A DNA stretch of 64,000 bases from an uncultured Bacteroidales bacterium (GTDB lineage Bacteria; Bacteroidota; Bacteroidia; Bacteroidales; F082): the NCBI GenBank assembly GCA_900317155.1, contig ONFO01000010.1, positions 27,362 through 91,361 of the forward strand, read 5' to 3'. Both the position numbers and the translations under genes were made by a program. Of the stretch, positions 1 through 64,000 are shown in pieces. The notes under the pieces are model-generated. The model saw only the letters and a list, made by a program, of their open reading frames with translations, was not told the origin of the DNA and ran no database searches. Each line of letters opens with the position of its first letter. The stretch's first letter is position 1.

Positions 1-20
1 TTCAACTCCATTCCCGAAGG
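1..20. repeat. Edge of a palindromic element (copy of the 4625-4748 repeat end)
   Basis: The bases CTCCATTCCCGAAGG at 6-20 are the reverse complement of the left end of the palindromic element at 4625-4748. The rest of this copy, if present, lies outside the window. Confidence 0.5.
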
Positions 21-43
21 AAATCTCCTTATTTGAAGGCATC

Positions 44-98
44 AAAAGAAAAACAAAAAGTTTTGCATTATAAAAGAAAAACAAAAACTTTGCGTTAT
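44..98. repeat. Two tandem AT-rich 28-nt direct repeats upstream of the DUF805 gene
   Basis: The segments 44-71 and 72-98 both read AAAAGAAAAACAAAAA followed by a CTTTG or TTTTGC core and TTAT. They lie 50-100 nt upstream of the DUF805 start and could carry its promoter, but no clean TAnnTTTG box is visible. The origin by slippage or duplication is inference. Confidence 0.6.
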
Positions 99-148
99 AA
101 AAACAACTTTCCAACTTTTCAGCATATTAACCCTCAAAAATCAACACT

Positions 149-667
149 ATGAGTTTCGGTGAAGCCATCAAAAGCGTGTTTTCAAAGTATGCAACTTTTT
201 CGGGACGTGCACGCCGTTCCGAGTTCTGGTATTTCTTTTTGTTCAACTTCCTCGTCAGTTTCGTTTTAAGACTTATCCCTCACTTTTCCATAGTGTCGGG
301 TTTATGGGCTTTGGCCGTTCTGATTCCAAGCCTGACCGTTATGACGCGCCGTTTCCACGACATCGGTAAGAGCGGATGGACATATCTTTATTTCCTCATC
401 CCCTCGCTGCTTTTCATAAGTTACTGGTTTTATTTAATCTTTCAATATATCAGTGCTGGCTACGATTTGGATGCAGAGAGCGTCGCAGCAATCATTACGG
501 CCAATAGTTCTGCTTCGCTCATCAGTTGCATCCTTCTGCTTGTTTCATTAATTGCCTTTATCATCTTTATCGTCTTGATGGCACACGACAGCCAACCCGG
601 CGAGAACCAATGGGGGCCCAACCCGAAAGAAGTTCCTAGCGAAAGTAATTCAGGAATGAATTACTAA
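149..667 (+). CDS. DUF805 family inner-membrane protein
   Basis: 172 residues with about four hydrophobic membrane segments (roughly residues 28-45, 48-66, 76-100 and 120-145). The N-terminus has the DUF805 signature: a short amphipathic start, then Y-A-x-F-x-G-R-A-R-R-S-E-F-W-Y-F around residues 14-29, and later R-R-F-H-D-I-G-K-S-G-W (about 67-77), both diagnostic of this family. Proteins of this family are small inner-membrane proteins of unknown biochemical role. The hydrophilic tail (SQPGENQWGPNP) is also typical. It stands alone, followed by its own terminator. Family assignment is firm; function is unknown. Confidence 0.9.
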   Translation: MSFGEAIKSVFSKYATFSGRARRSEFWYFFLFNFLVSFVLRLIPHFSIVSGLWALAVLIPSLTVMTRRFHDIGKSGWTYLYFLIPSLLFISYWFYLIFQYISAGYDLDAESVAAIITANSSASLISCILLLVSLIAFIIFIVLMAHDSQPGENQWGPNPKEVPSESNSGMNY

Positions 668-693
668 ATATTCCTAAGTTAGCATTTTATATC

Positions 694-730
694 ACGGGGC
701 AACATATTTTCAATGCCCCGTTATTTTTTT
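694..730 (+). terminator. Intrinsic terminator after the DUF805 gene
   Basis: Perfect 8-bp stem ACGGGGCA (694-701) with TGCCCCGT (714-721), followed by a T-rich run to 730. Confidence 0.8.
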
Positions 731-762
731 CGCATATTTGCACCTATTTGAAATAAAGCAAT

Positions 763-770
763 TATCTTTG
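763..770 (+). promoter_or_regulatory. Bacteroidota -7 promoter box for the C10 protease
   Basis: TATCTTTG matches TAnnTTTG, 33 nt before the ATG at 804. A TTTG at 737-740 could serve as the -33 element. Confidence 0.65.
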
Positions 771-803
771 CCGCTTCAGAAACAATAACAAAAAACTCTC
801 AAT

Positions 804-3170
804 ATGAAAAGACTGACATTGACCCTCTGCCTCATCACTGCCCTCGGCAGCCTGCTGGCAGGCCCTGTTGACCAACAGAAAGCCCAACAACTCGGTGCCA
901 AATTCTTGAGCACCACTGCTATCAACCAAAAAAGCGCTGACATCCAACTGAATTTAGTCTCAACCGCCGTTGACCTGCAACGTGGCGGCACTGACTATTA
1001 TGTATTCAACGTCAAAAATGGCGAAGGTTTCGTCATCGTTGCCGGCGACGACCGTGTGAAGCCCATCCTCGCCTATTCTATCACAGGCAAATACGACCCT
1101 AACAACGTGGCCGAAGGCTTCCAATTCACTTTAGATGGTTTCCGCGAGGAAATCCAGTATGTTCGCGAGCACAACCTCAGTGCCACCCCCGACATCATGA
1201 ACGAATGGCGTTCAGTGGCCGAAAATGGTAGCCTCAACCGCGGTCAGCAAACCCGCGCTGTGGTAGGCCCGCTTTGCCAAACCCTATGGAACCAAAACTT
1301 CCCTTGGAACAGCCAATGCCCGGAAGACCCCGAAGGCCATGGCGGTCACGTGTATGCCGGTTGCGTCGCCACGGCCATGGGCATGGTGATGAAGTATTGG
1401 GAATGGCCTGCCCAAGGTGTGGGGTCGCACTCCTACCATCCCGATGGCTACGCCCAACAGAGCGCTAATTTCGGAGAAACCGAATACCACTTTGAACTGA
1501 TGCCCAACACTTTGGACTCTACCAGCACCGAGGAGGAATACTTCGAAACAGCCCAGCTGCTGCACCACCTTGGCATCTCAGTCAACATGCAATATAGCGG
1601 GCATGGCAGCGGCGCCTACTCAGAAGATGTGCCTAACTCCCTGCGCAACTACTTCCGTTACAATTGCGATGACCATGTGACCAATTACGGCGGTTGGTGG
1701 CCAGGCTGGGGCTATAACAACGAAGAATGGGCCCAGTTGCTGAAGGACGGCGGCTTGGATGAGTTCCTCCCACTTTATTACAGTGGCTCCGACGATAGCG
1801 GCGCAGGCGGTCACGCCTTTGTGTGCGACGGCTACGACGAGAACGACTACTTCCACTTCAACTGGGGCTGGAGTGGTCGCGACAACGCATGGTGCCCCAT
1901 CGGTGCCCTTAACACGACTCGTTATGCCTTCAACCAAATGAACGGCTTCACGGGGCACATCATCCCTCAAGGCGACGTTTACTACAGTCGTCCCGACAGC
2001 GTGGCCGACATGCTTGCCGTTGAGAAAGCTTCGATGGATGCCGTGCGCCTCAGCTGGACCAACCCGACCCTCACCGTCGATGGCAGCGATTTGACGAGCA
2101 TCACCTCTGTCATCATCCGCCGCAACTTTGAAGAAATCGCCGTGTTGACCGATGCACAAGTGGGTGCCGACATGGAATACGAGGACAACGGCCTCGAACC
2201 TGGCCTTTACGAATACGCCATCCACGTCACCAACGAAGCCGGTATCAGCCGCACTACCTACCGCAGCGTGCTCGTCGGCGAGAAGTGCTCCGTCGTTTTC
2301 CAACTTCACGACGATGGAGACGACGGCTGGAAAGGCGCCGCCATCAGCGTGACCTCCGAAAACGGACAACGCATCGCCATCATTACGATGACCGAGGGCT
2401 CAGACTTGGTTGTTGACCTTCCTTTGCTGCGCGGTAACCTCAACTTCATCTGGAACCACGGCTGGTATCATGCCTATCCAGAACACGACACAGACGGAGA
2501 ATGCTCCTTCACCATCCTCGACTATGCTGGCAACGAACTTTTCACCAGCAGCGAACTCGAAGACGGTATCTTCATGACCTACGAGAACAACTGCGAAGAA
2601 GGTCCGCTGACATGCTATCCTGTGCAGAACCTGCAAGGTGAATACCAATGGCATGGTAATGAAGAATATGGCGCTTTCATCTCTTGGGACAGACCCAACA
2701 TCACCGCTAACCTTCATCATTTCCAAGTAGTTCGCAACATTGGTGCTTACAAGTCTAGAGAAGAACTGATAGCAGAAATTCCTTACAATGGCAACAACAG
2801 TTATGACTTTTTCGACAACACCTACGAATTGATTCAAGGCGATGTCTACTACTCCGTCAACGCTGTGTATATCCGTGGTGAAGAGAAATGCGAATCAGAG
2901 TATTTGGATGTGATGATTGACATCACTGATGTTGAAGAGAACACTGCCAATATCAACCTCTATCCCAACCCAACCAACGGTCTGCTCAACATCGAAGGCC
3001 AAGGCACGATGCACATCAGCATCGCTAACCTCTTGGGTCAAACGCTGCAAGAGACAACCTCCGAAGGCAGCACCACCCTCGACCTGAGCTGCTATGAATC
3101 AGGCATGTACCTCATCCGCATCGAGACTGAAAACGGTGTGATGGTGCAAAAGGTAAATGTAAGAAAGTAA
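804..3170 (+). CDS. Secreted C10 (streptopain-type) cysteine protease, T9SS cargo
   Basis: 788-residue extracellular protease precursor. Residues 1-19 form a signal peptide. An N-terminal Spi-like inhibitory prodomain follows (about 20-140, with Y-V-F-N-V near 66 and G-F-V-I-V-A-G-D-D near 75-83). The C10 catalytic domain spans about 155-385: the nucleophile is C187 in Y-A-G-C-V-A-T-A and the histidine is H337 in G-G-H-A-F-V-C-D-G-Y, followed by the family's H-F-N-W-G-W-S-G. Downstream beta-rich domains lead to a C-terminal T9SS type A sorting domain (L-Y-P-N-P-T-N-G near 715, ending G-M-Y-L-I-R). By analogy with streptopain and periodontal C10 enzymes, it degrades host or dietary protein outside the cell. 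It has its own promoter and terminator. A paralogue sits at 51685. Confidence 0.93.
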   Translation: MKRLTLTLCLITALGSLLAGPVDQQKAQQLGAKFLSTTAINQKSADIQLNLVSTAVDLQRGGTDYYVFNVKNGEGFVIVAGDDRVKPILAYSITGKYDPNNVAEGFQFTLDGFREEIQYVREHNLSATPDIMNEWRSVAENGSLNRGQQTRAVVGPLCQTLWNQNFPWNSQCPEDPEGHGGHVYAGCVATAMGMVMKYWEWPAQGVGSHSYHPDGYAQQSANFGETEYHFELMPNTLDSTSTEEEYFETAQLLHHLGISVNMQYSGHGSGAYSEDVPNSLRNYFRYNCDDHVTNYGGWWPGWGYNNEEWAQLLKDGGLDEFLPLYYSGSDDSGAGGHAFVCDGYDENDYFHFNWGWSGRDNAWCPIGALNTTRYAFNQMNGFTGHIIPQGDVYYSRPDSVADMLAVEKASMDAVRLSWTNPTLTVDGSDLTSITSVIIRRNFEEIAVLTDAQVGADMEYEDNGLEPGLYEYAIHVTNEAGISRTTYRSVLVGEKCSVVFQLHDDGDDGWKGAAISVTSENGQRIAIITMTEGSDLVVDLPLLRGNLNFIWNHGWYHAYPEHDTDGECSFTILDYAGNELFTSSELEDGIFMTYENNCEEGPLTCYPVQNLQGEYQWHGNEEYGAFISWDRPNITANLHHFQVVRNIGAYKSREELIAEIPYNGNNSYDFFDNTYELIQGDVYYSVNAVYIRGEEKCESEYLDVMIDITDVEENTANINLYPNPTNGLLNIEGQGTMHISIANLLGQTLQETTSEGSTTLDLSCYESGMYLIRIETENGVMVQKVNVRK

Positions 3171-3192
3171 AGCTTTTGTTTTCATAATTGTT

Positions 3193-3230
3193 GAAAGCCG
3201 CCTCGGAGTTTCGGGGCGGCTTTCTGTTTT
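3193..3230 (+). terminator. Strong intrinsic terminator after the C10 protease
   Basis: 10-bp perfect stem GAAAGCCGCC (3193-3202) with GGCGGCTTTC (3215-3224), followed by TGTTTTT. Confidence 0.9.
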
Positions 3231-3254
3231 TGGTCTGTAAGGCTTTCGTATCAC

Positions 3255-3303
3255 GGCAGCCGCGGCTTGTTGCATTCGGGCCGAATGCAAGCCGGCGGCT
3301 GCC
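3255..3303. repeat. GC-rich long palindrome between convergent genes
   Basis: The left arm GGCAGCCGC-GGCTTG...CATTCGG is mirrored by CCGAATG-CAAGCCGGCGGCTGCC, with a 3-nt bulge and a one-base slip. It is far more GC-rich than the surrounding DNA. It lies between the protease terminator and the end of the phosphofructokinase gene and could be a REP-like element or a terminator for the minus strand. Confidence 0.7.
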
Positions 3304-3329
3304 ACAATGTGACAAGTCCTGCAAAGGAA

Positions 3330-4547
3330 TTACCACTTCAAGATCTTCCTGAAGTCGTATTCCTCAGGATTGGGCAGGTAAGCCTTGGCAGCTTCGTAAT
3401 CGGCAGGCATGATGTACTGCAAACCATCGTTGAATATCAACTCGGCCTTGGGACCATTGAGGTTCACCAAACGCGGCTTGATCTTGCCGTTCTCGTCCTC
3501 GACATCCTTCAGATAGAGCGGTTCGATCTCGCCCTTCGGGTTGGCCGTGACCATGGCGCCACTCACACCCTTGTCGAAGAGTTTCTTCACGCCGTAACCC
3601 AGCAGGGAGCAATAGGTCAGGTCGTAGCCGTTAGGCTCGACGCAACGGATGCCATAACCGATTTCAACGGGACGGCTCTTCACGTTGATGCCCAAAGCTT
3701 TCAGTCTTTGTTGCAGCAAGAGGTTGAAGATGTGAGCCTTACTGACATTACCCAGCTCGGGATGGCCGTGTTCGTCGTAAGTGAAGGCCACACCCGATTT
3801 CTCGATTTCCTCGTCGCTCATGAAGTGGAACACACCTTCACTGATGATGACTACACCGTAATTCACACCCAACAGCTTACGTTTCACGATAGAGCTGACC
3901 ACCAACTTGATGATGGCATCGAACGTGACCTCTGTCTTGTTGAACATCTCAGGGATGACCACCATCGGGCAATGGCAGGCCGAAGTCATACCAAAAGCCA
4001 AGTGACCGGCTTCACGACCCATGGCTGAAACCACGAACCAGTTGCCGCTGGTGCGGGCATCTTCGTAGATGGTCTGCACCAAATGCACTCCGGCATCCTT
4101 GGCGGAATAATAGCCGAAGGTCGGGCTGCCTTCGGGCAACGGAAGGTCGTTGTCGATGGTCTTGGGCACGTGGATGTTTTGGATGGGGAAGCCACTGCTG
4201 GCCAAGAACTTCGAGATGCGGTTGGCCGTCGAAGCGGTGTCGTCGCCACCGATGGTAACCAACAGCTTGATGTTGTTTTTGACAAAGAATTCGGTATTAA
4301 ACTCCTCATTCTTTGGTTTATAACGGCTCATCTTCAGGGCAGAACCGCCTTGTTTCAAGATAGCATCGGCATAGAGGAAGTCCATTTCGACCACATCGGG
4401 GTTGGGCTTGAAGAGGTTTTTATAGCCTTCGTTGAGGCCGAGTACGCGATAACCATCCTTGAGGAAGGTCTTGGCCACGGTACTGATGACCGTGTTGATT
4501 CCGGGAGCTGGACCGCCACCGGCGAGAATCACGATGGAATTTTTCAT
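3330..4547 (-). CDS. Pyrophosphate-type 6-phosphofructokinase
   Basis: 405 residues. Converts fructose 6-phosphate to fructose 1,6-bisphosphate in glycolysis. The N-terminal phosphate-binding loop reads G-G-G-P-A-P-G-I-N (residues 10-18). The donor-site motif is I-G-G-D-D-T-A-S-T (about 99-107), where the second Asp replaces the Gly of ATP-dependent enzymes (GGDGS), a known mark of PPi dependence. The substrate motif is P-K-T-I-D-N-D-L-P, with the Lys also characteristic of PPi enzymes, followed by M-G-R-E-A-G-H-L-A. The length fits the ~400-residue PPi clade. Donor preference is inferred from these residues. The 5' leader carries the gaatctttaaatc repeats. It is convergent with the upstream C10 protease. 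Confidence 0.92.
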   Translation of the reverse strand: MKNSIVILAGGGPAPGINTVISTVAKTFLKDGYRVLGLNEGYKNLFKPNPDVVEMDFLYADAILKQGGSALKMSRYKPKNEEFNTEFFVKNNIKLLVTIGGDDTASTANRISKFLASSGFPIQNIHVPKTIDNDLPLPEGSPTFGYYSAKDAGVHLVQTIYEDARTSGNWFVVSAMGREAGHLAFGMTSACHCPMVVIPEMFNKTEVTFDAIIKLVVSSIVKRKLLGVNYGVVIISEGVFHFMSDEEIEKSGVAFTYDEHGHPELGNVSKAHIFNLLLQQRLKALGINVKSRPVEIGYGIRCVEPNGYDLTYCSLLGYGVKKLFDKGVSGAMVTANPKGEIEPLYLKDVEDENGKIKPRLVNLNGPKAELIFNDGLQYIMPADYEAAKAYLPNPEEYDFRKILKW

Positions 4548-4555
4548 ATTATCGG

Positions 4556-4620
4556 ATTTAAAGATTTAAAATTCAAAGATTTAAAGATTCAAAGATTTAA
4601 AGATTCAAAGATTCAAAATC
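4556..4620 (-). repeat. gaatctttaaatc leader repeats upstream of the phosphofructokinase start
   Basis: About five imperfect copies of the unit read in the gene sense as GAATCTTTAAATC or TTTGAATTTTAAATC, ending 9 nt before the ATG. Similar sense-oriented repeats precede the starts at 41924 and 55699. Confidence 0.75.
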
Positions 4621-4624
4621 GAGT

Positions 4625-4748
4625 TTCCCTTCGGGAATGGAGTAGCTCTGTTTTTGTTTTCTGCGACGGCTTGTGGTATCATCAGTTCGTAAGGTCCCAA
4701 AGGCCGTCGCTTGATAACTGACACCACCCTCCATTCCCCGCAGGGGAA
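4625..4748. repeat. 124-bp nested palindromic element (MITE/REP-like)
   Basis: The outer inverted arms are TTCCCTTCGGGAATGGAG (4625-4642) and CTCCATTCCCCGCAGGGGAA (4729-4748); each is itself a small hairpin. An inner perfect 8-bp pair GCGACGGC (4663-4670) and GCCGTCGC (4703-4710) nests inside. A second end-like sequence is at 6-20. No ORF is inside, so it is a candidate non-autonomous element lying between two minus-strand genes. Confidence 0.65.
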
Positions 4749-4755
4749 TCCCTCT

Positions 4756-7740
4756 TTATTCGATTACCAACTCATCACAGAAGATCCAGGCCTTTTGTCC
4801 AGCGCCTACATGACCCTCAGGACAAGTGCCGATGGTTTTGGCCACCATCTTCACATAGCGGGCACTACAACGCGTACGCACTTCCATCTCTTGGATGAAC
4901 GCGCCATCAGCATCAATTGGCACAGTATTCTTCACCCTACCCACATTGCGGAATCTCTTGCCATCTTCGCTGACAAAAAACTGCACCTCCGTCGGCATCC
5001 AAATCCATGAGTAGATTTCCTGCAAGAAGCTGCCTGCCAAACGGTTAATGCGTTTCGAAACACCCAAGTCGACAGTGGCTATGAGGTCGACACCATAATA
5101 GCCCTGCCATGAACCTGTGCGGAAGTTCTCGCCACCACGTTGATGGTCAATCAAAGCCTTGAGGCCACCTGCATCATACGGTTCGGTATACATGTTTTCA
5201 AGTTTCACACTGTGTCTGGCATCAATCTTATAATACTCTGCATCAATCACCTTACTCCAACGCCCATCCTGCTTAGCTGCAGCACGAATCGTGGTGTTAT
5301 CCCTGAAGCAGATAGGCTGGTCATACAAAAAAGCTGTATCCGAGGGCTCGCTACCATCCAACGTATAATAAATCTTCGTCCCAGCCACAGGCTGGCTCAT
5401 GCTGACCATAATGCTATCGAAGAATGTATCCGATATGGCGTTAATCGTCGGAACAATGACTATCGGTTCAGTTGAAATGCGTGTCACAGGGCAGTTCTCG
5501 GGTTGTGTAGCCCAAGTAGAGTTGCGCTGATCGGTCATCTCGAACTCCAGCGTGCCGCCATTGAACACTTCCTCGAAAGTGATGTAACTGCGTTCCAAGG
5601 GCTTGCCGTTCAGCTTCACCGACTGCACATAACAGTTCTTGGCACTCAGGTTCTTGGCAATGACTTCAAACCGCTTGCCGTTCTCGAAGGTCAAGCGCAT
5701 ACGCTCGAAACGCGGCAAACCCAGCACATAATAACCCGAAGCAGGTGTGGCAGGATAGAAACCCATGGAGGAGAACACACCCCAAGCCGACATCTGGCCA
5801 CAGTCCTCATTACCAGCATAACCATCGCGACGATCGGTGTAGAAATCATCCATCACTTTTTTCACATAATACTGCGTCTTGATGGGTTGTCCAACGAAGT
5901 TGTACATATACACCGTATTGTGGCTCGGCTCGTTGCCGTGGGCATATTGTCCAATGAGCCCCGTGATGTCGGGTTGCTCACGTCCCGTCAGGTTGGAGGG
6001 GGCATTGAACAAGGCGTCGAGTTTGGCTTCATAGCCGTTCCAGCCGCCCATCAAGTCGATGTGGCCGTTGATGTCTTGCGGCACGAAGAATCCATACTGG
6101 TAGGAATTGGCCTCGGTCAGCGTGAAGTTGACCTGTGCGGGGTCGAAAGGACGTGTCCAGCCACCGTTGCGACGACCTTGGAAGAACTGGTTCTCGGGAT
6201 TGTATATGTTCTTGTAGCTCTGAGCACGGGCATAGAATTCTTTGGCGATGGCGGTCTTGCCCATGGCCTCGGCCATACGCGCCACACACCAGTCGTCATA
6301 AGCATATTCAAGGGTCTTGGAGACGGCCTCACCTTCCAATTCAATCGGGATGTAGCCATATTTCATGTAGGCTCCCATGCCACGGAAGTCGTCTTTCGAA
6401 CTGGCCACCATGGCTTCCAATGCCTTCTCCGTATCGAAGTCACGAATGCCAGCGAAGTAAGCGTCGGCGATGACGGGGATAGCATGGTTGCCGATCATGC
6501 AATAGGTCTCGTTAGCGGCCAGCTCCCAAATGGGTAGCATGTGATGCGAGTTGGTCTCATACTTATTAATAAAGGTGTTGATGAAGTCGAGGGTACGCTC
6601 ACGCTGCATGAGGCTGAACAGCGGGTGTAAGCTGCGGAAGGTGTCCCACAGCGAGAAGACCGTGTAGACGGGACGCTTCGAGCTATAGACCTTCAAATCG
6701 TGGGCACGATAACGGCCGTCGGCATCGCTATAGAGGTTAGGTGCGACCATACAGTGGTAAAGGGCCGAATAGAACACCTTCTTGTTCGACTCGTTGGGGT
6801 CAGCCACCTCGTAACGCTTCAGTTCCTTGTTCCACTTATCGTAGGCCTTTTGTTTCAAGGCATCGAAGTCGAAGTCGTTTTCAGCGAGCTCAGCTTTCAG
6901 GTTGTTTTTGGCGCCTTCCACATCGACGGCAGAAATAGCAATACGCATGACGATTTGCTCGCCTTCTTCGGTATCGAAATCGAAATAAGCCTTGATGCTG
7001 TCTCCTTCTATTCTATTGGGTTTCACACTATCGACATTCAAGATATCCGCCAAATTAAGGAAGGTGTAATCCTTAAATGACTTGGAAAACTCCGCATAGA
7101 AATACAGATATTGATCTTGTGCCCAGTCTCTGGTGCGACGGAAACCGCTGATGGCATTAGGAGCTTCCAATTGAAGGAAGGATTCATACACAAATTCATT
7201 GTTGACACCTTCCACCATATCCAAGAAGATATGGGATTTGTCACTCTGTGGGAAAGTGCAACGCATCATACCGACCCGGTCGCCCGCGGTCAGCTCCACT
7301 TTCACCTTATAGTTATCGAGAAGCACGCTATAGTAGCCTGCTTTGGCGGCTTCATTCTCATGTTGGAATCTCGATCGGTAGCCCGAAGTGGCATTTTCCT
7401 CATTACCTTTGTCCGTTTTCACATTACCGACGATAGGCATAAACCTAAAATCTCCATAGTCGGAGCAGCCCGTACCGCTGAGGTGGGTGGTGCTGAAGCC
7501 AAGGATGGTTTTATCGGAAGTGTGGTAGCCCGAACAGCCGTCCCAGTCGTTCATGCGGGTGTCGGGACTGAACTGCACCATACCGAAAGGCACCGTGGCA
7601 CCCGGGAAGGTGTGACCATGGCCTCCCGTCCCGATGAACGGGTCGACATATTTGGCCGGGTCTTTCACGTAATCAGCCCTGGGCTGAGTGCTGCATGCCG
7701 CGAGGCATAACAATAATACGGGTAACAGTAATTTTTTCAT
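4756..7740 (-). CDS. GH92 exo-alpha-mannosidase lipoprotein with C-terminal chitobiase-like and discoidin-like domains
   Basis: 994 residues. The start at 7740 is chosen because it opens a lipoprotein signal (MKKLLLPVLLLCLAAC, lipobox L-A-A-C at 13-16); the longer reading adds a 47-residue tail with no signal. GH92 hallmarks: Y-V-D-P-F-I-G-T-G-G-H-G-H near the start, W-D-T-F-R-S-L-H-P in the middle, H-G-N-E-P-S-H-N and G-N-E-D-C-G-Q-M-S-A-W late. These enzymes are Ca2+-dependent and trim alpha-1,2/1,3/1,6-mannose from N-glycans or yeast mannan. After residue ~760 comes a CHB_HEX_C-like domain (Y-Y-T-L-D-G-S-E-P-S) and then an F5/8 type C-like beta-sandwich (~850-994). It is probably surface-anchored. 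No SusC/D pair is next to it. Substrate linkage cannot be read from sequence. Confidence 0.92.
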   Translation of the reverse strand: MKKLLLPVLLLCLAACSTQPRADYVKDPAKYVDPFIGTGGHGHTFPGATVPFGMVQFSPDTRMNDWDGCSGYHTSDKTILGFSTTHLSGTGCSDYGDFRFMPIVGNVKTDKGNEENATSGYRSRFQHENEAAKAGYYSVLLDNYKVKVELTAGDRVGMMRCTFPQSDKSHIFLDMVEGVNNEFVYESFLQLEAPNAISGFRRTRDWAQDQYLYFYAEFSKSFKDYTFLNLADILNVDSVKPNRIEGDSIKAYFDFDTEEGEQIVMRIAISAVDVEGAKNNLKAELAENDFDFDALKQKAYDKWNKELKRYEVADPNESNKKVFYSALYHCMVAPNLYSDADGRYRAHDLKVYSSKRPVYTVFSLWDTFRSLHPLFSLMQRERTLDFINTFINKYETNSHHMLPIWELAANETYCMIGNHAIPVIADAYFAGIRDFDTEKALEAMVASSKDDFRGMGAYMKYGYIPIELEGEAVSKTLEYAYDDWCVARMAEAMGKTAIAKEFYARAQSYKNIYNPENQFFQGRRNGGWTRPFDPAQVNFTLTEANSYQYGFFVPQDINGHIDLMGGWNGYEAKLDALFNAPSNLTGREQPDITGLIGQYAHGNEPSHNTVYMYNFVGQPIKTQYYVKKVMDDFYTDRRDGYAGNEDCGQMSAWGVFSSMGFYPATPASGYYVLGLPRFERMRLTFENGKRFEVIAKNLSAKNCYVQSVKLNGKPLERSYITFEEVFNGGTLEFEMTDQRNSTWATQPENCPVTRISTEPIVIVPTINAISDTFFDSIMVSMSQPVAGTKIYYTLDGSEPSDTAFLYDQPICFRDNTTIRAAAKQDGRWSKVIDAEYYKIDARHSVKLENMYTEPYDAGGLKALIDHQRGGENFRTGSWQGYYGVDLIATVDLGVSKRINRLAGSFLQEIYSWIWMPTEVQFFVSEDGKRFRNVGRVKNTVPIDADGAFIQEMEVRTRCSARYVKMVAKTIGTCPEGHVGAGQKAWIFCDELVIE

Positions 7741-7903
7741 ATTTTCAGTTTTATAATTTGTTATCACTTTTGACGCCGTAAAATTAGGAATAATACCTTT
7801 TTGTTTTACAACAAGTGTGGAATTTTTCTTGGCACAATAATTGCGGCAACCCAAAAATTGTTCAAAAATTTGCCAATTCATGCGTCGAAATCTCCAAAAT
7901 GAT

Positions 7904-7911
7904 TATATTTG
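7904..7911 (+). promoter_or_regulatory. -7 promoter box of the first Asp-box gene
   Basis: TATATTTG, an exact TAnnTTTG match, 57 nt before the ATG at 7968. Confidence 0.75.
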
Positions 7912-7967
7912 CAGCCCAAATTATGACACTAAACATCATTATTAACTAATTAAAAACACAACACAAC

Positions 7968-10010
7968 ATGAAGAAAGTTTTATTCCTTTCACTTGCAATG
8001 GCCGTCGCCATGACTGGCTTTGCACAAAAGCCAGTCGTCAAAAAGACCGACTTGGCCAACCAACCTGTGAAGATGAACGCTCGCGTTCTCAAAGGCAACG
8101 AAACTCAGGCTACTGACTTCGGCCAACAGTTCGTTCTTCCTAGCGTCTCCAACAACACCGTGACGAAAGGCGATGATCGCTTTGATGAGTACCAAATCAT
8201 GACTACCAACTACGATTTGCAATCAAACAGCGCTTTGGGCAATCGTATCGCCACATGGCCTGATGGTAGCGCCGCTTTCACTGCCACTTGGGACCACTCG
8301 GGCAACACTAGTTTCCCTGATCGTGGTACTGGTTACAATTTCTTCTCTCCCGAAGACGGTTTTGGTGATGAGCCCGAAGCCCGCATCGAGTCTGTTAAAG
8401 CTGGATGGCCTTCTATTGCTGCCATGGGCAATGGCGAAATCCTTGCCTCACACGCCAACAGCAAGGTTCAAGTCTACAAGAGAGAGACAAAAGGCCAAGG
8501 CGAATGGGAAAATGTCTGGGAAAGCCCCGTCAACACCACCTGGCCCAGAATCGCCACTACCGACAATGGTCAGTATGTTCATCTGGTAAGTGCTGAGCAA
8601 AACAGCAGCAACACCCTTCAAAATTATGTGTATTATGCCCGTTCTACCGATGGCGGCCAAACCTTCACCGAGCTGGCCTATCCTCCGTTGGTTGATGTCG
8701 AAGGCATGTACAGATACGACATTGGCGCCGACGACTATGTCATGGCCACCAACGGCAAGAACATCGCTATCCTCTTCGGCGGTCTTAACTACGACTTGTT
8801 CTACATCATCTCCCATGACAACGGAGAGACTTGGGAAAAGCAAATCATTTGGAACTATCCTTACGACCACTCAGTTGACTGGCTCACCACCACCTACAGT
8901 GCTGAAACCGACTCCATTTGGTCTCCCGACGGTTCACACTCCATCGCCATCGACAATAATGGCACCGTGCATGTAGCTTTCGGCCTGATTCGCTGGGCTC
9001 CCAGTGAAGACCACGATGGCTCATATACCTATTGGCCTTATACCGATGGTATAGTGTATTGGAACTCCAACTTCACCAACGAACAAGGCACCCACGAAAT
9101 CCCGAACTTTGGCGACTGGAGTGGTGATGTCAACTTCCCTGAGATGGTCTCTAACGGCACCAACGGCATCAGCAACACACTGAACGCCGACCGCATCTGG
9201 GCGATGGCTGAAGACCTTGGCAACAACTATGGCAACCTCTACGTCATCAGCGCACCCGATGAGAATGGCGACGGCACAGTCGACTTCACCGACTATTGGA
9301 ACAATACCGAATACCACTATCGTTCGCATTGCATATCCACCATGCCTGGCATCTCCGTTGATGAACAAGGTAACATGATCATTGCCTACTCCACGCTTTC
9401 AGAACTCCGCGTCAACAACGAAGCTGCACACCACTACAGAAGCTGCTATGTCACTGCCAGAGACTACACTGGAACTTGGTATGAAAACGGCATCAACCTC
9501 AGCCGCGACTTCATGCATGAAATGAGTGAGGTTTACTCTGTAACCACCACTTCGCAAGGCAGCAATGGCGAGTTCTGGGTTATGTATTCGGAAGACGATA
9601 AGATTGGTTTGTATCTGGACTTCAATGGTCCTAACACCAGCAGCCCGAACTCAAATAACGGCGGTGTCCTCACTGAGAACTACATCTATGGTGTGAAGGT
9701 TATCCCTGCCTTGGAACTGGAAGGCTGGAGTGTTGAAGAGCAAGAAGCCATCAACCCGATGACCAGCACCCGCGTGTATCCTAACCCCGCCTCCGACGTG
9801 CTCAACATCGAAGTGAATGCCTCACAGGCTTCTGAGATGAGCATCAGCGTCTACAACATCATGGGCCAAAACGTGATGAACCAAAACGTGAACGTCACCA
9901 CGGGCATGAACACCAGAAACATCAACATCAGCGAACTGAACAGCGGTATCTACTTCGTGACCGTCAAGGCCAACGGCTTTGAAAACACCATGAAGTTCAT
10001 CGTGAAGTAA
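7968..10010 (+). CDS. Secreted Asp-box (BNR) beta-propeller protein, T9SS cargo (copy 1 of 3)
   Basis: 680 residues. Signal peptide at 1-19 (…MTGFAQ). The body contains sialidase-type Asp-box motifs S-T-D-G-G-Q-T-F (about 226-233) and S-H-D-N-G-E-T-W (about 284-291), which mark turns of a beta-propeller. The C-terminus is a T9SS type A domain (V-Y-P-N-P-A-S-D near 601, ending G-I-Y-F-V-T…F-I-V-K). The catalytic Arg triad and FRIP of true sialidases are not evident, so enzymatic activity is not claimed; binding or an unknown glycoside or peptide target is possible. It is the most divergent of three tandem paralogues and has its own promoter and terminator. Confidence 0.85.
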   Translation: MKKVLFLSLAMAVAMTGFAQKPVVKKTDLANQPVKMNARVLKGNETQATDFGQQFVLPSVSNNTVTKGDDRFDEYQIMTTNYDLQSNSALGNRIATWPDGSAAFTATWDHSGNTSFPDRGTGYNFFSPEDGFGDEPEARIESVKAGWPSIAAMGNGEILASHANSKVQVYKRETKGQGEWENVWESPVNTTWPRIATTDNGQYVHLVSAEQNSSNTLQNYVYYARSTDGGQTFTELAYPPLVDVEGMYRYDIGADDYVMATNGKNIAILFGGLNYDLFYIISHDNGETWEKQIIWNYPYDHSVDWLTTTYSAETDSIWSPDGSHSIAIDNNGTVHVAFGLIRWAPSEDHDGSYTYWPYTDGIVYWNSNFTNEQGTHEIPNFGDWSGDVNFPEMVSNGTNGISNTLNADRIWAMAEDLGNNYGNLYVISAPDENGDGTVDFTDYWNNTEYHYRSHCISTMPGISVDEQGNMIIAYSTLSELRVNNEAAHHYRSCYVTARDYTGTWYENGINLSRDFMHEMSEVYSVTTTSQGSNGEFWVMYSEDDKIGLYLDFNGPNTSSPNSNNGGVLTENYIYGVKVIPALELEGWSVEEQEAINPMTSTRVYPNPASDVLNIEVNASQASEMSISVYNIMGQNVMNQNVNVTTGMNTRNINISELNSGIYFVTVKANGFENTMKFIVK

Positions 10011-10031
10011 GTTTCGACTACTGTTTTTGAC

Positions 10032-10060
10032 AAAAAAGGAGGCTTCGGCCTCCTTTTTTT
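10032..10060 (+). terminator. Strong intrinsic terminator
   Basis: Stem AAAAAAGGAGGC (10032-10043), TTCG tetraloop, GCCTCCTTTTTT (10048-10059). Confidence 0.95.
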
Positions 10061-10072
10061 GTCAAAAAACAC

Positions 10073-10101
10073 TTGTATTTGTAGAAATATCGCTATCTTT
10101 G
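10073..10101 (+). promoter_or_regulatory. Promoter of Asp-box copy 2
   Basis: TTG at 10073-10075, 18-nt spacer, TATCTTTG at 10094-10101, 65 nt before the ATG at 10166. Confidence 0.75.
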
Positions 10102-10165
10102 CACTCAATTAAACTAATTTAAAAACACAATTAACTCATCTATTTATTAATTAAACTCATTCAAA

Positions 10166-12103
10166 ATGAAAAAGTTATTTACTTTAGCATTAGTCTTGTT
10201 GGTGGCCACTGCTGGCTACTCGCAAGTGAGAAAGATGTCGTCAAACGACACTAAGAGAAGAGCTGCCACCATGCAAGTGACCAAAGGCATGGAGGTTTTC
10301 GAAAACGTGCAAAACGAGCCTAACATGGTGCGTAGCGACGGCGAGCTTGACTACTCGACCTACGACTGGCAGTCGAACTGTGGCCCGCGCACTTGGACCA
10401 TCACCTGGCCTGATGGCAAAGTTAACTTCGCCTACACCATTGCTTCCGACAACACCTTCAGCGACCGTGGTACCGGCATCGGCACCTACGATGCAGTAAA
10501 CGACGTGTGGACTCCACTCGATGGCCGTATCGAAAATGAGAGAACTGGTTTTGGCTCCATCGCCCGCTTCAAGGACAATGGCATCGTCGTTGCTGCCCAT
10601 ACTGCCAACGACCTTTGCATCTACATTGTAGAAGACAAGGACAACATGACAGCTAACAGCGTCCCGCATTCACTCGCTGTCGGCAGCGATGCCTACACGC
10701 ATCCTGCAGTGATGACCTCGGGCGAAAACCGTGACATCATCCACATGGCTGCCGCTAAGTTCGGAGCTTACGAAGGTGACGTTTACGAGCCCATCCGCTA
10801 CTGGCGTTCGTCCGACGGTGGCCAAACTTGGGACAAAGAGTATGTCGAGCTTCCCTTCCTCACCCAAGAATATGGTATCAACTGGGGCACCAACAGCTAC
10901 TATTGGATGGAAACCACCGAAGACAACCGTTTGGCCCTCGTCATCAACAACAGCTGGAGCGATGGCATGGTTATCTATAGCGACGACAACGGCGAAACTT
11001 GGGACAGAACAGTGTTCTATCACCACCCTGGTCCCTTCGAGCAATATCCCGACGACCATGTGGCTTTCCTCTATCCTCGTTGGACCTCTGCCCAGTGGGG
11101 CGCTAACAACGAACTCTGCCTGGCCTATGAATTCAACGGAACCAACGATGCAGCTTCCAGCGTTGATGGTGGCTACTATCCTGGCATCGGTGGCGTCGCC
11201 TTCTGGAGCGAAAGCCTGCCTTACCACGGCGAAAGCCTGCCCCAATACGGCGTTGACCCAACCAACCCCATGCCTACCACTCCTGGTCAACCCTTCATCA
11301 TGGACAGTGCCTATATCATGCAAGACATTTACATGAGCTGGATGCTTTGGAGCGATCAAACCCACGACATGTTCCCTGAATATATGGGTTATCTTGCCCC
11401 ATTGGACGAAAATGGCCAGCCCGAAGGCCCCACAATTGATGATGTCACCCATGCTCTCGGCATTGAAGATCTCTCCAATTGTCACGGTAAATACAATTGC
11501 GGTCCGACCGCCATGCCCGCGATGGCCAAGGTGAGCGACAATGCTTTTGTCGCCGTTTGGAGCTCAGTAGATGAGTTAAACATTGATGGTTCTTCAAACT
11601 TGAACTACTTCAAGCTCTTTGCTTCCGCTTCCGATGATGGTGGTCGCACTTGGGATCATCAAGTCCAGCTCACCACCGACTTCATGTTTGAAATGTCAGA
11701 ATGTGTCTACCCACAAGCTGCTGTGGTTGGCAACACCCTCGTAGTCGCCGCTCAATTTGACGGTGGCACTGGTTCTTTCGTCCAAAACGACGACACAGAA
11801 TCTGGCGACAACTACTACCAAGGCCTGACCTTCGAACTGACCGACCTCTTCCCAGGTTTTGATGCAGTGGACGAAGTGGTGAGCCACAACACGCACATGA
11901 ACGTCTATCCTAACCCTGCCACCGACCAAATCGGCATCACCCTCAGCCAAAACGCTGACATCGTGATCTACAACATCATGGGTCAAAACGTGATGACTGT
12001 GGAAGGCCACGCCGGTGCCAACACCATCAACATCAGCAACCTTACGAGCGGTATCTACTTCGTCAACGCTGGTACCGAAACCCAGAAGTTCATTGTGAAA
12101 TAA
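10166..12103 (+). CDS. Secreted Asp-box (BNR) protein, T9SS cargo (copy 2 of 3)
   Basis: 645 residues. Signal peptide at 1-19. Three Asp-boxes: S-S-D-G-G-Q-T-W, S-D-D-N-G-E-T-W and S-D-D-G-G-R-T-W. The family-specific motifs Y-D-W-Q-S-N (about 66-71), Y-Y-P-G-I-G-G-V and L-P-Y-H-G-E-S recur in copy 3. The C-terminal T9SS domain (V-Y-P-N-P-A-T-D, ending F-I-V-K) is almost identical to that of copy 3 at both protein and DNA level. It has its own promoter and hairpin terminator, so it is probably monocistronic. Extracellular or surface attached; molecular target unknown. Confidence 0.85.
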   Translation: MKKLFTLALVLLVATAGYSQVRKMSSNDTKRRAATMQVTKGMEVFENVQNEPNMVRSDGELDYSTYDWQSNCGPRTWTITWPDGKVNFAYTIASDNTFSDRGTGIGTYDAVNDVWTPLDGRIENERTGFGSIARFKDNGIVVAAHTANDLCIYIVEDKDNMTANSVPHSLAVGSDAYTHPAVMTSGENRDIIHMAAAKFGAYEGDVYEPIRYWRSSDGGQTWDKEYVELPFLTQEYGINWGTNSYYWMETTEDNRLALVINNSWSDGMVIYSDDNGETWDRTVFYHHPGPFEQYPDDHVAFLYPRWTSAQWGANNELCLAYEFNGTNDAASSVDGGYYPGIGGVAFWSESLPYHGESLPQYGVDPTNPMPTTPGQPFIMDSAYIMQDIYMSWMLWSDQTHDMFPEYMGYLAPLDENGQPEGPTIDDVTHALGIEDLSNCHGKYNCGPTAMPAMAKVSDNAFVAVWSSVDELNIDGSSNLNYFKLFASASDDGGRTWDHQVQLTTDFMFEMSECVYPQAAVVGNTLVVAAQFDGGTGSFVQNDDTESGDNYYQGLTFELTDLFPGFDAVDEVVSHNTHMNVYPNPATDQIGITLSQNADIVIYNIMGQNVMTVEGHAGANTINISNLTSGIYFVNAGTETQKFIVK

Positions 12104-12129
12104 TCATTCACCTTGTACGACAACTTAAG

Positions 12130-12157
12130 AAGGAGGCCTTCGGGTCTCCTTTTTTTG
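12130..12157 (+). terminator. Intrinsic terminator after Asp-box copy 2
   Basis: AAGGAGGCC (12130-12138), TTCG loop, GGTCTCCTT (12143-12151) with one G-T wobble, then T run. Confidence 0.9.
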
Positions 12158-12181
12158 TAGGCTAAAAAACGGCCAAATTAC

Positions 12182-12210
12182 TTGTATATAAAGAAAAAAC
12201 ATTATTTTTG
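12182..12210 (+). promoter_or_regulatory. Promoter of Asp-box copy 3
   Basis: TTG near 12182-12184, 18-nt spacer, TATTTTTG at 12203-12210, 63 nt before the ATG at 12273. The layout is the same as upstream of copy 2. Confidence 0.75.
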
Positions 12211-12272
12211 CTTTCAAATACTATCAAGAAAACACAAGAAATTAACCTATTATTAATCAAAACCCATTAAAA

Positions 12273-14210
12273 ATGAAAAAGTTATTTACTTTTGCATTGG
12301 CCCTGATGGTAGTTGTTGGCAGCTACGCACAGGTGCAAAAAGTGTCGAGTAAAGACGCTAAGATGAAAGTCGCCCAAGAGATGACCCTCTCAGGCGAAGA
12401 ATTGTATCAAAATGTCGGTAGCTTGCCGAACATGACCCGCACGGATGCCGAATTGGACTTCACCACCTACGACTGGCAGACCAACACGGCCGGCAAGAAC
12501 TGGACCATGACCTTCCCCGATGGTTGCGTGGGTATGGCTTACGTCATTGCCACCGACCAGGATTACACCGACCGTGGCACGAACATCGCCATTTACTATC
12601 CCCAAGATGATGCTTGGAAAACCTCGGAAGGCCTGATTGAAGACCACAAGACCGGCTTTGGCTGCGCCGCCCGCTACGGACAAAACGGCATCGTGGTGGT
12701 TTCGCGTAACCCCAGCAGCAGCACCTGCGAAGTCTACATCATCGAAGACAAGGACAACCTGCCTCACGGCGACCTTGCTCCTATCTACGTCATGGATGGT
12801 GAGCACAACCCACACTTCCCTGCTGTGATGTGCACTGGTCCCAACCACGACCACATCCACATCCTCGTCACTGGCCTCAACGAGACAACTGCTGACGGCC
12901 AAGTCAATCCCTACTACTACATCCGTTCTTTGGACGGCGGCCAGACCTGGAGCGACTTCATGACCATCGACTTCCTCGGCCGTAACTACTGCCCCCAATA
13001 CGGTAGTGGCCAAGATGCCTACTTCATGGAGAACACTGGCGGCAACCGACTTGACATCGTGGTGAACACCCGTCGTGGCGATGGCGTCGTGCTGACTTCT
13101 AATGACGAAGGCGACACCTGGACGAGAACCGAGTACTATCACCACCCCGGCATCGACGTCGATTTCGGCGAAAGCATGTACATGTATCCTCGTTGGACTT
13201 CAGCATTGTGGGACAACAGCGGTGTCCTGCACCTAGCCTACGAGTTTGGCGGCGGCACCGGTGATGCCACCTCAACAAGCTACTATCCTGGCATCGGTGG
13301 CGTGGTTTATTGGAACAGCGAAATGCCCTACCACGGCGAAAGTATCCCCCAATATGGCTGCGACCCCAACAACCCCAAACCCATGAGCCCTGGCGAACCT
13401 TTCATCATCGACTCTGCTTACATCAACCAAGATATTTATGCTTCTTGGTGGTTATGGAGTGATGCCACTCACCCCATGTGGAGCGAATACATTGGTTACC
13501 TCACACCTCTGGATGAAACCGAACAGCCCCTCGTCGACCCCTACGAGGCCGCTTCATGGAATATTGAATTGGACGGAATCGGTGATGCCCATGGTCACTA
13601 TAACGGCGGCGTCTGCGAAATGCCCGTGTTGGTTAAGACCCCTAACGATGATTTGTTTGTTGCCGTATGGATTGCTATGGATGAGCACCATACGACCAGC
13701 GCCGGCATGCACTACTTCAAGGTATTCACCCGTGCCTCTATGGACCATGGTTTGACATGGACCCCCATGAAGCACCTCACTTCCGACTTCATGTTTGAAA
13801 TGTCGGAATGCGTCTACCCACAAGCTGCCATCACAGGCAACACCCTCGTGGTCGCCTGCCAAATGGATGGTGAGCCTCACTCCTACACCGTCAACAACGG
13901 TGACACCGAGGCATACGACAACTACTATCAGGCCTTCAGTTTTGACCTGGATGAACTCTTCGGCTTCGACGCCGTGGAAGAACAAGTGAGCAGCAACACG
14001 AAGATGAACCTCTATCCCAATCCTGCCGTTGACCAACTCAACATCACCCTCAACCAAAACACTGACATCGTGATCTACAACATCATGGGTCAAAACGTGA
14101 TGACTGTGGAAGGCCATGCTGGTGCCAACACCATCAACATCAGCAACCTGATGAGCGGCGTTTACTTCGTCAACGCTGGCACTGAAACCCAGAAGTTCAT
14201 TGTGAAGTAA
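12273..14210 (+). CDS. Secreted Asp-box (BNR) protein, T9SS cargo (copy 3 of 3)
   Basis: 645 residues, the same length as copy 2 and colinear with it. Signal peptide at 1-19 (…VVGSYAQ). Asp-box or degenerate Asp-box motifs: S-L-D-G-G-Q-T-W, S-N-D-E-G-D-T-W and S-M-D-H-G-L-T-W (third degenerate). It shares with copy 2 the segments Y-H-H-P-G, M-Y-P-R-W-T-S-A, Y-Y-P-G-I-G-G-V-V-Y-W and D-F-M-F-E-M-S-E-C-V-Y-P-Q-A. It ends in the same T9SS sorting domain. The last ~160 nt differ from copy 2 at only a handful of bases, suggesting recent duplication or gene conversion limited to the sorting domain. Function unknown. Confidence 0.85.
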   Translation: MKKLFTFALALMVVVGSYAQVQKVSSKDAKMKVAQEMTLSGEELYQNVGSLPNMTRTDAELDFTTYDWQTNTAGKNWTMTFPDGCVGMAYVIATDQDYTDRGTNIAIYYPQDDAWKTSEGLIEDHKTGFGCAARYGQNGIVVVSRNPSSSTCEVYIIEDKDNLPHGDLAPIYVMDGEHNPHFPAVMCTGPNHDHIHILVTGLNETTADGQVNPYYYIRSLDGGQTWSDFMTIDFLGRNYCPQYGSGQDAYFMENTGGNRLDIVVNTRRGDGVVLTSNDEGDTWTRTEYYHHPGIDVDFGESMYMYPRWTSALWDNSGVLHLAYEFGGGTGDATSTSYYPGIGGVVYWNSEMPYHGESIPQYGCDPNNPKPMSPGEPFIIDSAYINQDIYASWWLWSDATHPMWSEYIGYLTPLDETEQPLVDPYEAASWNIELDGIGDAHGHYNGGVCEMPVLVKTPNDDLFVAVWIAMDEHHTTSAGMHYFKVFTRASMDHGLTWTPMKHLTSDFMFEMSECVYPQAAITGNTLVVACQMDGEPHSYTVNNGDTEAYDNYYQAFSFDLDELFGFDAVEEQVSSNTKMNLYPNPAVDQLNITLNQNTDIVIYNIMGQNVMTVEGHAGANTINISNLMSGVYFVNAGTETQKFIVK

Positions 14211-14229
14211 GCTTCAATGATTGAACATG

Positions 14230-14257
14230 AAAAAGGAGACCTTAGGGCCTCCTTTTT
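14230..14257. terminator. Bidirectional terminator between convergent genes
   Basis: AAAAAGGAGACC, short loop, GGCCTCCTTTTTT. It is A-rich on the left and T-rich on the right, so it can serve the Asp-box gene (+) and the PdxA-like gene (-). Confidence 0.8.
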
Positions 14258-15252
14258 TATTGCTCTTTCCGATGACTGACCACATCTGAAGCCAAGAAGA
14301 GTGCCTTTCGATAAGCATCGGGAGTGGCCTTGTTCATATTGGCGATGTCGAAAGCAGGCCCATGAAGCGGTGCCGCACACACGACGGGCAAACCCGCCCA
14401 ATAATAAGCACAACCGTCCAACGAGAAGAACTTCATCGGAAACACGCCCTGCTCATAATGCAAAGCCAAGATGCCATCGTATTTCTTCCACCAACCTGTG
14501 ACAAACAACTGTGAGGCTGAGAATGGACCGAAGGCGAAAACGCCCTTGTGCTGCGCATCGCCAATGGCCTTCACCACCTTTTCATCGTCGCCAATCGGGA
14601 GGGAGCCCGAATGCGGATTCACTCCCATGACGGCAATCTTAGGTGAAGCAATGCCAAAATCGGTCTTCAAGGCTTGCGCGAACGTGCTCAGTTTTGAGGC
14701 GACAAAACGGATGTCGATTTGCTCAAGTGCCATACTCAAAGGGATATCGCCCGTGGCCAGGCCGATGCGCATCTGACCGCTCACCAAGACCTGCAAAGGG
14801 TCGGAGTCCTTATAGAATGAAAGCAGGAAATCGCGGTTGCTTTTTGCCACAATGGGATTGTCGGGAGCCGTCACCAAGGCATCGATATAGCTGTTTTGAA
14901 GGTCTTCGGCCGCTCTCTTCATTGAAAGCACCGACATCTCCGCCGACACCTCCGAAGGTGTGCCTGGCTCAATCTTCAGCTCATTTTCCACGATGTTAAT
15001 GATGTTGAACTTCTTATCCCCCGACTGACGCGCATCACGAGTTAGCGAATAATTAGGGCTTTCCATACCGAAATTCTTCTTGTAATAGGAAAAAACCTTC
15101 GACTGGCCATACAAGACAGGAGTAAAGGTTTCGAACATACGGGCATCGGAAAAAGCTTTCAGCATGATTTCATAACTGATGCCGTTGAAGTCGCCCTGAC
15201 TGAGGCCAATCCGAGGAAGGTGGGAGGTTGTAGCATTGTCTGGCATAGGCAC
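14257..15252 (-). CDS. pdxA: PdxA-like 4-hydroxythreonine-4-phosphate dehydrogenase homologue with altered metal site
   Basis: 331 residues. The overall PdxA fold is clear: G-L-S-Q-G-D-F-N-G-I-S-Y-E near the start, V-N-P-H-S-G (211-216), H-G-P-A-F-D-I-A-N (298-305) and T-P-D-A-Y-R-K-A-L at the end. PdxA oxidises 4-phosphohydroxy-L-threonine in pyridoxal phosphate synthesis. From family knowledge, catalysis uses T-A-P-I-N-K and three metal-binding histidines. Here the first motif is T-A-P-D-N-P, the segment with the G-H-T-E-x-L histidine is shortened to S-N-R-D-F-L, T-G/T-H-I-P reads T-G-D169-I-P, and Y-H-D-Q-G reads H265-Y266-E-Q-G. The gene is intact, so the protein may have another activity. 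It has its own promoter box. Confidence 0.8.
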   Translation of the reverse strand: MPMPDNATTSHLPRIGLSQGDFNGISYEIMLKAFSDARMFETFTPVLYGQSKVFSYYKKNFGMESPNYSLTRDARQSGDKKFNIINIVENELKIEPGTPSEVSAEMSVLSMKRAAEDLQNSYIDALVTAPDNPIVAKSNRDFLLSFYKDSDPLQVLVSGQMRIGLATGDIPLSMALEQIDIRFVASKLSTFAQALKTDFGIASPKIAVMGVNPHSGSLPIGDDEKVVKAIGDAQHKGVFAFGPFSASQLFVTGWWKKYDGILALHYEQGVFPMKFFSLDGCAYYWAGLPVVCAAPLHGPAFDIANMNKATPDAYRKALFLASDVVSHRKEQ

Positions 15253-15292
15253 AATTTTTTACTAAGCTGAATTTCAACAGGAAATCAGACTT

Positions 15293-15300
15293 CAAAATTA
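15293..15300 (-). promoter_or_regulatory. -7 promoter box of the PdxA-like gene
   Basis: CAAAATTA on the plus strand, i.e. TAATTTTG on the minus strand, 41 nt before the start codon. Confidence 0.55.
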
Positions 15301-15322
15301 GACAATAATATTGTAAAACAAA

Positions 15323-15340
15323 AAAAAACGGCCGTTTTTT
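15323..15340. terminator. Loopless AT/GC palindrome at the end of waaA
   Basis: AAAAAACGGCCGTTTTTT is a perfect 18-nt palindrome overlapping the waaA stop region. It could act as a weak terminator in either direction. Confidence 0.45.
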
Positions 15341-16613
15341 ACAAAAAAAGTGTGTTTTTGAAGCCTTTTATGATGATTTCCGTCGCTCCAACCTGCGATT
15401 TGAGATAGTTTCGGCAAGTTGAAGAAGACTTTTCATAAAATGCATCGTCAGTCATCAGCCGGGTGAAGACAGCGTTCAACCCAACAGAGTCTTTGACAGA
15501 GAAAGCCCCTTGCAGCGACACCAAATCGACCGCCTCCTTGAAACTTTCGTATTTCGGGCCAAACACCACTGGGCAACCGAACGTAACCGGTTCTTGGATA
15601 TTGTGGATGTTGACTCCAAAACCACCACCGATATAGACGAACCTTGCATATTGATAAAGCTGCGACAATATGCCAATCGTATTCACAATCAAAATCCTTA
15701 ACCGCTTTTCGGCAGCCAAATCAGAATAGCATTGTGCTTCGGGGAACATGGCTTTGATTTGTGCCACATGTGACTCCGAGATGTCGTGCGGGGCGATGAT
15801 GAGGCAATAGTCGTCGGGCATTGTGGGAAGGAAATCCAACAACAACTTCTCATCGGGCAGCCAAGAGCTTCCCGCTATGATACATTTGCGCCCACCAATG
15901 AAATGCTCAATTTCCGGGAACGGCTTGGCTTGCTTAGCGATGTCAGCAACGCGGTCGAAGCGCGTGTCGCCACAAATGGTGACGTCATTCAAGCCATGCT
16001 CATGGAGCAATCGTGCCGTGGTTTCGTCCTGCACGAAGAAGTGGGTTACCGTCTGCAATTGTTTGCGGAACCATTTGCCGTAGGGCTTGAAGAAAAAATC
16101 GTCCTCATGGAGAATGAGCGAAATGTAGAACAACGGAATGCCCGCCTTTTTCAACGCCCGCATATAATTGAACCAAAAATCGTATTTGATGAAAAATGCC
16201 GCCACGAAATGATGGCTTTTCACCCAACGAGCAGCGTTACGAGGTGTGTCGACCGGAAGATAGGCCACCTCGTCGGCATAGGCATAATCTTTCCTGACCT
16301 CATAGCCCGAAGGCGAGAAAAACGTGAGTAAAATCTTAAACTGTGGAAACTGTTTTCTAATGGCCTCGATGACAGGACGGCCTTGTTCGAACTCTCCTAA
16401 AGAAGCGGCATGAAACCAAATCCAGTCTGAATCAGGTTCCTGAGGTTCAGCATGAGGATGCGAAAGCCTCCTTAGCTTGCTCTTCAACCAATCCACCGGC
16501 TTTTGTTTCCGCCGTCCTTCGACCCATAGTTTCGCCTTTTCGTTGCCAAACAATGACGCTATCCAAACGCCGAGCGAATACAGCAGGACTCCTATGGTAA
16601 ACAGTATCAGCAC
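15339..16613 (-). CDS. waaA: 3-deoxy-D-manno-octulosonic acid (Kdo) transferase
   Basis: 424 residues. Transfers Kdo from CMP-Kdo to lipid A precursor at the inner face of the cytoplasmic membrane in LPS core assembly. An N-terminal hydrophobic anchor (residues ~2-20) is followed by the GT30 motif W-F-H-A-A-S-L-G-E-F-E-Q-G-R-P (about 67-81; the Glu is the family's catalytic base), G-D-T-R-F-D-R-V, A-G-S-S-W near 250 and the C-terminal G-G-G-F-G-x-x-x-H-N-x-x-E-P loop. It begins with GTG, 3 nt after the stop of the upstream outer-membrane gene, so the two are almost certainly cotranscribed and coupled. The length is normal. Confidence 0.93.
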   Translation of the reverse strand: MLILFTIGVLLYSLGVWIASLFGNEKAKLWVEGRRKQKPVDWLKSKLRRLSHPHAEPQEPDSDWIWFHAASLGEFEQGRPVIEAIRKQFPQFKILLTFFSPSGYEVRKDYAYADEVAYLPVDTPRNAARWVKSHHFVAAFFIKYDFWFNYMRALKKAGIPLFYISLILHEDDFFFKPYGKWFRKQLQTVTHFFVQDETTARLLHEHGLNDVTICGDTRFDRVADIAKQAKPFPEIEHFIGGRKCIIAGSSWLPDEKLLLDFLPTMPDDYCLIIAPHDISESHVAQIKAMFPEAQCYSDLAAEKRLRILIVNTIGILSQLYQYARFVYIGGGFGVNIHNIQEPVTFGCPVVFGPKYESFKEAVDLVSLQGAFSVKDSVGLNAVFTRLMTDDAFYEKSSSTCRNYLKSQVGATEIIIKGFKNTLFL

Positions 16614-16616
16614 ACC

Positions 16617-17432
16617 TTAATTATAATAGTATTCTTCCGGCTGCCGTTGATAGGTTGGGATGTTCCAAGTGACGCGGATGCCGTAATAGAGGTCGTTGTA
16701 ACGTTTGTGCGGGTCGGTGGGGCCAACAGGCTCCATGACACCCGTCTCCGAATTGGTGAACACACGAAAATCATAGTCGCGGAGGTCACGGGTGCGGGCG
16801 TAGTTCACCTCGAATGAAACAGAGGCATTGAGCAGGCGGGTGTCGCTGAGCAGCAGATAACCTACCTCCAAATGCAAAGCCGGACCACCGCGCATACGAT
16901 CGTAACCATATTTGTAGTCGCCGTCCACCTGATAGGGGTTATTGAGCATGGTCACGGGATAATCCACACGGATGCGGCTGCGAAGATAGCCCAAGCCCGC
17001 CTGAACGAAGAAGCCACTGTTAGGGTTGGGACCTAATGGGAACAACCTGCCCACTTCGCCTTGGAAAAACAAGCCACGCTGGTTGATTTCCAAAGTGGTG
17101 AAACTGCCTGCGCTCCCGATAATCTCACCCACATCAGTGGTGATGCCTTCACCGAAAATCTGCACACGGTCTATATTGAGTTTCGTGCCATAGATATAGT
17201 TGCCATTGGCTGTAAAGAGCCAGTTGGATTCGGTTTTATACACGAAACTGCCGCCAATATTGTGACTGATGCCATACAATTTCTTGGTATCCAAGCCCGG
17301 GATATGGAAAGCGTAAGTCGCCTGAAACATCGCCACTGGGATGGGGTCTTTCATGACGTCTTTTGGCTGCTGGGCCATCACACCGACGGTCAAACCAAGA
17401 CAAAGCAAAATAGGTAAAATAATTCTGCGCAT
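16617..17432 (-). CDS. Predicted outer-membrane beta-barrel protein
   Basis: 271 residues. Signal peptide at 1-21 (…VGVMAQ), then a chain of alternating hydrophobic/polar strands: N-I-G-G-S-F-V-Y, W-L-F-T-A-N-G-N-Y-I-Y-G, G-F-F-V-Q-A-G-L-G-Y, A-L-H-L-E-V-G-Y-L-L, V-S-F-E-V-N-Y-A, Y-Y-G-I-R-V-T-W. These are typical of an 8- to 10-stranded outer-membrane barrel. Aromatic girdle residues are common and the tail is Tyr-rich. It shares a promoter with waaA (3-nt gap), which suggests a role in the envelope, possibly linked to LPS. I do not recognise a named family. Confidence 0.75.
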   Translation of the reverse strand: MRRIILPILLCLGLTVGVMAQQPKDVMKDPIPVAMFQATYAFHIPGLDTKKLYGISHNIGGSFVYKTESNWLFTANGNYIYGTKLNIDRVQIFGEGITTDVGEIIGSAGSFTTLEINQRGLFFQGEVGRLFPLGPNPNSGFFVQAGLGYLRSRIRVDYPVTMLNNPYQVDGDYKYGYDRMRGGPALHLEVGYLLLSDTRLLNASVSFEVNYARTRDLRDYDFRVFTNSETGVMEPVGPTDPHKRYNDLYYGIRVTWNIPTYQRQPEEYYYN

Positions 17433-17484
17433 AATTGTTCGTTTTTTATTGAACGAAAAACTGTGTCATATAGTATTGAGGGTG

Positions 17485-17492
17485 CAAAAATA
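17485..17492 (-). promoter_or_regulatory. -7 promoter box of the barrel-waaA operon
   Basis: CAAAAATA on plus, i.e. TATTTTTG on minus, 53 nt before the start at 17432. Confidence 0.7.
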
Positions 17493-17497
17493 TGAAA

Positions 17498-17524
17498 AAG
17501 GTCGCCTCGTGTTGAAGCGACCTT
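17498..17524 (-). terminator. Terminator of the subtilisin gene
   Basis: Stem AAGGTCGC (17498-17505) with GCGACCTT (17517-17524). Read on the minus strand it is followed by TTTTTCATATTTTTG. Confidence 0.8.
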
Positions 17525-17545
17525 GAACAAAAGTTGAAAACCTAT

Positions 17546-20500
17546 TTACATCTTTATGATACGACGGACAATGGTTTCCTTGCCTACAAAGATGCGAACT
17601 GTATAGACGCCGCTCGCCAAACCATCCATCTGATATGTATCGTCTTCGACCTTGATGCGTCGCACCAGCTTGCTTTCGGCAGAATAGACTTCAATCAGTG
17701 TCATGCCTGCACACTCGATGGTCACCTTGTCAGTGGTCGGGTTAGGGAAGATGTTGACTTTGCCTTCGTTTTCATCAAGTCCGATGAAATAGTTGGCGCA
17801 AGCGGCCTCCGACTTATCGGAAACACCCTTCTCGAAGACCGAAGCCACCGCATAGCAGTGCTGCATGTCAATGGCCATCTCGGTGTCCTTGCAATTAGTT
17901 TCAGTCTGGTTTTCAGCAATCAGTTCGTCGTCGCGGTAGAGGTTGTAAGCGATGGCTCCATCCACCTCGTTCCATGACATCGCAATATAGCCTTCGTGCA
18001 CATCGGTGATATGGATTTCGGGAGCGATGTTTGTAATTGTTACCCAATAGGTAGCCGACAAAGCCATGCAATCCTCATACACAGGCGTCACCTCGATTTG
18101 GAGGCCATCTTCCACAGTGGCAGTGTAGGCATTGGTCTCAACCGTAACCCACTCAAAGCTATCTATACGGAGATGATACGTTTCGGCATCACCGTTCCAA
18201 GTCACTGTGACTTCGTTACCATTGAAGGAATAGTCGAAGCCATCCACGGCAGCGCAAACATTCTTTGTCATGCAAACGGGTTCAGAATCGCAGCCATAGA
18301 CGGAATGTGCTGTCACACAGAGGGTATTCTCGCCCACAATTGGGTCGAATGAGAAGCCCGTGGCACCGCCTTCAGGCGTTTTCTGTATGGTGTTGCCATT
18401 GTAGGTAATTTCATAATATTCCACATCGGGGGCATCGCTCCAAACGAAATGCAAACCGCTGTAGTCCATAGCTACAAACGAAAGGTTATCAACTGGTTCG
18501 CAATAACAGATTTCAATTTTGGCATCCACTTTATAGCAAGTTTCCGTTACGGGCGTCACCTCGACCGAAGTCAAGCCATTTTCAACCTCGAAGACATATT
18601 GCGTCGCTGCCACCGGAGGACCCACCTGACCATTGACGACCACCTCATATTGTTCGATGCCTTCGATGGCATCCCAAGTCACGGTAGCGACATTGTCCTC
18701 CAAGGTATATGACAAGTTCTCCACCGCATCGAGGATACAGATATGCATGAAAGCGTCTTTATCACATTCTTCAAAAACAGCCTTCACGTTGATGTCATGC
18801 TCGCCCGTAGGAATGGTGAAAGAGTAAGTAGTTCCGTTTGTCGCATCCAACAACTCCTCATCCATATAAACTTGGTATTCTACCAATCCAAATGTGTTTT
18901 GGGGCGCCTCCCAGTAGAGGGTACACTGAAGGTCGCTGGTCATGGTATGGGTCAGATTCTGCACAGGACTACACTTTGACACTTCCACCTCGGCGCAGAC
19001 ATATTCGCTTTGGCAATTATCATAATAAACAGCAGAGACGCAATAGTTGTAAACACCTTCCTCTACAACATCGTCAAGGGCTGTTGCGGGACTCATCACG
19101 AGCATAGTGGTGCCTCTATACACTTCGTAAACCACATCTTCGGCATTTTCGGGAGCCTCCCAAGTCAGGTGAACCATGTTGCCTTCTATTGTGTAGGTCA
19201 AATTGCGCGCAGGTTCGCAGAAACCAGACACGCTGCTGCCCACAGTGCAGTCGATGTCGAAGAGCTTATTGCCAACGAAACCACCTTCGTTCTCAAAAAT
19301 GGCTGTGCCATCCTCGTAAGCGACCTCAAAACTACATTGTGGAGTGTCCTGTCCGTTGTGCCAACGAAGCATGATTCTGGAACCAGAAGCCAAATGACGG
19401 GTGTATGTTGCCGACCCACCTTCTTCGATGGTCATCTGCTCCGAAGGCTGACCATCGGAATAGAGCACGGTGAGATAATTGTCCTGCCAGCCATTGTTAC
19501 CGGAATCGTGCAACGAAAAGATGACATCACAAGTGTTCTGATAACCGAAAGACAACTCAGTATGTTTCCCATTGAAGTCCACAAGGTCGAGCGTGAAAGG
19601 AATGGTAAAGTCGTCAGGAGCGGCGGCATCGAGCATGATATTGAAATCGGCGTAACCCATCAGTTCGGCGCCAATCGAGCTGAAACCTCCTTGGGTTTCA
19701 TTTATAGTGACAAACTCATAATCAGAAGTCAAAGTACCTGTCACCATCTCAGCCAACTGATTGCCCGTGTTGTCGACAAAGATGCGCAAGTCGGCGGTCT
19801 CGCCTGGATTGAGGAGACCATTGCCGTTGTCGTCGTTGAGCACGACTGAGATGCCGTATTCAAACAGATCGTCGAAGACCGTAACGACAAAGCTGTAGGT
19901 TCCCGTCCGTTCGCCATCGACATACACCTCCATATTGAAACGGATAGTCTGTTTAGCCACCACTAGGTCGCTTACCGTGAAAGCAAAAGCATCTTCCACC
20001 ATCAAAGCTTCTTCAGGGGCAAGATCGGGACAAGCAGCCGTGTTTTGCGTAATGGTAACGTTTTCATCTTGAGACGTCAAGACCATAGAAATATTGCTCA
20101 CCGGCACGGCACCGAGATTCGCCATAACGACGCCCATCGTGACCGACTCGCCCGGATTCAAGTAACCATTCTGATTGCCTGCCTCGTCATTGATTTTATA
20201 AATGTCGTTGTATTGGACTGTGCCCACCTCGATCGCATCAACGGCAGCACTCACATCCACGCGCCCGAAGCCATAGGTGTTGCTCTTTCCCGTAGCCAGC
20301 GGGACAGCTGTTTCTTCGAGGATGCGACAGACATCAGATGGCGTAAGGTTGATGTCTTTGCTCAGCATCAAAGCCATGCAGCCCGCTACGCAAGGTGTAG
20401 CCATCGAAGTGCCGCTCATGGAAGTGTAACCTGTATTGGTTTGATAGTTCAACGACTTGATGTCGACACCCGGAGCACACACATCGGGACGGATGAGGCC

Positions 20501-21691
20501 AATGCCAGGCTGATAGGGGTAATCGGCAAACTCGGTGTTTTGCCAAGTGACGGGGCCACGCGAGCTGAAATAGGCCGCATTGTCGTTGTAATCGACGGCA
20601 CCGACACAAACCGAGCAAGTCAAATCACCAGGGTTCTCGCCCTGCACCTCATCCATATAAGGCGGAGGACAACTGCCAGGCACACGCACGTTGTTCGGGA
20701 TAGGATACATCCAGGTCTGATTGCCTTCGTTACCTGCGGCAATAGCAGCCACAATACCTGCATCCAAAGCGGCTTCGCAGGTATGACGCAGCAAAGTTCG
20801 ATCGGGAATACTGGAATTAGGCAAGCCAAGCGACATGCTGAACATGTCACAGCCATGCTCCACAGCCCATTGGATGCCTGCGGAGATGCTTTGGGCACCG
20901 CCGTTTCCACTACTATCCAAACATTTGACGCACATCAGCGTAGCTTCAGGAGCCATACCCGTTTGTGAGCCAGCCGTGCCGTCGCCCAATACCGTACCCG
21001 AACAGTGCGAGCCATGGCCATGGTCGTCCATGGGATCGTTGTCGTTGTTTTTCACGTCATAGCCATGATGAGGAAACTCTGAGCCACCATCCCAAAGGTG
21101 GTCAGCCACATCCACGTGATTGTAGTTGACACCCGTGTCGATGACAGCCACCACAACGCCTTGACCCAAATAGCCTTGTTCCCACACTTTATCGGCACCC
21201 ACTTGGATGACATTTTGTGTGATTTCGCGCGAAGCCGTAGCCGGACGAGGCATATCGTCCTCAGGAATCCAGTTGTACTCCTTGGCAAAACCCATCATCT
21301 CAATGTCGTTGCGACGGGCAAGGTCGGTAATGGCTACCTTTGTGGCATCAAAATACAAGGCATTCGCCATCCACAAGACATTGGGCGCAGTGACCATACC
21401 GCTACTTTCCATATCATTAAGTGTACGGCGAAGGTCGTACTGCGAAGCGTCAGCAAAAGCCTTCAGCTCGCTGACAACAAACTCGCGACGTTCGGCGCGA
21501 GTGACGAAATAGGCGGCACGATGGTTGAGTTGTGCACGATCGTATTGCGATTTCATGATAACGATGACTTTGATCTGCTCGTCATCGTTGCGACGACTCA
21601 TTTCTTCGCTCAGCAGCGGGTCGATGACAGCTTGGGCGTAGCCTGTCATACAGCAGACCGCCATCAAGAATAGGGTAAATAGTTTTTTCAT
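17546..21691 (-). CDS. Giant secreted subtilisin-family (S8) protease with Fn3-like repeats, T9SS cargo
   Basis: 1381 residues. Signal peptide at 1-19 and an N-terminal propeptide (about 20-165). The S8 catalytic domain is about 170-490, with triad D185 (V-I-D-T-G), H226 (D-D-H-G-H-G-S-H) and S429 (S-G-T-S-M-A-T-P); N321 in A-A-G-N-E-G-N is the oxyanion Asn. It is followed by beta-sandwich domains (~500-760), a segment like the C10 protease's V-I-F-S-L-H-D-S-G-N-N-G-W (~755-840), and about five Fn3-like modules carrying repeated C-x-P-V-x-N-L and Y-E-V motifs (~845-1290). A T9SS type A domain ends the protein (I-F-P-N-P-T-T-D, G-V-Y-T-V-R-I). It degrades extracellular protein; its substrate is unknown. 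Monocistronic, divergent from the M16 gene. Confidence 0.93.
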   Translation of the reverse strand: MKKLFTLFLMAVCCMTGYAQAVIDPLLSEEMSRRNDDEQIKVIVIMKSQYDRAQLNHRAAYFVTRAERREFVVSELKAFADASQYDLRRTLNDMESSGMVTAPNVLWMANALYFDATKVAITDLARRNDIEMMGFAKEYNWIPEDDMPRPATASREITQNVIQVGADKVWEQGYLGQGVVVAVIDTGVNYNHVDVADHLWDGGSEFPHHGYDVKNNDNDPMDDHGHGSHCSGTVLGDGTAGSQTGMAPEATLMCVKCLDSSGNGGAQSISAGIQWAVEHGCDMFSMSLGLPNSSIPDRTLLRHTCEAALDAGIVAAIAAGNEGNQTWMYPIPNNVRVPGSCPPPYMDEVQGENPGDLTCSVCVGAVDYNDNAAYFSSRGPVTWQNTEFADYPYQPGIGLIRPDVCAPGVDIKSLNYQTNTGYTSMSGTSMATPCVAGCMALMLSKDINLTPSDVCRILEETAVPLATGKSNTYGFGRVDVSAAVDAIEVGTVQYNDIYKINDEAGNQNGYLNPGESVTMGVVMANLGAVPVSNISMVLTSQDENVTITQNTAACPDLAPEEALMVEDAFAFTVSDLVVAKQTIRFNMEVYVDGERTGTYSFVVTVFDDLFEYGISVVLNDDNGNGLLNPGETADLRIFVDNTGNQLAEMVTGTLTSDYEFVTINETQGGFSSIGAELMGYADFNIMLDAAAPDDFTIPFTLDLVDFNGKHTELSFGYQNTCDVIFSLHDSGNNGWQDNYLTVLYSDGQPSEQMTIEEGGSATYTRHLASGSRIMLRWHNGQDTPQCSFEVAYEDGTAIFENEGGFVGNKLFDIDCTVGSSVSGFCEPARNLTYTIEGNMVHLTWEAPENAEDVVYEVYRGTTMLVMSPATALDDVVEEGVYNYCVSAVYYDNCQSEYVCAEVEVSKCSPVQNLTHTMTSDLQCTLYWEAPQNTFGLVEYQVYMDEELLDATNGTTYSFTIPTGEHDINVKAVFEECDKDAFMHICILDAVENLSYTLEDNVATVTWDAIEGIEQYEVVVNGQVGPPVAATQYVFEVENGLTSVEVTPVTETCYKVDAKIEICYCEPVDNLSFVAMDYSGLHFVWSDAPDVEYYEITYNGNTIQKTPEGGATGFSFDPIVGENTLCVTAHSVYGCDSEPVCMTKNVCAAVDGFDYSFNGNEVTVTWNGDAETYHLRIDSFEWVTVETNAYTATVEDGLQIEVTPVYEDCMALSATYWVTITNIAPEIHITDVHEGYIAMSWNEVDGAIAYNLYRDDELIAENQTETNCKDTEMAIDMQHCYAVASVFEKGVSDKSEAACANYFIGLDENEGKVNIFPNPTTDKVTIECAGMTLIEVYSAESKLVRRIKVEDDTYQMDGLASGVYTVRIFVGKETIVRRIIKM

Positions 21692-21717
21692 ATCGATTAG
21701 AATTGATTTTAAAGTTG

Positions 21718-21725
21718 CAAAGTTA
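21718..21725 (-). promoter_or_regulatory. -7 promoter box of the subtilisin gene
   Basis: CAAAGTTA on plus, i.e. TAACTTTG on minus, 27 nt before the start at 21691. Confidence 0.65.
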
Positions 21726-21745
21726 GAAATGTTTTCCGTTTATCG

Positions 21746-21753
21746 TATCTTTG
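21746..21753 (+). promoter_or_regulatory. -7 promoter box of the M16 peptidase gene
   Basis: TATCTTTG followed by CAGC, 19 nt before the ATG at 21772. With the minus-strand box at 21718 it forms a compact divergent promoter pair. Confidence 0.75.
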
Positions 21754-21771
21754 CAGCCCGATTTTTAACCT

Positions 21772-23007
21772 ATGTTGGAAAACAAATACAAAGAATCCGT
21801 CCTTCCGAACGGAATTCGGCTGATACATAAGGAAAAACAAGGCGAAATTGCCCATCTTGTGCTGATGGTGGAGACTGGCACTCGCGATGAACTGGCCTAC
21901 GAGAACGGCCTCGCTCATTTTGTGGAGCACACCATCTTCAAAGGCACACAAAACCGTAAGGCGTATCATATCCTAAGCTGCCTCGACAATGTGGGCGGCG
22001 ACCTCAACGCCTTCACCACCAAGGAGGAGACCTGCTTGCAGGCCACCTTCCTCAAGCAGCACTACAAGCGCAGCCTCGACCTCTTCGCCGACATCGCCTT
22101 CCGTTCCACCTTCCCAGAAAACGAGCTGGCCAAGGAGAAGGAAGTCATCTTGGACGAGATCAACTCCTATTTGGATTCTCCATCGGACGAGATTTACGAT
22201 TTGTTTGAAGAGATGGTCTTCAAAGGGCATCCTTTGTCGCGCAACATATTGGGCACCACAGAATTGGTGAAAGGCTTCCATCGCGAGGACATCCTCGACT
22301 TCATGGCGCACAACTACAGCACCGACCAAATGATTTTGGCCTCTATTGGCGACATCAGCTTCAAGGAGTTTGAGCGGATGGCCATGACGTATTTCGGAAA
22401 CCAACCGGCACACATTATTAATAAGAAACGCGAAATCTTCAAAGGCTACACACCTGAAAGCCGCATTGACAAGCGTAACAACCACTTGAGCCACTGCATC
22501 ATAGGTAATATTGCACCCGAGTTCAGCAGTTCCATGCGCATGCCCATCGTCATGCTCAACAACGTGCTCGGCGGTCCAGCCATGAGCTCCCGCCTCGGCT
22601 TGAACATCCGTGAGAAATACGGCTTCGCCTACAGCATCGAGTCGCAATACACCGCTTATTCCGACGTCGGTCTCATTAATGTCTACATGGGCGTCGACCC
22701 CGACTCACTGGAACGTGCAATAGAGTTGGTCCACAAGGAACTGGACAAGCTCTGCACCCAGAAACTGGGCACTTTGCAACTGCATCACGCCAAGCAGCAA
22801 CTCATCGGACAAGTGGCATTGAGCTACGAAAGCGGCATGAATGAACTACTTAGCGTCACCCGTTCACTCATCATGGGTGAGCCCATAGAATACATGGACG
22901 ACATCATTCAAAAGGTGGAGGCCGTGACGGCTGAAGACATTCTTGAAGTGGCCAACCGCGTATTCGACGAGAAGCAGCTGAGTCAAATTATCTTTGAAGG
23001 GAATTGA
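21772..23007 (+). CDS. M16 family zinc metallopeptidase (processing-peptidase-like)
   Basis: 411 residues. The inverted zinc motif H-x-x-E-H is H49-F-V-E52-H53, followed by T-I-F-K-G-T, and the distal zinc ligand lies in E-V-I-L-D-E-I (about 122-128). The second half contains the family's R-x-G-L-N-I-R-E-K-Y-G-F-A-Y-S substrate-binding motif (around 275-289). The length fits the single-unit 'PqqL/YmxG-like' M16B peptidases. No signal peptide is visible, so it is likely cytoplasmic or membrane-associated, degrading peptides. It stands alone with a promoter shared back-to-back with the subtilisin gene. Confidence 0.92.
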   Translation: MLENKYKESVLPNGIRLIHKEKQGEIAHLVLMVETGTRDELAYENGLAHFVEHTIFKGTQNRKAYHILSCLDNVGGDLNAFTTKEETCLQATFLKQHYKRSLDLFADIAFRSTFPENELAKEKEVILDEINSYLDSPSDEIYDLFEEMVFKGHPLSRNILGTTELVKGFHREDILDFMAHNYSTDQMILASIGDISFKEFERMAMTYFGNQPAHIINKKREIFKGYTPESRIDKRNNHLSHCIIGNIAPEFSSSMRMPIVMLNNVLGGPAMSSRLGLNIREKYGFAYSIESQYTAYSDVGLINVYMGVDPDSLERAIELVHKELDKLCTQKLGTLQLHHAKQQLIGQVALSYESGMNELLSVTRSLIMGEPIEYMDDIIQKVEAVTAEDILEVANRVFDEKQLSQIIFEGN

Positions 23008-23334
23008 ATGATTTTTCTCAGGGGATAAAATCTTATTAAAGCAGAATATTTCATTTTAAAAAGGAATTTTTTGGCTTAAACTATAATTCTTTCAAAAAAA
23101 ACAGCATTTTTTCTCAGCTGTCACACAGCGGGTTATCCCTTGTGACGAAAAATAGTTGAAAAAATAGCTTGACAAAAATTTCTAAGGTTGTACATTTGCA
23201 ACATAAAACAACCGTAATACTACTTTAAGCGGAATATTTTTGATTAAATAGTTTAAACAACATGCGGCTTAGGCCAACAAATTGACAACATGAAACACAA
23301 TTAACGGAATCATTCACCCTCAAAAACTAAAGCT
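23008..23334 (+). promoter_or_regulatory. Cassette copy A: conserved promoter and leader region (327 nt without a gene)
   Basis: From about 23140 this region matches 26478-26673 closely and 28350-28510 partly. It contains a textbook promoter (TTG 23169-23171, 19-nt spacer, TACATTTG 23191-23198), then a ~135-nt leader with AAGCGGAATATTTTT, GGCTTAGGCCAACAAATTGACAAC and a 4-codon upstream ORF at 23290-23304 (M-K-H-N-stop). The 5' part (23008-23140) is an AT-rich, more diverged copy of the sequence upstream of copies B and C. Confidence 0.85.
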
Positions 23335-24861
23335 ATGAGAAAAAAAACTCTACTCCTTTTGGTGCTTTGCAGCTATTACATGGCATCAATGGCTCAGCAG
23401 CCACCTCTCTCACGCTGCAATGCCAACAACATCAACGCAACTATCATAGGCGATGGCTCTTGCTATGCGAAACTTGCCCTTATCAACCCCGACAACTGCC
23501 CTACATGGGAAGTGCCCGCTGGCAGCGGCAAAGAGACTGTTTTCCAGCATGCACTGTGGTTTGGCGGTCTCGATGCTGACGATAATCTCCACTTGTCTGC
23601 TTTCAGGTATGGCCAAGTCGGCCAGGACTACTGGTCAGGACCACTCACAACAACCGATGCCACCATCGACATGATGACCCTGATGAAGTATTATCATGTA
23701 TGGAATCTGACCCGTGAAGAAATCAACTTTTTCATTGTTCACCACGGCGAAGCGGGTTATGAGATCCCCGATGACATCCTGACTTGGCCCGCCCACGGTG
23801 AGGGCGACTACGCAGCCAACCTCGCGCCTTTTGTCGATGTGGACGGAGACGGACATTACAACCCTGAAGCAGGCGATTATCCCGACATCAAAGGTGACCA
23901 GTGTCTGTACTTCATTTTCAATGACAGTTATAGGGACCATACCGAATCAGGAGGTAGCAAAATCGGGCTCGAAGTACACGCCATGGTATACGCCTATAGC
24001 GATCCCAAAGACGAGGCCCTTCATAACACGGTGTTTTTCAACTACCAATTCTTCAACCGCTCAGCAGATGACTATCACGACGTGTATCTGGGACTTTGGT
24101 CAGACTTTGACATCGGATATGGCTGGGATGATTACATCGGCTGCGACGTACAACGGAGCTCCTACTTTGGCTATAACGGTACCCCCATCGATGGCAGCGG
24201 TGAGCCCGAGGCCTACGGCGATAACCCACCCGTGCAGGTGCTGACCATTTTGGCAGGTCCTTACATGGAAGCTGATGGGCGCGACAACCCAGAGTTCAAC
24301 GGAGATTGCGATGCTCTCTTCAACGAAACGTACCCTGCCGACAAATACGCCTACAACGGCTTCAACTTCGGAAACGGCATTGTTGACGACGAACGTTTAG
24401 GCATGACGGGGTTCATGTATCACAACAATGTTGTAGGCACAAATGGTGACCCCAGTGAACCTGAAGACTATTACAACTATCTGCGCGGCAACTGGAAAAA
24501 CGGCAACCACATGAAGTATGGAGGCAATGGCTTTGAAGGCCAAAATGTGGTAGGCCCAGAATGCAACTTCATGTTCCCAGGCGACAGCGACCCTTGTAAC
24601 TTCGGCACCAGCGGCATCGCACCAAATGAAGACTACAACACCGGCGACAAATTTTGGACAGAGGTTGAATGCCAGAACGCACCCAACGACCGTAGAGGTC
24701 TTGGCATGGTTGGTCCTTTCAACTTCAACGCTGGCAGCACACAGGTGGTTGACTATGCCTTGACCACAGTGTGGAAAAACGACGACCATTCTGCCATGGA
24801 GCGCATGGATGCCATCATCGACCACATCAAGGACACGTTCAAAAACGGTTTTTCAAAATAA
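23335..24861 (+). CDS. Secreted protein of unknown function, first gene of cassette A
   Basis: 508 residues, signal peptide at 1-20 (…ASMAQ). The start is the first ATG after the leader. It contains a calcium-loop-like stretch D-V-D-G-D-G-H-Y-N-P-E-A-G-D-Y-P (about 165-180), as in large Bacteroidota surface proteins, and many aromatic/Asp-rich strands (G-L-W-S-D-F-D-I-G-Y-G-W-D-D-Y). There is no T9SS sorting domain of its own; it ends abruptly at F-K-N-G-F-S-K. The next gene starts 36 nt downstream and does carry one, so the pair may act together on the surface. I do not recognise the family. Confidence 0.7.
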   Translation: MRKKTLLLLVLCSYYMASMAQQPPLSRCNANNINATIIGDGSCYAKLALINPDNCPTWEVPAGSGKETVFQHALWFGGLDADDNLHLSAFRYGQVGQDYWSGPLTTTDATIDMMTLMKYYHVWNLTREEINFFIVHHGEAGYEIPDDILTWPAHGEGDYAANLAPFVDVDGDGHYNPEAGDYPDIKGDQCLYFIFNDSYRDHTESGGSKIGLEVHAMVYAYSDPKDEALHNTVFFNYQFFNRSADDYHDVYLGLWSDFDIGYGWDDYIGCDVQRSSYFGYNGTPIDGSGEPEAYGDNPPVQVLTILAGPYMEADGRDNPEFNGDCDALFNETYPADKYAYNGFNFGNGIVDDERLGMTGFMYHNNVVGTNGDPSEPEDYYNYLRGNWKNGNHMKYGGNGFEGQNVVGPECNFMFPGDSDPCNFGTSGIAPNEDYNTGDKFWTEVECQNAPNDRRGLGMVGPFNFNAGSTQVVDYALTTVWKNDDHSAMERMDAIIDHIKDTFKNGFSK

Positions 24862-24897
24862 CACAATCAATCATATAACACTTTAATACTGAATGCT

Positions 24898-26247
24898 ATG
24901 AAAAAGATATACCTCATTGTCATGCTCCTCATGACAGGCATGATGGCCGAAGCCCAAACCAGCGTTTGGAATGGCAGCCGCAGACTTTGGACAAGCGGCG
25001 AAGGCACTGAGAGCAATCCCTACCTGATTGAATCGGCAGAACAGCTTGCCTTTCTTTCCTACATGGTCAACAAAGGACTCGTCACAACTGATTTGAACTT
25101 CAAGCTGACTACTGACATCGACTTGAATGGCAGTGAAGATCTGCCTTGGGTTCCCATCGGATTAGGCGACCGCTGGTTCAGCGAAGACGGTTGCGAGCGA
25201 CTCATCGACCCATCCTACACCCCAGTCTATTTTTGCGGGCATTTCGACGGAAACGGGCACAGCATTTACAACCTTTATGTTGATGGAGGCACCTATGTCG
25301 GACTGTTCGGACTAGTATCAGGACAAGGTTCTTTGATCGAGAACCTCAACATCGAAAACGGTTATGTCAACGGCACCTATAGTGGAGGCATTATCGGACA
25401 ATGCACGGGCGCTGTAGATATATTAAACTGTCTGAACAGTGCAGAGATTGTAGGCACAGAAGCTGCTGGAGGCATTGTCGGGCAAGGAGGAAACGTCATC
25501 CGCAACTGTAGCAACTCCGGCCATATCGTCAGTTCAAGCTATGCTGGTGGTATCGCAGGTTCACTGGCCAAAGAGCTTTACGAGTGCTTCAACACGGGCG
25601 GTATCAACGTCAATGGCTCCGCCGCAGGAGGCATCTTAGGCAGAAGAGGCGGAGAAAAGCTTATCATCGTCAACTGTTACAACCGAGGTGATCTGTCGGG
25701 CAATGCGACCCATGGCATCGGCGGTATTGCTGGCATCGCCAACGGTAACACGACAGACATCCGCAACTGTTATAATGTGGGTAGCATCACCAACGACAGT
25801 GGCAACGCAGGCGGATTGTTCGGCTATGATAATGTAAACAACATCAACAATGTCTATTACCTCAACAATTGCGGTGGCTGGGGACCTGGGGAGGACAAAA
25901 CTGCCGAAGAAATGCGCGACCCCGCTTTTGTCGACTTACTGAATCTCAACACCAATGTCTGGGGCTACGACGAATACAACATCAACGACGGGTATCCCAT
26001 CCTGACAAGCACCCTTATGTCGACCGAAGAGACTGTCGTCAACACGATGAGCGTCTATCCCAACCCCGCCAAGAGTAGTTTCACAGTGGAAGGCACGGGC
26101 CTGCTGAGCATCATCAATGTCCTTGGACAGACAGTCATGGAAAAGCCGATTGAAGAGATGTCAATTATCACGCTCTCCGAAGGAATCTACCTCTTGAGAC
26201 TGACCGACGGTAGCGCTTCCACTACAAGAAAAGTGGTTGTATATTAA
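24898..26247 (+). CDS. GLUG-repeat beta-helix surface protein, T9SS cargo
   Basis: 449 residues. Signal peptide at 1-19 (…MMAEAQ). About residues 30-345 are a repeat domain with GLUG-type motifs: Y-S-G-G-I-I-G-Q, A-A-G-G-I-V-G-Q, Y-A-G-G-I-A-G-S, A-A-G-G-I-L-G-R, N-A-G-G-L-F-G-Y, spaced ~20-35 residues, interleaved with N-C-x-N-S/N-x-G strands, suggesting a right-handed beta-helix as in filamentous adhesins. The C-terminal T9SS domain has V-Y-P-N-P-A-K-S and ends G-I-Y-L-L-R-L…V-V-V-Y. It is second in the cassette-A operon and is followed by a hairpin terminator. Probably adhesive or structural. Confidence 0.85.
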   Translation: MKKIYLIVMLLMTGMMAEAQTSVWNGSRRLWTSGEGTESNPYLIESAEQLAFLSYMVNKGLVTTDLNFKLTTDIDLNGSEDLPWVPIGLGDRWFSEDGCERLIDPSYTPVYFCGHFDGNGHSIYNLYVDGGTYVGLFGLVSGQGSLIENLNIENGYVNGTYSGGIIGQCTGAVDILNCLNSAEIVGTEAAGGIVGQGGNVIRNCSNSGHIVSSSYAGGIAGSLAKELYECFNTGGINVNGSAAGGILGRRGGEKLIIVNCYNRGDLSGNATHGIGGIAGIANGNTTDIRNCYNVGSITNDSGNAGGLFGYDNVNNINNVYYLNNCGGWGPGEDKTAEEMRDPAFVDLLNLNTNVWGYDEYNINDGYPILTSTLMSTEETVVNTMSVYPNPAKSSFTVEGTGLLSIINVLGQTVMEKPIEEMSIITLSEGIYLLRLTDGSASTTRKVVVY

Positions 26248-26301
26248 AACACGAAGAATAAGTACTTTTTTTCCATTATGATTTAGGTTTAGTTGATTTG
26301 G

Positions 26302-26330
26302 TAGAGACGGTGCTTGCGCTGTCTCTATTT
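26302..26330 (+). terminator. Terminator of cassette A
   Basis: TAGAGACGGTGC (26302-26313) pairs with GCGCTGTCTCTA (26316-26327) with wobbles, then TTTCTTT. The preceding ~40 nt (CATTATGATTTAGGTTTAGTTGATT) recur before the terminators of cassettes B and C. Confidence 0.8.
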
Positions 26331-26673
26331 CTTTGGATTACCTTGATAATGATTGCTTGCAATAAAATTCGATTAAAGCGGAATAATATTGATTAAAACG
26401 GAAATATTACAAATAAAACAATTAATTTTGGAAAACAAGCGATTTTTTTCTGCTTGACATACAATGAATTATCAAAGGTGACGAAAAATAGTTGAAAAAA
26501 TAGCTTGACAAAAATTTCTAATGTTGTACATTTGCAACATAAAACAACCGTAATACTACTTTAAGCGGAAAATTTTGAATTAAAAAGTCTAAACAACATG
26601 TGGCTTAGGCCAACAAATTGACAACATGAAACACAATTAACGGAATCATTCATCTTCAAAAAACACTAAAACT
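26331..26673 (+). promoter_or_regulatory. Cassette copy B: promoter and leader region
   Basis: The promoter is TTG 26505-26507, 19-nt spacer, TACATTTG 26527-26534. The leader repeats copy A almost base for base, including the 4-codon upstream ORF at 26626-26640 (M-K-H-N-stop), which ends 33 nt before the gene start. The upstream part has two ATTAAA(G/A)CGGAA units and TTTTGGAAAACAAGCGATTTTTTTC, shared closely with copy C. Confidence 0.85.
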
Positions 26674-28134
26674 ATGAAAACCAAACTCTACACCCTCCTC
26701 ACTGGCCTGCTGATGGCCGCCTGCATCACGAGTTACGGACAGGAAATCGTCAGCGAGTTTTCGCCCAATAACATTAGTATCTATTCCAACATCGTGGAAA
26801 CCTCAGACAATCATTTGCTCGTCGGGAGTTGCACCAATTTGTATAATCGCGAATACGTGGTTTACAAGACGACGCCAGAAGGCTCTTTTATGGACAGCGT
26901 GGTTTTCTACAACGAGTACCAACTGCTTGAAATCCCCTCGGTGACCGACACTTTCCTTCTCGTGGGCTTTTCCATCGACAACCCTGGCAACATCTACAGC
27001 CTCAAGCTCACTTGCATTGACGATGACTTGAACACAATCAACGAGGCTTCAATTCCCATCGGAGAGCATTTGTATCGCTTTTGGGACTACAATGTCTTCA
27101 TTACCCCTAACTTGGAAATCGTTTTCCCATACAGCATTGGAAACGGCGACAAGTTTCACATCATGCGACTTGGGCTCGATCTCAATGTAATCGAAGACAA
27201 GACCATCCCCGAAATTGCTCGTGGCACATGGAACAACAACTATACCAGCGACTCTGTCATGTTCTATACCGACATCAGCATCAGCAGCGAAACACCCTTG
27301 AAATACCATTGCCTTGGCTATTACAAAGATGCGACTGGCAATGTGGTTTTCGTCAATCACGTCCTCGACAGCGACTTCAATTGGATAGAAAGCACCGTGC
27401 TGAGTCCCTACGACGAAAGTTCCTCCTTTACTGAGGATGTTCTCACGGCCTATACACCCATCAATTCGGCACAATCCAACGAAAGATTCAATCTTATGAC
27501 CACCTATCTGACCTCACCTAACTACAGCTCTTCTGCCATCATCAAGTATAACGACAAGAACGACCCTGTGGCGATGCTCACTTTCATGGGAGGACATCTC
27601 TCACTGGGTTTAGGCCAGCTTGTTGCCAAAGACTACAACACGATCTATTTCACACACGGATGCTTCGGCTCGCACACAGCTTCACACCTCGTCAGATTGA
27701 ATGGCGACCTCGACATCGCTTGGGAATTGCCCTTGCCTTGCCAAACTGGGACAGTAGCCGTATTGAATTGCCTGAAAGTGTTGGAAAACAACGACATCTT
27801 AGTTGGAGCCATTTTGTATTACCAAAACTTAGACCCTAAACTCAAGATATACATCATCCGCGACGACGACCCGACCACCATCCAAGAAACGGCGACCTTC
27901 GAGAAACCCTTCACCCTCTGCCCCAACCCCGTGAAAGATCTGCTAACCCTCCGCTTCGACGACGGTGACGAGCCCGAGAGCGTTGAACTGTATGACCTTG
28001 CAGGCCGTTTGGTCGGCACCAAGCCAAACGGTCTGGAAAGCATCGACATGAACGCGATGTCCTCCGGGGTGTACATGCTGCGCCTCACGATGAAAGACGG
28101 GACGATCTACCACGAAAAAGTATTGAAAGAATAG
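26674..28134 (+). CDS. Secreted beta-propeller-like protein, T9SS cargo (cassette B)
   Basis: 486 residues, signal peptide at 1-22 (…ITSYGQ). The body is a series of similar beta-meander units with V-x-x-L-x-x-D-x-x motifs (e.g. L-K-L-T-C-I-D-D-D-L, I-I-K-Y-N-D-K-N-D-P, H-L-V-R-L-N-G-D-L-D), compatible with a 6- to 7-bladed propeller. The C-terminal T9SS domain begins L-C-P-N-P-V-K-D (about 409) and ends G-V-Y-M-L-R-L. It has no similarity that I can see to the cassette-A proteins although promoter, leader and terminator match. Function unknown. Confidence 0.75.
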   Translation: MKTKLYTLLTGLLMAACITSYGQEIVSEFSPNNISIYSNIVETSDNHLLVGSCTNLYNREYVVYKTTPEGSFMDSVVFYNEYQLLEIPSVTDTFLLVGFSIDNPGNIYSLKLTCIDDDLNTINEASIPIGEHLYRFWDYNVFITPNLEIVFPYSIGNGDKFHIMRLGLDLNVIEDKTIPEIARGTWNNNYTSDSVMFYTDISISSETPLKYHCLGYYKDATGNVVFVNHVLDSDFNWIESTVLSPYDESSSFTEDVLTAYTPINSAQSNERFNLMTTYLTSPNYSSSAIIKYNDKNDPVAMLTFMGGHLSLGLGQLVAKDYNTIYFTHGCFGSHTASHLVRLNGDLDIAWELPLPCQTGTVAVLNCLKVLENNDILVGAILYYQNLDPKLKIYIIRDDDPTTIQETATFEKPFTLCPNPVKDLLTLRFDDGDEPESVELYDLAGRLVGTKPNGLESIDMNAMSSGVYMLRLTMKDGTIYHEKVLKE

Positions 28135-28176
28135 AATAAGGTTTTTTCCATTATGATTTAGGTTTAGTTGATTTGG

Positions 28177-28202
28177 TAGAGACAGTGCATGCACCGTCTC
28201 TA
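28177..28202 (+). terminator. Terminator of cassette B
   Basis: TAGAGACAGTGCATGCACCGTCTCTA folds into a near-perfect 12-bp stem, followed by TTTTTTA. Confidence 0.9.
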
Positions 28203-28555
28203 TTTTTTAGAATCATCTTGATAATGATGGTTTGCAATAAAATTCGATTAAAGCGGAATTTTATTGATTAAAGCGGAAATATTACAAATAAAACAATTAG
28301 TTTTGGAAAACAAGCGATTTTTTTCAGCTTGACATACAATGAATTATCAAAGGTGACGAAAAATAGTTGAAAAAATAGCTTGACAAAATTTTATCATGTT
28401 GTATATTTGCAGCATAAAACAACAAAAACATGAATTAAAACGGAATAATTTAGATTAAAATTCAAAACAACTCGGGGTTAGGCCAACAAAATAACAACAT
28501 GAAACATATTTACAGTAAGTGCTTTTTTTCATAATGATTTGGTTTTAGTTGATTA
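28203..28555 (+). ncRNA. Cassette copy C: promoter and leader with no gene behind it (possible small RNA or deletion scar)
   Basis: The promoter is intact (TTG 28380-28382, 19-nt spacer, TATATTTG 28402-28409) and the leader is recognisable (TTAGGCCAACAAAATAACAACATG). Where copies A and B reach a large gene, this copy runs directly into the shared pre-terminator sequence (CATAATGATTTGGTTTTAGTTGATT) and a terminator at 28556-28581, giving a predicted transcript of about 165 nt. The leader ORF is extended to 11 codons (28499-28534). It is either a gene-loss scar or a functional short RNA; sequence alone cannot decide. The rest of the 28135-28700 gap is AT-rich with no ORF. Confidence 0.5.
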
Positions 28556-28586
28556 AAGCGGAGACATAACAATCTCCGCTTTTTTC
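28556..28586 (+). terminator. Terminator of cassette C
   Basis: AAGCGGAGA (28556-28564) with TCTCCGCTT (28573-28581), then TTTTTCTC. Confidence 0.85.
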
Positions 28587-28700
28587 TCTTACATGAATGG
28601 CCTTATTTTTCTATTTTTACACGAATGACCATAAATTGCTCACGAATTTTTCATTAATGACAATTCGTGATTCATTGATAGGAATTCGTGTTGGAAAAAA

Positions 28701-29207
28701 TCAATTTGTCTTGAAGTTATACTTCACCTCTTTCAGTTCAGCGTTGGCCTTGGTAATCTTGTTCTTCAGGTTTTCCTTGTAATTCGCGACTTTGGCGGCA
28801 ACTTGTGCATCGCCTAAAGCCAGCATCTCGGCAGCGAGGATGGCGGCATTGAGGGCACCATTCACGCCCACCGTAGCCACGGGAATGCCAGGAGGCATCT
28901 GGATGATGGACAGCATGGCGTCGAGGCCATCGAGCATACCCTTGACAGGCACACCGATGACGGGTAATGTCGTGTTGGCGGCAATCACGCCAGGCAAGGC
29001 GGCGGCCATGCCAGCAGCGGCGATGATTACTTTAATGCCGCGACCTTGTGCTTCGCGGGCAAATTGTTCCACTTCTTGAGGTGTGCGGTGCGCGCTGAGG
29101 GCGTTCATCTCGAACGGGATTTCCATCTCGTCGAAGAACTGCGCGGCTTTTTCGAGAACGGGAAGATCGGAAGTGCTTCCCATGATAATGCTTACTATTG
29201 GAGTCAT
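28701..29207 (-). CDS. purE: N5-carboxyaminoimidazole ribonucleotide mutase
   Basis: 168 residues, the usual length for class I PurE. Converts N5-CAIR to CAIR in de novo purine synthesis. Motifs: I-I-M-G-S-T-S-D-L-P at the N-terminus (substrate phosphate loop), S-A-H-R-T-P (catalytic His), A-A-G-M-A-A-A-L-P-G-V and P-V-I-G-V-P near the middle, and G-V-N-G-A-L-N-A-A at the end. It is divergent from hpt, with which it shares the purine theme. The leader passes through the hairpin at 29226-29342. Confidence 0.96.
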   Translation of the reverse strand: MTPIVSIIMGSTSDLPVLEKAAQFFDEMEIPFEMNALSAHRTPQEVEQFAREAQGRGIKVIIAAAGMAAALPGVIAANTTLPVIGVPVKGMLDGLDAMLSIIQMPPGIPVATVGVNGALNAAILAAEMLALGDAQVAAKVANYKENLKNKITKANAELKEVKYNFKTN

Positions 29208-29225
29208 ATCAGTTGTCAGTTGTTT

Positions 29226-29342
29226 AGTTGTTCAGTTGGCCAATGGCTGATGGCCTATGACTATGGCTCGCTTCACGCAAAAGGTCAAGCATGAGCCTTT
29301 GGTCTAAGCGAGCCATAGGCCATTCGCCATAGGCCATAGTTT
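29226..29342. repeat. Large intergenic hairpin, TATGGC family
   Basis: The left arm TGGCC-AATGGCTGATGGCCTATGACTATGGCTCGCTT pairs imperfectly with AAGCGAGCCATAGGCCATTCGCCATAGGCCA. The arms consist of repeated CTATGGC/CTGATGGC words. Relatives are at 29989-30062, 43346-43409 and 56991-57084. It lies in the purE 5' leader. Confidence 0.75.
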
Positions 29343-29348
29343 TGAACG

Positions 29349-29356
29349 CAAAAATA
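29349..29356 (-). promoter_or_regulatory. -7 promoter box of purE
   Basis: CAAAAATA on plus, i.e. TATTTTTG on minus. It implies a ~135-nt purE leader containing the hairpin at 29226-29342. Confidence 0.6.
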
Positions 29357-29396
29357 GTTTTTTTCCCAATGCGGTTGACCCAATAGAAGCATTTTG

Positions 29397-29404
29397 TATA
29401 TTTG
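29397..29404 (+). promoter_or_regulatory. -7 promoter box of hpt
   Basis: TATATTTG, 44 nt before the ATG at 29448. It also shows that the in-frame TTG at 29394 cannot be the start. Confidence 0.75.
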
Positions 29405-29447
29405 TATCGCCTTAACAAAAGGACAAACAAATATCAATCCTTTGAAA

Positions 29448-29987
29448 ATGAAAACAGTAAAAGTTTTAGACAAGGAATTTGGGCTGTACATCCCCCAAGA
29501 AAAAATCGAGGCCAACATCCAAAACGTGGCCGACCAAATCAACCGCGACCTGGAAGGTATGAACCCGTTGTTTCTCGTGGTGCTCAACGGCGCCTTTATG
29601 TTTGCCTCCGAGCTGTTCAAGCGACTGACCATTCCATGCGAGATCAGTTTCGTCAAGCTGTCGTCATACTCCGGCACGGAAACCACCAACGTTATCCGCG
29701 AACTCATCGGTTTGGACCACCCCCTGAACGGCCGCCACGTGGTCATTGTGGAAGACATCGTCGACACGGGCCACACCCTGCGCTACACCACCCAAAAACT
29801 TCGAGACTTGAAGGCCGCCGACGTGCGCATCGCCACGCTGTTCTTCAAGCCGAACAATTTCCAATACACCTACCCCATCGACTACAAAGGTATGGACATC
29901 GGCAACGAGTTTATCGTGGGATATGGACTGGATTATGACCAACAGGGGAGAAATTTACCAGATATTTATAAAATAATTGAGCCGTAA
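29448..29987 (+). CDS. hpt: Hypoxanthine phosphoribosyltransferase
   Basis: 179 residues. Purine salvage: hypoxanthine (or guanine) plus PRPP to IMP (GMP). The PRPP-binding motif is V-I-V-E-D-I-V-D-T-G-H-T-L (about 99-111). The hood motif S-S-Y-S-G-T-E and the late F-I-V-G-Y-G-L-D-Y-D-Q-x-x-R-N-L-P are diagnostic. The start was placed at the ATG after the promoter box rather than at an in-frame TTG overlapping that box. It is followed by a hairpin repeat and then adk, forming a purine nucleotide cluster. Confidence 0.96.
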   Translation: MKTVKVLDKEFGLYIPQEKIEANIQNVADQINRDLEGMNPLFLVVLNGAFMFASELFKRLTIPCEISFVKLSSYSGTETTNVIRELIGLDHPLNGRHVVIVEDIVDTGHTLRYTTQKLRDLKAADVRIATLFFKPNNFQYTYPIDYKGMDIGNEFIVGYGLDYDQQGRNLPDIYKIIEP

Positions 29988-29988
29988 G

Positions 29989-30062
29989 CTATAAGCTGTA
30001 AGCCATAAGCCATCGCTGACTCCAAGGCAAGCTTATGGCTTACGGCTTAAAGCATATAGCTA
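29989..30062. repeat. Intergenic hairpin, TATGGC/TAAGCC family
   Basis: The left arm AGCCGTAAGCTATAAGCTGTAAGCCATAAGCC is mirrored by AAGCTTATGGCTTACGGCTTAAAGC-ATATAGCT. The loop contains CTCCAAGGC. It starts at the hpt stop. Confidence 0.75.
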
Positions 30063-30129
30063 ATCAACATTTAAACAATTCAACGATCAACAAATCGAAG
30101 ATTCAACAAAGTTAATTCAACAACATATC

Positions 30130-30699
30130 ATGCTAAACATCGTACTCTTTGGCCCTCCCGGGGCAGGCAAAGGAACGCAGTCACAGTTCCTGCGCGAGAA
30201 ATATAACCTGACCTATATCTCCACCGGTGAAATCCTCCGCGAGGAAATCGCAGCCGGAAGTGAATTAGGTCTTCAAGTGAAAGAAATCATCAGCCAAGGC
30301 AACCTCGTCTCCGACGAGATCGTGGCCCAAATCATCGAAAAGAAGCTCTCCGAGAACATGGACTCGGCCGGTTTCCTCTTCGACGGCTATCCGCGCACCG
30401 TGCGCCAAGCCGAGATTTTGGAAGAACTCATGGAGAAATTCGGCATGTCTCTGACAGGCGTGTTGAGCCTCGAAGTGCCCGAGGAACTCCTCATCGAGCG
30501 CATGCTCGAACGGGGCAAGACTAGCGGTCGCGCCGACGACAACCTCGACTCCATCAAACACCGTTTCGTGGAATATGAGGCCAAGACGCGACCCGTGCTC
30601 GACTTCTACGAAGGGAAGGACAACCTGCATCCAGTGAACGGTGTGGGCGAGATCCCGCAAATCTTCGAGAACCTCTGCACGGTGATTGATGCTTTGTGA
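30130..30699 (+). CDS. adk: Adenylate kinase
   Basis: 189 residues. ATP + AMP to 2 ADP. The P-loop G-P-P-G-A-G-K-G-T-Q is at residues 8-17, then S-T-G-E-I-L-R (AMP site), F-D-G-Y-P-R-T (about 82-88) and a short LID (E-R-G-K-T-S-G-R-A-D-D), so it lacks the zinc-binding long LID of E. coli Adk. The length matches other Bacteroidota Adk proteins. The ~65 nt before the start is an AT-rich leader with AATTCAAC/AACATTCAAC words. The 88-bp palindrome begins 7 nt after the stop. Confidence 0.97.
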   Translation: MLNIVLFGPPGAGKGTQSQFLREKYNLTYISTGEILREEIAAGSELGLQVKEIISQGNLVSDEIVAQIIEKKLSENMDSAGFLFDGYPRTVRQAEILEELMEKFGMSLTGVLSLEVPEELLIERMLERGKTSGRADDNLDSIKHRFVEYEAKTRPVLDFYEGKDNLHPVNGVGEIPQIFENLCTVIDAL

Positions 30700-30705
30700 T
30701 TTTTT

Positions 30706-30793
30706 CACGCAGAATCCGCAGAAATCGCTGAAGCCTACCGGACACAAACTTGGCGTCGCTTTGCGTTTCATATAGTTCAGCGTATTCTGCGTG
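30706..30793 (+). repeat. 88-bp palindromic repeat, copy 1
   Basis: Perfect 10-bp ends CACGCAGAAT and ATTCTGCGTG, plus the inner pair CGCTGAA/TTCAGCG. The reverse complement of 37115-37201 matches it over nearly its whole length (for example CCGCAGAAATCGCTGAA and GCGTCGCTTTGCG). No ORF inside and no clear target-site duplication. Confidence 0.85.
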
Positions 30794-30834
30794 CCTATAT
30801 ATCGTCTTCTTCGTGAAATAAATTCGCGTGAAAT

Positions 30835-31503
30835 TCAATGTTCCCAGCGGATGTCGTGCTTGAGGACTGTTGGTGGGTTACCGCCGATGACTTGATGCTC
30901 GCCGCTGAAGGACGAGGTCAGCAGCGTGCCTGCCGCCACGACCGTGTTGTTGGGCACCTCGGCACCTTTCAGCAACACACACTTGCAGCCAATCCAGACA
31001 TGGTTACCCACAACGATGGGCTTGTCGGGATTGACGCGTTCATTATCCTTATTATACAAAGGATGCTCGTCGGTGTCCATCACGAGGATGTCCCAACTCA
31101 GCAGGCAGTCGCAACCGAAACGGATTTCCTTGGCGCATACGATGGTGCTTTCGGCAGTCATGTTGAAGCCATCACCAAGACACAAGTTTCCGCGCACCGA
31201 AATCTTCGAACCGTGCCCAATGCTCGCCTTGCCACCAAAACTTACCGTGCCGCTCACCTGCCAGATGCCGCGTGAGCGTTTGCGGTCGTAATGACCCACA
31301 TCGCCGAAACCGATTTTTATCATCGCCCTTTCCACCTTTTCAGGAAGCTCCACCTTGCCATGCAGTTCGCGCAAATAGGTGCGGTGCGACACTACAACAG
31401 GCAACTTCAAGGCCGTTTTCAGCGGAAAATAATGCAGGTTGAAGCGCAAGGTCTTCGGAATCGAGCGGAGGATATTGAAGAAATCGAAAGCGGTCATGGG
31501 CAT
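30835..31503 (-). CDS. Hexapeptide-repeat acyltransferase (left-handed beta-helix, maltose/galactoside O-acetyltransferase type)
   Basis: 222 residues. From residue ~85 it has isoleucine-patch repeats ([LIV]-G-x-x-x-x): A-S-I-G-H-G-S-K-I-S-V-R-G-N-L-C-L-G-D-G, then D-T-D-E-H-P (the family's substrate loop), P-I-V-V-G-N-H-V-W-I-G-C and V-P-N-N-T-V-V-A-A-G-T. It ends in V-I-G-G-N-P-P, as in O-acetyltransferases acting on surface sugars. The N-terminal 80 residues are helical and family-specific. It probably modifies polysaccharide or lipopolysaccharide. Monocistronic, with a box at 31517 and a very short leader; the ATG at 31497 is an alternative start. Confidence 0.85.
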   Translation of the reverse strand: MPMTAFDFFNILRSIPKTLRFNLHYFPLKTALKLPVVVSHRTYLRELHGKVELPEKVERAMIKIGFGDVGHYDRKRSRGIWQVSGTVSFGGKASIGHGSKISVRGNLCLGDGFNMTAESTIVCAKEIRFGCDCLLSWDILVMDTDEHPLYNKDNERVNPDKPIVVGNHVWIGCKCVLLKGAEVPNNTVVAAGTLLTSSFSGEHQVIGGNPPTVLKHDIRWEH

Positions 31504-31516
31504 CGGATTGATTGGG

Positions 31517-31524
31517 CAAAAATA
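31517..31524 (-). promoter_or_regulatory. -7 promoter box of the acyltransferase gene
   Basis: CAAAAATA on plus, i.e. TATTTTTG on minus, 13 nt from the start at 31503. The predicted leader is only a few nucleotides. Confidence 0.65.
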
Positions 31525-31655
31525 AAGTATTTAAACATATAATTGCCATTAATTGAACACGAATTTTTCATTAATATTTTGACAACGAATCTTCAATTTC
31601 TATTTAGTTGCTTTTACTATTAAAAAAGAAAAAATTAAACTAAAGTATAAAAAAT

Positions 31656-31687
31656 TGCATTTGAATTAAAAAATGTCATATATTTGT
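31656..31687 (+). promoter_or_regulatory. Promoter upstream of the 31731 gene
   Basis: TTG at 31656-31658 and TATATTTG at 31680-31687 (21-nt spacer), 43 nt before the ATG. The rest of 31504-31730 is very AT-rich with nothing else recognised. Confidence 0.7.
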
Positions 31688-31730
31688 CCCATCAAATCCG
31701 ACGAATAATAACTCTAAACACTCACGAACC

Positions 31731-32993
31731 ATGAAAAAGACAGCTCTACTATTCTTATTGTATTTCGCATTGGGTTTCTTTTCTCTTGCCACAGCCCAAG
31801 AACGCCAAATCGTCCAAGGCTACTGCAAAGACGAAAACGGCAAAGCCATAGAGAACGTGAGCGTTTATGTGCATGATTCGATCCTTGTTTCCGTCACTGA
31901 CGAGCAAGGCCGCTTCATCTACAGCCTCGCCAAGACAGGTCAGAAACTCCGTTTCGCCCACATGGTTTTCGAGCCAACCTATTACACCATCAATGAGAAA
32001 GACATCAACGGCAAGAACCTGACTGTCAGTATGAAAACCAAAAGCCATGAACTGCTTGAGGTGGAAATCACTGCCAATGCTCCTCACACCGTTTTCGACA
32101 ATCCTGTGATGACCGTCCTCGACTATACCCTCCGCGAAGACGGCATCTATATGATTGTCTATCGCCGTCGTCACTCAGCCTTACTCCACCTCTCATTTGA
32201 CGGAGACACACTGCACGAAATGCCCATTTCCTCGCGCTACAAATACCTCAGCAAAGATGCATTCGGCGACATCTATGCCATCAACGACTACCAAGCGAGT
32301 CTAGTCGGGTTTATGGAATTGGACAACGGTAAGAAAATGCTGATGAACTTCTACCACTCCATGTCACGCAAGACTTTTTTCGACAAGTTTTCGACCATTA
32401 TAACAGCTTCCGACAGTGTTTTCATCACAGGACGTTACTTCTATTACAATAAGGAGATGGGCTATTACTGCAACATCCTCGGCAGTGACAATGAACCTTA
32501 CCTACTTCATTACATTGTGGATGAGGAAGGTCGAGACGACATTTGGCTTATGTCGCACACAAAGGGAGGTATCGACTTTTGGGCCACTGAGCGAATCTAC
32601 AACCCGATTTTCGAAATCGACAACAAGTTCTACGTTTTTGCCTACACCGACCACGAAACCATTGTTTTCAATGCCGTAGGCAACGAAGTGGAGCGTTATC
32701 CCCTCACCTTTCACGAATATAGAAAATGGAACGGCAAAATGGTGCCCGACCGCCGCTGGAAACAGAAAATGATGGTGGACGCAGCACGGAAAGAGTTTTA
32801 CACCTTCTTCGTCACTGACGGCATCTATACCCTGAAGCGCATCGACCTGGAAACCGGAACGGCCACCTCCGTGATGGATCTCAGTGGCTATCCCTTCGCT
32901 CAAAATATGAGGATTCACGACGGCGTTTTGTATTTCATTTATCCAACAGGCATCAACCACCGGAAGGCACTATATCAGATGAGGATAGAATAG
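31731..32993 (+). CDS. Secreted protein with carboxypeptidase-regulatory-like domain and propeller-like body
   Basis: 420 residues. Signal peptide at 1-22 (…SLATAQ). Residues ~25-105 form a CarboxypepD_reg-like beta-sandwich: V-Q-G-Y-C-K-D-E-N-G-K-A-I-E-N-V-S-V-Y, D-E-Q-G-R-F, L-x-F-A-H-M-V-F-E-P, as in the N-terminal domains of many Bacteroidota surface proteins. The remainder looks like a beta-propeller (repeated Y-x-x-x-D, F-D-G-D-T, D-N-K-F-Y-V-F). No TonB-receptor barrel follows. It has the same architecture as the 35726 gene and together they bracket two erythromycin-esterase-like genes. The next gene starts 73 nt downstream without a clear promoter, so they are probably cotranscribed. 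Confidence 0.75.
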   Translation: MKKTALLFLLYFALGFFSLATAQERQIVQGYCKDENGKAIENVSVYVHDSILVSVTDEQGRFIYSLAKTGQKLRFAHMVFEPTYYTINEKDINGKNLTVSMKTKSHELLEVEITANAPHTVFDNPVMTVLDYTLREDGIYMIVYRRRHSALLHLSFDGDTLHEMPISSRYKYLSKDAFGDIYAINDYQASLVGFMELDNGKKMLMNFYHSMSRKTFFDKFSTIITASDSVFITGRYFYYNKEMGYYCNILGSDNEPYLLHYIVDEEGRDDIWLMSHTKGGIDFWATERIYNPIFEIDNKFYVFAYTDHETIVFNAVGNEVERYPLTFHEYRKWNGKMVPDRRWKQKMMVDAARKEFYTFFVTDGIYTLKRIDLETGTATSVMDLSGYPFAQNMRIHDGVLYFIYPTGINHRKALYQMRIE

Positions 32994-33066
32994 AACTCTA
33001 TCTGGAATGATTTTTGTAGTATTTAAACCATATTATACCCAGTTAAATCCTCAAAAATCATGTTCT

Positions 33067-34293
33067 ATGAAGAAGATTTACATTCTATTGCTTTTGTCAG
33101 CATTAGCTTTTCAAAGCACCGTGGCGCAAAACGAACAGCCCAATCCTTACCAAGTGGCTAAAGAAGATGGCTACGGCTATCGCTCGCTCATCAAACTGCT
33201 CGATATGGACAGCACCTTTATCGGCTCGAAGTTTGAACATTCCTATCACGACCTGTTAGCCATCTTGTATTCCCGCGTCGGGCGATACAAGGAGGCAAGG
33301 CGCGAAGCCGAGGCTTGTGGAACACAATTTCTCGACAATATGAGATTCAAGAATAGTTTTAAGGATGTGAAAGCCATCCCCTTGTCGGAAATGATGGACA
33401 GCATCATCGCGAACAACCGCGTCATTATGATGAACGAGAGGCACTTCAACCCACATAGTAGAGCTTTCGTTATCAGTTGGTTAGAGAAATGCTATGAAAA
33501 CGGCTACCGTTATCTTGCCGCCGAGACCCTGTTTGCAAAGGATTCCTTGCTCAACGAGAGGCGCACGGTGCTGTTGGGCGAAACGGGGTTCTACAGCAAC
33601 GAGCCTGTCTATGGCGATATGCTCAGTACCGCGCTCAATTTGGGCTATACGCTCGTGCCTTACGAAGGCGACGGCTTCGGCGTTGACCGAGAGGTGAACG
33701 AAGCCAAAAACCTTGTCGAAAGAATCATCAGCCAAGACCCTGAAGCAAAATTCCTGCTTTTAGGCGGCTTCGGGCATATCGCCGACCGCAACGGATGGTA
33801 CACGATGGGCAGATATTTCAAGGAACAATCCAGCATCGACCCGTTCACGATGCAATGCACATTCTTCGACGACCCATACGGCGAAACCGATTCCTTGCAA
33901 ACCGTTTATTACGACTTGATTGATGCGATGCCCAACCGCGAGCCTATCCTTCTTTATGACACGGTGAAGCATATCTTCCCTTGCGGTTCGGGTATGGATG
34001 CCACCTGCTGCCTGCCACGCACACGCTTTATCGAAGACAACATCCCCGACTGGAAACTTTACAACGGCAAAGTGCTTTACACCATCGACCGCCGCTTCAT
34101 CGACGAAAACGGCTTCCCAAAAGGCTGCGTGAGCGCGTTCCTGAAATCGGAGGGCGAGCAATGCGTCCCCATCGACCAATATATGTACGGCAAGGACGAG
34201 AAGGAATTCAAATTGGCACTCTACAAAGGCGAGTATCTACTGCGGTTTGATGACGGGAAAGAGTATCGGTATGTTACCATTGAGGTGAAATAA
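33067..34293 (+). CDS. Secreted erythromycin-esterase/ChaN-like superfamily protein (copy 1)
   Basis: 408 residues. The start at 33067 opens a signal peptide (MKKIYILLLLSALAFQSTVA); the in-frame ATG 60 nt earlier adds a charged tail. Core motifs: R-V-I-M-M-N-E-R-H (about 118-126), followed by a helix S-R-A-F-V-I-S-W-L-E and Y-L-A-A-E-T (E153), then L-V-P-Y-E-G-D, and F-L-L-L-G-G-F-G-H-I-A. These follow the EreA/ChaN/TIKI plan in which Glu and His residues line the active site. In true erythromycin esterases the first motif is G-E-x-x-H; here it is N-E-R-H, so the reaction is uncertain. A tail beta-domain follows residue ~330. Sits between two carboxypeptidase-regulatory-domain genes. Confidence 0.65.
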   Translation: MKKIYILLLLSALAFQSTVAQNEQPNPYQVAKEDGYGYRSLIKLLDMDSTFIGSKFEHSYHDLLAILYSRVGRYKEARREAEACGTQFLDNMRFKNSFKDVKAIPLSEMMDSIIANNRVIMMNERHFNPHSRAFVISWLEKCYENGYRYLAAETLFAKDSLLNERRTVLLGETGFYSNEPVYGDMLSTALNLGYTLVPYEGDGFGVDREVNEAKNLVERIISQDPEAKFLLLGGFGHIADRNGWYTMGRYFKEQSSIDPFTMQCTFFDDPYGETDSLQTVYYDLIDAMPNREPILLYDTVKHIFPCGSGMDATCCLPRTRFIEDNIPDWKLYNGKVLYTIDRRFIDENGFPKGCVSAFLKSEGEQCVPIDQYMYGKDEKEFKLALYKGEYLLRFDDGKEYRYVTIEVK

Positions 34294-34412
34294 CCCTAAA
34301 AGTCTCTACCAATTATTTTATAACACAATGATTATCAATACTTTTTAAATCAACACCTCAACAAATGTCTCTATCCTACATCTAATGATGTTTTCTCCAC
34401 TAATAATTATTA

Positions 34413-34420
34413 TAGTTTTG
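34413..34420 (+). promoter_or_regulatory. -7 promoter box of the 34447 gene
   Basis: TAGTTTTG, 27 nt before the ATG at 34447. Confidence 0.65.
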
Positions 34421-34446
34421 CGACACTAAACTAACAAATATTCACC

Positions 34447-35685
34447 ATGAAAAAAGCGTTCTTTTTTACAATTGTATCAGTTCTCGCTCTTTTTATATCT
34501 TGTGAGACAAAAACGAATGAGCAGCAAGTCGCCGACAAATTCCTGGCTTTTTCGGACGAACAGGCCAGCTTTGAGCCTATTAAAACCGCTGTCAAAGACA
34601 AGCGCATTGTGATTTTAGGTGAAGCCGGTCATGCCGACGGTAAGACCTTTGAAATCAAGTCAAAACTGATTGAATTTCTCAACGCGAACAATGAATATGA
34701 TGTCGTGTTGGAAGGTATGGGGTTCCTTGATGGCGCTGTATTACAGGGTGTTTTGCCGCCGTTGTGCATTGACAGCAACTATCTTGATGTTGCCAATGCC
34801 TGGTATGGCTTGTGGAGCCAGACAAAAGAAGCCGCTCCTTTGGTGGAAGCCATGCGTAGCGGCAAGGTGAGGTATTGGGGAATGGACTGCAATCCTTCCC
34901 TTGGTGACTATTTCCTCATCCCTTATTTATTGGCTTCCTCACCAAGTGTTTCAAACGTGTTGGGAGGAAGTGCGTTTGATTCCCTGATGGCTATTCATGA
35001 CCGCATGATGGGCATGGATACCACTTTGACGCATAACGAATTGGATTACTTTGATTCGAAAATGAACCAAGCCCGAAAAGCATTGGAAGAGGAAACCGAT
35101 TTGGAGAAGAAGGCCATCCTTGACATGACCATTGACAACGCCTTGGCATTTTTGGGACAGTTAAGACTTGGATTTACGGACTGGGATGCCGTCAATGCAG
35201 GTATCAACATACGAGACCGACAGATGGCTGAAAACGTGGAATGGTACTTGAACCGTTTCCCCGATAGGAAGGTCATCATTTGGACTGCCAACTTCCACGG
35301 TGCCAAAAAAATTGACCAAATCATGTATGGGAAAGAGCCAGAGCCTGATTTGTACAAAAAGTTTGTACTCTTGGGTGAGCATCTTGAAAACGCTTTCCCG
35401 GGACAAGTGTATTCCTTGGCTTTTACTTCGGGTGACGGCAGCACGGGCTTTTTCTATGCGAATGACAGCACGGCTATTATGCCGGACTCGACATCGATGG
35501 AGTTTCGGTTGAACCAGCGCGGGATGGAATACGGCTTCTGCGATTTGAGCCAAAAGAAGGATTGGGCTGACATGGTTTTCAACAGCATTGTTTTTGGCGA
35601 CTGCAAGCCGGGAAAATGGGCACGGGCTTTAGACGGGGTCTTTTTCATCAACGAAAACCATAAGGCGCATGAAATTGAAAGATAA
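34447..35685 (+). CDS. Erythromycin-esterase-like lipoprotein (copy 2)
   Basis: 412 residues. Lipoprotein signal with lipobox F-I-S-C19. The Ere motif I-V-I-L-G-E59-A-G-H62 is followed by F-E-I-K-S-K-L-I-E-F-L and V-V-L-E89-G-M; R-Y-W-G-M-D follows around residue 140, and the late I-I-W-T-A-N-F-H-G-A-K matches the family's W-x-x-N-x-H. This pattern fits the EreA/EreB fold more closely than copy 1. Ere enzymes hydrolyse macrolide lactones, but many Bacteroidota members are of unknown substrate, so resistance is not claimed. Surface or periplasmic lipoprotein. Followed 40 nt later by the 35726 gene, so probably cotranscribed with it. Confidence 0.75.
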   Translation: MKKAFFFTIVSVLALFISCETKTNEQQVADKFLAFSDEQASFEPIKTAVKDKRIVILGEAGHADGKTFEIKSKLIEFLNANNEYDVVLEGMGFLDGAVLQGVLPPLCIDSNYLDVANAWYGLWSQTKEAAPLVEAMRSGKVRYWGMDCNPSLGDYFLIPYLLASSPSVSNVLGGSAFDSLMAIHDRMMGMDTTLTHNELDYFDSKMNQARKALEEETDLEKKAILDMTIDNALAFLGQLRLGFTDWDAVNAGINIRDRQMAENVEWYLNRFPDRKVIIWTANFHGAKKIDQIMYGKEPEPDLYKKFVLLGEHLENAFPGQVYSLAFTSGDGSTGFFYANDSTAIMPDSTSMEFRLNQRGMEYGFCDLSQKKDWADMVFNSIVFGDCKPGKWARALDGVFFINENHKAHEIER

Positions 35686-35725
35686 ATATTAGATTCCCAC
35701 GAGGAATCCACAAAAACAACAATCT

Positions 35726-37081
35726 ATGAAAAGAACACTTACATTGGCTGTACTACTTTCCATTTTTGGCATCCCTACCCTCTTTGCCCAAACCAAAACC
35801 ACCGTTTACGGCAACCTCGGCGTGGAGAACGTGAACATCAGCATCGTGAACACGCCCTACGGCACCAGCACCGATGCCAAAGGGCATTACGAACTGCCGC
35901 TTTTCGACCGCTCGGAGACCGTCAACCTTTATTATTCCTGCATCGGCTATCAGGATACGGTGGTGAGCCTCACGCCAAGACAGTTGCAGCGCGATTCCAT
36001 CAATATCAGTTTCCGTATGCACAAGATGAGCTATGACCTTCATGAAGTTGGCGTCTCGGCAAGCAAAGACTTTTACCGCTCTGGTTCCAACTGCAACATC
36101 GCCGACATCGCGTTTTTGGATGGGAAAATCTACCTTTTGGAGAACCAACCCAAGACTTCATCGATGGTCGTCCTCGACACCGAAGGCAATGAACAAGCCC
36201 ACAAGAACTTCGACCAACTCTTTGAGAAACTGCACATTGACGCTTTCGATGACCTCATTCTCGTTGGGCAGGACAGTTGTCTGCAAGTGTATCTGGATGA
36301 AAAACAAGGTATTTTGCCCGTCTCCACCTTCTCACGCGATGATTACCGCAACAAACTACTCAAAATCGTTTGCGAGTACAACGGGGCTTATATTGTCAAG
36401 ACGATTGTGCATGACAGAAGTCTCTATTGGCTCAAATATAACCATGGCAAAAGTCAAGATTTCTATTATGTGATGAAAGACAATTCGGAGAAAGAGCCAC
36501 ATTATCTATGCAGTTTCCTCGACACACTCGGCTACCTTTCTTGCCAATCGCAATGGATGAGCATCCAACACGAATATCATCAAGTGGCGCCAAAAGAAAA
36601 CAACCTCATCAACGAGGGCATTTGGGACGGTAATTTGATTCGGTTAATTCTAAACGAAAGTTTGGAGATGAAAGTTCAATGGTACTGCTCCTTTATGGCC
36701 AAAAAGGAATACCAAATTGTCCCCTTGATAGTCAACGACATACTTCAGTTTGCCGACCTCGACAACCGCGAAATCGTGGAAATCGGCCCTGACTTCAAGA
36801 TTGCAAACCGGCAGCCTCTGAAAATCACTTCGGGAGAGCAATTCTTCAAAAACGAGTTCCTCACCGACAAAGCCACGGGCAAAACTTACGGTCTGTTCGT
36901 GGACAATGGGATGAGTTACATCGGCCTCTACGACCCCGAAGCTGGCACAGTCGGCATGGGACAAAAAGCCAGCAAAAAGATTTTTCCAAGGGTATTCAAG
37001 GTACATGGCGGCTATGCCTACAGCGTGTTTTTCGATTCGGTAAGCAACCGCGGGGTGATTAGTCGGGTGAAAATCGGGTGA
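35726..37081 (+). CDS. Secreted protein with carboxypeptidase-regulatory-like domain and propeller-like body (paralogous architecture to 31731)
   Basis: 451 residues. Signal peptide at 1-21 (…PTLFAQ). Residues ~22-98 form the CarboxypepD_reg-like domain (T-V-Y-G-N-L-G-V-E-N-V-N-I-S-I-V, D-A-K-G-H-Y-E-L-P, Y-Y-S-C-I-G-Y-Q-D). The body has propeller-like repeats: I-A-F-L-D-G-K-I-Y-L-L-E, F-D-D-L-I-L-V-G-Q-D, K-T-Y-G-L-F-V-D-N-G. It is not detectably the same sequence as the 31731 product beyond the layout. It ends 34 nt before the second 88-bp repeat. No enzymatic motif is recognised; a partner or sensor role with the Ere-like proteins is inference from position. Confidence 0.7.
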   Translation: MKRTLTLAVLLSIFGIPTLFAQTKTTVYGNLGVENVNISIVNTPYGTSTDAKGHYELPLFDRSETVNLYYSCIGYQDTVVSLTPRQLQRDSINISFRMHKMSYDLHEVGVSASKDFYRSGSNCNIADIAFLDGKIYLLENQPKTSSMVVLDTEGNEQAHKNFDQLFEKLHIDAFDDLILVGQDSCLQVYLDEKQGILPVSTFSRDDYRNKLLKIVCEYNGAYIVKTIVHDRSLYWLKYNHGKSQDFYYVMKDNSEKEPHYLCSFLDTLGYLSCQSQWMSIQHEYHQVAPKENNLINEGIWDGNLIRLILNESLEMKVQWYCSFMAKKEYQIVPLIVNDILQFADLDNREIVEIGPDFKIANRQPLKITSGEQFFKNEFLTDKATGKTYGLFVDNGMSYIGLYDPEAGTVGMGQKASKKIFPRVFKVHGGYAYSVFFDSVSNRGVISRVKIG

Positions 37082-37114
37082 TCTTTCCCACGCAAAATGC
37101 GAATGTTTTTTTAG

Positions 37115-37201
37115 CACGCAGAAATCGCAGAATTTTTTGAAGCGCAAAGCGACGCAAAATCTACGTCCGGCAGATTCAGCGATTTCTGCGGATTCTGCGT
37201 G
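37115..37201 (-). repeat. 88-bp palindromic repeat, copy 2 (inverted)
   Basis: The ends are CACGCAGAAATCGCAGAA and TTCTGCGGATTCTGCGTG. As reverse complement it matches copy 1 at 30706-30793. A shorter decayed fragment CCACGCAAAATGCGAATG lies just upstream at 37089-37106. Confidence 0.85.
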
Positions 37202-37213
37202 AAATAATTTCCA

Positions 37214-37221
37214 TACCTTTG
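37214..37221 (+). promoter_or_regulatory. -7 promoter box immediately before malQ
   Basis: TACCTTTG ends only 4 nt before the malQ ATG at 37226, so transcription should start at or within a few bases of the start codon. Confidence 0.65.
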
Positions 37222-37225
37222 CAGC

Positions 37226-39178
37226 ATGAAAACCCTATTCAGATTACGATACAACAGCCGCTGGGGCGAGGAATTGTACCTCACGGGAAACACCAATGAA
37301 TTAGGCATTTGGAACCCCAACAAGGCCGTAAAGATGCAATATGAAGGGCCTGGCATTTGGACTGCGGCAACCGACGTTCAGGCGATGACCGAATACAAAT
37401 ATTTCATCCGCGAAAACGGCCAAATCCGCTGGGAGGACGGCCCCAACCGCATCCTGCCCGTAGGCAAAGACCGCGTTTGGGATTGGTTCGGCCTCACCGA
37501 AAGGCAAACGATGAAAGGCGTGGCCGTGCCACTGTTCAGCCTACGCACAGAAGATGATTTAGGCATCGGCGAATATGCCGACCTGTCCAAATTGGGTGAT
37601 TGGTGCGTGGCTAACGGATTAAAAATCATTCAAATTCTGCCCATCAATGACACCACAGCACATTTTGACTGGCATGATTCTTATCCTTATAATGCCATTT
37701 CGGCTTTTGCATTGAACCCGATTTATTTGAACATAGAAAAGTTGGAGGGCATTGCTTTTCCTTCCATAGATTCCCAAGGGAATGACATGAAAGGAAAAGC
37801 AATAAATAGCACTGCTTTCAAGCGAATGCGGACAATGCTCAACAAAGAGGAATCCGTCGATTACCCCAAAGTACTGAAAGCCAAATGGAAGTATTTCCAA
37901 ATCGCCTTTGAGCAGCAATGGGATGCACTAAAAAACACCGCCGAATTCCAGCAATTCGTCAAGGAAAACGAAGACTGGCTTTTGGATTACGCCCAATATT
38001 GCGCCGAGCGCGACGGCAATGGCACGGAGATCCACCTCTTCCTGCAATACCACTGCGACAAGCAGTTGAGCGAGGTCGTCAAAGCCTTGCACGACAAGGG
38101 CTTGCTGCTTAAGGGCGACATCCCCATTGGAGTGAATCCATCGGGAGTGGATGTGAAATCGCATCCCGATTTGTTCAACCTTGATGTGCAAGTCGGCGCC
38201 CCACCTGATGACTTCGCTGCAGAAGGACAGAACTGGGGCTTCCCGTCCTACAATTGGGAGGCGATGGCCAAGGACGGCTACGCTTGGTGGCAACGCCGCC
38301 TGCAAGTGATGGCCCGCTATTTCGATGCCTACCGCATTGACCACATCTTGGGTTTCTTCCGCATCTGGGAAATCCCGAAGACCGCCAAGTCGGGCTTGCT
38401 GGGACACTTCTCTCCTGCCCTGCCATTGAGCGTAGAAGAAATAGAAGACCAGGGCTTCCATTTCATCAAAAGCAAGCATGTGAAGAAAGGTGTGGATACC
38501 CTTTTCATCCCTGCTCCCAACGAGAAAGACAAGTACATCCCGCGTATTGAATTGCACAAAACCAAATCCTACCAAGTCCTCAGTGAGGAGCAAAAGCAGG
38601 CCATCAACGCCATTTACGAAGACTTTTATTTCCATCGCCACAACGATTTTTGGAAACAGAAAGCCTTGGACAAATTGCCCGCTTTGATCAACGCGACAAA
38701 GATGATTGCCTGCGGCGAGGACCTCGGCATGATTCCCGCCTGTGTGCCTGAAGTGATGCAGCAATTGGGCATCATGAGCCTTGAGGTACAGCGTATGCCC
38801 AAGGTCTTTGGCCATCAGTTTGTGCAGATTGAAGACCTGCCCGAGAACTGCGTCTACACCACTGGCACCCACGATATGCCCACCTTACGTGGCTGGTTGG
38901 CTGAAGACCGAGTGCGCACCCGCCAGTTCCTCGACAGCCTCGACCTCGACGACCGCAAAGTCACCTCCAAGACGCTCAAAAAAATCCTGAAAAAGCATTT
39001 GGACAGTCCCTCAAAGTGGAACATCTATCCTTTGCAAGACCTTTTGGACTTGGATGAAAAAAATTGGTCGCCCAACCCAATGGACGACCAAATCAATGTC
39101 CCTTCAAACGCCAAAAACCAGTGGAAATGGCGGATGAAAATGACGATAGAATCACTTACGGCAGCACATCATGGATGA
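37226..39178 (+). CDS. malQ: 4-alpha-glucanotransferase (amylomaltase) with one N-terminal starch-binding domain
   Basis: 650 residues, GH77. Transfers alpha-1,4-glucan segments during maltodextrin or glycogen use. Residues 1-95 form a CBM20-like domain (L-T-G-N-T-N-E-L-G-I-W-N near 20-31; Y-K-Y-F-I-R-E-N-G near 57-65). The GH77 domain follows, with nucleophile Asp in Y-F-D-A-Y-R-I-D-H-I-L-G-F-F-R, acid/base Glu in A-C-G-E-D-L-G-M-I-P and the stabilising Asp in T-G-T-H-D-M-P-T. From family knowledge, most Bacteroidota homologues are ~890 residues with two CBM20 domains; this one is shorter with one. No signal peptide, so cytoplasmic. Its 3' end overlaps the convergent Head-GIN gene by 23 nt. 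Confidence 0.94.
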   Translation: MKTLFRLRYNSRWGEELYLTGNTNELGIWNPNKAVKMQYEGPGIWTAATDVQAMTEYKYFIRENGQIRWEDGPNRILPVGKDRVWDWFGLTERQTMKGVAVPLFSLRTEDDLGIGEYADLSKLGDWCVANGLKIIQILPINDTTAHFDWHDSYPYNAISAFALNPIYLNIEKLEGIAFPSIDSQGNDMKGKAINSTAFKRMRTMLNKEESVDYPKVLKAKWKYFQIAFEQQWDALKNTAEFQQFVKENEDWLLDYAQYCAERDGNGTEIHLFLQYHCDKQLSEVVKALHDKGLLLKGDIPIGVNPSGVDVKSHPDLFNLDVQVGAPPDDFAAEGQNWGFPSYNWEAMAKDGYAWWQRRLQVMARYFDAYRIDHILGFFRIWEIPKTAKSGLLGHFSPALPLSVEEIEDQGFHFIKSKHVKKGVDTLFIPAPNEKDKYIPRIELHKTKSYQVLSEEQKQAINAIYEDFYFHRHNDFWKQKALDKLPALINATKMIACGEDLGMIPACVPEVMQQLGIMSLEVQRMPKVFGHQFVQIEDLPENCVYTTGTHDMPTLRGWLAEDRVRTRQFLDSLDLDDRKVTSKTLKKILKKHLDSPSKWNIYPLQDLLDLDEKNWSPNPMDDQINVPSNAKNQWKWRMKMTIESLTAAHHG

Positions 39179-39998
39179 TTTCGGATCCACTTGATGCGTG
39201 ACTGTCAGCGGGATTGCCATTTCCCGTAAAGTGCAGTTCGCTTGAGCCCGAAAGGTTGACCTTAATGGTGCCATCGCAATGAATATAGGCATCACTTGAG
39301 CCTGACATTGAGCCTTCGCATTGGTCGCATTCGAAGCCGTATCTCATTTCATTGATAGTCTTCTTAATGTTGCTGGCGCCGGTCAAATTAATCTTGAGTG
39401 TTCCAACGTATCCTTCAAAAGTGGCATCAGAGGCACCGCTCATCTCAAGGTCAAGGTCGAGGGCTTCCACATTACCCTTGATGTTGGAACTACCCGACAA
39501 AGCCATGTCGATTTCGTCGGCCCAAATATCGCCAAAGAAATCAGAAGCACCCGAAATATCAATATTCACCTCATCGGCATCGATTTCGCAATAGAAATCG
39601 GAAGCGCCCGACAATTCCACATCAACCTTTTGACCTTCAAGACCATATTCCGAACGGAATTCCGAAGCGCCCGACAGGTCCACGCTCGTCAAATTGGCAT
39701 TGTAGGGAATAATAGCCTTCAATTCACAGTTATAAACGTTGGCGACGGGCTTAAGTCTGATTTTCAGCGTATTGTCTACGACTTCCACCACGACCTTCGG
39801 CATGACGTTTTCGCCCGCCGTGATGGTGACTACATCAACAGCATCGCTGACGGTGACATCAAACGCAGACTCCACTTCAAGTGCAGTGTAGGCTCCAGAA
39901 ATGTCGAAATCCCTGGTGATGGGGTCGCCAGCAAACTTTTTACAACTGCCGAAGGCAAACAAAACCAAGGCTGAAAGGACGATCAAATACTTTTTCAT
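39156..39998 (-). CDS. Head-GIN domain (DUF2807) lipoprotein
   Basis: 280 residues. The start at 39998 gives a lipoprotein signal (…LFAFGSC, lipobox Cys at 19); the longer frame runs upstream across a -7 box at 40065. After R-D-F-D-I-S-G-A-Y-T-A-L-E-V the protein is a beta-helix of S-G-A-S-D and S-G-S-S repeats spaced ~17-20 residues, the hallmark of the Head-GIN ('putative auto-transporter adhesin head') domain. Surface or periplasmic, function not established. It overlaps malQ tail-to-tail. Confidence 0.9.
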   Translation of the reverse strand: MKKYLIVLSALVLFAFGSCKKFAGDPITRDFDISGAYTALEVESAFDVTVSDAVDVVTITAGENVMPKVVVEVVDNTLKIRLKPVANVYNCELKAIIPYNANLTSVDLSGASEFRSEYGLEGQKVDVELSGASDFYCEIDADEVNIDISGASDFFGDIWADEIDMALSGSSNIKGNVEALDLDLEMSGASDATFEGYVGTLKINLTGASNIKKTINEMRYGFECDQCEGSMSGSSDAYIHCDGTIKVNLSGSSELHFTGNGNPADSHASSGSEIIHDVLP

Positions 39999-40064
39999 TT
40001 TGAATTGGCCGCTGTTATATACCATCGGGCCATCGGTTTTTGATTGGTTGATTAAAAAATGGCG

Positions 40065-40072
40065 CAAAAATA
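40065..40072 (-). promoter_or_regulatory. -7 promoter box of the Head-GIN gene
   Basis: CAAAAATA on plus, i.e. TATTTTTG on minus. It supports the start at 39998 rather than the longer frame. Confidence 0.65.
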
Positions 40073-40135
40073 ATCATTAGTTAATTCTAAATACGTAGAA
40101 ACAGCGAAAAAGTTTCATACCACGAAAAAAAACTG

Positions 40136-40143
40136 TACCTTTG
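40136..40143 (+). promoter_or_regulatory. -7 promoter box of deoC
   Basis: TACCTTTG, 19 nt before the ATG at 40162, with a weak TTTC -33 element at 40113. It shows that an in-frame TTG at 40141 is not the start. Confidence 0.7.
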
Positions 40144-40161
40144 CCCAAAATATCAAACACC

Positions 40162-41004
40162 ATGAAATTCAAACCCTACAACCATAGCGAGGCTGCGCTC
40201 AACGAGCGCATCGCATTGATTCTCAACGAAGAGAAGAAAAAAGGTCACGAAAAGGAAGCCTTGAAAACCATCTTCCAAAGCATCGATTTCACCACCTTGG
40301 AAGCCTTCGACAACGAAGCTAAGATTAAGGACTTCTGCGAAAAAGCCTTGGCTTTCCCTAAGCAGAAACCCCACCTCACCGTACCAGCCATCTGCATCTA
40401 CAGTCCCTTCATCCGTCAGGCAAAACAACAATTGGCGGGCAGTGGCATCCGTGTGGCTACGGTGGCCTGCTGCTTCCCCTCGGGTCAGATGCCATTTGAC
40501 CTAAAAGTCAAGGAGGTGGAATACTGCGTCAACGAGGGAGCCGATGAGGTGGACATGGTTATCTCGCGCGGTACGTTCCTCGCTGGTCGTTACGACGAGG
40601 TCTACAACGAAATCAAGACCATCAAGGAAACTTGCAACAATAAGGCTAGACTGAAAGTCATCCTTGAAACGGGCGAACTAAAGACGGTGGAAAACATCCG
40701 CAAAGCCAGTGAATTGGCCATCCTCGCTGGTGCTGACTTTATCAAGACCTCGACGGGCAAGGTGCCAGTGGCCGCCACACCTTTGGCTGCCATCATCATG
40801 ATTGACACCATCAAGGAATATTATGAAGCTACAGGCAAGAAGGTCGGCTTCAAGCCTGCCGGTGGCATGAAAGTACCGGAAGATGCCCTCACCTATTATT
40901 ATTTGGTGAAGAGCATTCTCGGCGAACAATGGCTCAACCCGAACCTCTTCCGCGTGGGTACAAGCCGTCTCGCTGGACTTATATTAGAACAAATAAACAA
41001 ATGA
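40162..41004 (+). CDS. deoC: Deoxyribose-phosphate aldolase
   Basis: 280 residues. Cleaves 2-deoxyribose 5-phosphate to acetaldehyde and glyceraldehyde 3-phosphate in nucleoside catabolism. The Schiff-base lysine lies in A-D-F-I-K-T-S-T-G-K (about 193-202). A-T-V-A-C-C-F-P-S-G (about 95-104), E-V-D-M-V-I-S-R-G and the late F-K-P-A-G-G-M-K plus R-V-G-T-S are family motifs. The class matches the longer DeoC form found in Bacteroidota. It leads a possible operon with the OsmC, thioesterase and TSCPD genes, though a 99-nt hairpin region follows it. Confidence 0.95.
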   Translation: MKFKPYNHSEAALNERIALILNEEKKKGHEKEALKTIFQSIDFTTLEAFDNEAKIKDFCEKALAFPKQKPHLTVPAICIYSPFIRQAKQQLAGSGIRVATVACCFPSGQMPFDLKVKEVEYCVNEGADEVDMVISRGTFLAGRYDEVYNEIKTIKETCNNKARLKVILETGELKTVENIRKASELAILAGADFIKTSTGKVPVAATPLAAIIMIDTIKEYYEATGKKVGFKPAGGMKVPEDALTYYYLVKSILGEQWLNPNLFRVGTSRLAGLILEQINK

Positions 41005-41010
41005 TAAATG

Positions 41011-41090
41011 TTGAATTATGAATGCTGAATGTCGCGATGCGCTGCTGGGCTTAGTCCTCATTCAGCATTTCTCATTCAGCATTCCGAATT
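41011..41090. repeat. Intergenic hairpin with repeated ATTCAGCATT words
   Basis: TTGAATTATGAATGCTGAATG (41011-41031) pairs with CATTCAGCATTTCTCATTCAGCATTCCGAATT (41059-41090), which itself contains the word CATTCAGCATT twice. It lies between deoC and the OsmC gene. Confidence 0.7.
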
Positions 41091-41103
41091 AATAAGACAC
41101 AAT

Positions 41104-41514
41104 ATGGTAACCATTAAAGGAACATACAAAGGAAATCTCCGCAATGAGATGACCCATGTGCAGTCGGGCAACACCATCCTCACCGACGCACCTACCGATA
41201 ACCACGGCAAAGGCGAAGCCTTCTCGCCCACCGACCTCGCCTGTGCGGCCCTTGCTGGCTGCATGATGACCATCATGGGCATCAGCGCGCAAGGCCACAA
41301 ATTCGACATCGACGGCACCACCTACACGGTAAAGAAGACCATGAACGCCGACCCGCGCCGCATTGGGCAGATTGACATCGTGTTCAACTTCCCCGCCAAA
41401 GAATACACCGAGAAACAGAAAGCCTTGCTGTGGGCTGCCGCCGAAAGCTGCCCCGTTGGCCGCTCACTGCATCCCGATGTCATCGTCAACATCACCATGA
41501 ACTTCCAAGCCTGA
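41104..41514 (+). CDS. OsmC/Ohr family peroxiredoxin-like protein
   Basis: 136 residues. The start after the hairpin gives the standard OsmC N-terminus (M-V-T-I-K-G-T-Y-K-G-N). The two redox cysteines are in C-A-A-L-A-G-C-M-M-T (about 43-52) and E-S-C-P-V-G-R-S-L-H (about 119-128). The family reduces organic hydroperoxides with thiols. Its stop codon overlaps the start of the thioesterase gene (TGATG), so translation is coupled. Confidence 0.92.
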   Translation: MVTIKGTYKGNLRNEMTHVQSGNTILTDAPTDNHGKGEAFSPTDLACAALAGCMMTIMGISAQGHKFDIDGTTYTVKKTMNADPRRIGQIDIVFNFPAKEYTEKQKALLWAAAESCPVGRSLHPDVIVNITMNFQA

Positions 41515-41894
41515 TGGAATACGATATGCTAAAGGGACTCCGCCACAGCGAGACGCTCTTGGTGGAGCATAAAGACACCGCCGCCGTCTACGGCTCGGGG
41601 GCTTTGGAGGTCTTTGCCACCCCCGCCATGATTGCCCTGATGGAAAAGACCTGCCTCGAAAGCGTTGCCAACAAAATCGGTGAAGGCAACACCACCGTGG
41701 GCATTGCGGTCAATATCAAACATTTGAAAGCCAGTCCTGTGGGTGCGACCATCTGCTGTGAGGCCGAACTCGTCGAAGTTGACCGTCGCCGTTTGGTCTT
41801 CAAAGTAAAATGCTTTGAAGGCGATACGCTTGTCGGCGAAGGTATCCATGAACGCTTTGTTGTTGACAGCGAGAAGTTTATGTCCAAATTTTAA
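41514..41894 (+). CDS. Hotdog-fold thioesterase (FlK-like)
   Basis: 126 residues. The ATG overlaps the OsmC stop. The hotdog-fold layout includes V-F-A-T-P-A-M-I-A-L-M-E-K-T-C (about 36-50, matching the FlK-like T-P-x-x-x-x-x-E-x-x-C segment), the G-x-x-T-V-G-I-A-V-N-I-K-H-L strand with conserved His, and A-S-P-V-G-A-T. These small thioesterases hydrolyse acyl-CoA or similar thioesters; the substrate is unknown. It is coupled to the OsmC gene, suggesting a stress or detoxification role (inference). Confidence 0.85.
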   Translation: MEYDMLKGLRHSETLLVEHKDTAAVYGSGALEVFATPAMIALMEKTCLESVANKIGEGNTTVGIAVNIKHLKASPVGATICCEAELVEVDRRRLVFKVKCFEGDTLVGEGIHERFVVDSEKFMSKF

Positions 41895-41923
41895 TCTTTG
41901 AATTTTGAATCATTAAATCTGAA
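41885..41923 (+). repeat. AAATC/TTTGAATTTTGAATC leader repeat before the TSCPD gene
   Basis: TTTTAATCTTTGAATTTTGAATCATTAAATCTGAA ends at the ATG and uses the same words, in the same sense, as the leaders at 4556-4620 and 55655-55698. Confidence 0.65.
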
Positions 41924-42172
41924 ATGAAATACACTTACCGAACCCAAGGCACCTGCAGCCAAGCCATTGAGTTTGAAATTGAGGACGGCATTCTGAAGAA
42001 TGTGCAGTTTTACGGCGGCTGCAATGGAAACACACAAGGTGTGAGCGCATTAGTAGATGGCATGAAAATTGATGAAGTGCTAAAACGTTTGGAAGGCATC
42101 CGATGCGGCTTCAAGAACACCTCTTGCCCCGACCAACTGTGCCGTGCCATTCGACAAGCGATAGAAAGTTGA
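41924..42172 (+). CDS. TIGR03905-type TSCPD domain protein
   Basis: 82 residues. The sequence shows the family signature K-Y-x-Y-x-T-x-G-T-C-S at the start, G-G-C-N-G-N near residue 31 and the eponymous N-T-S-C-P-D-Q-L (about 65-72), with four cysteines arranged as in this small protein family (related to the C-terminal domain of class II ribonucleotide reductases). Its function is not established. Downstream of the thioesterase, same strand. Confidence 0.92.
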   Translation: MKYTYRTQGTCSQAIEFEIEDGILKNVQFYGGCNGNTQGVSALVDGMKIDEVLKRLEGIRCGFKNTSCPDQLCRAIRQAIES

Positions 42173-42239
42173 GCGTTTAGAGATTCATACAATTTTATTG
42201 ACACATTTGCGTTATAGAACAGATTAAAAACTAACAAAT

Positions 42240-43340
42240 ATGAAGAAACACATCTTATCAGTGGCAGTTTTGGCACTTGTTGTCACGCTTACCACATTCA
42301 CCAGTTGCAGAAAACCCAAAGCTGAAGACAACACTCCAGCCAAGGAAGGTCTTTATCTCGGCATCGTGGGGTTCAACAGCGAACTCTACACCATGCCTCT
42401 CGGCCTGCTTAACCAGGACACCAAAACCAACTTTGAGAAATTTGTCGATGAGCTGGCCATGCAGAACGGCACCATCCTCTACCATGCCGTCAACACGGGC
42501 CTCAACAGTTTGGCTGATGCCAAGATTCCGGAAAACCTCATCAACGTCTCCGTGGTGACATTCACCGATGGCCTCGACCAAGGTTCTTACATCCTTTCAG
42601 ACTACAATTCAGGTAGCGAATACTTGGCCGCTGTCAATTCAAGGATCAACAACGAACTTATTGGTGGCACTAACATCTCTGCCTATTCCATCGGCGTGCG
42701 CGGCTCCGATGTGGCAGACGTGGAAAGCTTCCGCAACAACCTGAAGAAGCTATCGAGCGACCCAGTGCACAATGTCTTTGAAGTCAACAACATGAGCGAA
42801 GCCTCTGAGAAGTTTGCCCAAATCGCCCAGCAGCTTTACAACCAAAGCACCTTCTACAATGTCACGCTCAAGCTGCCGGCACAAGAGCCCAACACCAAGA
42901 TCCGCTTCACGTTCGACAACGTGAGTGAAGCCACCGCCTCGCAATGCTACATTGAAGGTACCTACATCCGCACCAACGGCAAAGGCCAGCTTACTGACAT
43001 CCGCTATGTGGGTTTGGAATGCAAGTCAGGCGTCGCCGTCACGGCTTCATCGGAAGGCATCTTCGACGTGTTCGCCTTCCGTGACCTCACCGACTTGAAC
43101 GGCGCTCAAATCAGCACCGACTATGTGAAACAATGGAACTGGCTTGAATCAGGAGGACAATGGCAGTACAACAGCGAGTTTACACCTTCGGGCAACACCG
43201 AGGTCGTCAACGAATACAAGAGCGCGATGATCATGCTCGTGCTCGACTGCTCCAGCTCCTTGGGCAGCGACTTCGTCAACATGAAGACTGCCGCCAACGG
43301 TTTCATCGAAACACTGAGTGGAAATTACAACGGTAGGTGA
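42240..43340 (+). CDS. vWA-domain lipoprotein with permuted MIDAS motif order
   Basis: 366 residues. Lipobox T-S-C23. Residues 38-200 contain the later elements of a vWA fold: strand Y-L-G-I-V-G-F-N (39-46), N-G-T78-I-L-Y (MIDAS Thr position) and V-V-T-F-T-D110-G (MIDAS Asp), then I-S-A-Y-S-I-G-V. A beta-rich insert follows (~205-325). The first vWA strand with the MIDAS signature D-x-S-x-S appears only at the C-terminus: M-L-V-L-D336-C-S338-S-S340 followed by helix K-T-A-A-N-G-F-I-E-T-L. This is consistent with a circularly permuted vWA domain. Predicted outer membrane or periplasmic metal-dependent adhesion or assembly protein; partner unknown. Confidence 0.8.
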   Translation: MKKHILSVAVLALVVTLTTFTSCRKPKAEDNTPAKEGLYLGIVGFNSELYTMPLGLLNQDTKTNFEKFVDELAMQNGTILYHAVNTGLNSLADAKIPENLINVSVVTFTDGLDQGSYILSDYNSGSEYLAAVNSRINNELIGGTNISAYSIGVRGSDVADVESFRNNLKKLSSDPVHNVFEVNNMSEASEKFAQIAQQLYNQSTFYNVTLKLPAQEPNTKIRFTFDNVSEATASQCYIEGTYIRTNGKGQLTDIRYVGLECKSGVAVTASSEGIFDVFAFRDLTDLNGAQISTDYVKQWNWLESGGQWQYNSEFTPSGNTEVVNEYKSAMIMLVLDCSSSLGSDFVNMKTAANGFIETLSGNYNGR

Positions 43341-43345
43341 TTTTT

Positions 43346-43410
43346 TGACTATGACCATTGACAATGACTATGACCGCTTCAACCAAGGCTGAAAGTGGTC
43401 ATAGTCATTT
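43346..43410. terminator. Bidirectional hairpin between convergent vWA and LRR genes (TATGACC family)
   Basis: ATGACTATGACCGCTT (43365-43380) pairs with AAAGTGGTCATAGTCAT followed by TTTTA. Loop CAACCAAGGCTG. The vWA stop is at 43340 and the LRR stop at 43411, so the hairpin sits exactly between the two genes. It uses the TATGACC words of the intergenic repeat family. Confidence 0.8.
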
Positions 43411-45744
43411 TTATGGCACCACTCTGGTGAAAACGACCGTCTCATTTGGACCATTTACCTTCACCATCACGCCTGTGCAAGGCGGAATGGGTGTGGATGC
43501 TGGCACTGCAACGGGGTTGATGCTTGTGCCATCTTCATTCATTTCATAATAGTCTCTATTGATGTAGGCACTAACGGGGAAGGGATTGCCCACAAGATTC
43601 CAGCCAGCATTGGGTTGGCCTTCATCGTAGACCAGTTCCACAACTTTCGTTTCGTTTTCATTGAATTCGCCTTTGAAAACGATGTTGACTTCTTCCTCGC
43701 TGGCATACAGATAGCCTTGACCGTTAACAAGCTCGAAGTTGTCGGCTTTGTGGTTCTGCCATTGTTCTTCTGTTTCTGTTGGGTTGAATTGATAGAGGTC
43801 GTATTCTGTTGCCGACAACAAGTTATCCACCGTTTCGGGAGAAGTATTGTCTACCAAAGGCGAAGCGATGAATTGCCAAAGGCCATCACTTTCAACATAA
43901 CCCGATATGGTTCTATAGGCAATTTCTTGATAATTTGTAAAACTACTCCAACCAAATGCAGCCAAATAGGCATCAATTGAACCATAGGGAACATAAACTT
44001 GAATGGATTGTGAAATATTCAAAAACACTTCATCCCCATTGACAGGAGGGTATTGCGATAAGGATGTAACACTATTTAATGCCCAACAACTTCCAAAAGC
44101 ATACTCTCCAATTTCTATTACAGCAGAGCCAAGTATAACAAACCTTAACAATCCACATAATTCAAACGCATCTACTCCAATTAAAGATACAGAATTAGGG
44201 ATAACTATTGATTGTAAACCACTTTGCCAAAAAGCAAAGTCTCCTATTGAAATTAAAGATTTAGGAAGGGTAATAGAGTGCAAACTACTGCATAATGAAA
44301 AAGTATTGTCCTCAATGGTTGTAAGAGAATTGCTTAGGTCAACTGATGACAAGTTTTCACAATTAGCGAAAGCATTGTTTCCAATAGTAGTTACAGAATT
44401 CGGAATAGAAATACTTATCAAGTCGTTATCCATCATAAATGCACCATTTGCAATATGTTTTATTCCGTCTCGGATTTGAATTGAGTTTATTCCTTCGCCT
44501 TTATAGCCCAAACACCAATCATCTATATATAAAACGCCATTGATTTGATTGTTATACCAACCTGTTTGAACAAATGATTCGATTCCAATAGAATTCACTG
44601 AATTAGGAATGCTGATTTCATTGATTCCTAAACAATTATAAAAAGCAAAATCTCCAATTTTATTCATCAAATTAGATATATTCAGAGATGTAAACCCGGA
44701 ACAATACGAGAATGTTTCGCTACCAATTGAAGTAATTGAGTTGCCTATGCTTAATAACCCTGTAAAACCACTACAATGCAAAAAAGCAGAGTTACCAATA
44801 GAAATCACCGAATTTGGGATTATCAAATCACCAGAGAAACCACTACAATATGAAAAAGCAGAATAACCAATTGAAATAACTGAATTCGGAATAACAAGAT
44901 TACCTGATAAACCACTACATACCGAAAAAGCAGATTCTCCTATTGTGACTACTGAATTAGGGATCACTAATTCACTTGTGATATTCAGACATCTCTTGAA
45001 GGCATAATCTGGAATTGATTGCACATTAGACCCTATTGTTAATTCAATAATTGATGGAGTCAGTCCAAAAACAGACATATACATTGAATTGTATTTTGTA
45101 TACATAGTGTTGCAATTCAATGCATTAAAATGAACAATTGTTAAATCCGAACAATTCCAAAAAGCATATTGCCCAATTGAAGACACGCCTTCCCCTATGG
45201 TGAGTTCTGTAATGCTGGAGCAATTGTAAAAAGCATATTGTCCAATCGTTTCTACAGAATTTGGAATATCGACAGAACCCACAAATCCATTACATCCATA
45301 AAACGCTGTACTACCAATTGAGGTCGCGTTATTGGAAATTACAAGTTGCCCATCAAAACCTGAACATCCTTCAAAAGCCCTTGCTTCAATTTCATTAACA
45401 GAATTGGGAATACATAAATTCCCAATCAATCCATTGCAATCTCTAAAAGCAGAGGTTTTTATTGATGTCAATGAATACGTAATTTCATCGTTTACAACAA
45501 AACTAGGTAATACTATTACACCTTCTGGCTTATTAAAACCCTCCCAAGGATGAAATTGATCTAATCCTGGATAGGTTAACTCGACACAATGATTTGTTGC
45601 ATCAATAATGTTATAATACAAAGTCTGCCCCGTTTCGCAAACAGCCGAAAAATCATAAGCGTACAATTTTCCCGCCACTCCAATCAGCAGCACAATCATC
45701 AAGGCTTTAGCCATCATTCTAAATCGTAAAGATCTCTTTTTCAT
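43411..45744 (-). CDS. BspA-type leucine-rich-repeat surface protein
   Basis: 777 residues from the ATG at 45744 (an ATG two codons earlier is equally possible); a signal segment follows (A-L-M-I-V-L-L-I-G-V-A-G-K-L-Y-A). From about residue 70 to 575 there are roughly 17-20 LRR_5 units of ~23 residues, with the pattern S-I-G-x-x-A-F-x-x-C-x-x-L-x-x-x-x-I-P-N-S-V. BspA-type LRRs bind host proteins or other bacteria. The C-terminal ~150 residues are a beta-rich module (A-G-W-N-L-V-G-N-P-F near residue 725, also found in T9SS proteins) that ends without the last strand and K/R tail of a sorting domain. Convergent with the vWA gene. Confidence 0.85.
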   Translation of the reverse strand: MKKRSLRFRMMAKALMIVLLIGVAGKLYAYDFSAVCETGQTLYYNIIDATNHCVELTYPGLDQFHPWEGFNKPEGVIVLPSFVVNDEITYSLTSIKTSAFRDCNGLIGNLCIPNSVNEIEARAFEGCSGFDGQLVISNNATSIGSTAFYGCNGFVGSVDIPNSVETIGQYAFYNCSSITELTIGEGVSSIGQYAFWNCSDLTIVHFNALNCNTMYTKYNSMYMSVFGLTPSIIELTIGSNVQSIPDYAFKRCLNITSELVIPNSVVTIGESAFSVCSGLSGNLVIPNSVISIGYSAFSYCSGFSGDLIIPNSVISIGNSAFLHCSGFTGLLSIGNSITSIGSETFSYCSGFTSLNISNLMNKIGDFAFYNCLGINEISIPNSVNSIGIESFVQTGWYNNQINGVLYIDDWCLGYKGEGINSIQIRDGIKHIANGAFMMDNDLISISIPNSVTTIGNNAFANCENLSSVDLSNSLTTIEDNTFSLCSSLHSITLPKSLISIGDFAFWQSGLQSIVIPNSVSLIGVDAFELCGLLRFVILGSAVIEIGEYAFGSCWALNSVTSLSQYPPVNGDEVFLNISQSIQVYVPYGSIDAYLAAFGWSSFTNYQEIAYRTISGYVESDGLWQFIASPLVDNTSPETVDNLLSATEYDLYQFNPTETEEQWQNHKADNFELVNGQGYLYASEEEVNIVFKGEFNENETKVVELVYDEGQPNAGWNLVGNPFPVSAYINRDYYEMNEDGTSINPVAVPASTPIPPCTGVMVKVNGPNETVVFTRVVP

Positions 45745-45750
45745 ATTCAT

Positions 45751-46030
45751 CAGTTTTTGTTCGTTCGTGTTTTCATTTATCCGACAAAAAAGCGTGGAAT
45801 CAATCCCTTGCCTGACTCTCGGGTTACCACACCCACACCTCAAACAAGTTATTCCACGCCGTGCTACACGGCATTTGTAACTTGTTCTTGAGGTGTCCCC
45901 ATAGGGACAATGTGGTAAAATGAGAGCCAAGAACAACAACAATTGCTGTCTATAAATATTTCGTTGTCATTTGGATGCGCTTATTGCACTTTGCTCATAT
46001 ATTTGTTGTTTGGTAAAACTCTAGTTTTGA
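45751..46030 (-). promoter_or_regulatory. Long structured leader of the LRR gene with alternative hairpins
   Basis: On the minus strand, 5' to 3': a hairpin GTCCC-cata-GGGAC (45895-45908); a 17-bp stem ACACCTCAAgaACAAGTTA (45878-45896) with TAACTTGTTTGAGGTGT (45835-45851) that encloses GCCGTG-cta-CACGGC (45858-45872); then GCGTGGAAT (45851-45859) and its complement ATTCCACGC (45792-45800), directly followed by TTTTTTG. The GCGTGGAAT segment overlaps the base of the first hairpin, so the two folds cannot both form fully, resembling an attenuator. The rest of the leader is AT-rich. No ORF of note. Confidence 0.5.
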
Positions 46031-46035
46031 AAGCC

Positions 46036-46043
46036 CAAAAGTA
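46036..46043 (-). promoter_or_regulatory. Candidate -7 promoter box of the LRR gene
   Basis: CAAAAGTA on plus, i.e. TACTTTTG on minus, nearly 300 nt upstream of the start. Confidence 0.5.
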
Positions 46044-46118
46044 AGAATAAAAACGATTGATTGGCAAGAAATCTTTTGAAAATCTGTTGAAAACGGTTCC
46101 CCTATGGGCAGATTTTGT

Positions 46119-46126
46119 TATTTTTG
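46119..46126 (+). promoter_or_regulatory. -7 promoter box of the toxin-antitoxin operon
   Basis: TATTTTTG, 26 nt before the ATG at 46152. It excludes the upstream in-frame ATG at 46104. Confidence 0.7.
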
Positions 46127-46151
46127 CAGCGAAAAACACAAAATTAGGGTT

Positions 46152-46430
46152 ATGACTACATTTGCACTGAACAATTTATGGAGGTACTTGCAAGGACTGA
46201 TGCTTACACAAAGCGAACGGGAATGGCTCGTGGGGAAACTCTCTGAGCCTGTAAAATCTGAAGAAATAGAAGAAGTGGCTGTTGAGTCATTAAAGCGGCA
46301 CAAGGTTATACCTCTTTCACCAGACGTGGAATACCTTAGCAGTTTGCACTTAAGAGAGTTTACCCAAGAGGAATTGGATTCCGACCCCCGGTTGGCTGCC
46401 ATTATGAATGATGGGAGGACAAAAGAATGA
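46152..46430 (+). CDS. Antitoxin of a VapBC-like pair
   Basis: 92 residues, mostly acidic and helical: T-T-F-A-L-N-N-L-W-R-Y-L-Q-G at the N-terminus (helical, probable DNA- or toxin-contact part) and a C-terminal acidic segment E-E-L-D-S-D-P-R-L-A-A-I-M-N-D. No clear ribbon-helix-helix or AbrB motif is recognisable, so identification rests on position: its TGA overlaps the ATG of the PIN toxin (ATGA at 46427-46430), the classic antitoxin-first arrangement. The start is set by the promoter box at 46119. Confidence 0.7.
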   Translation: MTTFALNNLWRYLQGLMLTQSEREWLVGKLSEPVKSEEIEEVAVESLKRHKVIPLSPDVEYLSSLHLREFTQEELDSDPRLAAIMNDGRTKE

Positions 46431-46855
46431 AGAATGTTTTTCTTGACACGAATGTGTTGCTTGAGATATTGTGTAACAGAAGGTATTGCAAATCATGCGA
46501 GCAAATACTTATGCGCGGGAAAAATGGCCATATCAACCTTTTCGCCTCTTTCCTTACTTTCGCTAACATGGCATACGTGCTGCAACGAGAAAAAATAAAT
46601 CGGGAGGACATATACACAGCGGAGAGGATGATGGAAGCCATGATGACCGTCCTGCCCATGGATGGTGACCAGTTACGAGCCGCCTTGCGCAACCAGGTTA
46701 AGGACTTCGAAGACATGCTACAATACCAAAGTGCCCTTGCAGGACAATGTGATTGCATCGTGACAATCAACACTAACGATTTTGTCGAATTCAGCAGTCT
46801 TCCTGTCTATTCTCCTGAAGGGCTGCTTGACTTATTGGACGAGGAGTCAGTTTGA
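46427..46855 (+). CDS. PIN-domain ribonuclease toxin (VapC-like)
   Basis: 142 residues. The PIN active-site acids are visible: D7 in V-F-L-D-T-N-V-L-L-E, a middle Glu in the A-N-M-A-Y-V-L-Q-R-E region (~45-55), D88 and D91 in K-D-F-E-D-M-L-Q-Y (about 87-95), and I-V-T-I-N-T-N-D-F (about 109-117). VapC toxins cleave tRNA or rRNA when the antitoxin is lost. Coupled to the antitoxin by ATGA overlap; its 3' end overlaps the convergent GH16-GH20 gene by 9 nt. Confidence 0.88.
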   Translation: MKNVFLDTNVLLEILCNRRYCKSCEQILMRGKNGHINLFASFLTFANMAYVLQREKINREDIYTAERMMEAMMTVLPMDGDQLRAALRNQVKDFEDMLQYQSALAGQCDCIVTINTNDFVEFSSLPVYSPEGLLDLLDEESV

Positions 46856-49360
46856 GTCATAGATTGGAATAAACCCAAAACTCCATCGCAATCCCTGATA
46901 GGTTTTCGGCACTCGGACCTCCACTTGGTTCTCTCCCTTATTCAAATGAATCTGTGCGGGTTGCCGCATCCAATAGAGCTGTTCGTCAGTAAAAGGCTCT
47001 TCCTCCTCAGGCTTGCCCCAAGTGTTGAAATGGTACGCATACTTTCCAGGTTCTTCCCATAGCTTTGGCGGCAACACCTCTTTGCCGTTCACAAAACATT
47101 GGCAACCACCTTCCCATTGACCTTGCTCTCCAATACCATAACCATTACGGTTGGAACGGGCTGGTGTACAGAAGCCAATCCACACATCAATATCCATGTC
47201 TTTGTCGGCCACAATGACCGTTTGCGCTTTCGCCATGGCCTGTTCACCTATTATTATATGATGCGCCTGGCAAAAAGCATCCAAATCGACCGCGCCACCG
47301 TAGGCCAAAAACGGCTCATTATCATCAATCTGCACATTCCACTCCATCTGCGAATTGGCCACCCAACGCATTCTGTCTTGGTGGAAACGCTCACGGTGAA
47401 CGGTCATTTTTTCCTCGAAATTGGCCAAACGCGAGCCCACCGTGGTCAAAGGACCAGGAGGAAGATTCTCGTTTTCAACGGCTCCGGCCTTGCCGCCGTT
47501 CCAAAAACGCTCCGCAAAAGCCATCACGCCGTTAATCATGCCGTTGTGCAGCGAGATGTTCTCCTTGTTATCCACGCGCACGTCGTTCCAAAGGCAGAGT
47601 ATGCCTCCCAAAGCCTTGGTCGTGTCGGGCACGGTTTGCGCCGCGGCAGTGTGCAGGAAACAACGGCTTGTGAACAGCATCGGGTCGTAATAGTTTAAAT
47701 AGCCCACAAAGGAATCGAGGTACTTTCCCGCTTTGTTTGAAGCCGCCGCATTGGAGCCTTCCGCCTCGTTCCATATCTGCCTAATCACCTTGTCGGAGGC
47801 TGGCAGGCCCGGATCCCATGCGATGGGCTGGCGGTCATACTTTTCCATCATGTTTTCTATCCATTGCATGAAGCCTTTCGGGTCTTCAATATGAACCTCA
47901 TCAGAGCCGATATGAAAGTAGGGACAGTCACTTTTCGGAATTTCGGTGAAAAACTCTTCAAGACATTTTTCCAACACCTTTCTGCCCTGCTCGGAGTCCA
48001 TTGTAAAACCGAAAGCATTCTTAAAATAAGTGGAATGCCCTGGCATGTCGATTTCAGGCACGACAGTGATTCCCCGCTCCTTAGCATAGGCAATCACCTC
48101 TCTGATTTCATCGTATGTATAGTACTTACCCTCGTCGCGGCCAGGTCTTTGATATTGAGCATCATTGAGTTGCGGATACACCTTGCACTCAATGCGCCAT
48201 GCAGGATAATCGGTCAGGTGCCAATGGAAATAGTTCAACTTGTAGAAACTCATCAAATCGAGTGTTTCCTTCAACTTACTGACGGGCTGGTAGTTGCGCC
48301 CCGTGTCGTGCATAAAGCCTCGGAAAGGATATGTGGCCCAGTCGTGAACTTCCAGATTGGAAATGCGACAATCCTCATCCACCAACTGCGCCAAAGTGCT
48401 TTGCGCCCAATAGGGATTGCCTGAAATGGTCGCCTTGCCACATTTCACCACCAAGCGGTATTCATCGGGATTGTCGAAATGGGTTTTGGCATCATAAACC
48501 ACTTTTCTCAGTCTTTTCCTTTTTGTGCCCAACTGTTTAAACTCTTTCGGTTCGGGAATCACATCTGTCTTTGTATCCACCTCATAATAGCGCACATAAT
48601 CCACGCACAGTTCCACGGGCAGTTTAGCTGTATCGATGTATGGCGAACGGTCGCGCCCAAGCTGAGCGTCAAGAATCAGGTAAAAGTCGTGCTGACTGAA
48701 AGGGAACTGTCCGTTTTCCCCATTTCGGAAACGTGGATAATTGAACGTCCGCTTCCCGTTGAGGAAAAACACAAGGCTGTCCTGAAAGCGCTCCATCCCA
48801 TACGTATTGTACTCGCCCTCGTTATACTTAGGATAGGCAACATGCGTAGGTAGATAGCGCTTGTTGAGATTGTAGGTGTAATTGCTGTGAACCGTATGAT
48901 TGATATAGGGATTGTCTCTGAAATGTTCCATGATGTCGATTTCACCACCATAAGGCCAGTTCAACGCTTTGTTGGTCTGAGGCATCATCCAAATGGCAGG
49001 CCAGAAACCTTGCGCCACATCAAATTTGGCCCGTATATCAATGCGACCGAAGCCGAAAGATTTCCTATACAAGCTCCACACGCCTCCAGTAAGAAACGGG
49101 GCCTCGTCATCAGGCAAAAAGTCATTCACCATGCCACGCAACACGAGATCGCCATCCTCGAAAGCATACAGCGTATCATGCGACGACATGTGGATAGCCC
49201 AATCAGCTTTGCTGCGCCATATTTTCGACCAGACCTTGTTATCCAAAACTCCAGAATCGAATTCATCGTGCCAAATCAAGGCGTAACGACGATGTTCCTG
49301 AGCATAGGAAGTCCGAACCAAACTAATGACAATCAGCAAAATAAAGTATAATTGTTTCAC
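46847..49360 (-). CDS. Secreted GH16-GH20 fusion glycosidase
   Basis: 837 residues. Signal peptide at 1-20. Residues ~25-262 are a GH16 domain with the catalytic signature E140-I-D142-I-M-E145 (after W-P-Y-G-G), plus G-F-W-P-A-I-W-M-M-P. Residues ~290-680 are GH20: Y-P-F-R-G-F-M-H-D-T-G-R, H-W-H-L-T-D, V-V-P-E-I-D-M-P-G-H and the catalytic pair D487-E488 in H-I-G-S-D-E-V-H. A C-terminal beta-domain (~690-837) follows. GH16 members hydrolyse beta-1,3/1,4 glucans or galactans, including mucin-type poly-LacNAc; GH20 releases terminal beta-HexNAc. A combined action on GlcNAc-containing galactans is plausible (inference). No T9SS domain, so secretion goes by the standard signal peptide. Convergent with the PIN toxin. 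Confidence 0.92.
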   Translation of the reverse strand: MKQLYFILLIVISLVRTSYAQEHRRYALIWHDEFDSGVLDNKVWSKIWRSKADWAIHMSSHDTLYAFEDGDLVLRGMVNDFLPDDEAPFLTGGVWSLYRKSFGFGRIDIRAKFDVAQGFWPAIWMMPQTNKALNWPYGGEIDIMEHFRDNPYINHTVHSNYTYNLNKRYLPTHVAYPKYNEGEYNTYGMERFQDSLVFFLNGKRTFNYPRFRNGENGQFPFSQHDFYLILDAQLGRDRSPYIDTAKLPVELCVDYVRYYEVDTKTDVIPEPKEFKQLGTKRKRLRKVVYDAKTHFDNPDEYRLVVKCGKATISGNPYWAQSTLAQLVDEDCRISNLEVHDWATYPFRGFMHDTGRNYQPVSKLKETLDLMSFYKLNYFHWHLTDYPAWRIECKVYPQLNDAQYQRPGRDEGKYYTYDEIREVIAYAKERGITVVPEIDMPGHSTYFKNAFGFTMDSEQGRKVLEKCLEEFFTEIPKSDCPYFHIGSDEVHIEDPKGFMQWIENMMEKYDRQPIAWDPGLPASDKVIRQIWNEAEGSNAAASNKAGKYLDSFVGYLNYYDPMLFTSRCFLHTAAAQTVPDTTKALGGILCLWNDVRVDNKENISLHNGMINGVMAFAERFWNGGKAGAVENENLPPGPLTTVGSRLANFEEKMTVHRERFHQDRMRWVANSQMEWNVQIDDNEPFLAYGGAVDLDAFCQAHHIIIGEQAMAKAQTVIVADKDMDIDVWIGFCTPARSNRNGYGIGEQGQWEGGCQCFVNGKEVLPPKLWEEPGKYAYHFNTWGKPEEEEPFTDEQLYWMRQPAQIHLNKGENQVEVRVPKTYQGLRWSFGFIPIYDSN

Positions 49361-49412
49361 GGTTTCCTCCTTTTTTTATGCTGTAAAAATACGTATTTTA
49401 TCATTTGATTTC

Positions 49413-49441
49413 ATTGATTTCGTTTTAGTTTATTATTTTTG
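49413..49441 (+). promoter_or_regulatory. Promoter of the esterase gene
   Basis: TTG at 49413-49415, 18-nt spacer, TATTTTTG at 49434-49441, then CAGC. The ATG at 49456 is only 14 nt further on. Confidence 0.7.
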
Positions 49442-49455
49442 CAGCTTATTCACAA

Positions 49456-51057
49456 ATGACTTCTATGCGCCGCTATATCTTTGCCCTCGTCCTTTCCCTA
49501 TCGTTTGTCCATCTTTTCGGTAACGATGGCATTCCAAACCCACGTCTGTTTTTAAAAAAAGTGTACTTTCCCGTCGTCGAAACGCCTGCCGTCTTCAAAA
49601 GCAAGGTTCATGGCAAAGAGTTGCTAGTGTTCATTGAATACAGCGATAGCCTGAACGTCAAAGGACATTATATGGCCTTGGAAGAAGACATGACGGACAC
49701 CCTTCCTTTCAGATTAGTAGCACATAAACGCAATGCCATTCTTTACTACAACGGTGAGAAAGAGACCTTCCGCCCTCGCGTCATCTCCATGGATAGTACT
49801 CACGCAAGAGGCTACGCAAGATTGAGTGTGCTTGGAACAGCGTCATTTCGGTTCGACATTCACGAAGTTCCAGTGTTTCATGACTATGGGAACAATCGCT
49901 ATCAAGACACATTATTTGCCGTGGAAGAAATCAACGACATCCCTTACGCCAAAGTCATGGGATTTTGGTCGGAGTTGGCTGACGAAACCGCTGTCACCGA
50001 CAAGATTTTCCGGATGAGTAATGCCATAAGCGAAGTTCCATTGGAGCTCCATCTTGATGTGTTCCGGCCTCAAAACGACACCTTACAAAAACGTCCTTTG
50101 GTCATGTTGGTTCACGGTGGCGCATTTTATTTCGGATCGAAAGACGACAAATCCATCACACAATGGTGCCGACATCTGGCTTCGATGGGCTATGTGACTG
50201 CCTCTATTGACTATAGAATAGGATTCCTTCCTACTATGGCCAGCATTGGGCGAGCAGGCTATCGCGCCGTTCAGGACGCCCATGCAGCAATGCGGTTTTT
50301 GGTGTCACACCAGGAAGATTATGGCATCGACACTTCCATGATGTTTGTAGGTGGTTGCAGCGCAGGAGCCATCACTACACTCAACCTCGCCTTTATGACC
50401 AATGAGACTCGTCCAGAATATACCCGTAGCAGTTTGCTGGCACCTGACCTTGGCGACATCAACACTTGTGGCAATGATATTAGAGCAAACTTCCATATCA
50501 AAGGTATCATCGACATGTGGGGAGCCATGCCAGACACAACCTTTATGCGTGGCCACGATATTCCCATTCTCGCCTTCCACGGCGACGCAGATGACATTGT
50601 CCCTTACGATTATGACTATCCTTTTGGCGTTGCCGGCGTACTGAAAACCATGTTAGTCGAAAAGATGTACGGTTCGTCATGCATCGTCGACCGTGCCATC
50701 AAAATGGGACAGAAGGCGCAATTGGTCACTTTTTCCGGTTACAAGCACTCGCCTCATGTGGAACCTGGTACCAAAGCCCTAAACGACAATTTCTTCGTCA
50801 TCCAAAACATGATGTCAGACTTTTTCTATGACATCGTTGTTCCCCAAAAACTGGAAATCGAAGAAGAAAACGACCATTATTTTGTGAGGCCCTATCCCTT
50901 GTCCACCAGCTGGCTAGTCGAAGGCGGCGTTATCCTTAAATCGGAAGACAACAATGTGTGGGTAGAATGGATTGGCAATGCCCCAAAACATAGCATCACA
51001 GCATCTGCAACCTTGCCAAAAGGCATTGGTATGACTACCACAGAAAATCTCTATTAA
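49456..51057 (+). CDS. Secreted alpha/beta-hydrolase (carboxylesterase family)
   Basis: 533 residues. Signal peptide at about 1-22; the ATG at 49465 is an alternative start. An N-terminal beta-domain (~25-190) precedes the hydrolase: oxyanion loop H220-G-G-A-F, nucleophile S302 in G-G-C-S-A-G, acid near D-A-D-D-I-V-P and His in Y-K-H-S-P-H. The fold matches lipase/carboxylesterase-type enzymes that deacylate sugars or small esters. After residue ~455 comes a beta-rich tail that resembles the central part of a sorting domain (R-P-Y-P-L-S-T-S-W) but lacks its end. Cotranscription with the folate gene 17 nt downstream is likely. Confidence 0.85.
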   Translation: MTSMRRYIFALVLSLSFVHLFGNDGIPNPRLFLKKVYFPVVETPAVFKSKVHGKELLVFIEYSDSLNVKGHYMALEEDMTDTLPFRLVAHKRNAILYYNGEKETFRPRVISMDSTHARGYARLSVLGTASFRFDIHEVPVFHDYGNNRYQDTLFAVEEINDIPYAKVMGFWSELADETAVTDKIFRMSNAISEVPLELHLDVFRPQNDTLQKRPLVMLVHGGAFYFGSKDDKSITQWCRHLASMGYVTASIDYRIGFLPTMASIGRAGYRAVQDAHAAMRFLVSHQEDYGIDTSMMFVGGCSAGAITTLNLAFMTNETRPEYTRSSLLAPDLGDINTCGNDIRANFHIKGIIDMWGAMPDTTFMRGHDIPILAFHGDADDIVPYDYDYPFGVAGVLKTMLVEKMYGSSCIVDRAIKMGQKAQLVTFSGYKHSPHVEPGTKALNDNFFVIQNMMSDFFYDIVVPQKLEIEEENDHYFVRPYPLSTSWLVEGGVILKSEDNNVWVEWIGNAPKHSITASATLPKGIGMTTTENLY

Positions 51058-51074
51058 AGTCAACACTTAACGTC

Positions 51075-51599
51075 ATGGAAAAAAAAGAACTGCGTGCCCA
51101 AATCAAGGCCTTGAAAAAGCAACATACCAAAGAGCAACTTCTCGAACAATCCGAGAAGATTCTGACCAAGTTGGAACAACATCCTGACTTCATCAAGGCT
51201 GATAAAATCATGCTTTACAGCGCCCTACCCGATGAGGTACAGACACAAGCCTTCCTCGAAAAATGGCATCTGAAGAAAACCATCATCCTGCCCACCGTGG
51301 TCGGCGACGACATCATCCCAGTGGAATACGGCAAGGATACCGATTTTGTCGTGGGCGACTTCAACATCCTGGAGCCTCAGAACGAGCCCTATCATGGTGA
51401 TTTCGAACTGATTATCGTCCCTGGTGTGGCCTTCGATCGCAACGGTAACCGTATAGGACGAGGTCGCGGTTACTACGACCGTTTCTTATGCCAGCATCTT
51501 GATGTAAAACGCATCGGCATCTGCTTCGATTTTCAACTTGTTGATGAAGTCCCTACAGAACCCTTGGACATTAAAATGGACGAAGTGATTTCACTATAG
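51075..51599 (+). CDS. 5-formyltetrahydrofolate cyclo-ligase
   Basis: 174 residues. ATP-dependent conversion of 5-formyl-THF to 5,10-methenyl-THF. N-terminal basic helix (K-K-E-L-R-A-Q-I-K-A-L-K-K), then the signature I-V-P-G-V-A-F-D-R-N-G-N-R-I-G-R-G-R-G-Y with the adjacent Y-D-R-F-L, covering residues ~115-140. It starts 17 nt after the esterase stop. Confidence 0.95.
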   Translation: MEKKELRAQIKALKKQHTKEQLLEQSEKILTKLEQHPDFIKADKIMLYSALPDEVQTQAFLEKWHLKKTIILPTVVGDDIIPVEYGKDTDFVVGDFNILEPQNEPYHGDFELIIVPGVAFDRNGNRIGRGRGYYDRFLCQHLDVKRIGICFDFQLVDEVPTEPLDIKMDEVISL

Positions 51600-51652
51600 A
51601 AAAATTCTGGATTTATTTTCCATATTTGAGGCTACGCTTTGATTATTTTCAT

Positions 51653-51660
51653 ATTTTTGA
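51653..51660 (+). promoter_or_regulatory. -7 promoter box of the second C10 protease
   Basis: TATTTTTG, 24 nt before the ATG at 51685. Confidence 0.65.
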
Positions 51661-51684
51661 AGCCTTATATTAAAAGTCATCTCT

Positions 51685-54459
51685 ATGAAAAAACAACTTC
51701 TCTTCCTGCTCGCCCTATCCATGGGCTTCAGTACACTAATTGCCAAACCCGTTGACATGGAAAAGGCAAAAACAATAGGCCAAAAATTTGCCTGCACAAA
51801 AATCAACAAGAATCTTAAAAACAGTGATTTACAACTTGTTTACACTGGCAGTTCAAACCGCGGTGAAGCATGCTTTTATGTTTTCAACGTAGATGCAACA
51901 GGCTTCGTCATTGTCTCAGCCGATGACAAGTTCCGTCCTATTGTGGGCTACTCCGATGAAGGCACTTTTGCTACCGAAAATATGTCGCCCGAGCTTGCCT
52001 TCTATTTGGACAAAATCATCGAGGCACGCACCAGCCGAAATGTGGTCTTTTTCGACGATACCGCCGAAGAATGGGAAAGTGTAGCCACGACTGGCAGCCT
52101 ACTTTCGCGTAACGGTGGACGTGGTGTTGACTACATCTGCACCACTAAATGGAACCAAGACTCGCCCTACAACCTATATGCTCCTGAAGCCAGCGGCGGT
52201 TCAGGTGGCCGTTGTTATGCCGGATGTGTTGCCACCGCCATGAGCCAAGTGATGAAACGATGGGACCATCCCACGCAAGGTACAGGCAGTCATTCTTATT
52301 ATTGCTATGGCTACGGCTCACAGTCAGCTAATTTCGGTGAGACCACCTATGACTGGAAGCACATGCCCGACCGTCTTGGCGGAGCATCACAGGATGAAAT
52401 CGAAGCTGTAGCCACCTTGATGTACCACTGCGGCGTATCTGTCGACATGAATTTCTCGCCTTCAGGCAGTGGTGCCAATTCTTGGGATGTTCCTTATGCC
52501 ATCACTCAGTATTTCTCCTACTCCAACAATTGCAGCCTCAAGGGACGTGACGAATACTCGCTCTTCAACTGGCAGAACATGCTCAAAGAACAATTCGACT
52601 TGGGTTGGCCTGTTTATTACTCTGGATTCAGCGACAGTGGCGGGCATGCCTTCGTTTGCGACGGCTACGACGACAACGACCTCTTCCATTTCAACTGGGG
52701 CTGGGGTGGCAGCAGCGACGGATGGTTCGTCATCGACGAAATCGACTATGCTGGCTGGGCTCAAGCCATAATCAATTATGTACCTACAGATGTTTACGAT
52801 TACATGCCATTACAACCGGAAAACTTTTCTGTTGAACCCAGTGGAGATTTCGACTATGCCGCCACCCTTACCTGGACCAATCCCACCCAAAACATCCATC
52901 TCAACGACCTCACCACCATTGACCAAATTGTAGTGACACGCAATGGTAAGATTATTTACACCGAAGATAATGTGAATCCTGGTGCAGACATGAGTTTCAC
53001 CGACCATTACATGCCTTCCTTAGTGAAGTACTGCGTTTACGCCATCGTCCATAACGCACAAGGCCTGGTCGCCTACGAAGACAATGTCCTCCTTGGCCCT
53101 ACTTGCAACTGGACCATTGAAGCTTCTTCATCAGATCCACAAGGCTGGCACAACGGTGCACTGTCTTTTGTCAACGGTGCAGGCGATGAAGTGGCGCGAT
53201 TCAGCCTTGAAACCAGCTCTTTCAACCGCACCATCCCATTGCCCTTAGGCCATATCGAAGTTCATTGGGCCAATCCTTCAGAAGCCATTGATGCTATTCA
53301 TTTCAACATCAAGAATTCCGATGGCGAAAGCAAAGTGCATTTTGAAGGCGCATCAAACGACATTGACCATGGATTATTCTTTATCGCCAACAACACATGC
53401 AGCAGCAAAGACGAAGAAGTTGACGGCCCAATCCTGACGGCAAGTGTCGCAAGCAACGACGTGGTCTTGAATTGGGAAATGGACGACAACCAAAGCATCA
53501 TCCATTACTACATCTTCCGCGACGACCTTCTCATAGATATTTCCGACAACATGCAATACACCGACCAAGATGCTGCTGACAGTTTCCACACCTATTTTGT
53601 CACAGCCTGCTCCAATGATGGTGAAACACTTCCTTCCAATGTCGAGAATGTCATGCCAGAGTCAAGTTGCGCTATGCCCACCAATCTCAGATATGAAATG
53701 GTAACACCCTCCAAGGTAAAAGTCATGTGGGATGCGCCTGAGGCAGAAGGCGTTACAGGTTACATCCTTTATCGCCGAATCAAAGGCGAGGAATTCAAGC
53801 GAATCAAAGCCCTCACCAATACCTACTACAATGACAATCTCACCTCACAACCCGACAACCGTTTTGAGTATGCAGTAGTGGCTTATTATAGGGATGACGA
53901 TTGCACCTCTGGCTATGCCACCGCACAAGAAAATCCAGAAATGCACTTTATCGAAGTCAATATGACCATCATCCCTCAGCATCTGAATTTCCTCATTCAT
54001 GAAGGCGAAGTCATCCTTCAATGGAAGGAAGCCACCAAAGCCGAGTATTACAAGATTTACCGTGATGGTGAGTTAATTGGCCATGCTACCGAAAACGTTT
54101 TCATCGACTATGAGGCCAATGATCAAAATAGTTACCATTACACAGTGACAGGTAAGACCGCTTTCGTTGAATCGAATCCATCAAATATCGTTTATGTCGA
54201 TTGGACGACCGATATTTACGAAACTTCCAACGACACGAACATTCAGCTCTATCCGAATCCAACCAACGGTCAAGTCACAATCAAGGCTGATGGGCTTCGT
54301 CAAATCAGGGTCTTCAACGTGATGGGACAAGAGGTGAAATGCCTAACCACACCCGAAGACAATGTCACCATCGACCTTTCGTCACAACCCAAAGGATGCT
54401 ATTTCATTGAGACCACAACCGAACATGGATGTTCAACAAGGAAGATTGTAAGATTGTAA
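51685..54459 (+). CDS. Secreted C10 (streptopain-type) cysteine protease 2, T9SS cargo
   Basis: 924 residues, paralogue of the 804 gene. Signal peptide at 1-20; inhibitory prodomain (A-T-G-F-V-I-V-S-A-D-D near 71-81). The catalytic domain has nucleophile C181 in R-C-Y-A-G-C-V-A-T-A and H321 in S-G-G-H-A-F-V-C-D-G-Y, followed by H-F-N-W-G-W-G-G. Compared with the first copy, the tail is longer, with Fn3-like modules (V-x-W-D-A-P-E-A-E-G-V-T-G-Y-I-L-Y-R and Y-Y-K-I-Y-R-D-G-E-L) before the T9SS type A domain (L-Y-P-N-P-T-N-G, ending G-C-Y-F-I-E…R-K-I-V-R-L). Followed 21 nt later by the first C1 peptidase, probably cotranscribed, which fits joint extracellular cleavage and intracellular peptide trimming. 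Confidence 0.94.
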   Translation: MKKQLLFLLALSMGFSTLIAKPVDMEKAKTIGQKFACTKINKNLKNSDLQLVYTGSSNRGEACFYVFNVDATGFVIVSADDKFRPIVGYSDEGTFATENMSPELAFYLDKIIEARTSRNVVFFDDTAEEWESVATTGSLLSRNGGRGVDYICTTKWNQDSPYNLYAPEASGGSGGRCYAGCVATAMSQVMKRWDHPTQGTGSHSYYCYGYGSQSANFGETTYDWKHMPDRLGGASQDEIEAVATLMYHCGVSVDMNFSPSGSGANSWDVPYAITQYFSYSNNCSLKGRDEYSLFNWQNMLKEQFDLGWPVYYSGFSDSGGHAFVCDGYDDNDLFHFNWGWGGSSDGWFVIDEIDYAGWAQAIINYVPTDVYDYMPLQPENFSVEPSGDFDYAATLTWTNPTQNIHLNDLTTIDQIVVTRNGKIIYTEDNVNPGADMSFTDHYMPSLVKYCVYAIVHNAQGLVAYEDNVLLGPTCNWTIEASSSDPQGWHNGALSFVNGAGDEVARFSLETSSFNRTIPLPLGHIEVHWANPSEAIDAIHFNIKNSDGESKVHFEGASNDIDHGLFFIANNTCSSKDEEVDGPILTASVASNDVVLNWEMDDNQSIIHYYIFRDDLLIDISDNMQYTDQDAADSFHTYFVTACSNDGETLPSNVENVMPESSCAMPTNLRYEMVTPSKVKVMWDAPEAEGVTGYILYRRIKGEEFKRIKALTNTYYNDNLTSQPDNRFEYAVVAYYRDDDCTSGYATAQENPEMHFIEVNMTIIPQHLNFLIHEGEVILQWKEATKAEYYKIYRDGELIGHATENVFIDYEANDQNSYHYTVTGKTAFVESNPSNIVYVDWTTDIYETSNDTNIQLYPNPTNGQVTIKADGLRQIRVFNVMGQEVKCLTTPEDNVTIDLSSQPKGCYFIETTTEHGCSTRKIVRL

Positions 54460-54480
54460 GTACAACAAAACCACTTTGAT

Positions 54481-55620
54481 ATGAATAGATTCATAAAATT
54501 AGCAGCCTTGGCGCTGCTGTTGGGCATAGGTTCAACGCTTTTTGCCCAAGACAAAAAAGAAGAGAAAGATCCCGTCTATCAAATTACCGAAACTGTCAAC
54601 GTGAAGCATACGCCCGTCGACAACCAGGGCAGCTCAGGCACCTGCTGGTGCTTTGCCGGCATTGGCTTCGTCGAGGCGGAGATTATGCGCATTTACGGCA
54701 AAGAGTTCAACCTCTCAGAGATGTTTGTCGTCCGCAATGCATGGACAGAGAAGGTGGCGAAATTCGTCCGCATGCACGGCAACAACACCCTCAGCCAAGG
54801 TGGCGAGGTGTGCGACGTGCTTTACATGATCGACAAATACGGCATGATGCCTGAAGCCGACTACAGCGGCAAGGTCATCGGCGAAGAACGCCACATGCAC
54901 GCTGAGATGAACGAGGTAATCAATGGAGTAGCGCGCGCTATCATCAAAAACGGCAACAAGAAAATCTCTCCTGCCGGCCCCAAAGCGGTGCAAGGTGTTT
55001 TGGATGCCTATCTTGGCGAAGCCCCGGAAGAGTTTACCGTTGATGGCAAGAAATACACACCCAAATCATTTGCCGAGGCCTATCGCATCGACCCCGCCAA
55101 CTACATCGAAATATGCTCTTTCACTACTGAAGAGTACAACAAACCCTGCATGGTCGAAATCCCCGACAACTGGACTTGGACCCCAGCCTACAATATGCCC
55201 CTTGACAAGTTGATGGAAGCCGTCGACTATGCACTGGAACATGGCTATACCCTCGGTTGGGCACAGGATGTCAGCAACAAGGGCTTCTCGGGAAAGACCG
55301 GTATTGGCATCGTCCCCGAAGACCCCGAAAACGAGAAACTTTGGGAAGAAATCGTCGCCGAAAAAAAGGTGACTGATGAAGACCACCAAAAAGCTTACGA
55401 CAATTGGGATGCGGGCGATGATCACAGCATGCTTGTCGTTGGTATCGCCAAGGACCAAAACGGCAACAAATACTACAAGATCAAGAACTCTTGGGGCGAC
55501 AGAGGCCCTTACAAAGGCTACTGGTACTGCTCCGAGCAATACCTGCGCCAATACACCATCTTCTTCACGCTTCACAAAGATGCCCTTTCGAAGGCCATGA
55601 AGAAAGATTTGGGGCTTTGA
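54481..55620 (+). CDS. C1 family peptidase, bleomycin hydrolase/aminopeptidase C type (copy 1)
   Basis: 379 residues with signal peptide (1-22, …STLFAQ), so it is exported, unlike cytosolic PepC. The active site has Q (D-N-Q-G-S-S-G), nucleophile C in T-C-W-C-F-A-G (about 55-61), His in D-D-H-S-M-L-V-V-G-I-A and Asn in K-I-K-N-S-W-G. From family knowledge, these enzymes release N-terminal residues from peptides. It is 379 rather than ~450 residues because the hydrolase-specific insertion is short. It is followed by a paralogue. Confidence 0.92.
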   Translation: MNRFIKLAALALLLGIGSTLFAQDKKEEKDPVYQITETVNVKHTPVDNQGSSGTCWCFAGIGFVEAEIMRIYGKEFNLSEMFVVRNAWTEKVAKFVRMHGNNTLSQGGEVCDVLYMIDKYGMMPEADYSGKVIGEERHMHAEMNEVINGVARAIIKNGNKKISPAGPKAVQGVLDAYLGEAPEEFTVDGKKYTPKSFAEAYRIDPANYIEICSFTTEEYNKPCMVEIPDNWTWTPAYNMPLDKLMEAVDYALEHGYTLGWAQDVSNKGFSGKTGIGIVPEDPENEKLWEEIVAEKKVTDEDHQKAYDNWDAGDDHSMLVVGIAKDQNGNKYYKIKNSWGDRGPYKGYWYCSEQYLRQYTIFFTLHKDALSKAMKKDLGL

Positions 55621-55634
55621 TTGAAATAATTTCC

Positions 55635-55642
55635 TAACTTTG
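55635..55642 (+). promoter_or_regulatory. -7 promoter box of the second C1 peptidase
   Basis: TAACTTTG, 57 nt before the ATG at 55699. The intervening leader holds the gaatttttaaatctttaaatc repeat. Confidence 0.65.
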
Positions 55643-55654
55643 CCACCTAATTTC

Positions 55655-55698
55655 AAATTTTGAATATTGAATTTTTAAATCTTTAAATCATAACAAAT
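55655..55698 (+). repeat. TTTGAATATTGAATTTTTAAATC leader repeat
   Basis: CAAATTTTGAATATTGAATTTTTAAATCTTTAAATC, ending 13 nt before the start codon. The same words in the same sense occur before the starts at 4547 (minus strand) and 41924. Confidence 0.7.
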
Positions 55699-56931
55699 AT
55701 GAAATTCAAGCATTTACTTACCGCAACCGCTTTGATGCTCAGCATCAGCGTCGTTGCCCAGCCTCAGGCTAAAAACGAGGAAGCCAAGGAAGAAGAAGGC
55801 TTCAAGTTCACCACCATTAAGGAACTCCCCGTCACCTCTGTGAAAGACCAGAATCAAGCTGGTACCTGCTGGTGCTACAGCTCACTGGCATTCTTTGAGG
55901 CCGAGCTGCTCCGCATGGGCAAGCCCGAGTACGATTTCTCCGAAATGTACATCGTCTACAAGACCTACCTCGATCGCGCTGAAGCCGCTGTCCGTACCCA
56001 CGGCGACGTATCCTTCTCGCAAGGTGGTTCTTTCGGTGATGTGCTGTATGCCATCAAACACTATGGCCTCGTTCCCGACGAGCTGATGCCCGCTGGTGCC
56101 ATGCACGGCGATTCACTTTCGAACTTCACCGAACTCTCCGCTGTCACCGACCCGTATGTGGAAGGTGTCATCAAGAGCCGCAAGATTCAAATGGACAAGG
56201 ACGGCAATCCGCTTTGGAAGAAGGGTTTGGCTGGCATTTATGACGCCTACCTTGGCGTTCCTCCGACCGAATTTACCTACAACGGCAAGAAGTACACGCC
56301 TATGACCTTCGCCGAGTCGACGGGCCTCAACATGAACGACTACATCAACCTGACTTCGTTCACACACCATCCTTTCTATGAACCCTTCGTCATCGAAGTG
56401 CAGGACAACTGGCGCTGGGGTCAGGCCTGGAACCTCCCCATCGACGAGTTCATGCAGGTGATGGACAACGCCATTGACAAAGGTTATCCGATTGCTTGGG
56501 GCAGCGACGTCAGTGAGGCTGGCTGGCTCCGTGGCAAGATGGCCGGTGTGGCCGTCCTCCCCGACCTCGAAGCCAAAGGCCGCGACCTCCAAGGTAGCGA
56601 CATGGCCCACTGGCTGGGCATGAGCGCCGCCGACCGCAAGAAAGAAGCCCAAAACGGTCCTACCCCCCAGAAATGGGTCACCCAAAAGGAACGCCAAATC
56701 GCTTACGACAACTATGAGACTGGCGACGACCACGGTATGCTCATCTACGGTACCGCTAAGGACCAAATCGGCAACGAGTACTTCATCGTGAAGAACAGCT
56801 GGGGCGATGCAGGCCAGTACAACGGCATTTGGTACGTCAGCAAGGCTTTCGTCCGCTACAAGACCTTGAACATCGTGGTCCATAAGGACGCCCTGCCGAA
56901 GGACATCGCCAAGAAACTCGGCATCAAGTAA
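55699..56931 (+). CDS. C1 family peptidase, bleomycin hydrolase/aminopeptidase C type (copy 2)
   Basis: 410 residues with signal peptide (1-20, …VVAQ). Active site: D-Q-N-Q-A-G, C in T-C-W-C-Y-S-S (about 55-61), His in D-D-H-G-M-L-I-Y-G-T-A and Asn in V-K-N-S-W-G-D. Colinear with copy 1 (E-F-T-x-x-G-K-K-Y-T-P; N-W-x-W-x-x-A-W-N-L-P-I-D) with an extra ~30-residue insertion after the middle. It has its own promoter and terminator. The two copies flank each other and the C10 protease, a peptide-degradation cluster. Confidence 0.92.
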   Translation: MKFKHLLTATALMLSISVVAQPQAKNEEAKEEEGFKFTTIKELPVTSVKDQNQAGTCWCYSSLAFFEAELLRMGKPEYDFSEMYIVYKTYLDRAEAAVRTHGDVSFSQGGSFGDVLYAIKHYGLVPDELMPAGAMHGDSLSNFTELSAVTDPYVEGVIKSRKIQMDKDGNPLWKKGLAGIYDAYLGVPPTEFTYNGKKYTPMTFAESTGLNMNDYINLTSFTHHPFYEPFVIEVQDNWRWGQAWNLPIDEFMQVMDNAIDKGYPIAWGSDVSEAGWLRGKMAGVAVLPDLEAKGRDLQGSDMAHWLGMSAADRKKEAQNGPTPQKWVTQKERQIAYDNYETGDDHGMLIYGTAKDQIGNEYFIVKNSWGDAGQYNGIWYVSKAFVRYKTLNIVVHKDALPKDIAKKLGIK

Positions 56932-56952
56932 GCCATTGGTTTTAAAACGCGA

Positions 56953-56990
56953 AAAAAGGGAGAGCTTGTCGAAAGGCTTTCCCTTTTTTT
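56953..56990 (+). terminator. Strong terminator after the second C1 peptidase
   Basis: AAAAAAGGGAGAGC pairs with GCTTTCCCTTTTTTT, one mismatch. Confidence 0.9.
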
Positions 56991-57084
56991 CTATGGCTTA
57001 TGGCCTATGACTATAGCTCACTTCATCCAAGGTGTGAATACAGAACTATTTAGTGAAGCGAGCCATAAGCCATAGTCATTGGCC
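56991..57084. repeat. Large intergenic hairpin, TATGGC family
   Basis: The left arm CTATGGCTTATGGCCTATGACTATAGCTCACTTCA pairs with TGAAGCGAGCCATAAGCCATAGTCATTGGCCAT. The loop contains CATCCAAGGTGTGAATACAG. Relatives at 29226-29342, 29989-30062 and 43346-43410. Confidence 0.75.
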
Positions 57085-57095
57085 ATTGTCAAAAG

Positions 57096-57986
57096 TCACT
57101 TCCTAATCTGTTCGAACCCCTTGCCGTAGGCTCCCATCACGGTGTTCATCGTCATGAAGGCCTTGGGGTCTTCGTCTTTTACAATCCTAAGTATTTGCTG
57201 CGACTCGCGCTTGTGGGCCACCACCATCAGGATAGGGCCTTCACGCTTGGTGTACCAGCCTGTGCCATTGATGACCGTCACGCCACGCTGCATTTCATTG
57301 ACGATGCGGTTAGCCACCTTTTCAGGCTCCACCGTGAAAATAAAGGCCTGCACGGTCTGCTTATTGCCCGTCAGAACCAAGTCGATGCAATAGCTGCACA
57401 CACCCATCACGACACAACTGTAGATAAAGTCTTCCACAGTATTACCCACGATGAAGCCGCAAGCGATGATGATGATGTCGAGGATGAGGATGACGCGCCC
57501 TTGCGAGATGTTGCGGTATTTGCACACAATCATCGCAATGATGTCGGTGCCGCCCGTGCTGCCTCCTTGTGTGAAGGCCACGCCAATGCTCAAGCCCGCC
57601 AAGCCACCACCGAGGATTGCCGCCAGAAAATGGTCGCTGACGAAAGGCTGCATCGTGCCCGCCATCATCGGATCAGTGATGAAATGCTGCAACAGCGACA
57701 TGAACACCGAAGCCATGATGATGGAATAGGCCGTCTTGATACCGAATCCCACACCGATGATTTTCAACGCAATAAGCAGCAGAATGGCATTAATGACGAA
57801 CACGGTAATACCTGTGGAGATGCCCGTGCCCCAATACACTAAAGCCGCGATACCGCTCACGCCGCCGCCCATAAGGTGGTTCGGGATGAGGAAGGCCGTC
57901 CAACCCAAGCACATGGTAAACAGCGCAAGGGTGATGATGACATAGCGTTTTACCTCTTCTAAAACTTGTTTGTTCGATGCTTTCAT
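57096..57986 (-). CDS. YitT family membrane protein (DUF161 + DUF2179)
   Basis: 296 residues from the ATG at 57986; a longer frame overlaps the -7 box at 58008. About five membrane helices (for example I-T-L-A-L-F-T-M-C-L-G-W-T-A-F and V-F-V-I-N-A-I-L-L-L-I-A-L), with the family motifs G-G-G-V-S-G-I-A-A-L and G-S-T-G-G-T-D-I-I-A-M. The C-terminal ~90 residues are DUF2179 (V-T-V-I-N-G-T-G-W-Y-T-K-R-E). Inner-membrane protein of unknown transport role. Its start has a short AT-rich leader. Confidence 0.92.
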   Translation of the reverse strand: MKASNKQVLEEVKRYVIITLALFTMCLGWTAFLIPNHLMGGGVSGIAALVYWGTGISTGITVFVINAILLLIALKIIGVGFGIKTAYSIIMASVFMSLLQHFITDPMMAGTMQPFVSDHFLAAILGGGLAGLSIGVAFTQGGSTGGTDIIAMIVCKYRNISQGRVILILDIIIIACGFIVGNTVEDFIYSCVVMGVCSYCIDLVLTGNKQTVQAFIFTVEPEKVANRIVNEMQRGVTVINGTGWYTKREGPILMVVAHKRESQQILRIVKDEDPKAFMTMNTVMGAYGKGFEQIRK

Positions 57987-58007
57987 AATTCGTTGAGTTT
58001 TATTGGG

Positions 58008-58015
58008 CAAAAGTA
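58008..58015 (-). promoter_or_regulatory. -7 promoter box of the YitT gene
   Basis: CAAAAGTA on plus, i.e. TACTTTTG on minus, 22 nt upstream of the start at 57986. Confidence 0.65.
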
Positions 58016-58034
58016 ATACATTTTATCGATTTAG

Positions 58035-58199
58035 TGGACACATCTATTCATTTCGACAGATTCCTTCCAATGCGATGACTACGACCTTGCCTTAACGAAG
58101 AAGCGCTTCGTGTGCCACAACGGGTTTTACTACGGTGTCCAAGTGCTGAAAAATTGTGATGGGATGCCGCTGAGGTTAGTGAGGTTTAGGGTGGAGTGA
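58035..58199 (+). pseudogene. Short open remnant between YitT and the ATPase
   Basis: 55 codons without an ATG are open from 58035 to the TGA at 58199, and encode protein-like sequence (…F-V-C-H-N-G-F-Y-Y-G-V-Q-V-L-K-N-C-D-G-M-P-L-R-L-V-R-F-R-V-E). A TAG precedes it. It looks like the C-terminal end of a lost gene; the family is not recognised. It sits in a 355-nt stretch without another gene, which also holds the hairpin at 58239-58288. Confidence 0.35.
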
Positions 58200-58238
58200 G
58201 AGATGCGTCATGGGCGCGATGACCTTGCTATTTAAAGA

Positions 58239-58288
58239 AAAAAAGTCAGCCATTTTCGAAAAAAAAGTTGAAAATGGCTGACTTTTTT
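58239..58288. terminator. Perfect 19-bp hairpin
   Basis: AAAAAAGTCAGCCATTTTC (58239-58257) is the exact complement of GAAAATGGCTGACTTTTTT (58270-58288). A-rich left and T-rich right ends allow termination in either direction. Confidence 0.85.
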
Positions 58289-58312
58289 GTGAGAAATGTG
58301 CAAAGAATTCTC

Positions 58313-58320
58313 TAAATTTG
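58313..58320 (+). promoter_or_regulatory. -7 promoter box of the ATPase gene
   Basis: TAAATTTG then CATCG, 21 nt before the ATG at 58342. Confidence 0.7.
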
Positions 58321-58341
58321 CATCGTCAAAACCGTTGAATC

Positions 58342-59790
58342 ATGGCGTATAATAGTATCATAGGTCGTAGTGAAGAGATTACAAAACTGGAGAAGTTCCT
58401 GAAAAGTTCAAAATCGGAGTTTGTGGCCGTCTATGGCAGAAGGCGTGTAGGCAAGTCCTATTTGGTGGAAGAAGTGTATAAAGATAAGATTGTGTTTCGT
58501 GCTATAGGAGCGTATATCAAGGAAAAGGACGAACGCACGTACAAGCAGATACAATTGGATCACTTCTATGAAAGCCTGCTGGATTGCGGTATGCCTGAAG
58601 ATACGCCGCGACCGACTTGTTGGCGCGAGGCTTTCCGTCTACTAAGGAAATATTTGGAAGGGTTGCGCGTGAAGCGTCGCGTGGTGTTCTTGGACGAGTT
58701 GCCTTGGTTGGCTGGCCCGCAGTCTTCGGAATTGATTACAGAGTTGGGCTATTTTTGGAATTCGTGGGCTGACAGGCAGCGCAACATCGTGTTGGTGGTG
58801 TGCGGTTCAGCCACAAGTTGGATGTTGGACAATGTGATTCGCGACTATGGCGGTTTGCATGGGCGACTGACGGGAACCATTAGATTGTTACCGTTCACGC
58901 TAAAGGAATGTGAGTTGTATTTTAAGAAGCACAGTTTCCATTTGTCGCGCTACGAGATGGCAGTGGCATATATGGCTTTCGGCGGCATCCCGTATTATCT
59001 GGATCGAATTGATAGTGAGAAAAATTTGTCAGAAAATATCGACGACTTCTTTTTCAAGGATGAAAGGATCGATCAAGAGTTTAAGGATGTGTATACGGGT
59101 TTGTACATCACTTCGGAACGGTATGTGGATGTGGTGAAGGCTTTAGGGAAAAAGTTTTACGGCATGACCAGGCGAGAGCTGTCGGAAGCCGTGGGCATAG
59201 AAATGGGCGGAACCTTTAGTAAGATTCTCGACAATTTGCATGAGTCGGGTATCACACGAGAATATCCAAGGTATGGCAAACAGCGCGTGGAAACAGTATA
59301 TCAGCTGAAGGATTTTTTCTCTTTATTCTATCTTCACTTCATCTATGGAAAAGGAACTAATGCGGGCAACTGGCGGACCATCCAACGTACTCCCTCGTTT
59401 TATGCGTGGGCGGGAAATACGTTCGAAATGCTTTGTATTGAGCATTTGGAGCAGATGAAAGAAGCACTTCGTATAGCGACAATCAGCAGGAACTACTGTT
59501 GGAAGGGTATGGCTCCAAATGGAGATACGGCACAAATCGACTTGGTACTGGAATGGAAGGGCGAGCGGACGGATTATCTCTGCGAAATGAAATTCAGCGA
59601 GCATGAGTTTGTAATCGACAAACAGTATGAACGTGAGTTGGCGACCAAGATTGATGCGTTTTTAGCCAGCAAGCAACACAGGAAGACGCACTCGGTGCAA
59701 TTAGTGATGGTGACGACCGAAGGAGTGCAGAGAGGCACACATTCCAAAGACGTGAATCAGCAAGTAACATTAGATGATTTGTTCAAATAA
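58342..59790 (+). CDS. AAA-type ATPase with C-terminal nuclease-like (DUF234) domain
   Basis: 482 residues. Archaeal-ATPase-family (PF01637-type) N-terminus: I-I-G-R-S-E-E-I near the start, Walker A G-R-R-R-V-G37-K38-S (32-39), Walker B V-V-F-L-D118-E119-L-P-W, sensor-like C-G-S-A-T-S-W-M. A winged-helix part follows (~270-345). The C-terminal ~100 residues have the restriction-endonuclease-like pattern I-D-L-V-L-E-W…C-E-M-K-F (Asp and E-x-K), known as DUF234 in these proteins. They are common in archaea and Bacteroidota and often travel with mobile DNA; function is unproven. It has its own promoter and terminator. Confidence 0.88.
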   Translation: MAYNSIIGRSEEITKLEKFLKSSKSEFVAVYGRRRVGKSYLVEEVYKDKIVFRAIGAYIKEKDERTYKQIQLDHFYESLLDCGMPEDTPRPTCWREAFRLLRKYLEGLRVKRRVVFLDELPWLAGPQSSELITELGYFWNSWADRQRNIVLVVCGSATSWMLDNVIRDYGGLHGRLTGTIRLLPFTLKECELYFKKHSFHLSRYEMAVAYMAFGGIPYYLDRIDSEKNLSENIDDFFFKDERIDQEFKDVYTGLYITSERYVDVVKALGKKFYGMTRRELSEAVGIEMGGTFSKILDNLHESGITREYPRYGKQRVETVYQLKDFFSLFYLHFIYGKGTNAGNWRTIQRTPSFYAWAGNTFEMLCIEHLEQMKEALRIATISRNYCWKGMAPNGDTAQIDLVLEWKGERTDYLCEMKFSEHEFVIDKQYERELATKIDAFLASKQHRKTHSVQLVMVTTEGVQRGTHSKDVNQQVTLDDLFK

Positions 59791-59809
59791 TATGATCCAC
59801 TTAAAAAAT

Positions 59810-59850
59810 AAGAAATCCTCTGTAAACCAATTGTTTGCAGAGGATTTCTT
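59810..59850. terminator. Perfect 13-bp hairpin after the ATPase
   Basis: AAGAAATCCTCTG (59810-59822) with CAGAGGATTTCTT (59838-59850). It directly precedes the candidate tRNA-end sequence. Confidence 0.85.
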
Positions 59851-59880
59851 GTCGTACCCGAGGCCGATACATAACCCCAT
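59851..59880 (-). other. Candidate attachment site: tRNA 3'-end-like sequence
   Basis: GTCGTACCCGAGGCCGATACATAACC resembles the reverse complement of a bacterial tRNA 3' end (G-T-A-C-C-C-G-A-G-G-C-C-G), diverging where the T-arm should continue. The integrase begins 184 nt downstream. This is the expected layout of the left junction of an element integrated at a tRNA 3' end. No full tRNA could be folded, so this is inference. Confidence 0.35.
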
Positions 59881-60063
59881 AAACAAGGGAAAACAAAGGA
59901 ATATAAAAGCATTGATTTTCAGCAACAAGTAAATTTCATTTTTTCCTTTGTTTTCAAAAAAGTGTACTTTTTTTGAAAATTAGTACACCTTATAGTACAC
60001 CATGAAGAAAAAAAGAATTATTTTTGCCATACCAAAAGAAAACAAAAGAAATATAGTTGATTC

Positions 60064-61308
60064 ATGGCAAAGATTGAAAACAAGACAAAAGACAACCCAC
60101 GCTTAGAGCAGCGGGTTATGGCTGACGGCAGAATCAGCCTTTATTTGGAGTACTATTTAGGCAGACAAAGCGATCCTGTTTTGGACGAAACTGGGGAACC
60201 CGTCTTATATGAAAGCGGCAAGATGGCCGGAACACCCAAATACAAGGTGAAGCATATTAGAAGCAAAGAGAGTTTGAACTTGTTCCTGGTTGCCAATCCC
60301 AAGACACCCTTTGACAGAAACCAAAACAGGGAAACATTGCAGTTGGCAAAGAAAATCAGATTTGAGAAAGAACAGGAACTGTTGGAAAAGAGAGAAGGAT
60401 TCAGATTGAAGAAAGACCGCCAAATTGACTTTCTCCAATACTTCCAAACCTACATTGACAACTACACCAAGAAAGACGTTAGGATGCTTAGGATTGCTTT
60501 ACAGCGTTTCAAAGACTTCCTGAATGACACACCCGAATACACCCGGTTTGCAAAAGGCATCAAGCCGGAACAGATGGATAAAGACATGATGATTGCCTTT
60601 ACTGAATATTTGCAGAGCCGAAGTATTGGAGAGGGTGCAAAAAGCATCTACCAACGTTTCAAAAAGGTTATCAAATACGCGATTGATCATGACGACATGA
60701 CAAAGAACCCGTGCAATGGGGTCTCTATCAAGATTGACGACCAAATATTGAGGAAAGATGTTCTTTCACTCGATGAGGAAAGAAAACTGATTAGTACCCA
60801 CTACAACGGAGAGAACCCCAATATTAGGCGAGCTTTCATTTTGTGCCTCTATTGCGGTTTGAGGTTTTGTGATGTTAAGGACCTGACCTTTGCCAACGTG
60901 GACTATTCCAATAAGCTGTTGAAATTTGAGCAGAATAAGACAAAGGGACATTCAGCCAACAGCGGGGTTGTTATCCCGCTCAATGATGGACTGTTGAGCC
61001 TGATAGGAGAGCCAACAGATGAGCAATCCAAAGACAGCCTAATATTTCCGTTACCAAGTTACGAGATGTGTAGTAAAGCCGTGAAAAGGTGGGTAAAAAG
61101 AGCCGGCATTGAGAAACATATCAGTTGGCATTGTGCTAGACATTCTTTTGCCGTGAACATCTTGAACGAGGGCGCCAACATCAAGACGGTGGCGAGTTTG
61201 TTGGGGCATTCAGGATTGAAGCACACCGAGAAATATACCCGTGCCGTCGACGAACTGAAGCAGAAAGCAATCAACAGTTTGCCCGAATTAGATATTACAA
61301 ACCTTTAA
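60064..61308 (+). CDS. Tyrosine-type site-specific integrase
   Basis: 414 residues. N-terminal arm-binding domain (~1-130), SAM-like core-binding domain (~125-215) and catalytic domain (~235-400). Catalytic residues: R267 in C-G-L-R-F-C-D, K292 region in Q-N-K-T-K-G, H356 and R359 in W-H-C-A-R-H-S, H382 in L-L-G-H-S and nucleophile Y391 in E-K-Y-T-R-A. This is the Bacteroidota integrase type with a phage SAM-like domain and D-E-V-K/D-L motif. It should move the element starting at the att-like sequence at 59851-59880. Confidence 0.95.
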   Translation: MAKIENKTKDNPRLEQRVMADGRISLYLEYYLGRQSDPVLDETGEPVLYESGKMAGTPKYKVKHIRSKESLNLFLVANPKTPFDRNQNRETLQLAKKIRFEKEQELLEKREGFRLKKDRQIDFLQYFQTYIDNYTKKDVRMLRIALQRFKDFLNDTPEYTRFAKGIKPEQMDKDMMIAFTEYLQSRSIGEGAKSIYQRFKKVIKYAIDHDDMTKNPCNGVSIKIDDQILRKDVLSLDEERKLISTHYNGENPNIRRAFILCLYCGLRFCDVKDLTFANVDYSNKLLKFEQNKTKGHSANSGVVIPLNDGLLSLIGEPTDEQSKDSLIFPLPSYEMCSKAVKRWVKRAGIEKHISWHCARHSFAVNILNEGANIKTVASLLGHSGLKHTEKYTRAVDELKQKAINSLPELDITNL

Positions 61309-61319
61309 TCTCAATTACT

Positions 61320-62249
61320 ATGGAAAGACAATTTGAGTGCGTCGATGAGCAAACCAGTATAAGCAGCCTTTCAATTGAATTGTGCTGCAAGAGGATGGCG
61401 GCCAACTACGAATGCACCGCGCATCAATTGGACGTTATATTGGAAGACAGAAAAGGCGCGATATCGCCTACTTTGGGAGGTAAAATCCTCATCAACACGG
61501 GCGATGATAAGCGGTTGGCCGTGGCAATAGTCAAGATGGTAAAACATTATTTCGGGGACCCAAAGAACAAGCCAAAAAACGCAGCTGACGCGGCTTTGAT
61601 TATAGAGAGTGCCGATGATTGGCTTGAAGGCATAAAACGCAACACCACCAAAACAACGCCGCAAGAATACGTTGATTTAGTCGCCAAGAAAACACGCGAA
61701 AAGTATACTGTTGATGCCGAGAGCAGGGCCAATGGCGAATTTACAAAATCATTCGATGAGATAATAAAAGCCGTGGAACAATGGGCGGAAACGAAACGAA
61801 AGCAACCCAAGACGAAAAAAGCCAAGGAACCCGAACCACGAAAGGCCATCAACAAACATAATCATTTCTGCAGCACAATTACCGAAAACCAGGCACGGAG
61901 ATTATTCCAACTATTGACCGAGAAACAGTACATCAAAGGTGAGGTTTCAGATTGGATGATCATTTGTGGCGTCAGAGAGGGAACTATTGAAAAGCGTATC
62001 GATTGGATCCCGGGGGAGAATGAATTGGGATATTTTGTAAAAGAACTGTTTGGCTCCACGAATGAGTATAAATGGGCTATTACTAAGAAAGTGTTTACAC
62101 TGAAAGGTGAAGACATCAATCAATTATCTATCAAATCCAGTTGTAGTAAAGGTAGTATATCAAAGGACAAGTGGGAAGCGCTTGATAAAATATTGGCCAA
62201 GGCAATAAAAAAAGAATCTTCAATGCTAAACTACTTAAGCAATCTTTAA
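61320..62249 (+). CDS. Unknown protein of the integrative element
   Basis: 309 residues, 11 nt after the integrase. No signal peptide or membrane segment. The N-terminal ~75 residues look compact and helical (S-S-L-S-I-E-L-C-C-K-R-M-A-A), the middle (~85-180) is basic with K-K-T-R-E-K and K-P-K-T-K-K-A-K, and the C-terminal ~120 residues resemble a small winged-helix or SAM-like DNA-binding unit (N-H-F-C-S-T-I-T-E-N-Q-A-R-R-L; A-L-D-K-I-L-A-K-A-I-K-K). A role in element replication or regulation is possible. Terminated by the hairpin at 62273. Confidence 0.55.
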   Translation: MERQFECVDEQTSISSLSIELCCKRMAANYECTAHQLDVILEDRKGAISPTLGGKILINTGDDKRLAVAIVKMVKHYFGDPKNKPKNAADAALIIESADDWLEGIKRNTTKTTPQEYVDLVAKKTREKYTVDAESRANGEFTKSFDEIIKAVEQWAETKRKQPKTKKAKEPEPRKAINKHNHFCSTITENQARRLFQLLTEKQYIKGEVSDWMIICGVREGTIEKRIDWIPGENELGYFVKELFGSTNEYKWAITKKVFTLKGEDINQLSIKSSCSKGSISKDKWEALDKILAKAIKKESSMLNYLSNL

Positions 62250-62272
62250 GTAACGGTTTACAGATGTTTACG

Positions 62273-62308
62273 ATGGTTTACGATGGTTAATTGTCGTAAA
62301 CCATTTTG
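62273..62308 (+). terminator. Terminator after the 61320 gene
   Basis: ATGGTTTACGA (62273-62283) with TCGTAAACCAT (62294-62304), then TTTGTTTT. The word GATGGTTTAC is repeated in tandem just upstream. Confidence 0.8.
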
Positions 62309-62329
62309 TTTTCTATCCTTTATTTCTTT

Positions 62330-62447
62330 GCACCGTGAAACAGCGGCCACGGCAAGGGAAACGCCTTGACCGCTCAACACATGGGCAAAGACGGGGGCGG
62401 ATGTTTCCCCCGCACCCCCGACAGCCCCAACCCTCAAAACTGACACG
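62330..62447 (+). promoter_or_regulatory. GC-rich leader of the HTH gene
   Basis: Distinctly GC-rich stretch with CAAGG-gaaacg-CCTTG and GGGGGCG…CCCCCGC short inverted pairs. A TTTCTTTG near 62323 resembles a degenerate -7 box. It may contain the element's operator or an excision-protein binding region; not proven. Confidence 0.4.
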
Positions 62448-62738
62448 ATGAGCGAGGAAATGAAACAGATGGCCGAACTGATAGCGGTAAACACAATCCT
62501 ATGCACAAAAGAAGTGCTAACAACAGACGAGGCAGCAAAGTATCTTGGTGTCTCAAAATCCTATTTGTACAAACTGACCATGCAGCAGAAAATCCCCCAC
62601 TACAAGCCATTGGGAAAGATGTGCTATTTCAACCGCGTTGAATTGGAACAGTGGCTGCAAAGCAACAGAATTGCAACAGAGGACGAAATCAGCCAAAAAG
62701 CGCAAAACTATTGCATGAAGAAAGGAGCCAGACGATGA
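62448..62738 (+). CDS. Excisionase-type helix-turn-helix DNA-binding protein
   Basis: 96 residues. The middle is the MerR/excisionase winged HTH: L-T-T-D-E-A-A-K-Y-L-G-V-S-K-S-Y-L-Y-K-L-T (about 25-45), then K-I-P-H-Y-K-P-L-G-K-M-C-Y-F-N-R-V-E-L-E-Q-W-L. Such proteins sit next to Bacteroidota integrases and direct excision or transcription. Its TGA overlaps the ATG of the next gene (ATGA), so they are translationally coupled. Confidence 0.88.
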   Translation: MSEEMKQMAELIAVNTILCTKEVLTTDEAAKYLGVSKSYLYKLTMQQKIPHYKPLGKMCYFNRVELEQWLQSNRIATEDEISQKAQNYCMKKGARR

Positions 62739-63985
62739 AAAACGATAGCACTATAGTTGTAAACACTGGAACCGTCGATGCTCCCGATTGGCAAAACTTA
62801 GACTTGAATCCGCGAGAAACATTCGCATTGGATTTTATCAACAACCTATTCACGGACATTTCGAGTATTACGAGCAACAGATCCGCTTGTACTGTCAAAA
62901 TTCCGAGAACCAGGCGAAACGATAGGATTTTTGATTGCGCATACAATCCATCCTACAGCAGTAAATTTCCTTACAGGTATCACGAATGCCGCTGTAGAAT
63001 AAATGACATCGACGTTACCGGCAAAGCATATATGTATCTGTTGGATATGGAAGGTGGTAATTATAGGATTGCAATAGTCTTTGGTTTGATGCAAAACTGT
63101 AAAAAATGGGTCGAAGAGAACCCCAGCCTAAGACAACTCCCGGACAACAAAGAGAGTATACAATGGGATTGGCAAGCAGCGTATAACGATGGTCCTCATG
63201 CAGGTATGCCCGACCCATGGGCGCCCATTTGGTACGGTGACGATGTTGCAAGCTATGTGGCTCATAACGGGATTGGTAAAGCGATGTATTTCGGAATCTA
63301 CAACCCGGGCTTTGCTTTGACATGGCCGGAGGTGCTTTTGGCCAACGTTCACCCATTTGTTACGCTCCGCGAGATCTGGGAGAGAATCATAGCGGCCAAC
63401 AATTTGAATTTCATATTGCCCTCAGATGTCGAGCGTGACATGGAAGATGTAGCCTTAGTCCTGACAAAGATAGATGGCAATATTCCGAATGGAGTTCCGA
63501 CTATTCACACTACTACATTGGATTTACAAGCAACCACACCAATGTACGGCCGTTATCCTCAATACAAATTCGGATTTCACATAGAAGATGAGGGATATTT
63601 CGACTTATCCAACAACTCCGCCAACAGGATTTATTCCCAGGGGTTTAAGCCTGTTATATTAAACATCAACATTCTTTTGAATAATGCCTCAAACCTGATT
63701 GATGATGTTGGAGACGACACATCAAAACTAAAATTGATGGTGTATGACTCTGTAATCAACGAAAAGCAATACATCACGCCTATAAACATGGGGAATGGGG
63801 CATTATACTACCACGGCCAAGTAACACTGACAGGTCGAGACAGCGAGGATGAAAGACAGGGCAGAATCCCCAGTGTAGTTATCGGGCGAATGGAGGTTGA
63901 GTGTCTTTCGCTAGAAAAAGTTGACTTTCAAAAAGCGAAAAGAGATGTCAAACTATCGAACATTGAAAAAAGAGATGTACTATGA
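62735..63985 (+). CDS. Unknown element protein, possibly phage-like tail or structural
   Basis: 416 residues, start set by the ATGA overlap with the HTH gene. It lacks a signal peptide. N-terminal F-I-N-N-L-F-T-D-I-S-S-I and T-V-K-I-P-R-T-R-R-N-D-R-I-F recall the 'P-F-T-L-P-x-T-P-x-N-D-R' region of Bacteroidota prophage tail proteins; V-T-L-R-E-I-W-E-R-I-I-A-A-N-N-L also fits. A beta-rich C-terminus follows (I-N-I-L-L-N-N, V-T-L-T-G-R-D-S-E-D-E-R). The resemblance is by eye only. If right, the element would be a small prophage or satellite rather than a conjugative one. It overlaps the start of the next gene. Confidence 0.45.
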   Translation: MKNDSTIVVNTGTVDAPDWQNLDLNPRETFALDFINNLFTDISSITSNRSACTVKIPRTRRNDRIFDCAYNPSYSSKFPYRYHECRCRINDIDVTGKAYMYLLDMEGGNYRIAIVFGLMQNCKKWVEENPSLRQLPDNKESIQWDWQAAYNDGPHAGMPDPWAPIWYGDDVASYVAHNGIGKAMYFGIYNPGFALTWPEVLLANVHPFVTLREIWERIIAANNLNFILPSDVERDMEDVALVLTKIDGNIPNGVPTIHTTTLDLQATTPMYGRYPQYKFGFHIEDEGYFDLSNNSANRIYSQGFKPVILNINILLNNASNLIDDVGDDTSKLKLMVYDSVINEKQYITPINMGNGALYYHGQVTLTGRDSEDERQGRIPSVVIGRMEVECLSLEKVDFQKAKRDVKLSNIEKRDVL

Positions 63986-64000
63986 TGAAGCCATCCGTCT
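63945..64000 (+). CDS. Start of a further element gene, cut by the window end
   Basis: Two starts are possible: ATG at 63945 giving M-S-N-Y-R-T-L-K-K-E-M-Y-Y-D-E-A-I-R, or ATG at 63982 overlapping the previous stop (ATGA) giving M-M-K-P-S-V. The first reads more like a helix-rich protein start; the second matches the coupling used upstream. The product cannot be named. Confidence 0.35.
   Translation, partial: MSNYRTLKKEMYYDEAIR

Follow-up and report, generated by a model that had tools for sequence, protein, structure and literature searches.

Expression-site antigenic variation, as in Borrelia vlsE and Mycoplasma vsa, keeps constant ends around a variable middle, and in integrons different gene cassettes stand behind one promoter. 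The msp2/p44 system of Anaplasma likewise has a fixed expression site to which recombination supplies the variants (PMC11946796). In Porphyromonas gingivalis, variant forms of surface proteins, including T9SS cargo, have a mosaic distribution unrelated to the strain tree, and the adhesin domains vary while a C-terminal domain is conserved (PMC5266723).

The locus described here lies in a window of 64,000 nucleotides (the whole stretch of DNA analysed) from an uncultured Bacteroidales bacterium. It resembles the exchange in P. gingivalis in concerning Bacteroidales surface proteins with variable domains and a conserved C-terminal domain (CTD). The P. gingivalis case involves several genes of one species, whereas here one site is concerned across 23 species of a genus. 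Also different are the constancy of the DNA itself from promoter to signal peptide and from CTD to terminator, the tandem and empty units, and the apparent capture of an unrelated gene pair. With antigenic variation, the locus would share a fixed expression site with recombination, constant ends and a variable middle, but here there are tandem units, each as a rule with its own promoter, and the variation observed is one among species rather than one demonstrated inside a clone. A search of the window's own genome (G000) for silent donor copies found no nucleotide copy of the CTD of protein B (E 0.01) or of the leader elsewhere. The signal-peptide-like start, the C-terminal sorting domain and the presence of SprA in the genome are those of T9SS type A cargo (TIGR04183/PF18962); unlike the usual case, the DNA of the sorting domain belongs to the constant end of the putative exchange unit. 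As in an integron, different genes stand behind one promoter, but there is no integrase in the interval and the breakpoints vary. Constant words that might act as attC-like sites are present, with breakpoints at differing places. We found no paper on this locus in the open-licence literature on T9SS, exchange, variable surface proteins and the promoter.

We read the region as a locus at a fixed place that diversifies secreted proteins, driven by recombination and expressed from a promoter resembling those of stable RNAs, and put the probability of this reading at about three in four.

Three units between M16 and purE

A preliminary description proposed a promoter–leader–terminator unit repeated three times, and this is borne out by three copies, A, B and C, between an M16 peptidase gene and purE (Table 1). 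A repeat search of the window aligned units A and B over 221 nt (23106–23326 with 26442–26662) at 89% (recount 0.887), and units B and C over 300 nt (26267–26566 with 28142–28441) at 90% (recount 0.900), the terminator being within the latter repeat. The leader word GGCTTAGGCCAACAAATTGACAACATGAAACACAATTA occurs three times in the window at 100, 100 and 87%, as does the pre-terminator word TTTTTTCCATTATGATTTAGGTTTAGTTGATT at 100, 100 and 88%. When copy B was used as a BLAST query against its own genome, the matches to copies A and C had E values of 7e-84 and 4e-63, and the next match reached only E 0.005 over 30 nt, so the similarity is not due to chance and no fourth unit was found by this search. 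Copy A is followed by the gene pair A1–A2 and copy B by the gene of an unrelated secreted protein. Behind copy C there is no gene; the leader HMM match stops at 28512 and the terminator HMM match begins at 28517. There is no ORF of at least 150 aa in the interval besides A1, A2 and B.

Table 1. Features of the M16–purE interval and its borders, in window positions.
Feature	Position	Strand	Basis
M16 peptidase gene, left border	21772–23007	+	Pfam PF00675 and PF05193; adjoins the site in relatives
Unit A upstream region: TTAAA(A/G)CGGAA-like motifs and A-rich stretch	23027–23168	+	28-unit alignment
Promoter A, TTG-19-TACATTTG	23169–23198	+	repeat search, unit alignment
Leader A, A-rich, without conserved RNA structure	23199–23334	+	repeats, leader comparison
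A1, 508 aa, signal-peptide-like start	23335–24861	+	ORF; relatives elsewhere
A2, 449 aa, T9SS type A CTD	24898–26247	+	NCBIfam match
Unit A pre-terminator word and hairpin terminator (hairpin about 26302–26327)	26260–26330	+	repeats, HMM, covarying stem
Unit B upstream region: two motifs 20 nt apart, A-rich stretch	26366–26504	+	repeats, unit alignment
Promoter B	26505–26534	+	repeats, unit alignment
Leader B	26535–26673	+	repeats
B, 486 aa, T9SS type A secreted protein	26674–28134	+	CTD match, third-position identity
Unit B pre-terminator word and hairpin terminator	28140–28207	+	repeats, HMM
Unit C upstream region	28241–28379	+	repeats, unit alignment
Promoter C	28380–28409	+	repeats, unit alignment
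Leader C, no gene behind	28410–28512	+	leader HMM
Empty unit C pre-terminator word and hairpin	28517–28585	+	repeats, HMM
purE, right border, convergent with M16	28701–29207	-	named from translation alone; neighbour kept in relatives

The upstream motif TTAAA(A/G)CGGAA is found 13 times in the window against 2.8 expected, one mismatch being allowed. The housekeeping promoter consensus of Bacteroidota is TTG, about 19 nt and TAnnTTTG. The promoters of 25 of the 28 aligned units fit it as TTG-N18-20-TNNNTTTG, and all three window copies have the spacer of 19 in their -33/-7 pair. We take it to be a promoter of the stable-RNA kind and presumably a strong one. A structured leader RNA or riboswitch was considered and rejected: a comparison of 11 leaders gave no consensus structure or conserved pairs, and the window has no Rfam match at the gathering score. 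The leader is also shortened in several species in the unit alignment. The sole conserved structure of the unit is the terminator stem, with compensatory change at five of nine pairs in 20 units. A 30-nt match to the 3' end of the leader lies beside a tRNA-like fragment; the same query range is matched in many genomes of the genus. This match was set aside; ARAGORN finds no tRNA at that place, and the Rfam score is 21.5 bits against a cut-off of 29. Matches to the pre-terminator word at other places are weak (best E 0.002), and some of them resemble gene starts on the opposite strand. A role as such a start was also set aside, the frame beyond the word not being kept between units in sequences read by eye.

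The proteins behind copies A and B had been thought unrelated. This holds for A1 and B, which have no BLASTP relation (best E 0.46) and a profile-comparison probability of 5%, confined to the signal-peptide region; A2 and B have the T9SS CTD in common and nothing more. Both exceed the TIGR04183 cut-off of 23 bits, at 39.1 and 42.8. In A1, the CTD was not detected, and there was no match in Pfam at 0.001, in NCBIfam at 0.1 or in a PDB profile search. GLUG repeats in A2 fall under the cut-off in the window and over it in the relative from G084. Protein B consists of a constant signal peptide (residues 1–24), a variable passenger (about 31–395) and a constant CTD (about 405–486). PDB profile matches to B fall only within the CTD, and an AlphaFold model from the one sequence, with a mean pLDDT of 36.6, was not interpreted. 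PF18962 is matched by all 23 B-like proteins of the locus at E 0.1 or better. SprA (SprA_N, PF14349), the one core part of the T9SS that was tested, scores 551 bits in G000 and is matched in none of 14 control genomes. The products of the locus presumably reach the cell surface.

One chromosomal site in the genus

A model of the leader gave 29 strong matches (E 2e-11 or better) among 173 genomes of the family. All are inside this genus and adjoin M16 and/or purE, with both neighbours on the contig in 25 of them; the exceptions are G083, G057 (twice) and G061. Since only 17 candidates were scored per genome under strict filters, the search may have overlooked weak leader copies at other places. 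Scanning the GTDB species collection for the pattern returned two loci, which correspond to those of G091 and G084 in the genus set. We rejected a unit spread through the genome, the BLAST search of the window's own genome having given no further copies and the family matches lying at one site.

The site was compared in 60 of the 99 genomes of the genus (61 loci, G057 counting twice), the first 20 regions being chosen by leader score and the next 40 mostly by M16 identity. The genus- and family-wide searches, including the leader model, were the sole coverage of the other 39, of which 37 have M16 at 55–59% identity and two (G017 and G045) have no M16 match at 1e-80. There are 30 leader copies in 23 genomes. 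Seventeen are followed by a B-like gene, three by an A1–A2 pair, seven by no gene and two by a decayed remnant, and one by the contig end. The B-like genes make six types where we cut the tree. The seven gene-less units (G000, two in G086, G091, G063, G071 and G080) retain promoter and words. The G018 and G053 remnants, identified by eye as coming from B, suggest that these units once had the gene. In G004, G028, G066, G065 and G089, the coding ends of M16 and purE meet without any unit. Tandem units occur in G000, G086, G074 and G057. The locus of G074 holds three types, of which its relatives G052 and G083 have one each; its unit 2 contains a run of N, and its unit 1 lacks a promoter.

Relatives of A1–A2 are found in 12 other genomes at other loci. 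At those loci, the leader and terminator HMMs have no match up to E 10 on the plus or the minus strand; a different promoter-like pair lies upstream of 11 of the 12.

The preliminary description had suggested coding cassettes exchanged behind a constant unit, or else a duplicated unit whose coding part diverged rapidly. Exchange stands insofar as related species have different genes behind the unit, with conflicting histories; a genome-wide cassette system is not supported, the leader having turned up at one site only in these searches. A fixed exchange site reconciles these two results, and duplication with rapid divergence seems to occur alongside.

Ends and middle of the B-like genes

Third-codon-position identity in the B family is 72% in the signal peptide, 37% in the middle and 62% in the CTD (187 distant pairs of 253), compared with 65% in M16 of the same 19 genomes (all 171 pairs). 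In the neighbouring S8 protease, taken as a control in 15 genomes (105 pairs), the values are 57, 57 (catalytic), 48 (middle) and 52%, likewise lowest in the middle but with a small contrast. As the ends of the B family are near the level of the flank, protein constraint alone would not account for them. The exchanged piece in this family would be mainly the passenger domain.

The trees of M16, passenger and CTD reject each other in AU tests, with every p-AU at 0.0013 or less. These tests cover 16 of the 23 B-like genes, in the 16 single-copy genomes, the three that carry two or more B-like genes having been dropped. The ends and middle of one gene are thus without a common history. Synonymous divergence, taken from 11 chosen pairs, shows both sides of this conflict. 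Between B of G054 and B2 of G074, passenger dS is 0.069 and M16 dS is 1.07, the flanking genes being 77–93% identical in nucleotides. For G052 and G083, dS is 0.23 in the CTD, 1.82 in the middle and 0.32 in M16, and for G052 and B3 of G074, it is 0.18, 1.54 and 0.28. We read the first pair as a probable recent exchange of the passenger, and the other two as young ends around what would be an old passenger. In the 11 pairs, passenger dN/dS is 0.10–0.41, below 1, which gives no support to selection for diversity; such selection, for example by phage, immunity or competitors, is presumed. The breakpoints vary by case: some lie in the leader, others in the gene ends or ahead of the CTD.

One further pair, G070 and G075, with M16 at 98% in nucleotides and B at 37% in amino acids, was rejected as a clean replacement; only M16 is close, the other flanks being 75–86%. 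M16 has itself been exchanged here, and so it does not provide a clean species tree. Each species is represented by one draft assembly (8 to 460 contigs in the genus, at least two being metagenome bins), and so exchange is read on a long time scale, and individual junctions, such as those of G074, could be artefacts of assembly.

Origin of the variation

At the level of sequence comparison, a fixed site, constant ends, tandem copies and empty units are established, as are the conflicting histories of flank, passenger and CTD and the occurrence of A1–A2 behind the leader in three genomes and elsewhere without it. The diversity locus that we favour would work as follows. Between the convergent M16 and purE genes lie one or more expression units, running from the upstream motif region through promoter, long A-rich leader, coding part and pre-terminator word to the hairpin; in the B family, the constant DNA extends into the gene, to the 5' signal peptide region and the 3' T9SS CTD. 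These constant ends would be the homology arms of what is presumably homologous recombination, with copies in one genome or DNA from related species as partners. Either the passenger or the whole coding part would be swapped, and because the arms are the constant ends, expression, export and anchoring would be undisturbed. Unequal crossing over would give the tandem units, and deletions would leave the empty or decayed ones.

Plain tandem duplication with birth and death of units, in which passengers evolve fast, purifying selection keeps the ends and no exchange between species occurs, would explain the tandem loci, the types in G074 that its relatives carry singly, and the losses visible as empty and decayed units. 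Ancient tandem paralogs with different losses could account for part of the pattern without transfer. As the whole explanation it is unlikely: the passengers of G054 B and G074 B2 differ at synonymous sites some 15-fold less than M16 does, the CTD and passenger trees are in mutual rejection, the near-flank identity of the ends has no parallel in the S8 control, and A1–A2 is unrelated to B outside the CTD of A2.

We give far less credence to the unit being primarily a gene for a small RNA made of leader and pre-terminator, about 175 nt long in copy C, with coding parts as later insertions. Promoter and words do persist without a gene in seven units, but the leaders lack a consensus structure or Rfam match and are shortened in several species, and the G018 and G053 remnants point to lost genes. 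The least probable explanation is a mobile or site-specific, integron-like cassette system with the leader and pre-terminator words as recombination sites. Few parts of the unit are as constant as these words, the junction is almost identical in several empty units, and a foreign gene pair occupies the place behind the leader from the start codon onward. However, the interval has no further ORF of 150 aa or more that could be a recombinase, the breakpoints differ between cases, the leader was found at one site only with weak matches to the pre-terminator word elsewhere, and a single inherited deletion best explains why the empty junctions of G000, G086 and G091 are so alike. The diversity locus is, on our best reading, a form of the allelic exchange already known, and nothing points to machinery dedicated to cassettes.

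If so, this is a concrete case, open to counting, in which Bacteroidales could replace secreted proteins while keeping their promoter, export and anchoring signals, and it suggests a second role for T9SS sorting domains as recombination arms. With both the site and its ends known, reads that span the locus, taken from strains or metagenomes, could give a direct measure of exchange, and a selective agent such as phage, antibodies or competitors becomes testable. The passengers amount to a set of natural fusions on one export signal. It is possible, though doubtful, that the genus has built-in surface-protein renewal, with a chromosomal expression site, bearing a stable-RNA-type promoter and constant ends for export, taking passengers from other species by homologous recombination, empty units as docking sites, and the same constant-end rule in a wider family of dispersed genes in one genome, with near-identical CTD DNA and mostly unrelated passengers.

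The units also bear on exchange within a genome. The stretch 23035–26641 is 94% alike overall in G086. Despite this, the leader cores of A and B are 95% alike, and that of A is 88% like its G086 counterpart, so the units of one genome appear to change together.

Copies of the unit in the window and the proteins behind them

Over 221 nt, copies A and B of the promoter-leader-terminator unit, which lies between an M16 peptidase gene and purE, agree at 89%. B and C have 300 nt in common at 90%, running from the preceding unit's pre-terminator word (the conserved stretch before the hairpin) through the promoter into the leader. All three copies have the promoter form TTG-19 nt-TAnnTTTG, and the likeness claimed in the preliminary description is borne out, far above chance. 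A BLAST search of the window's own genome with copy B returns A (E 7e-84) and C (E 4e-63); no fourth copy was found, the next match being at only E 0.005. The further claim that the unit precedes secreted proteins fits A and B, behind which predicted secreted proteins are encoded, and fails for C, where the coding part is absent and the leader match ends 5 nt from the start of the pre-terminator match. Across 20 units, compensatory changes preserve 5 of the 9 pairs in the hairpin stem; no conserved pairs were found among the 11 leaders compared.

Behind copy A is a gene pair, A1 (508 aa, no family match at 0.001) and A2 (449 aa, with a T9SS type A sorting domain). Behind copy B is a single gene, B (486 aa), with a T9SS type A sorting domain and a variable middle, or passenger, without known family. 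GLUG repeats in A2 are under the cut-off in the window's genome and over it in the G084 relative. Apart from their ends, the proteins behind A and B look unrelated, as had been supposed: neither sequence nor profile comparison links A1 to B outside the signal-peptide region, and the sorting domain is the sole part common to A2 and B. A gene for SprA, one of the core proteins of the T9SS, is present in the genome.

Relatives of A1 occur at E 1e-10 or better in 95 of the 99 genomes of the genus, many as partial matches to a larger protein. For twelve A1-A2 pairs outside the site, both strands were compared with the leader and terminator HMMs, and nothing matched at E up to 10. A different promoter-like pair (TTGAC...GTAGTTTTG) lies upstream in 11 of them, being absent in G095, and the A2 ends inspected, also 11 of the 12, have other 3' sequences. 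In G000 (the window's genome), G084 and G086, the constant leader abuts the A1 start codon, and the pre-terminator word closes the pair. A short empty unit in G086 is followed by a further A1-A2 pair, which is diverged and has another promoter sequence; it may be a capture intermediate. The leader cores of A and B within G000 are 95% alike and those of A and its G086 counterpart 88%, the pattern that mutual correction between copies within a genome would produce.

Contents of the M16-purE site across the genus

The M16-purE region was fetched from 60 of the 99 genomes, giving 61 loci with 30 leader copies in 23 genomes. Behind these copies stand a relative of B (B-like gene; 17, including G074 unit 1, whose leader is reduced to its 3' end), the A1-A2 pair (3, in the genomes just named), a decayed B-like remnant recognised by eye (2, G018 and G053), or no gene at all before the terminator (7); one copy, in G061, is truncated where its contig stops. 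The unit is missing from five genomes, in which M16 and purE adjoin by their coding ends. A sequence-only leader model, run on 173 genomes of the family with 17 candidates per genome and strict filters, so that weak copies may be missed, gave 29 matches (E 2e-11 or better). Every one of them is in this genus and adjoins M16 and/or purE, with both neighbours on the contig in 25; judged by these matches, the unit is tied to a place. The next-best match (E 7e-9) covers the promoter and early leader only.

A TIGR02436 four-helix-bundle gene was read by eye at the M16-purE junction in five genomes, in both orientations; the family scan was of L097 only. Inverted GAGGTAGGAGGT-like repeat arrays flank the gene on both sides (L097 and L100), and gene and repeats together look like a small insertion unit. 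The G074 array, with a promoterless unit 1 and a run of N in unit 2, may be partly an assembly artefact.

Coordinates of features (window positions, or positions in fetched regions)
Feature	Region	Position
Unit copy A	window	23106-23326
Unit copy B	window	26442-26662
TTAAA(A/G)CGGAA motifs of the three units	window	23036-28563
TIGR02436 gene with its repeat arrays	L097	1500-2040
TIGR02436 gene with its repeat arrays	L100	1460-1960
TIGR02436 gene	M16-purE gap in G021, G087, G056	
G074 array, units 1 and 2 (raw)	L063	about 13110-13530 and 11210-11640
Leader-like stretch and tRNA-like fragment	L004	1501-1591
Dispersed B relatives	L186	7290-8888, 11233-12003, 12082-13635
Dispersed B relative	L190	771-2375
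Dispersed B relative	L191	4399-5970

Conflicting histories within the B-like genes

In the 187 of 253 B-like gene pairs below 45% amino acid identity, third-codon identity drops from 72% (signal peptide) to 37% (middle, residues 31-395) and rises again to 62% in the T9SS C-terminal sorting domain (CTD); for M16 in the same 19 genomes it is 65% (all 171 pairs). The ends of B thus seem to be of about the flank's age, and in most of the distant pairs the passenger seems much older. In the control, the neighbouring T9SS protease S8 (105 pairs, 15 genomes), the values are 57% for the signal peptide, 57% for the catalytic part, 48% for the middle and 52% for the CTD; the middle is likewise lowest, and the contrast is small.

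For 16 single-copy genomes, no two of the M16, passenger and CTD trees are compatible (p-AU at most 0.0013 in every test), and their Robinson-Foulds distances are 20-22. In the CTD tree, G054 pairs with G070 (support 100) and G055 with G059 (96), support being weak elsewhere in places, and the passenger tree groups G070 with G052, G055 with G075 and G059 with G000. Between G054 and G074 B2, synonymous rates are 0.069 in the passenger, 0.54 in the CTD and 1.07 in M16; this passenger is a recent transfer. In the same order, the rates are 1.54, 0.18 and 0.28 for G052 and G074 B3, and 1.82, 0.23 and 0.32 for G052 and G083, which are old passengers between young ends. G000 and G059 differ by 0.48 in the passenger and 1.10 in M16. 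Passenger dN/dS (0.10-0.41 in 11 chosen pairs) is above that of M16 (0.02-0.08) but below 1 and so does not demonstrate positive selection.

G070 and G075 have M16 genes 98% identical (L066, L067) and B-like proteins 37% identical. Since their other flanking genes are only 75-86% identical, M16 itself was recently exchanged there, and we rejected the pair as a case of passenger replacement. It suggests that recombination extends past the unit and that the M16 tree does not cleanly reflect the species tree.

In the likeliest mechanism, passengers are replaced through homologous recombination between constant ends, units multiply by unequal exchange, and deletion leaves some of them empty or decayed. 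The G074 array suggests that tandem paralogs with different losses contribute, a reading to be taken with caution in view of its promoterless unit and run of N. No recombinase was found in the window's M16-purE interval, and breakpoints differ in place from case to case, which argues against a dedicated machine. A study of P. gingivalis (PMC5266723) describes surface virulence factors diversifying via allelic exchange and domain rearrangement, with variant mosaics independent of the strain tree. The M16-purE locus appears to show a process of this kind, more clearly laid out: it is genus-wide, some units are empty or in tandem, and an unrelated gene pair has been captured. No description of the locus was found in the literature searched.

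Promoter kind, upstream motifs and constant CTDs elsewhere

Three weaker leader-model matches in the window's genome, near the ends of contigs C17, C34 and C38, have in common the A-rich stretch GAAAAATAATTGAAAAAA, present in C17 in a close form, and the -7 box. They lead into a common leader that breaks off with the contig, a behaviour typical of collapsed rRNA operons. By their sequence they are candidate rRNA operons; no rRNA match was obtained. In G024, a promoter like one of these stands before a tRNA (Rfam RF00005). We call the promoter of the unit stable-RNA-like. A 30-nt stretch on L004 resembling the leader 3' end adjoins a tRNA-like fragment (21.5 bits, under the cut-off), and a match of the same leader query range recurs in many genomes of the genus.

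Each promoter is preceded by TTAAA(A/G)CGGAA motifs at a spacing of 20 nt, and each leader holds one more. If one mismatch is allowed, the window has 13 matches where 2.8 are expected; the leaders and upstream regions of the three units account for nine, and the unit C terminator for one. The spaced form has four matches in the genome, three of them at this locus, and its reversed control one. The motif is possibly a regulator site.

A constant CTD with a variable passenger may extend beyond the M16-purE site. The window's genome has five dispersed B relatives with CTDs 82-91% alike in nucleotides; their passengers have 25-37% protein identity in 7 of 10 pairs and 51-67% in the other three. 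A nucleotide search with the CTD of a dispersed relative gave seven full or nearly full copies at 88% or better, query included, two of them at contig starts; beyond these were one partial copy and one at 67%. Together the dispersed relatives form another such clan, separate from the constant-CTD clan of the window.
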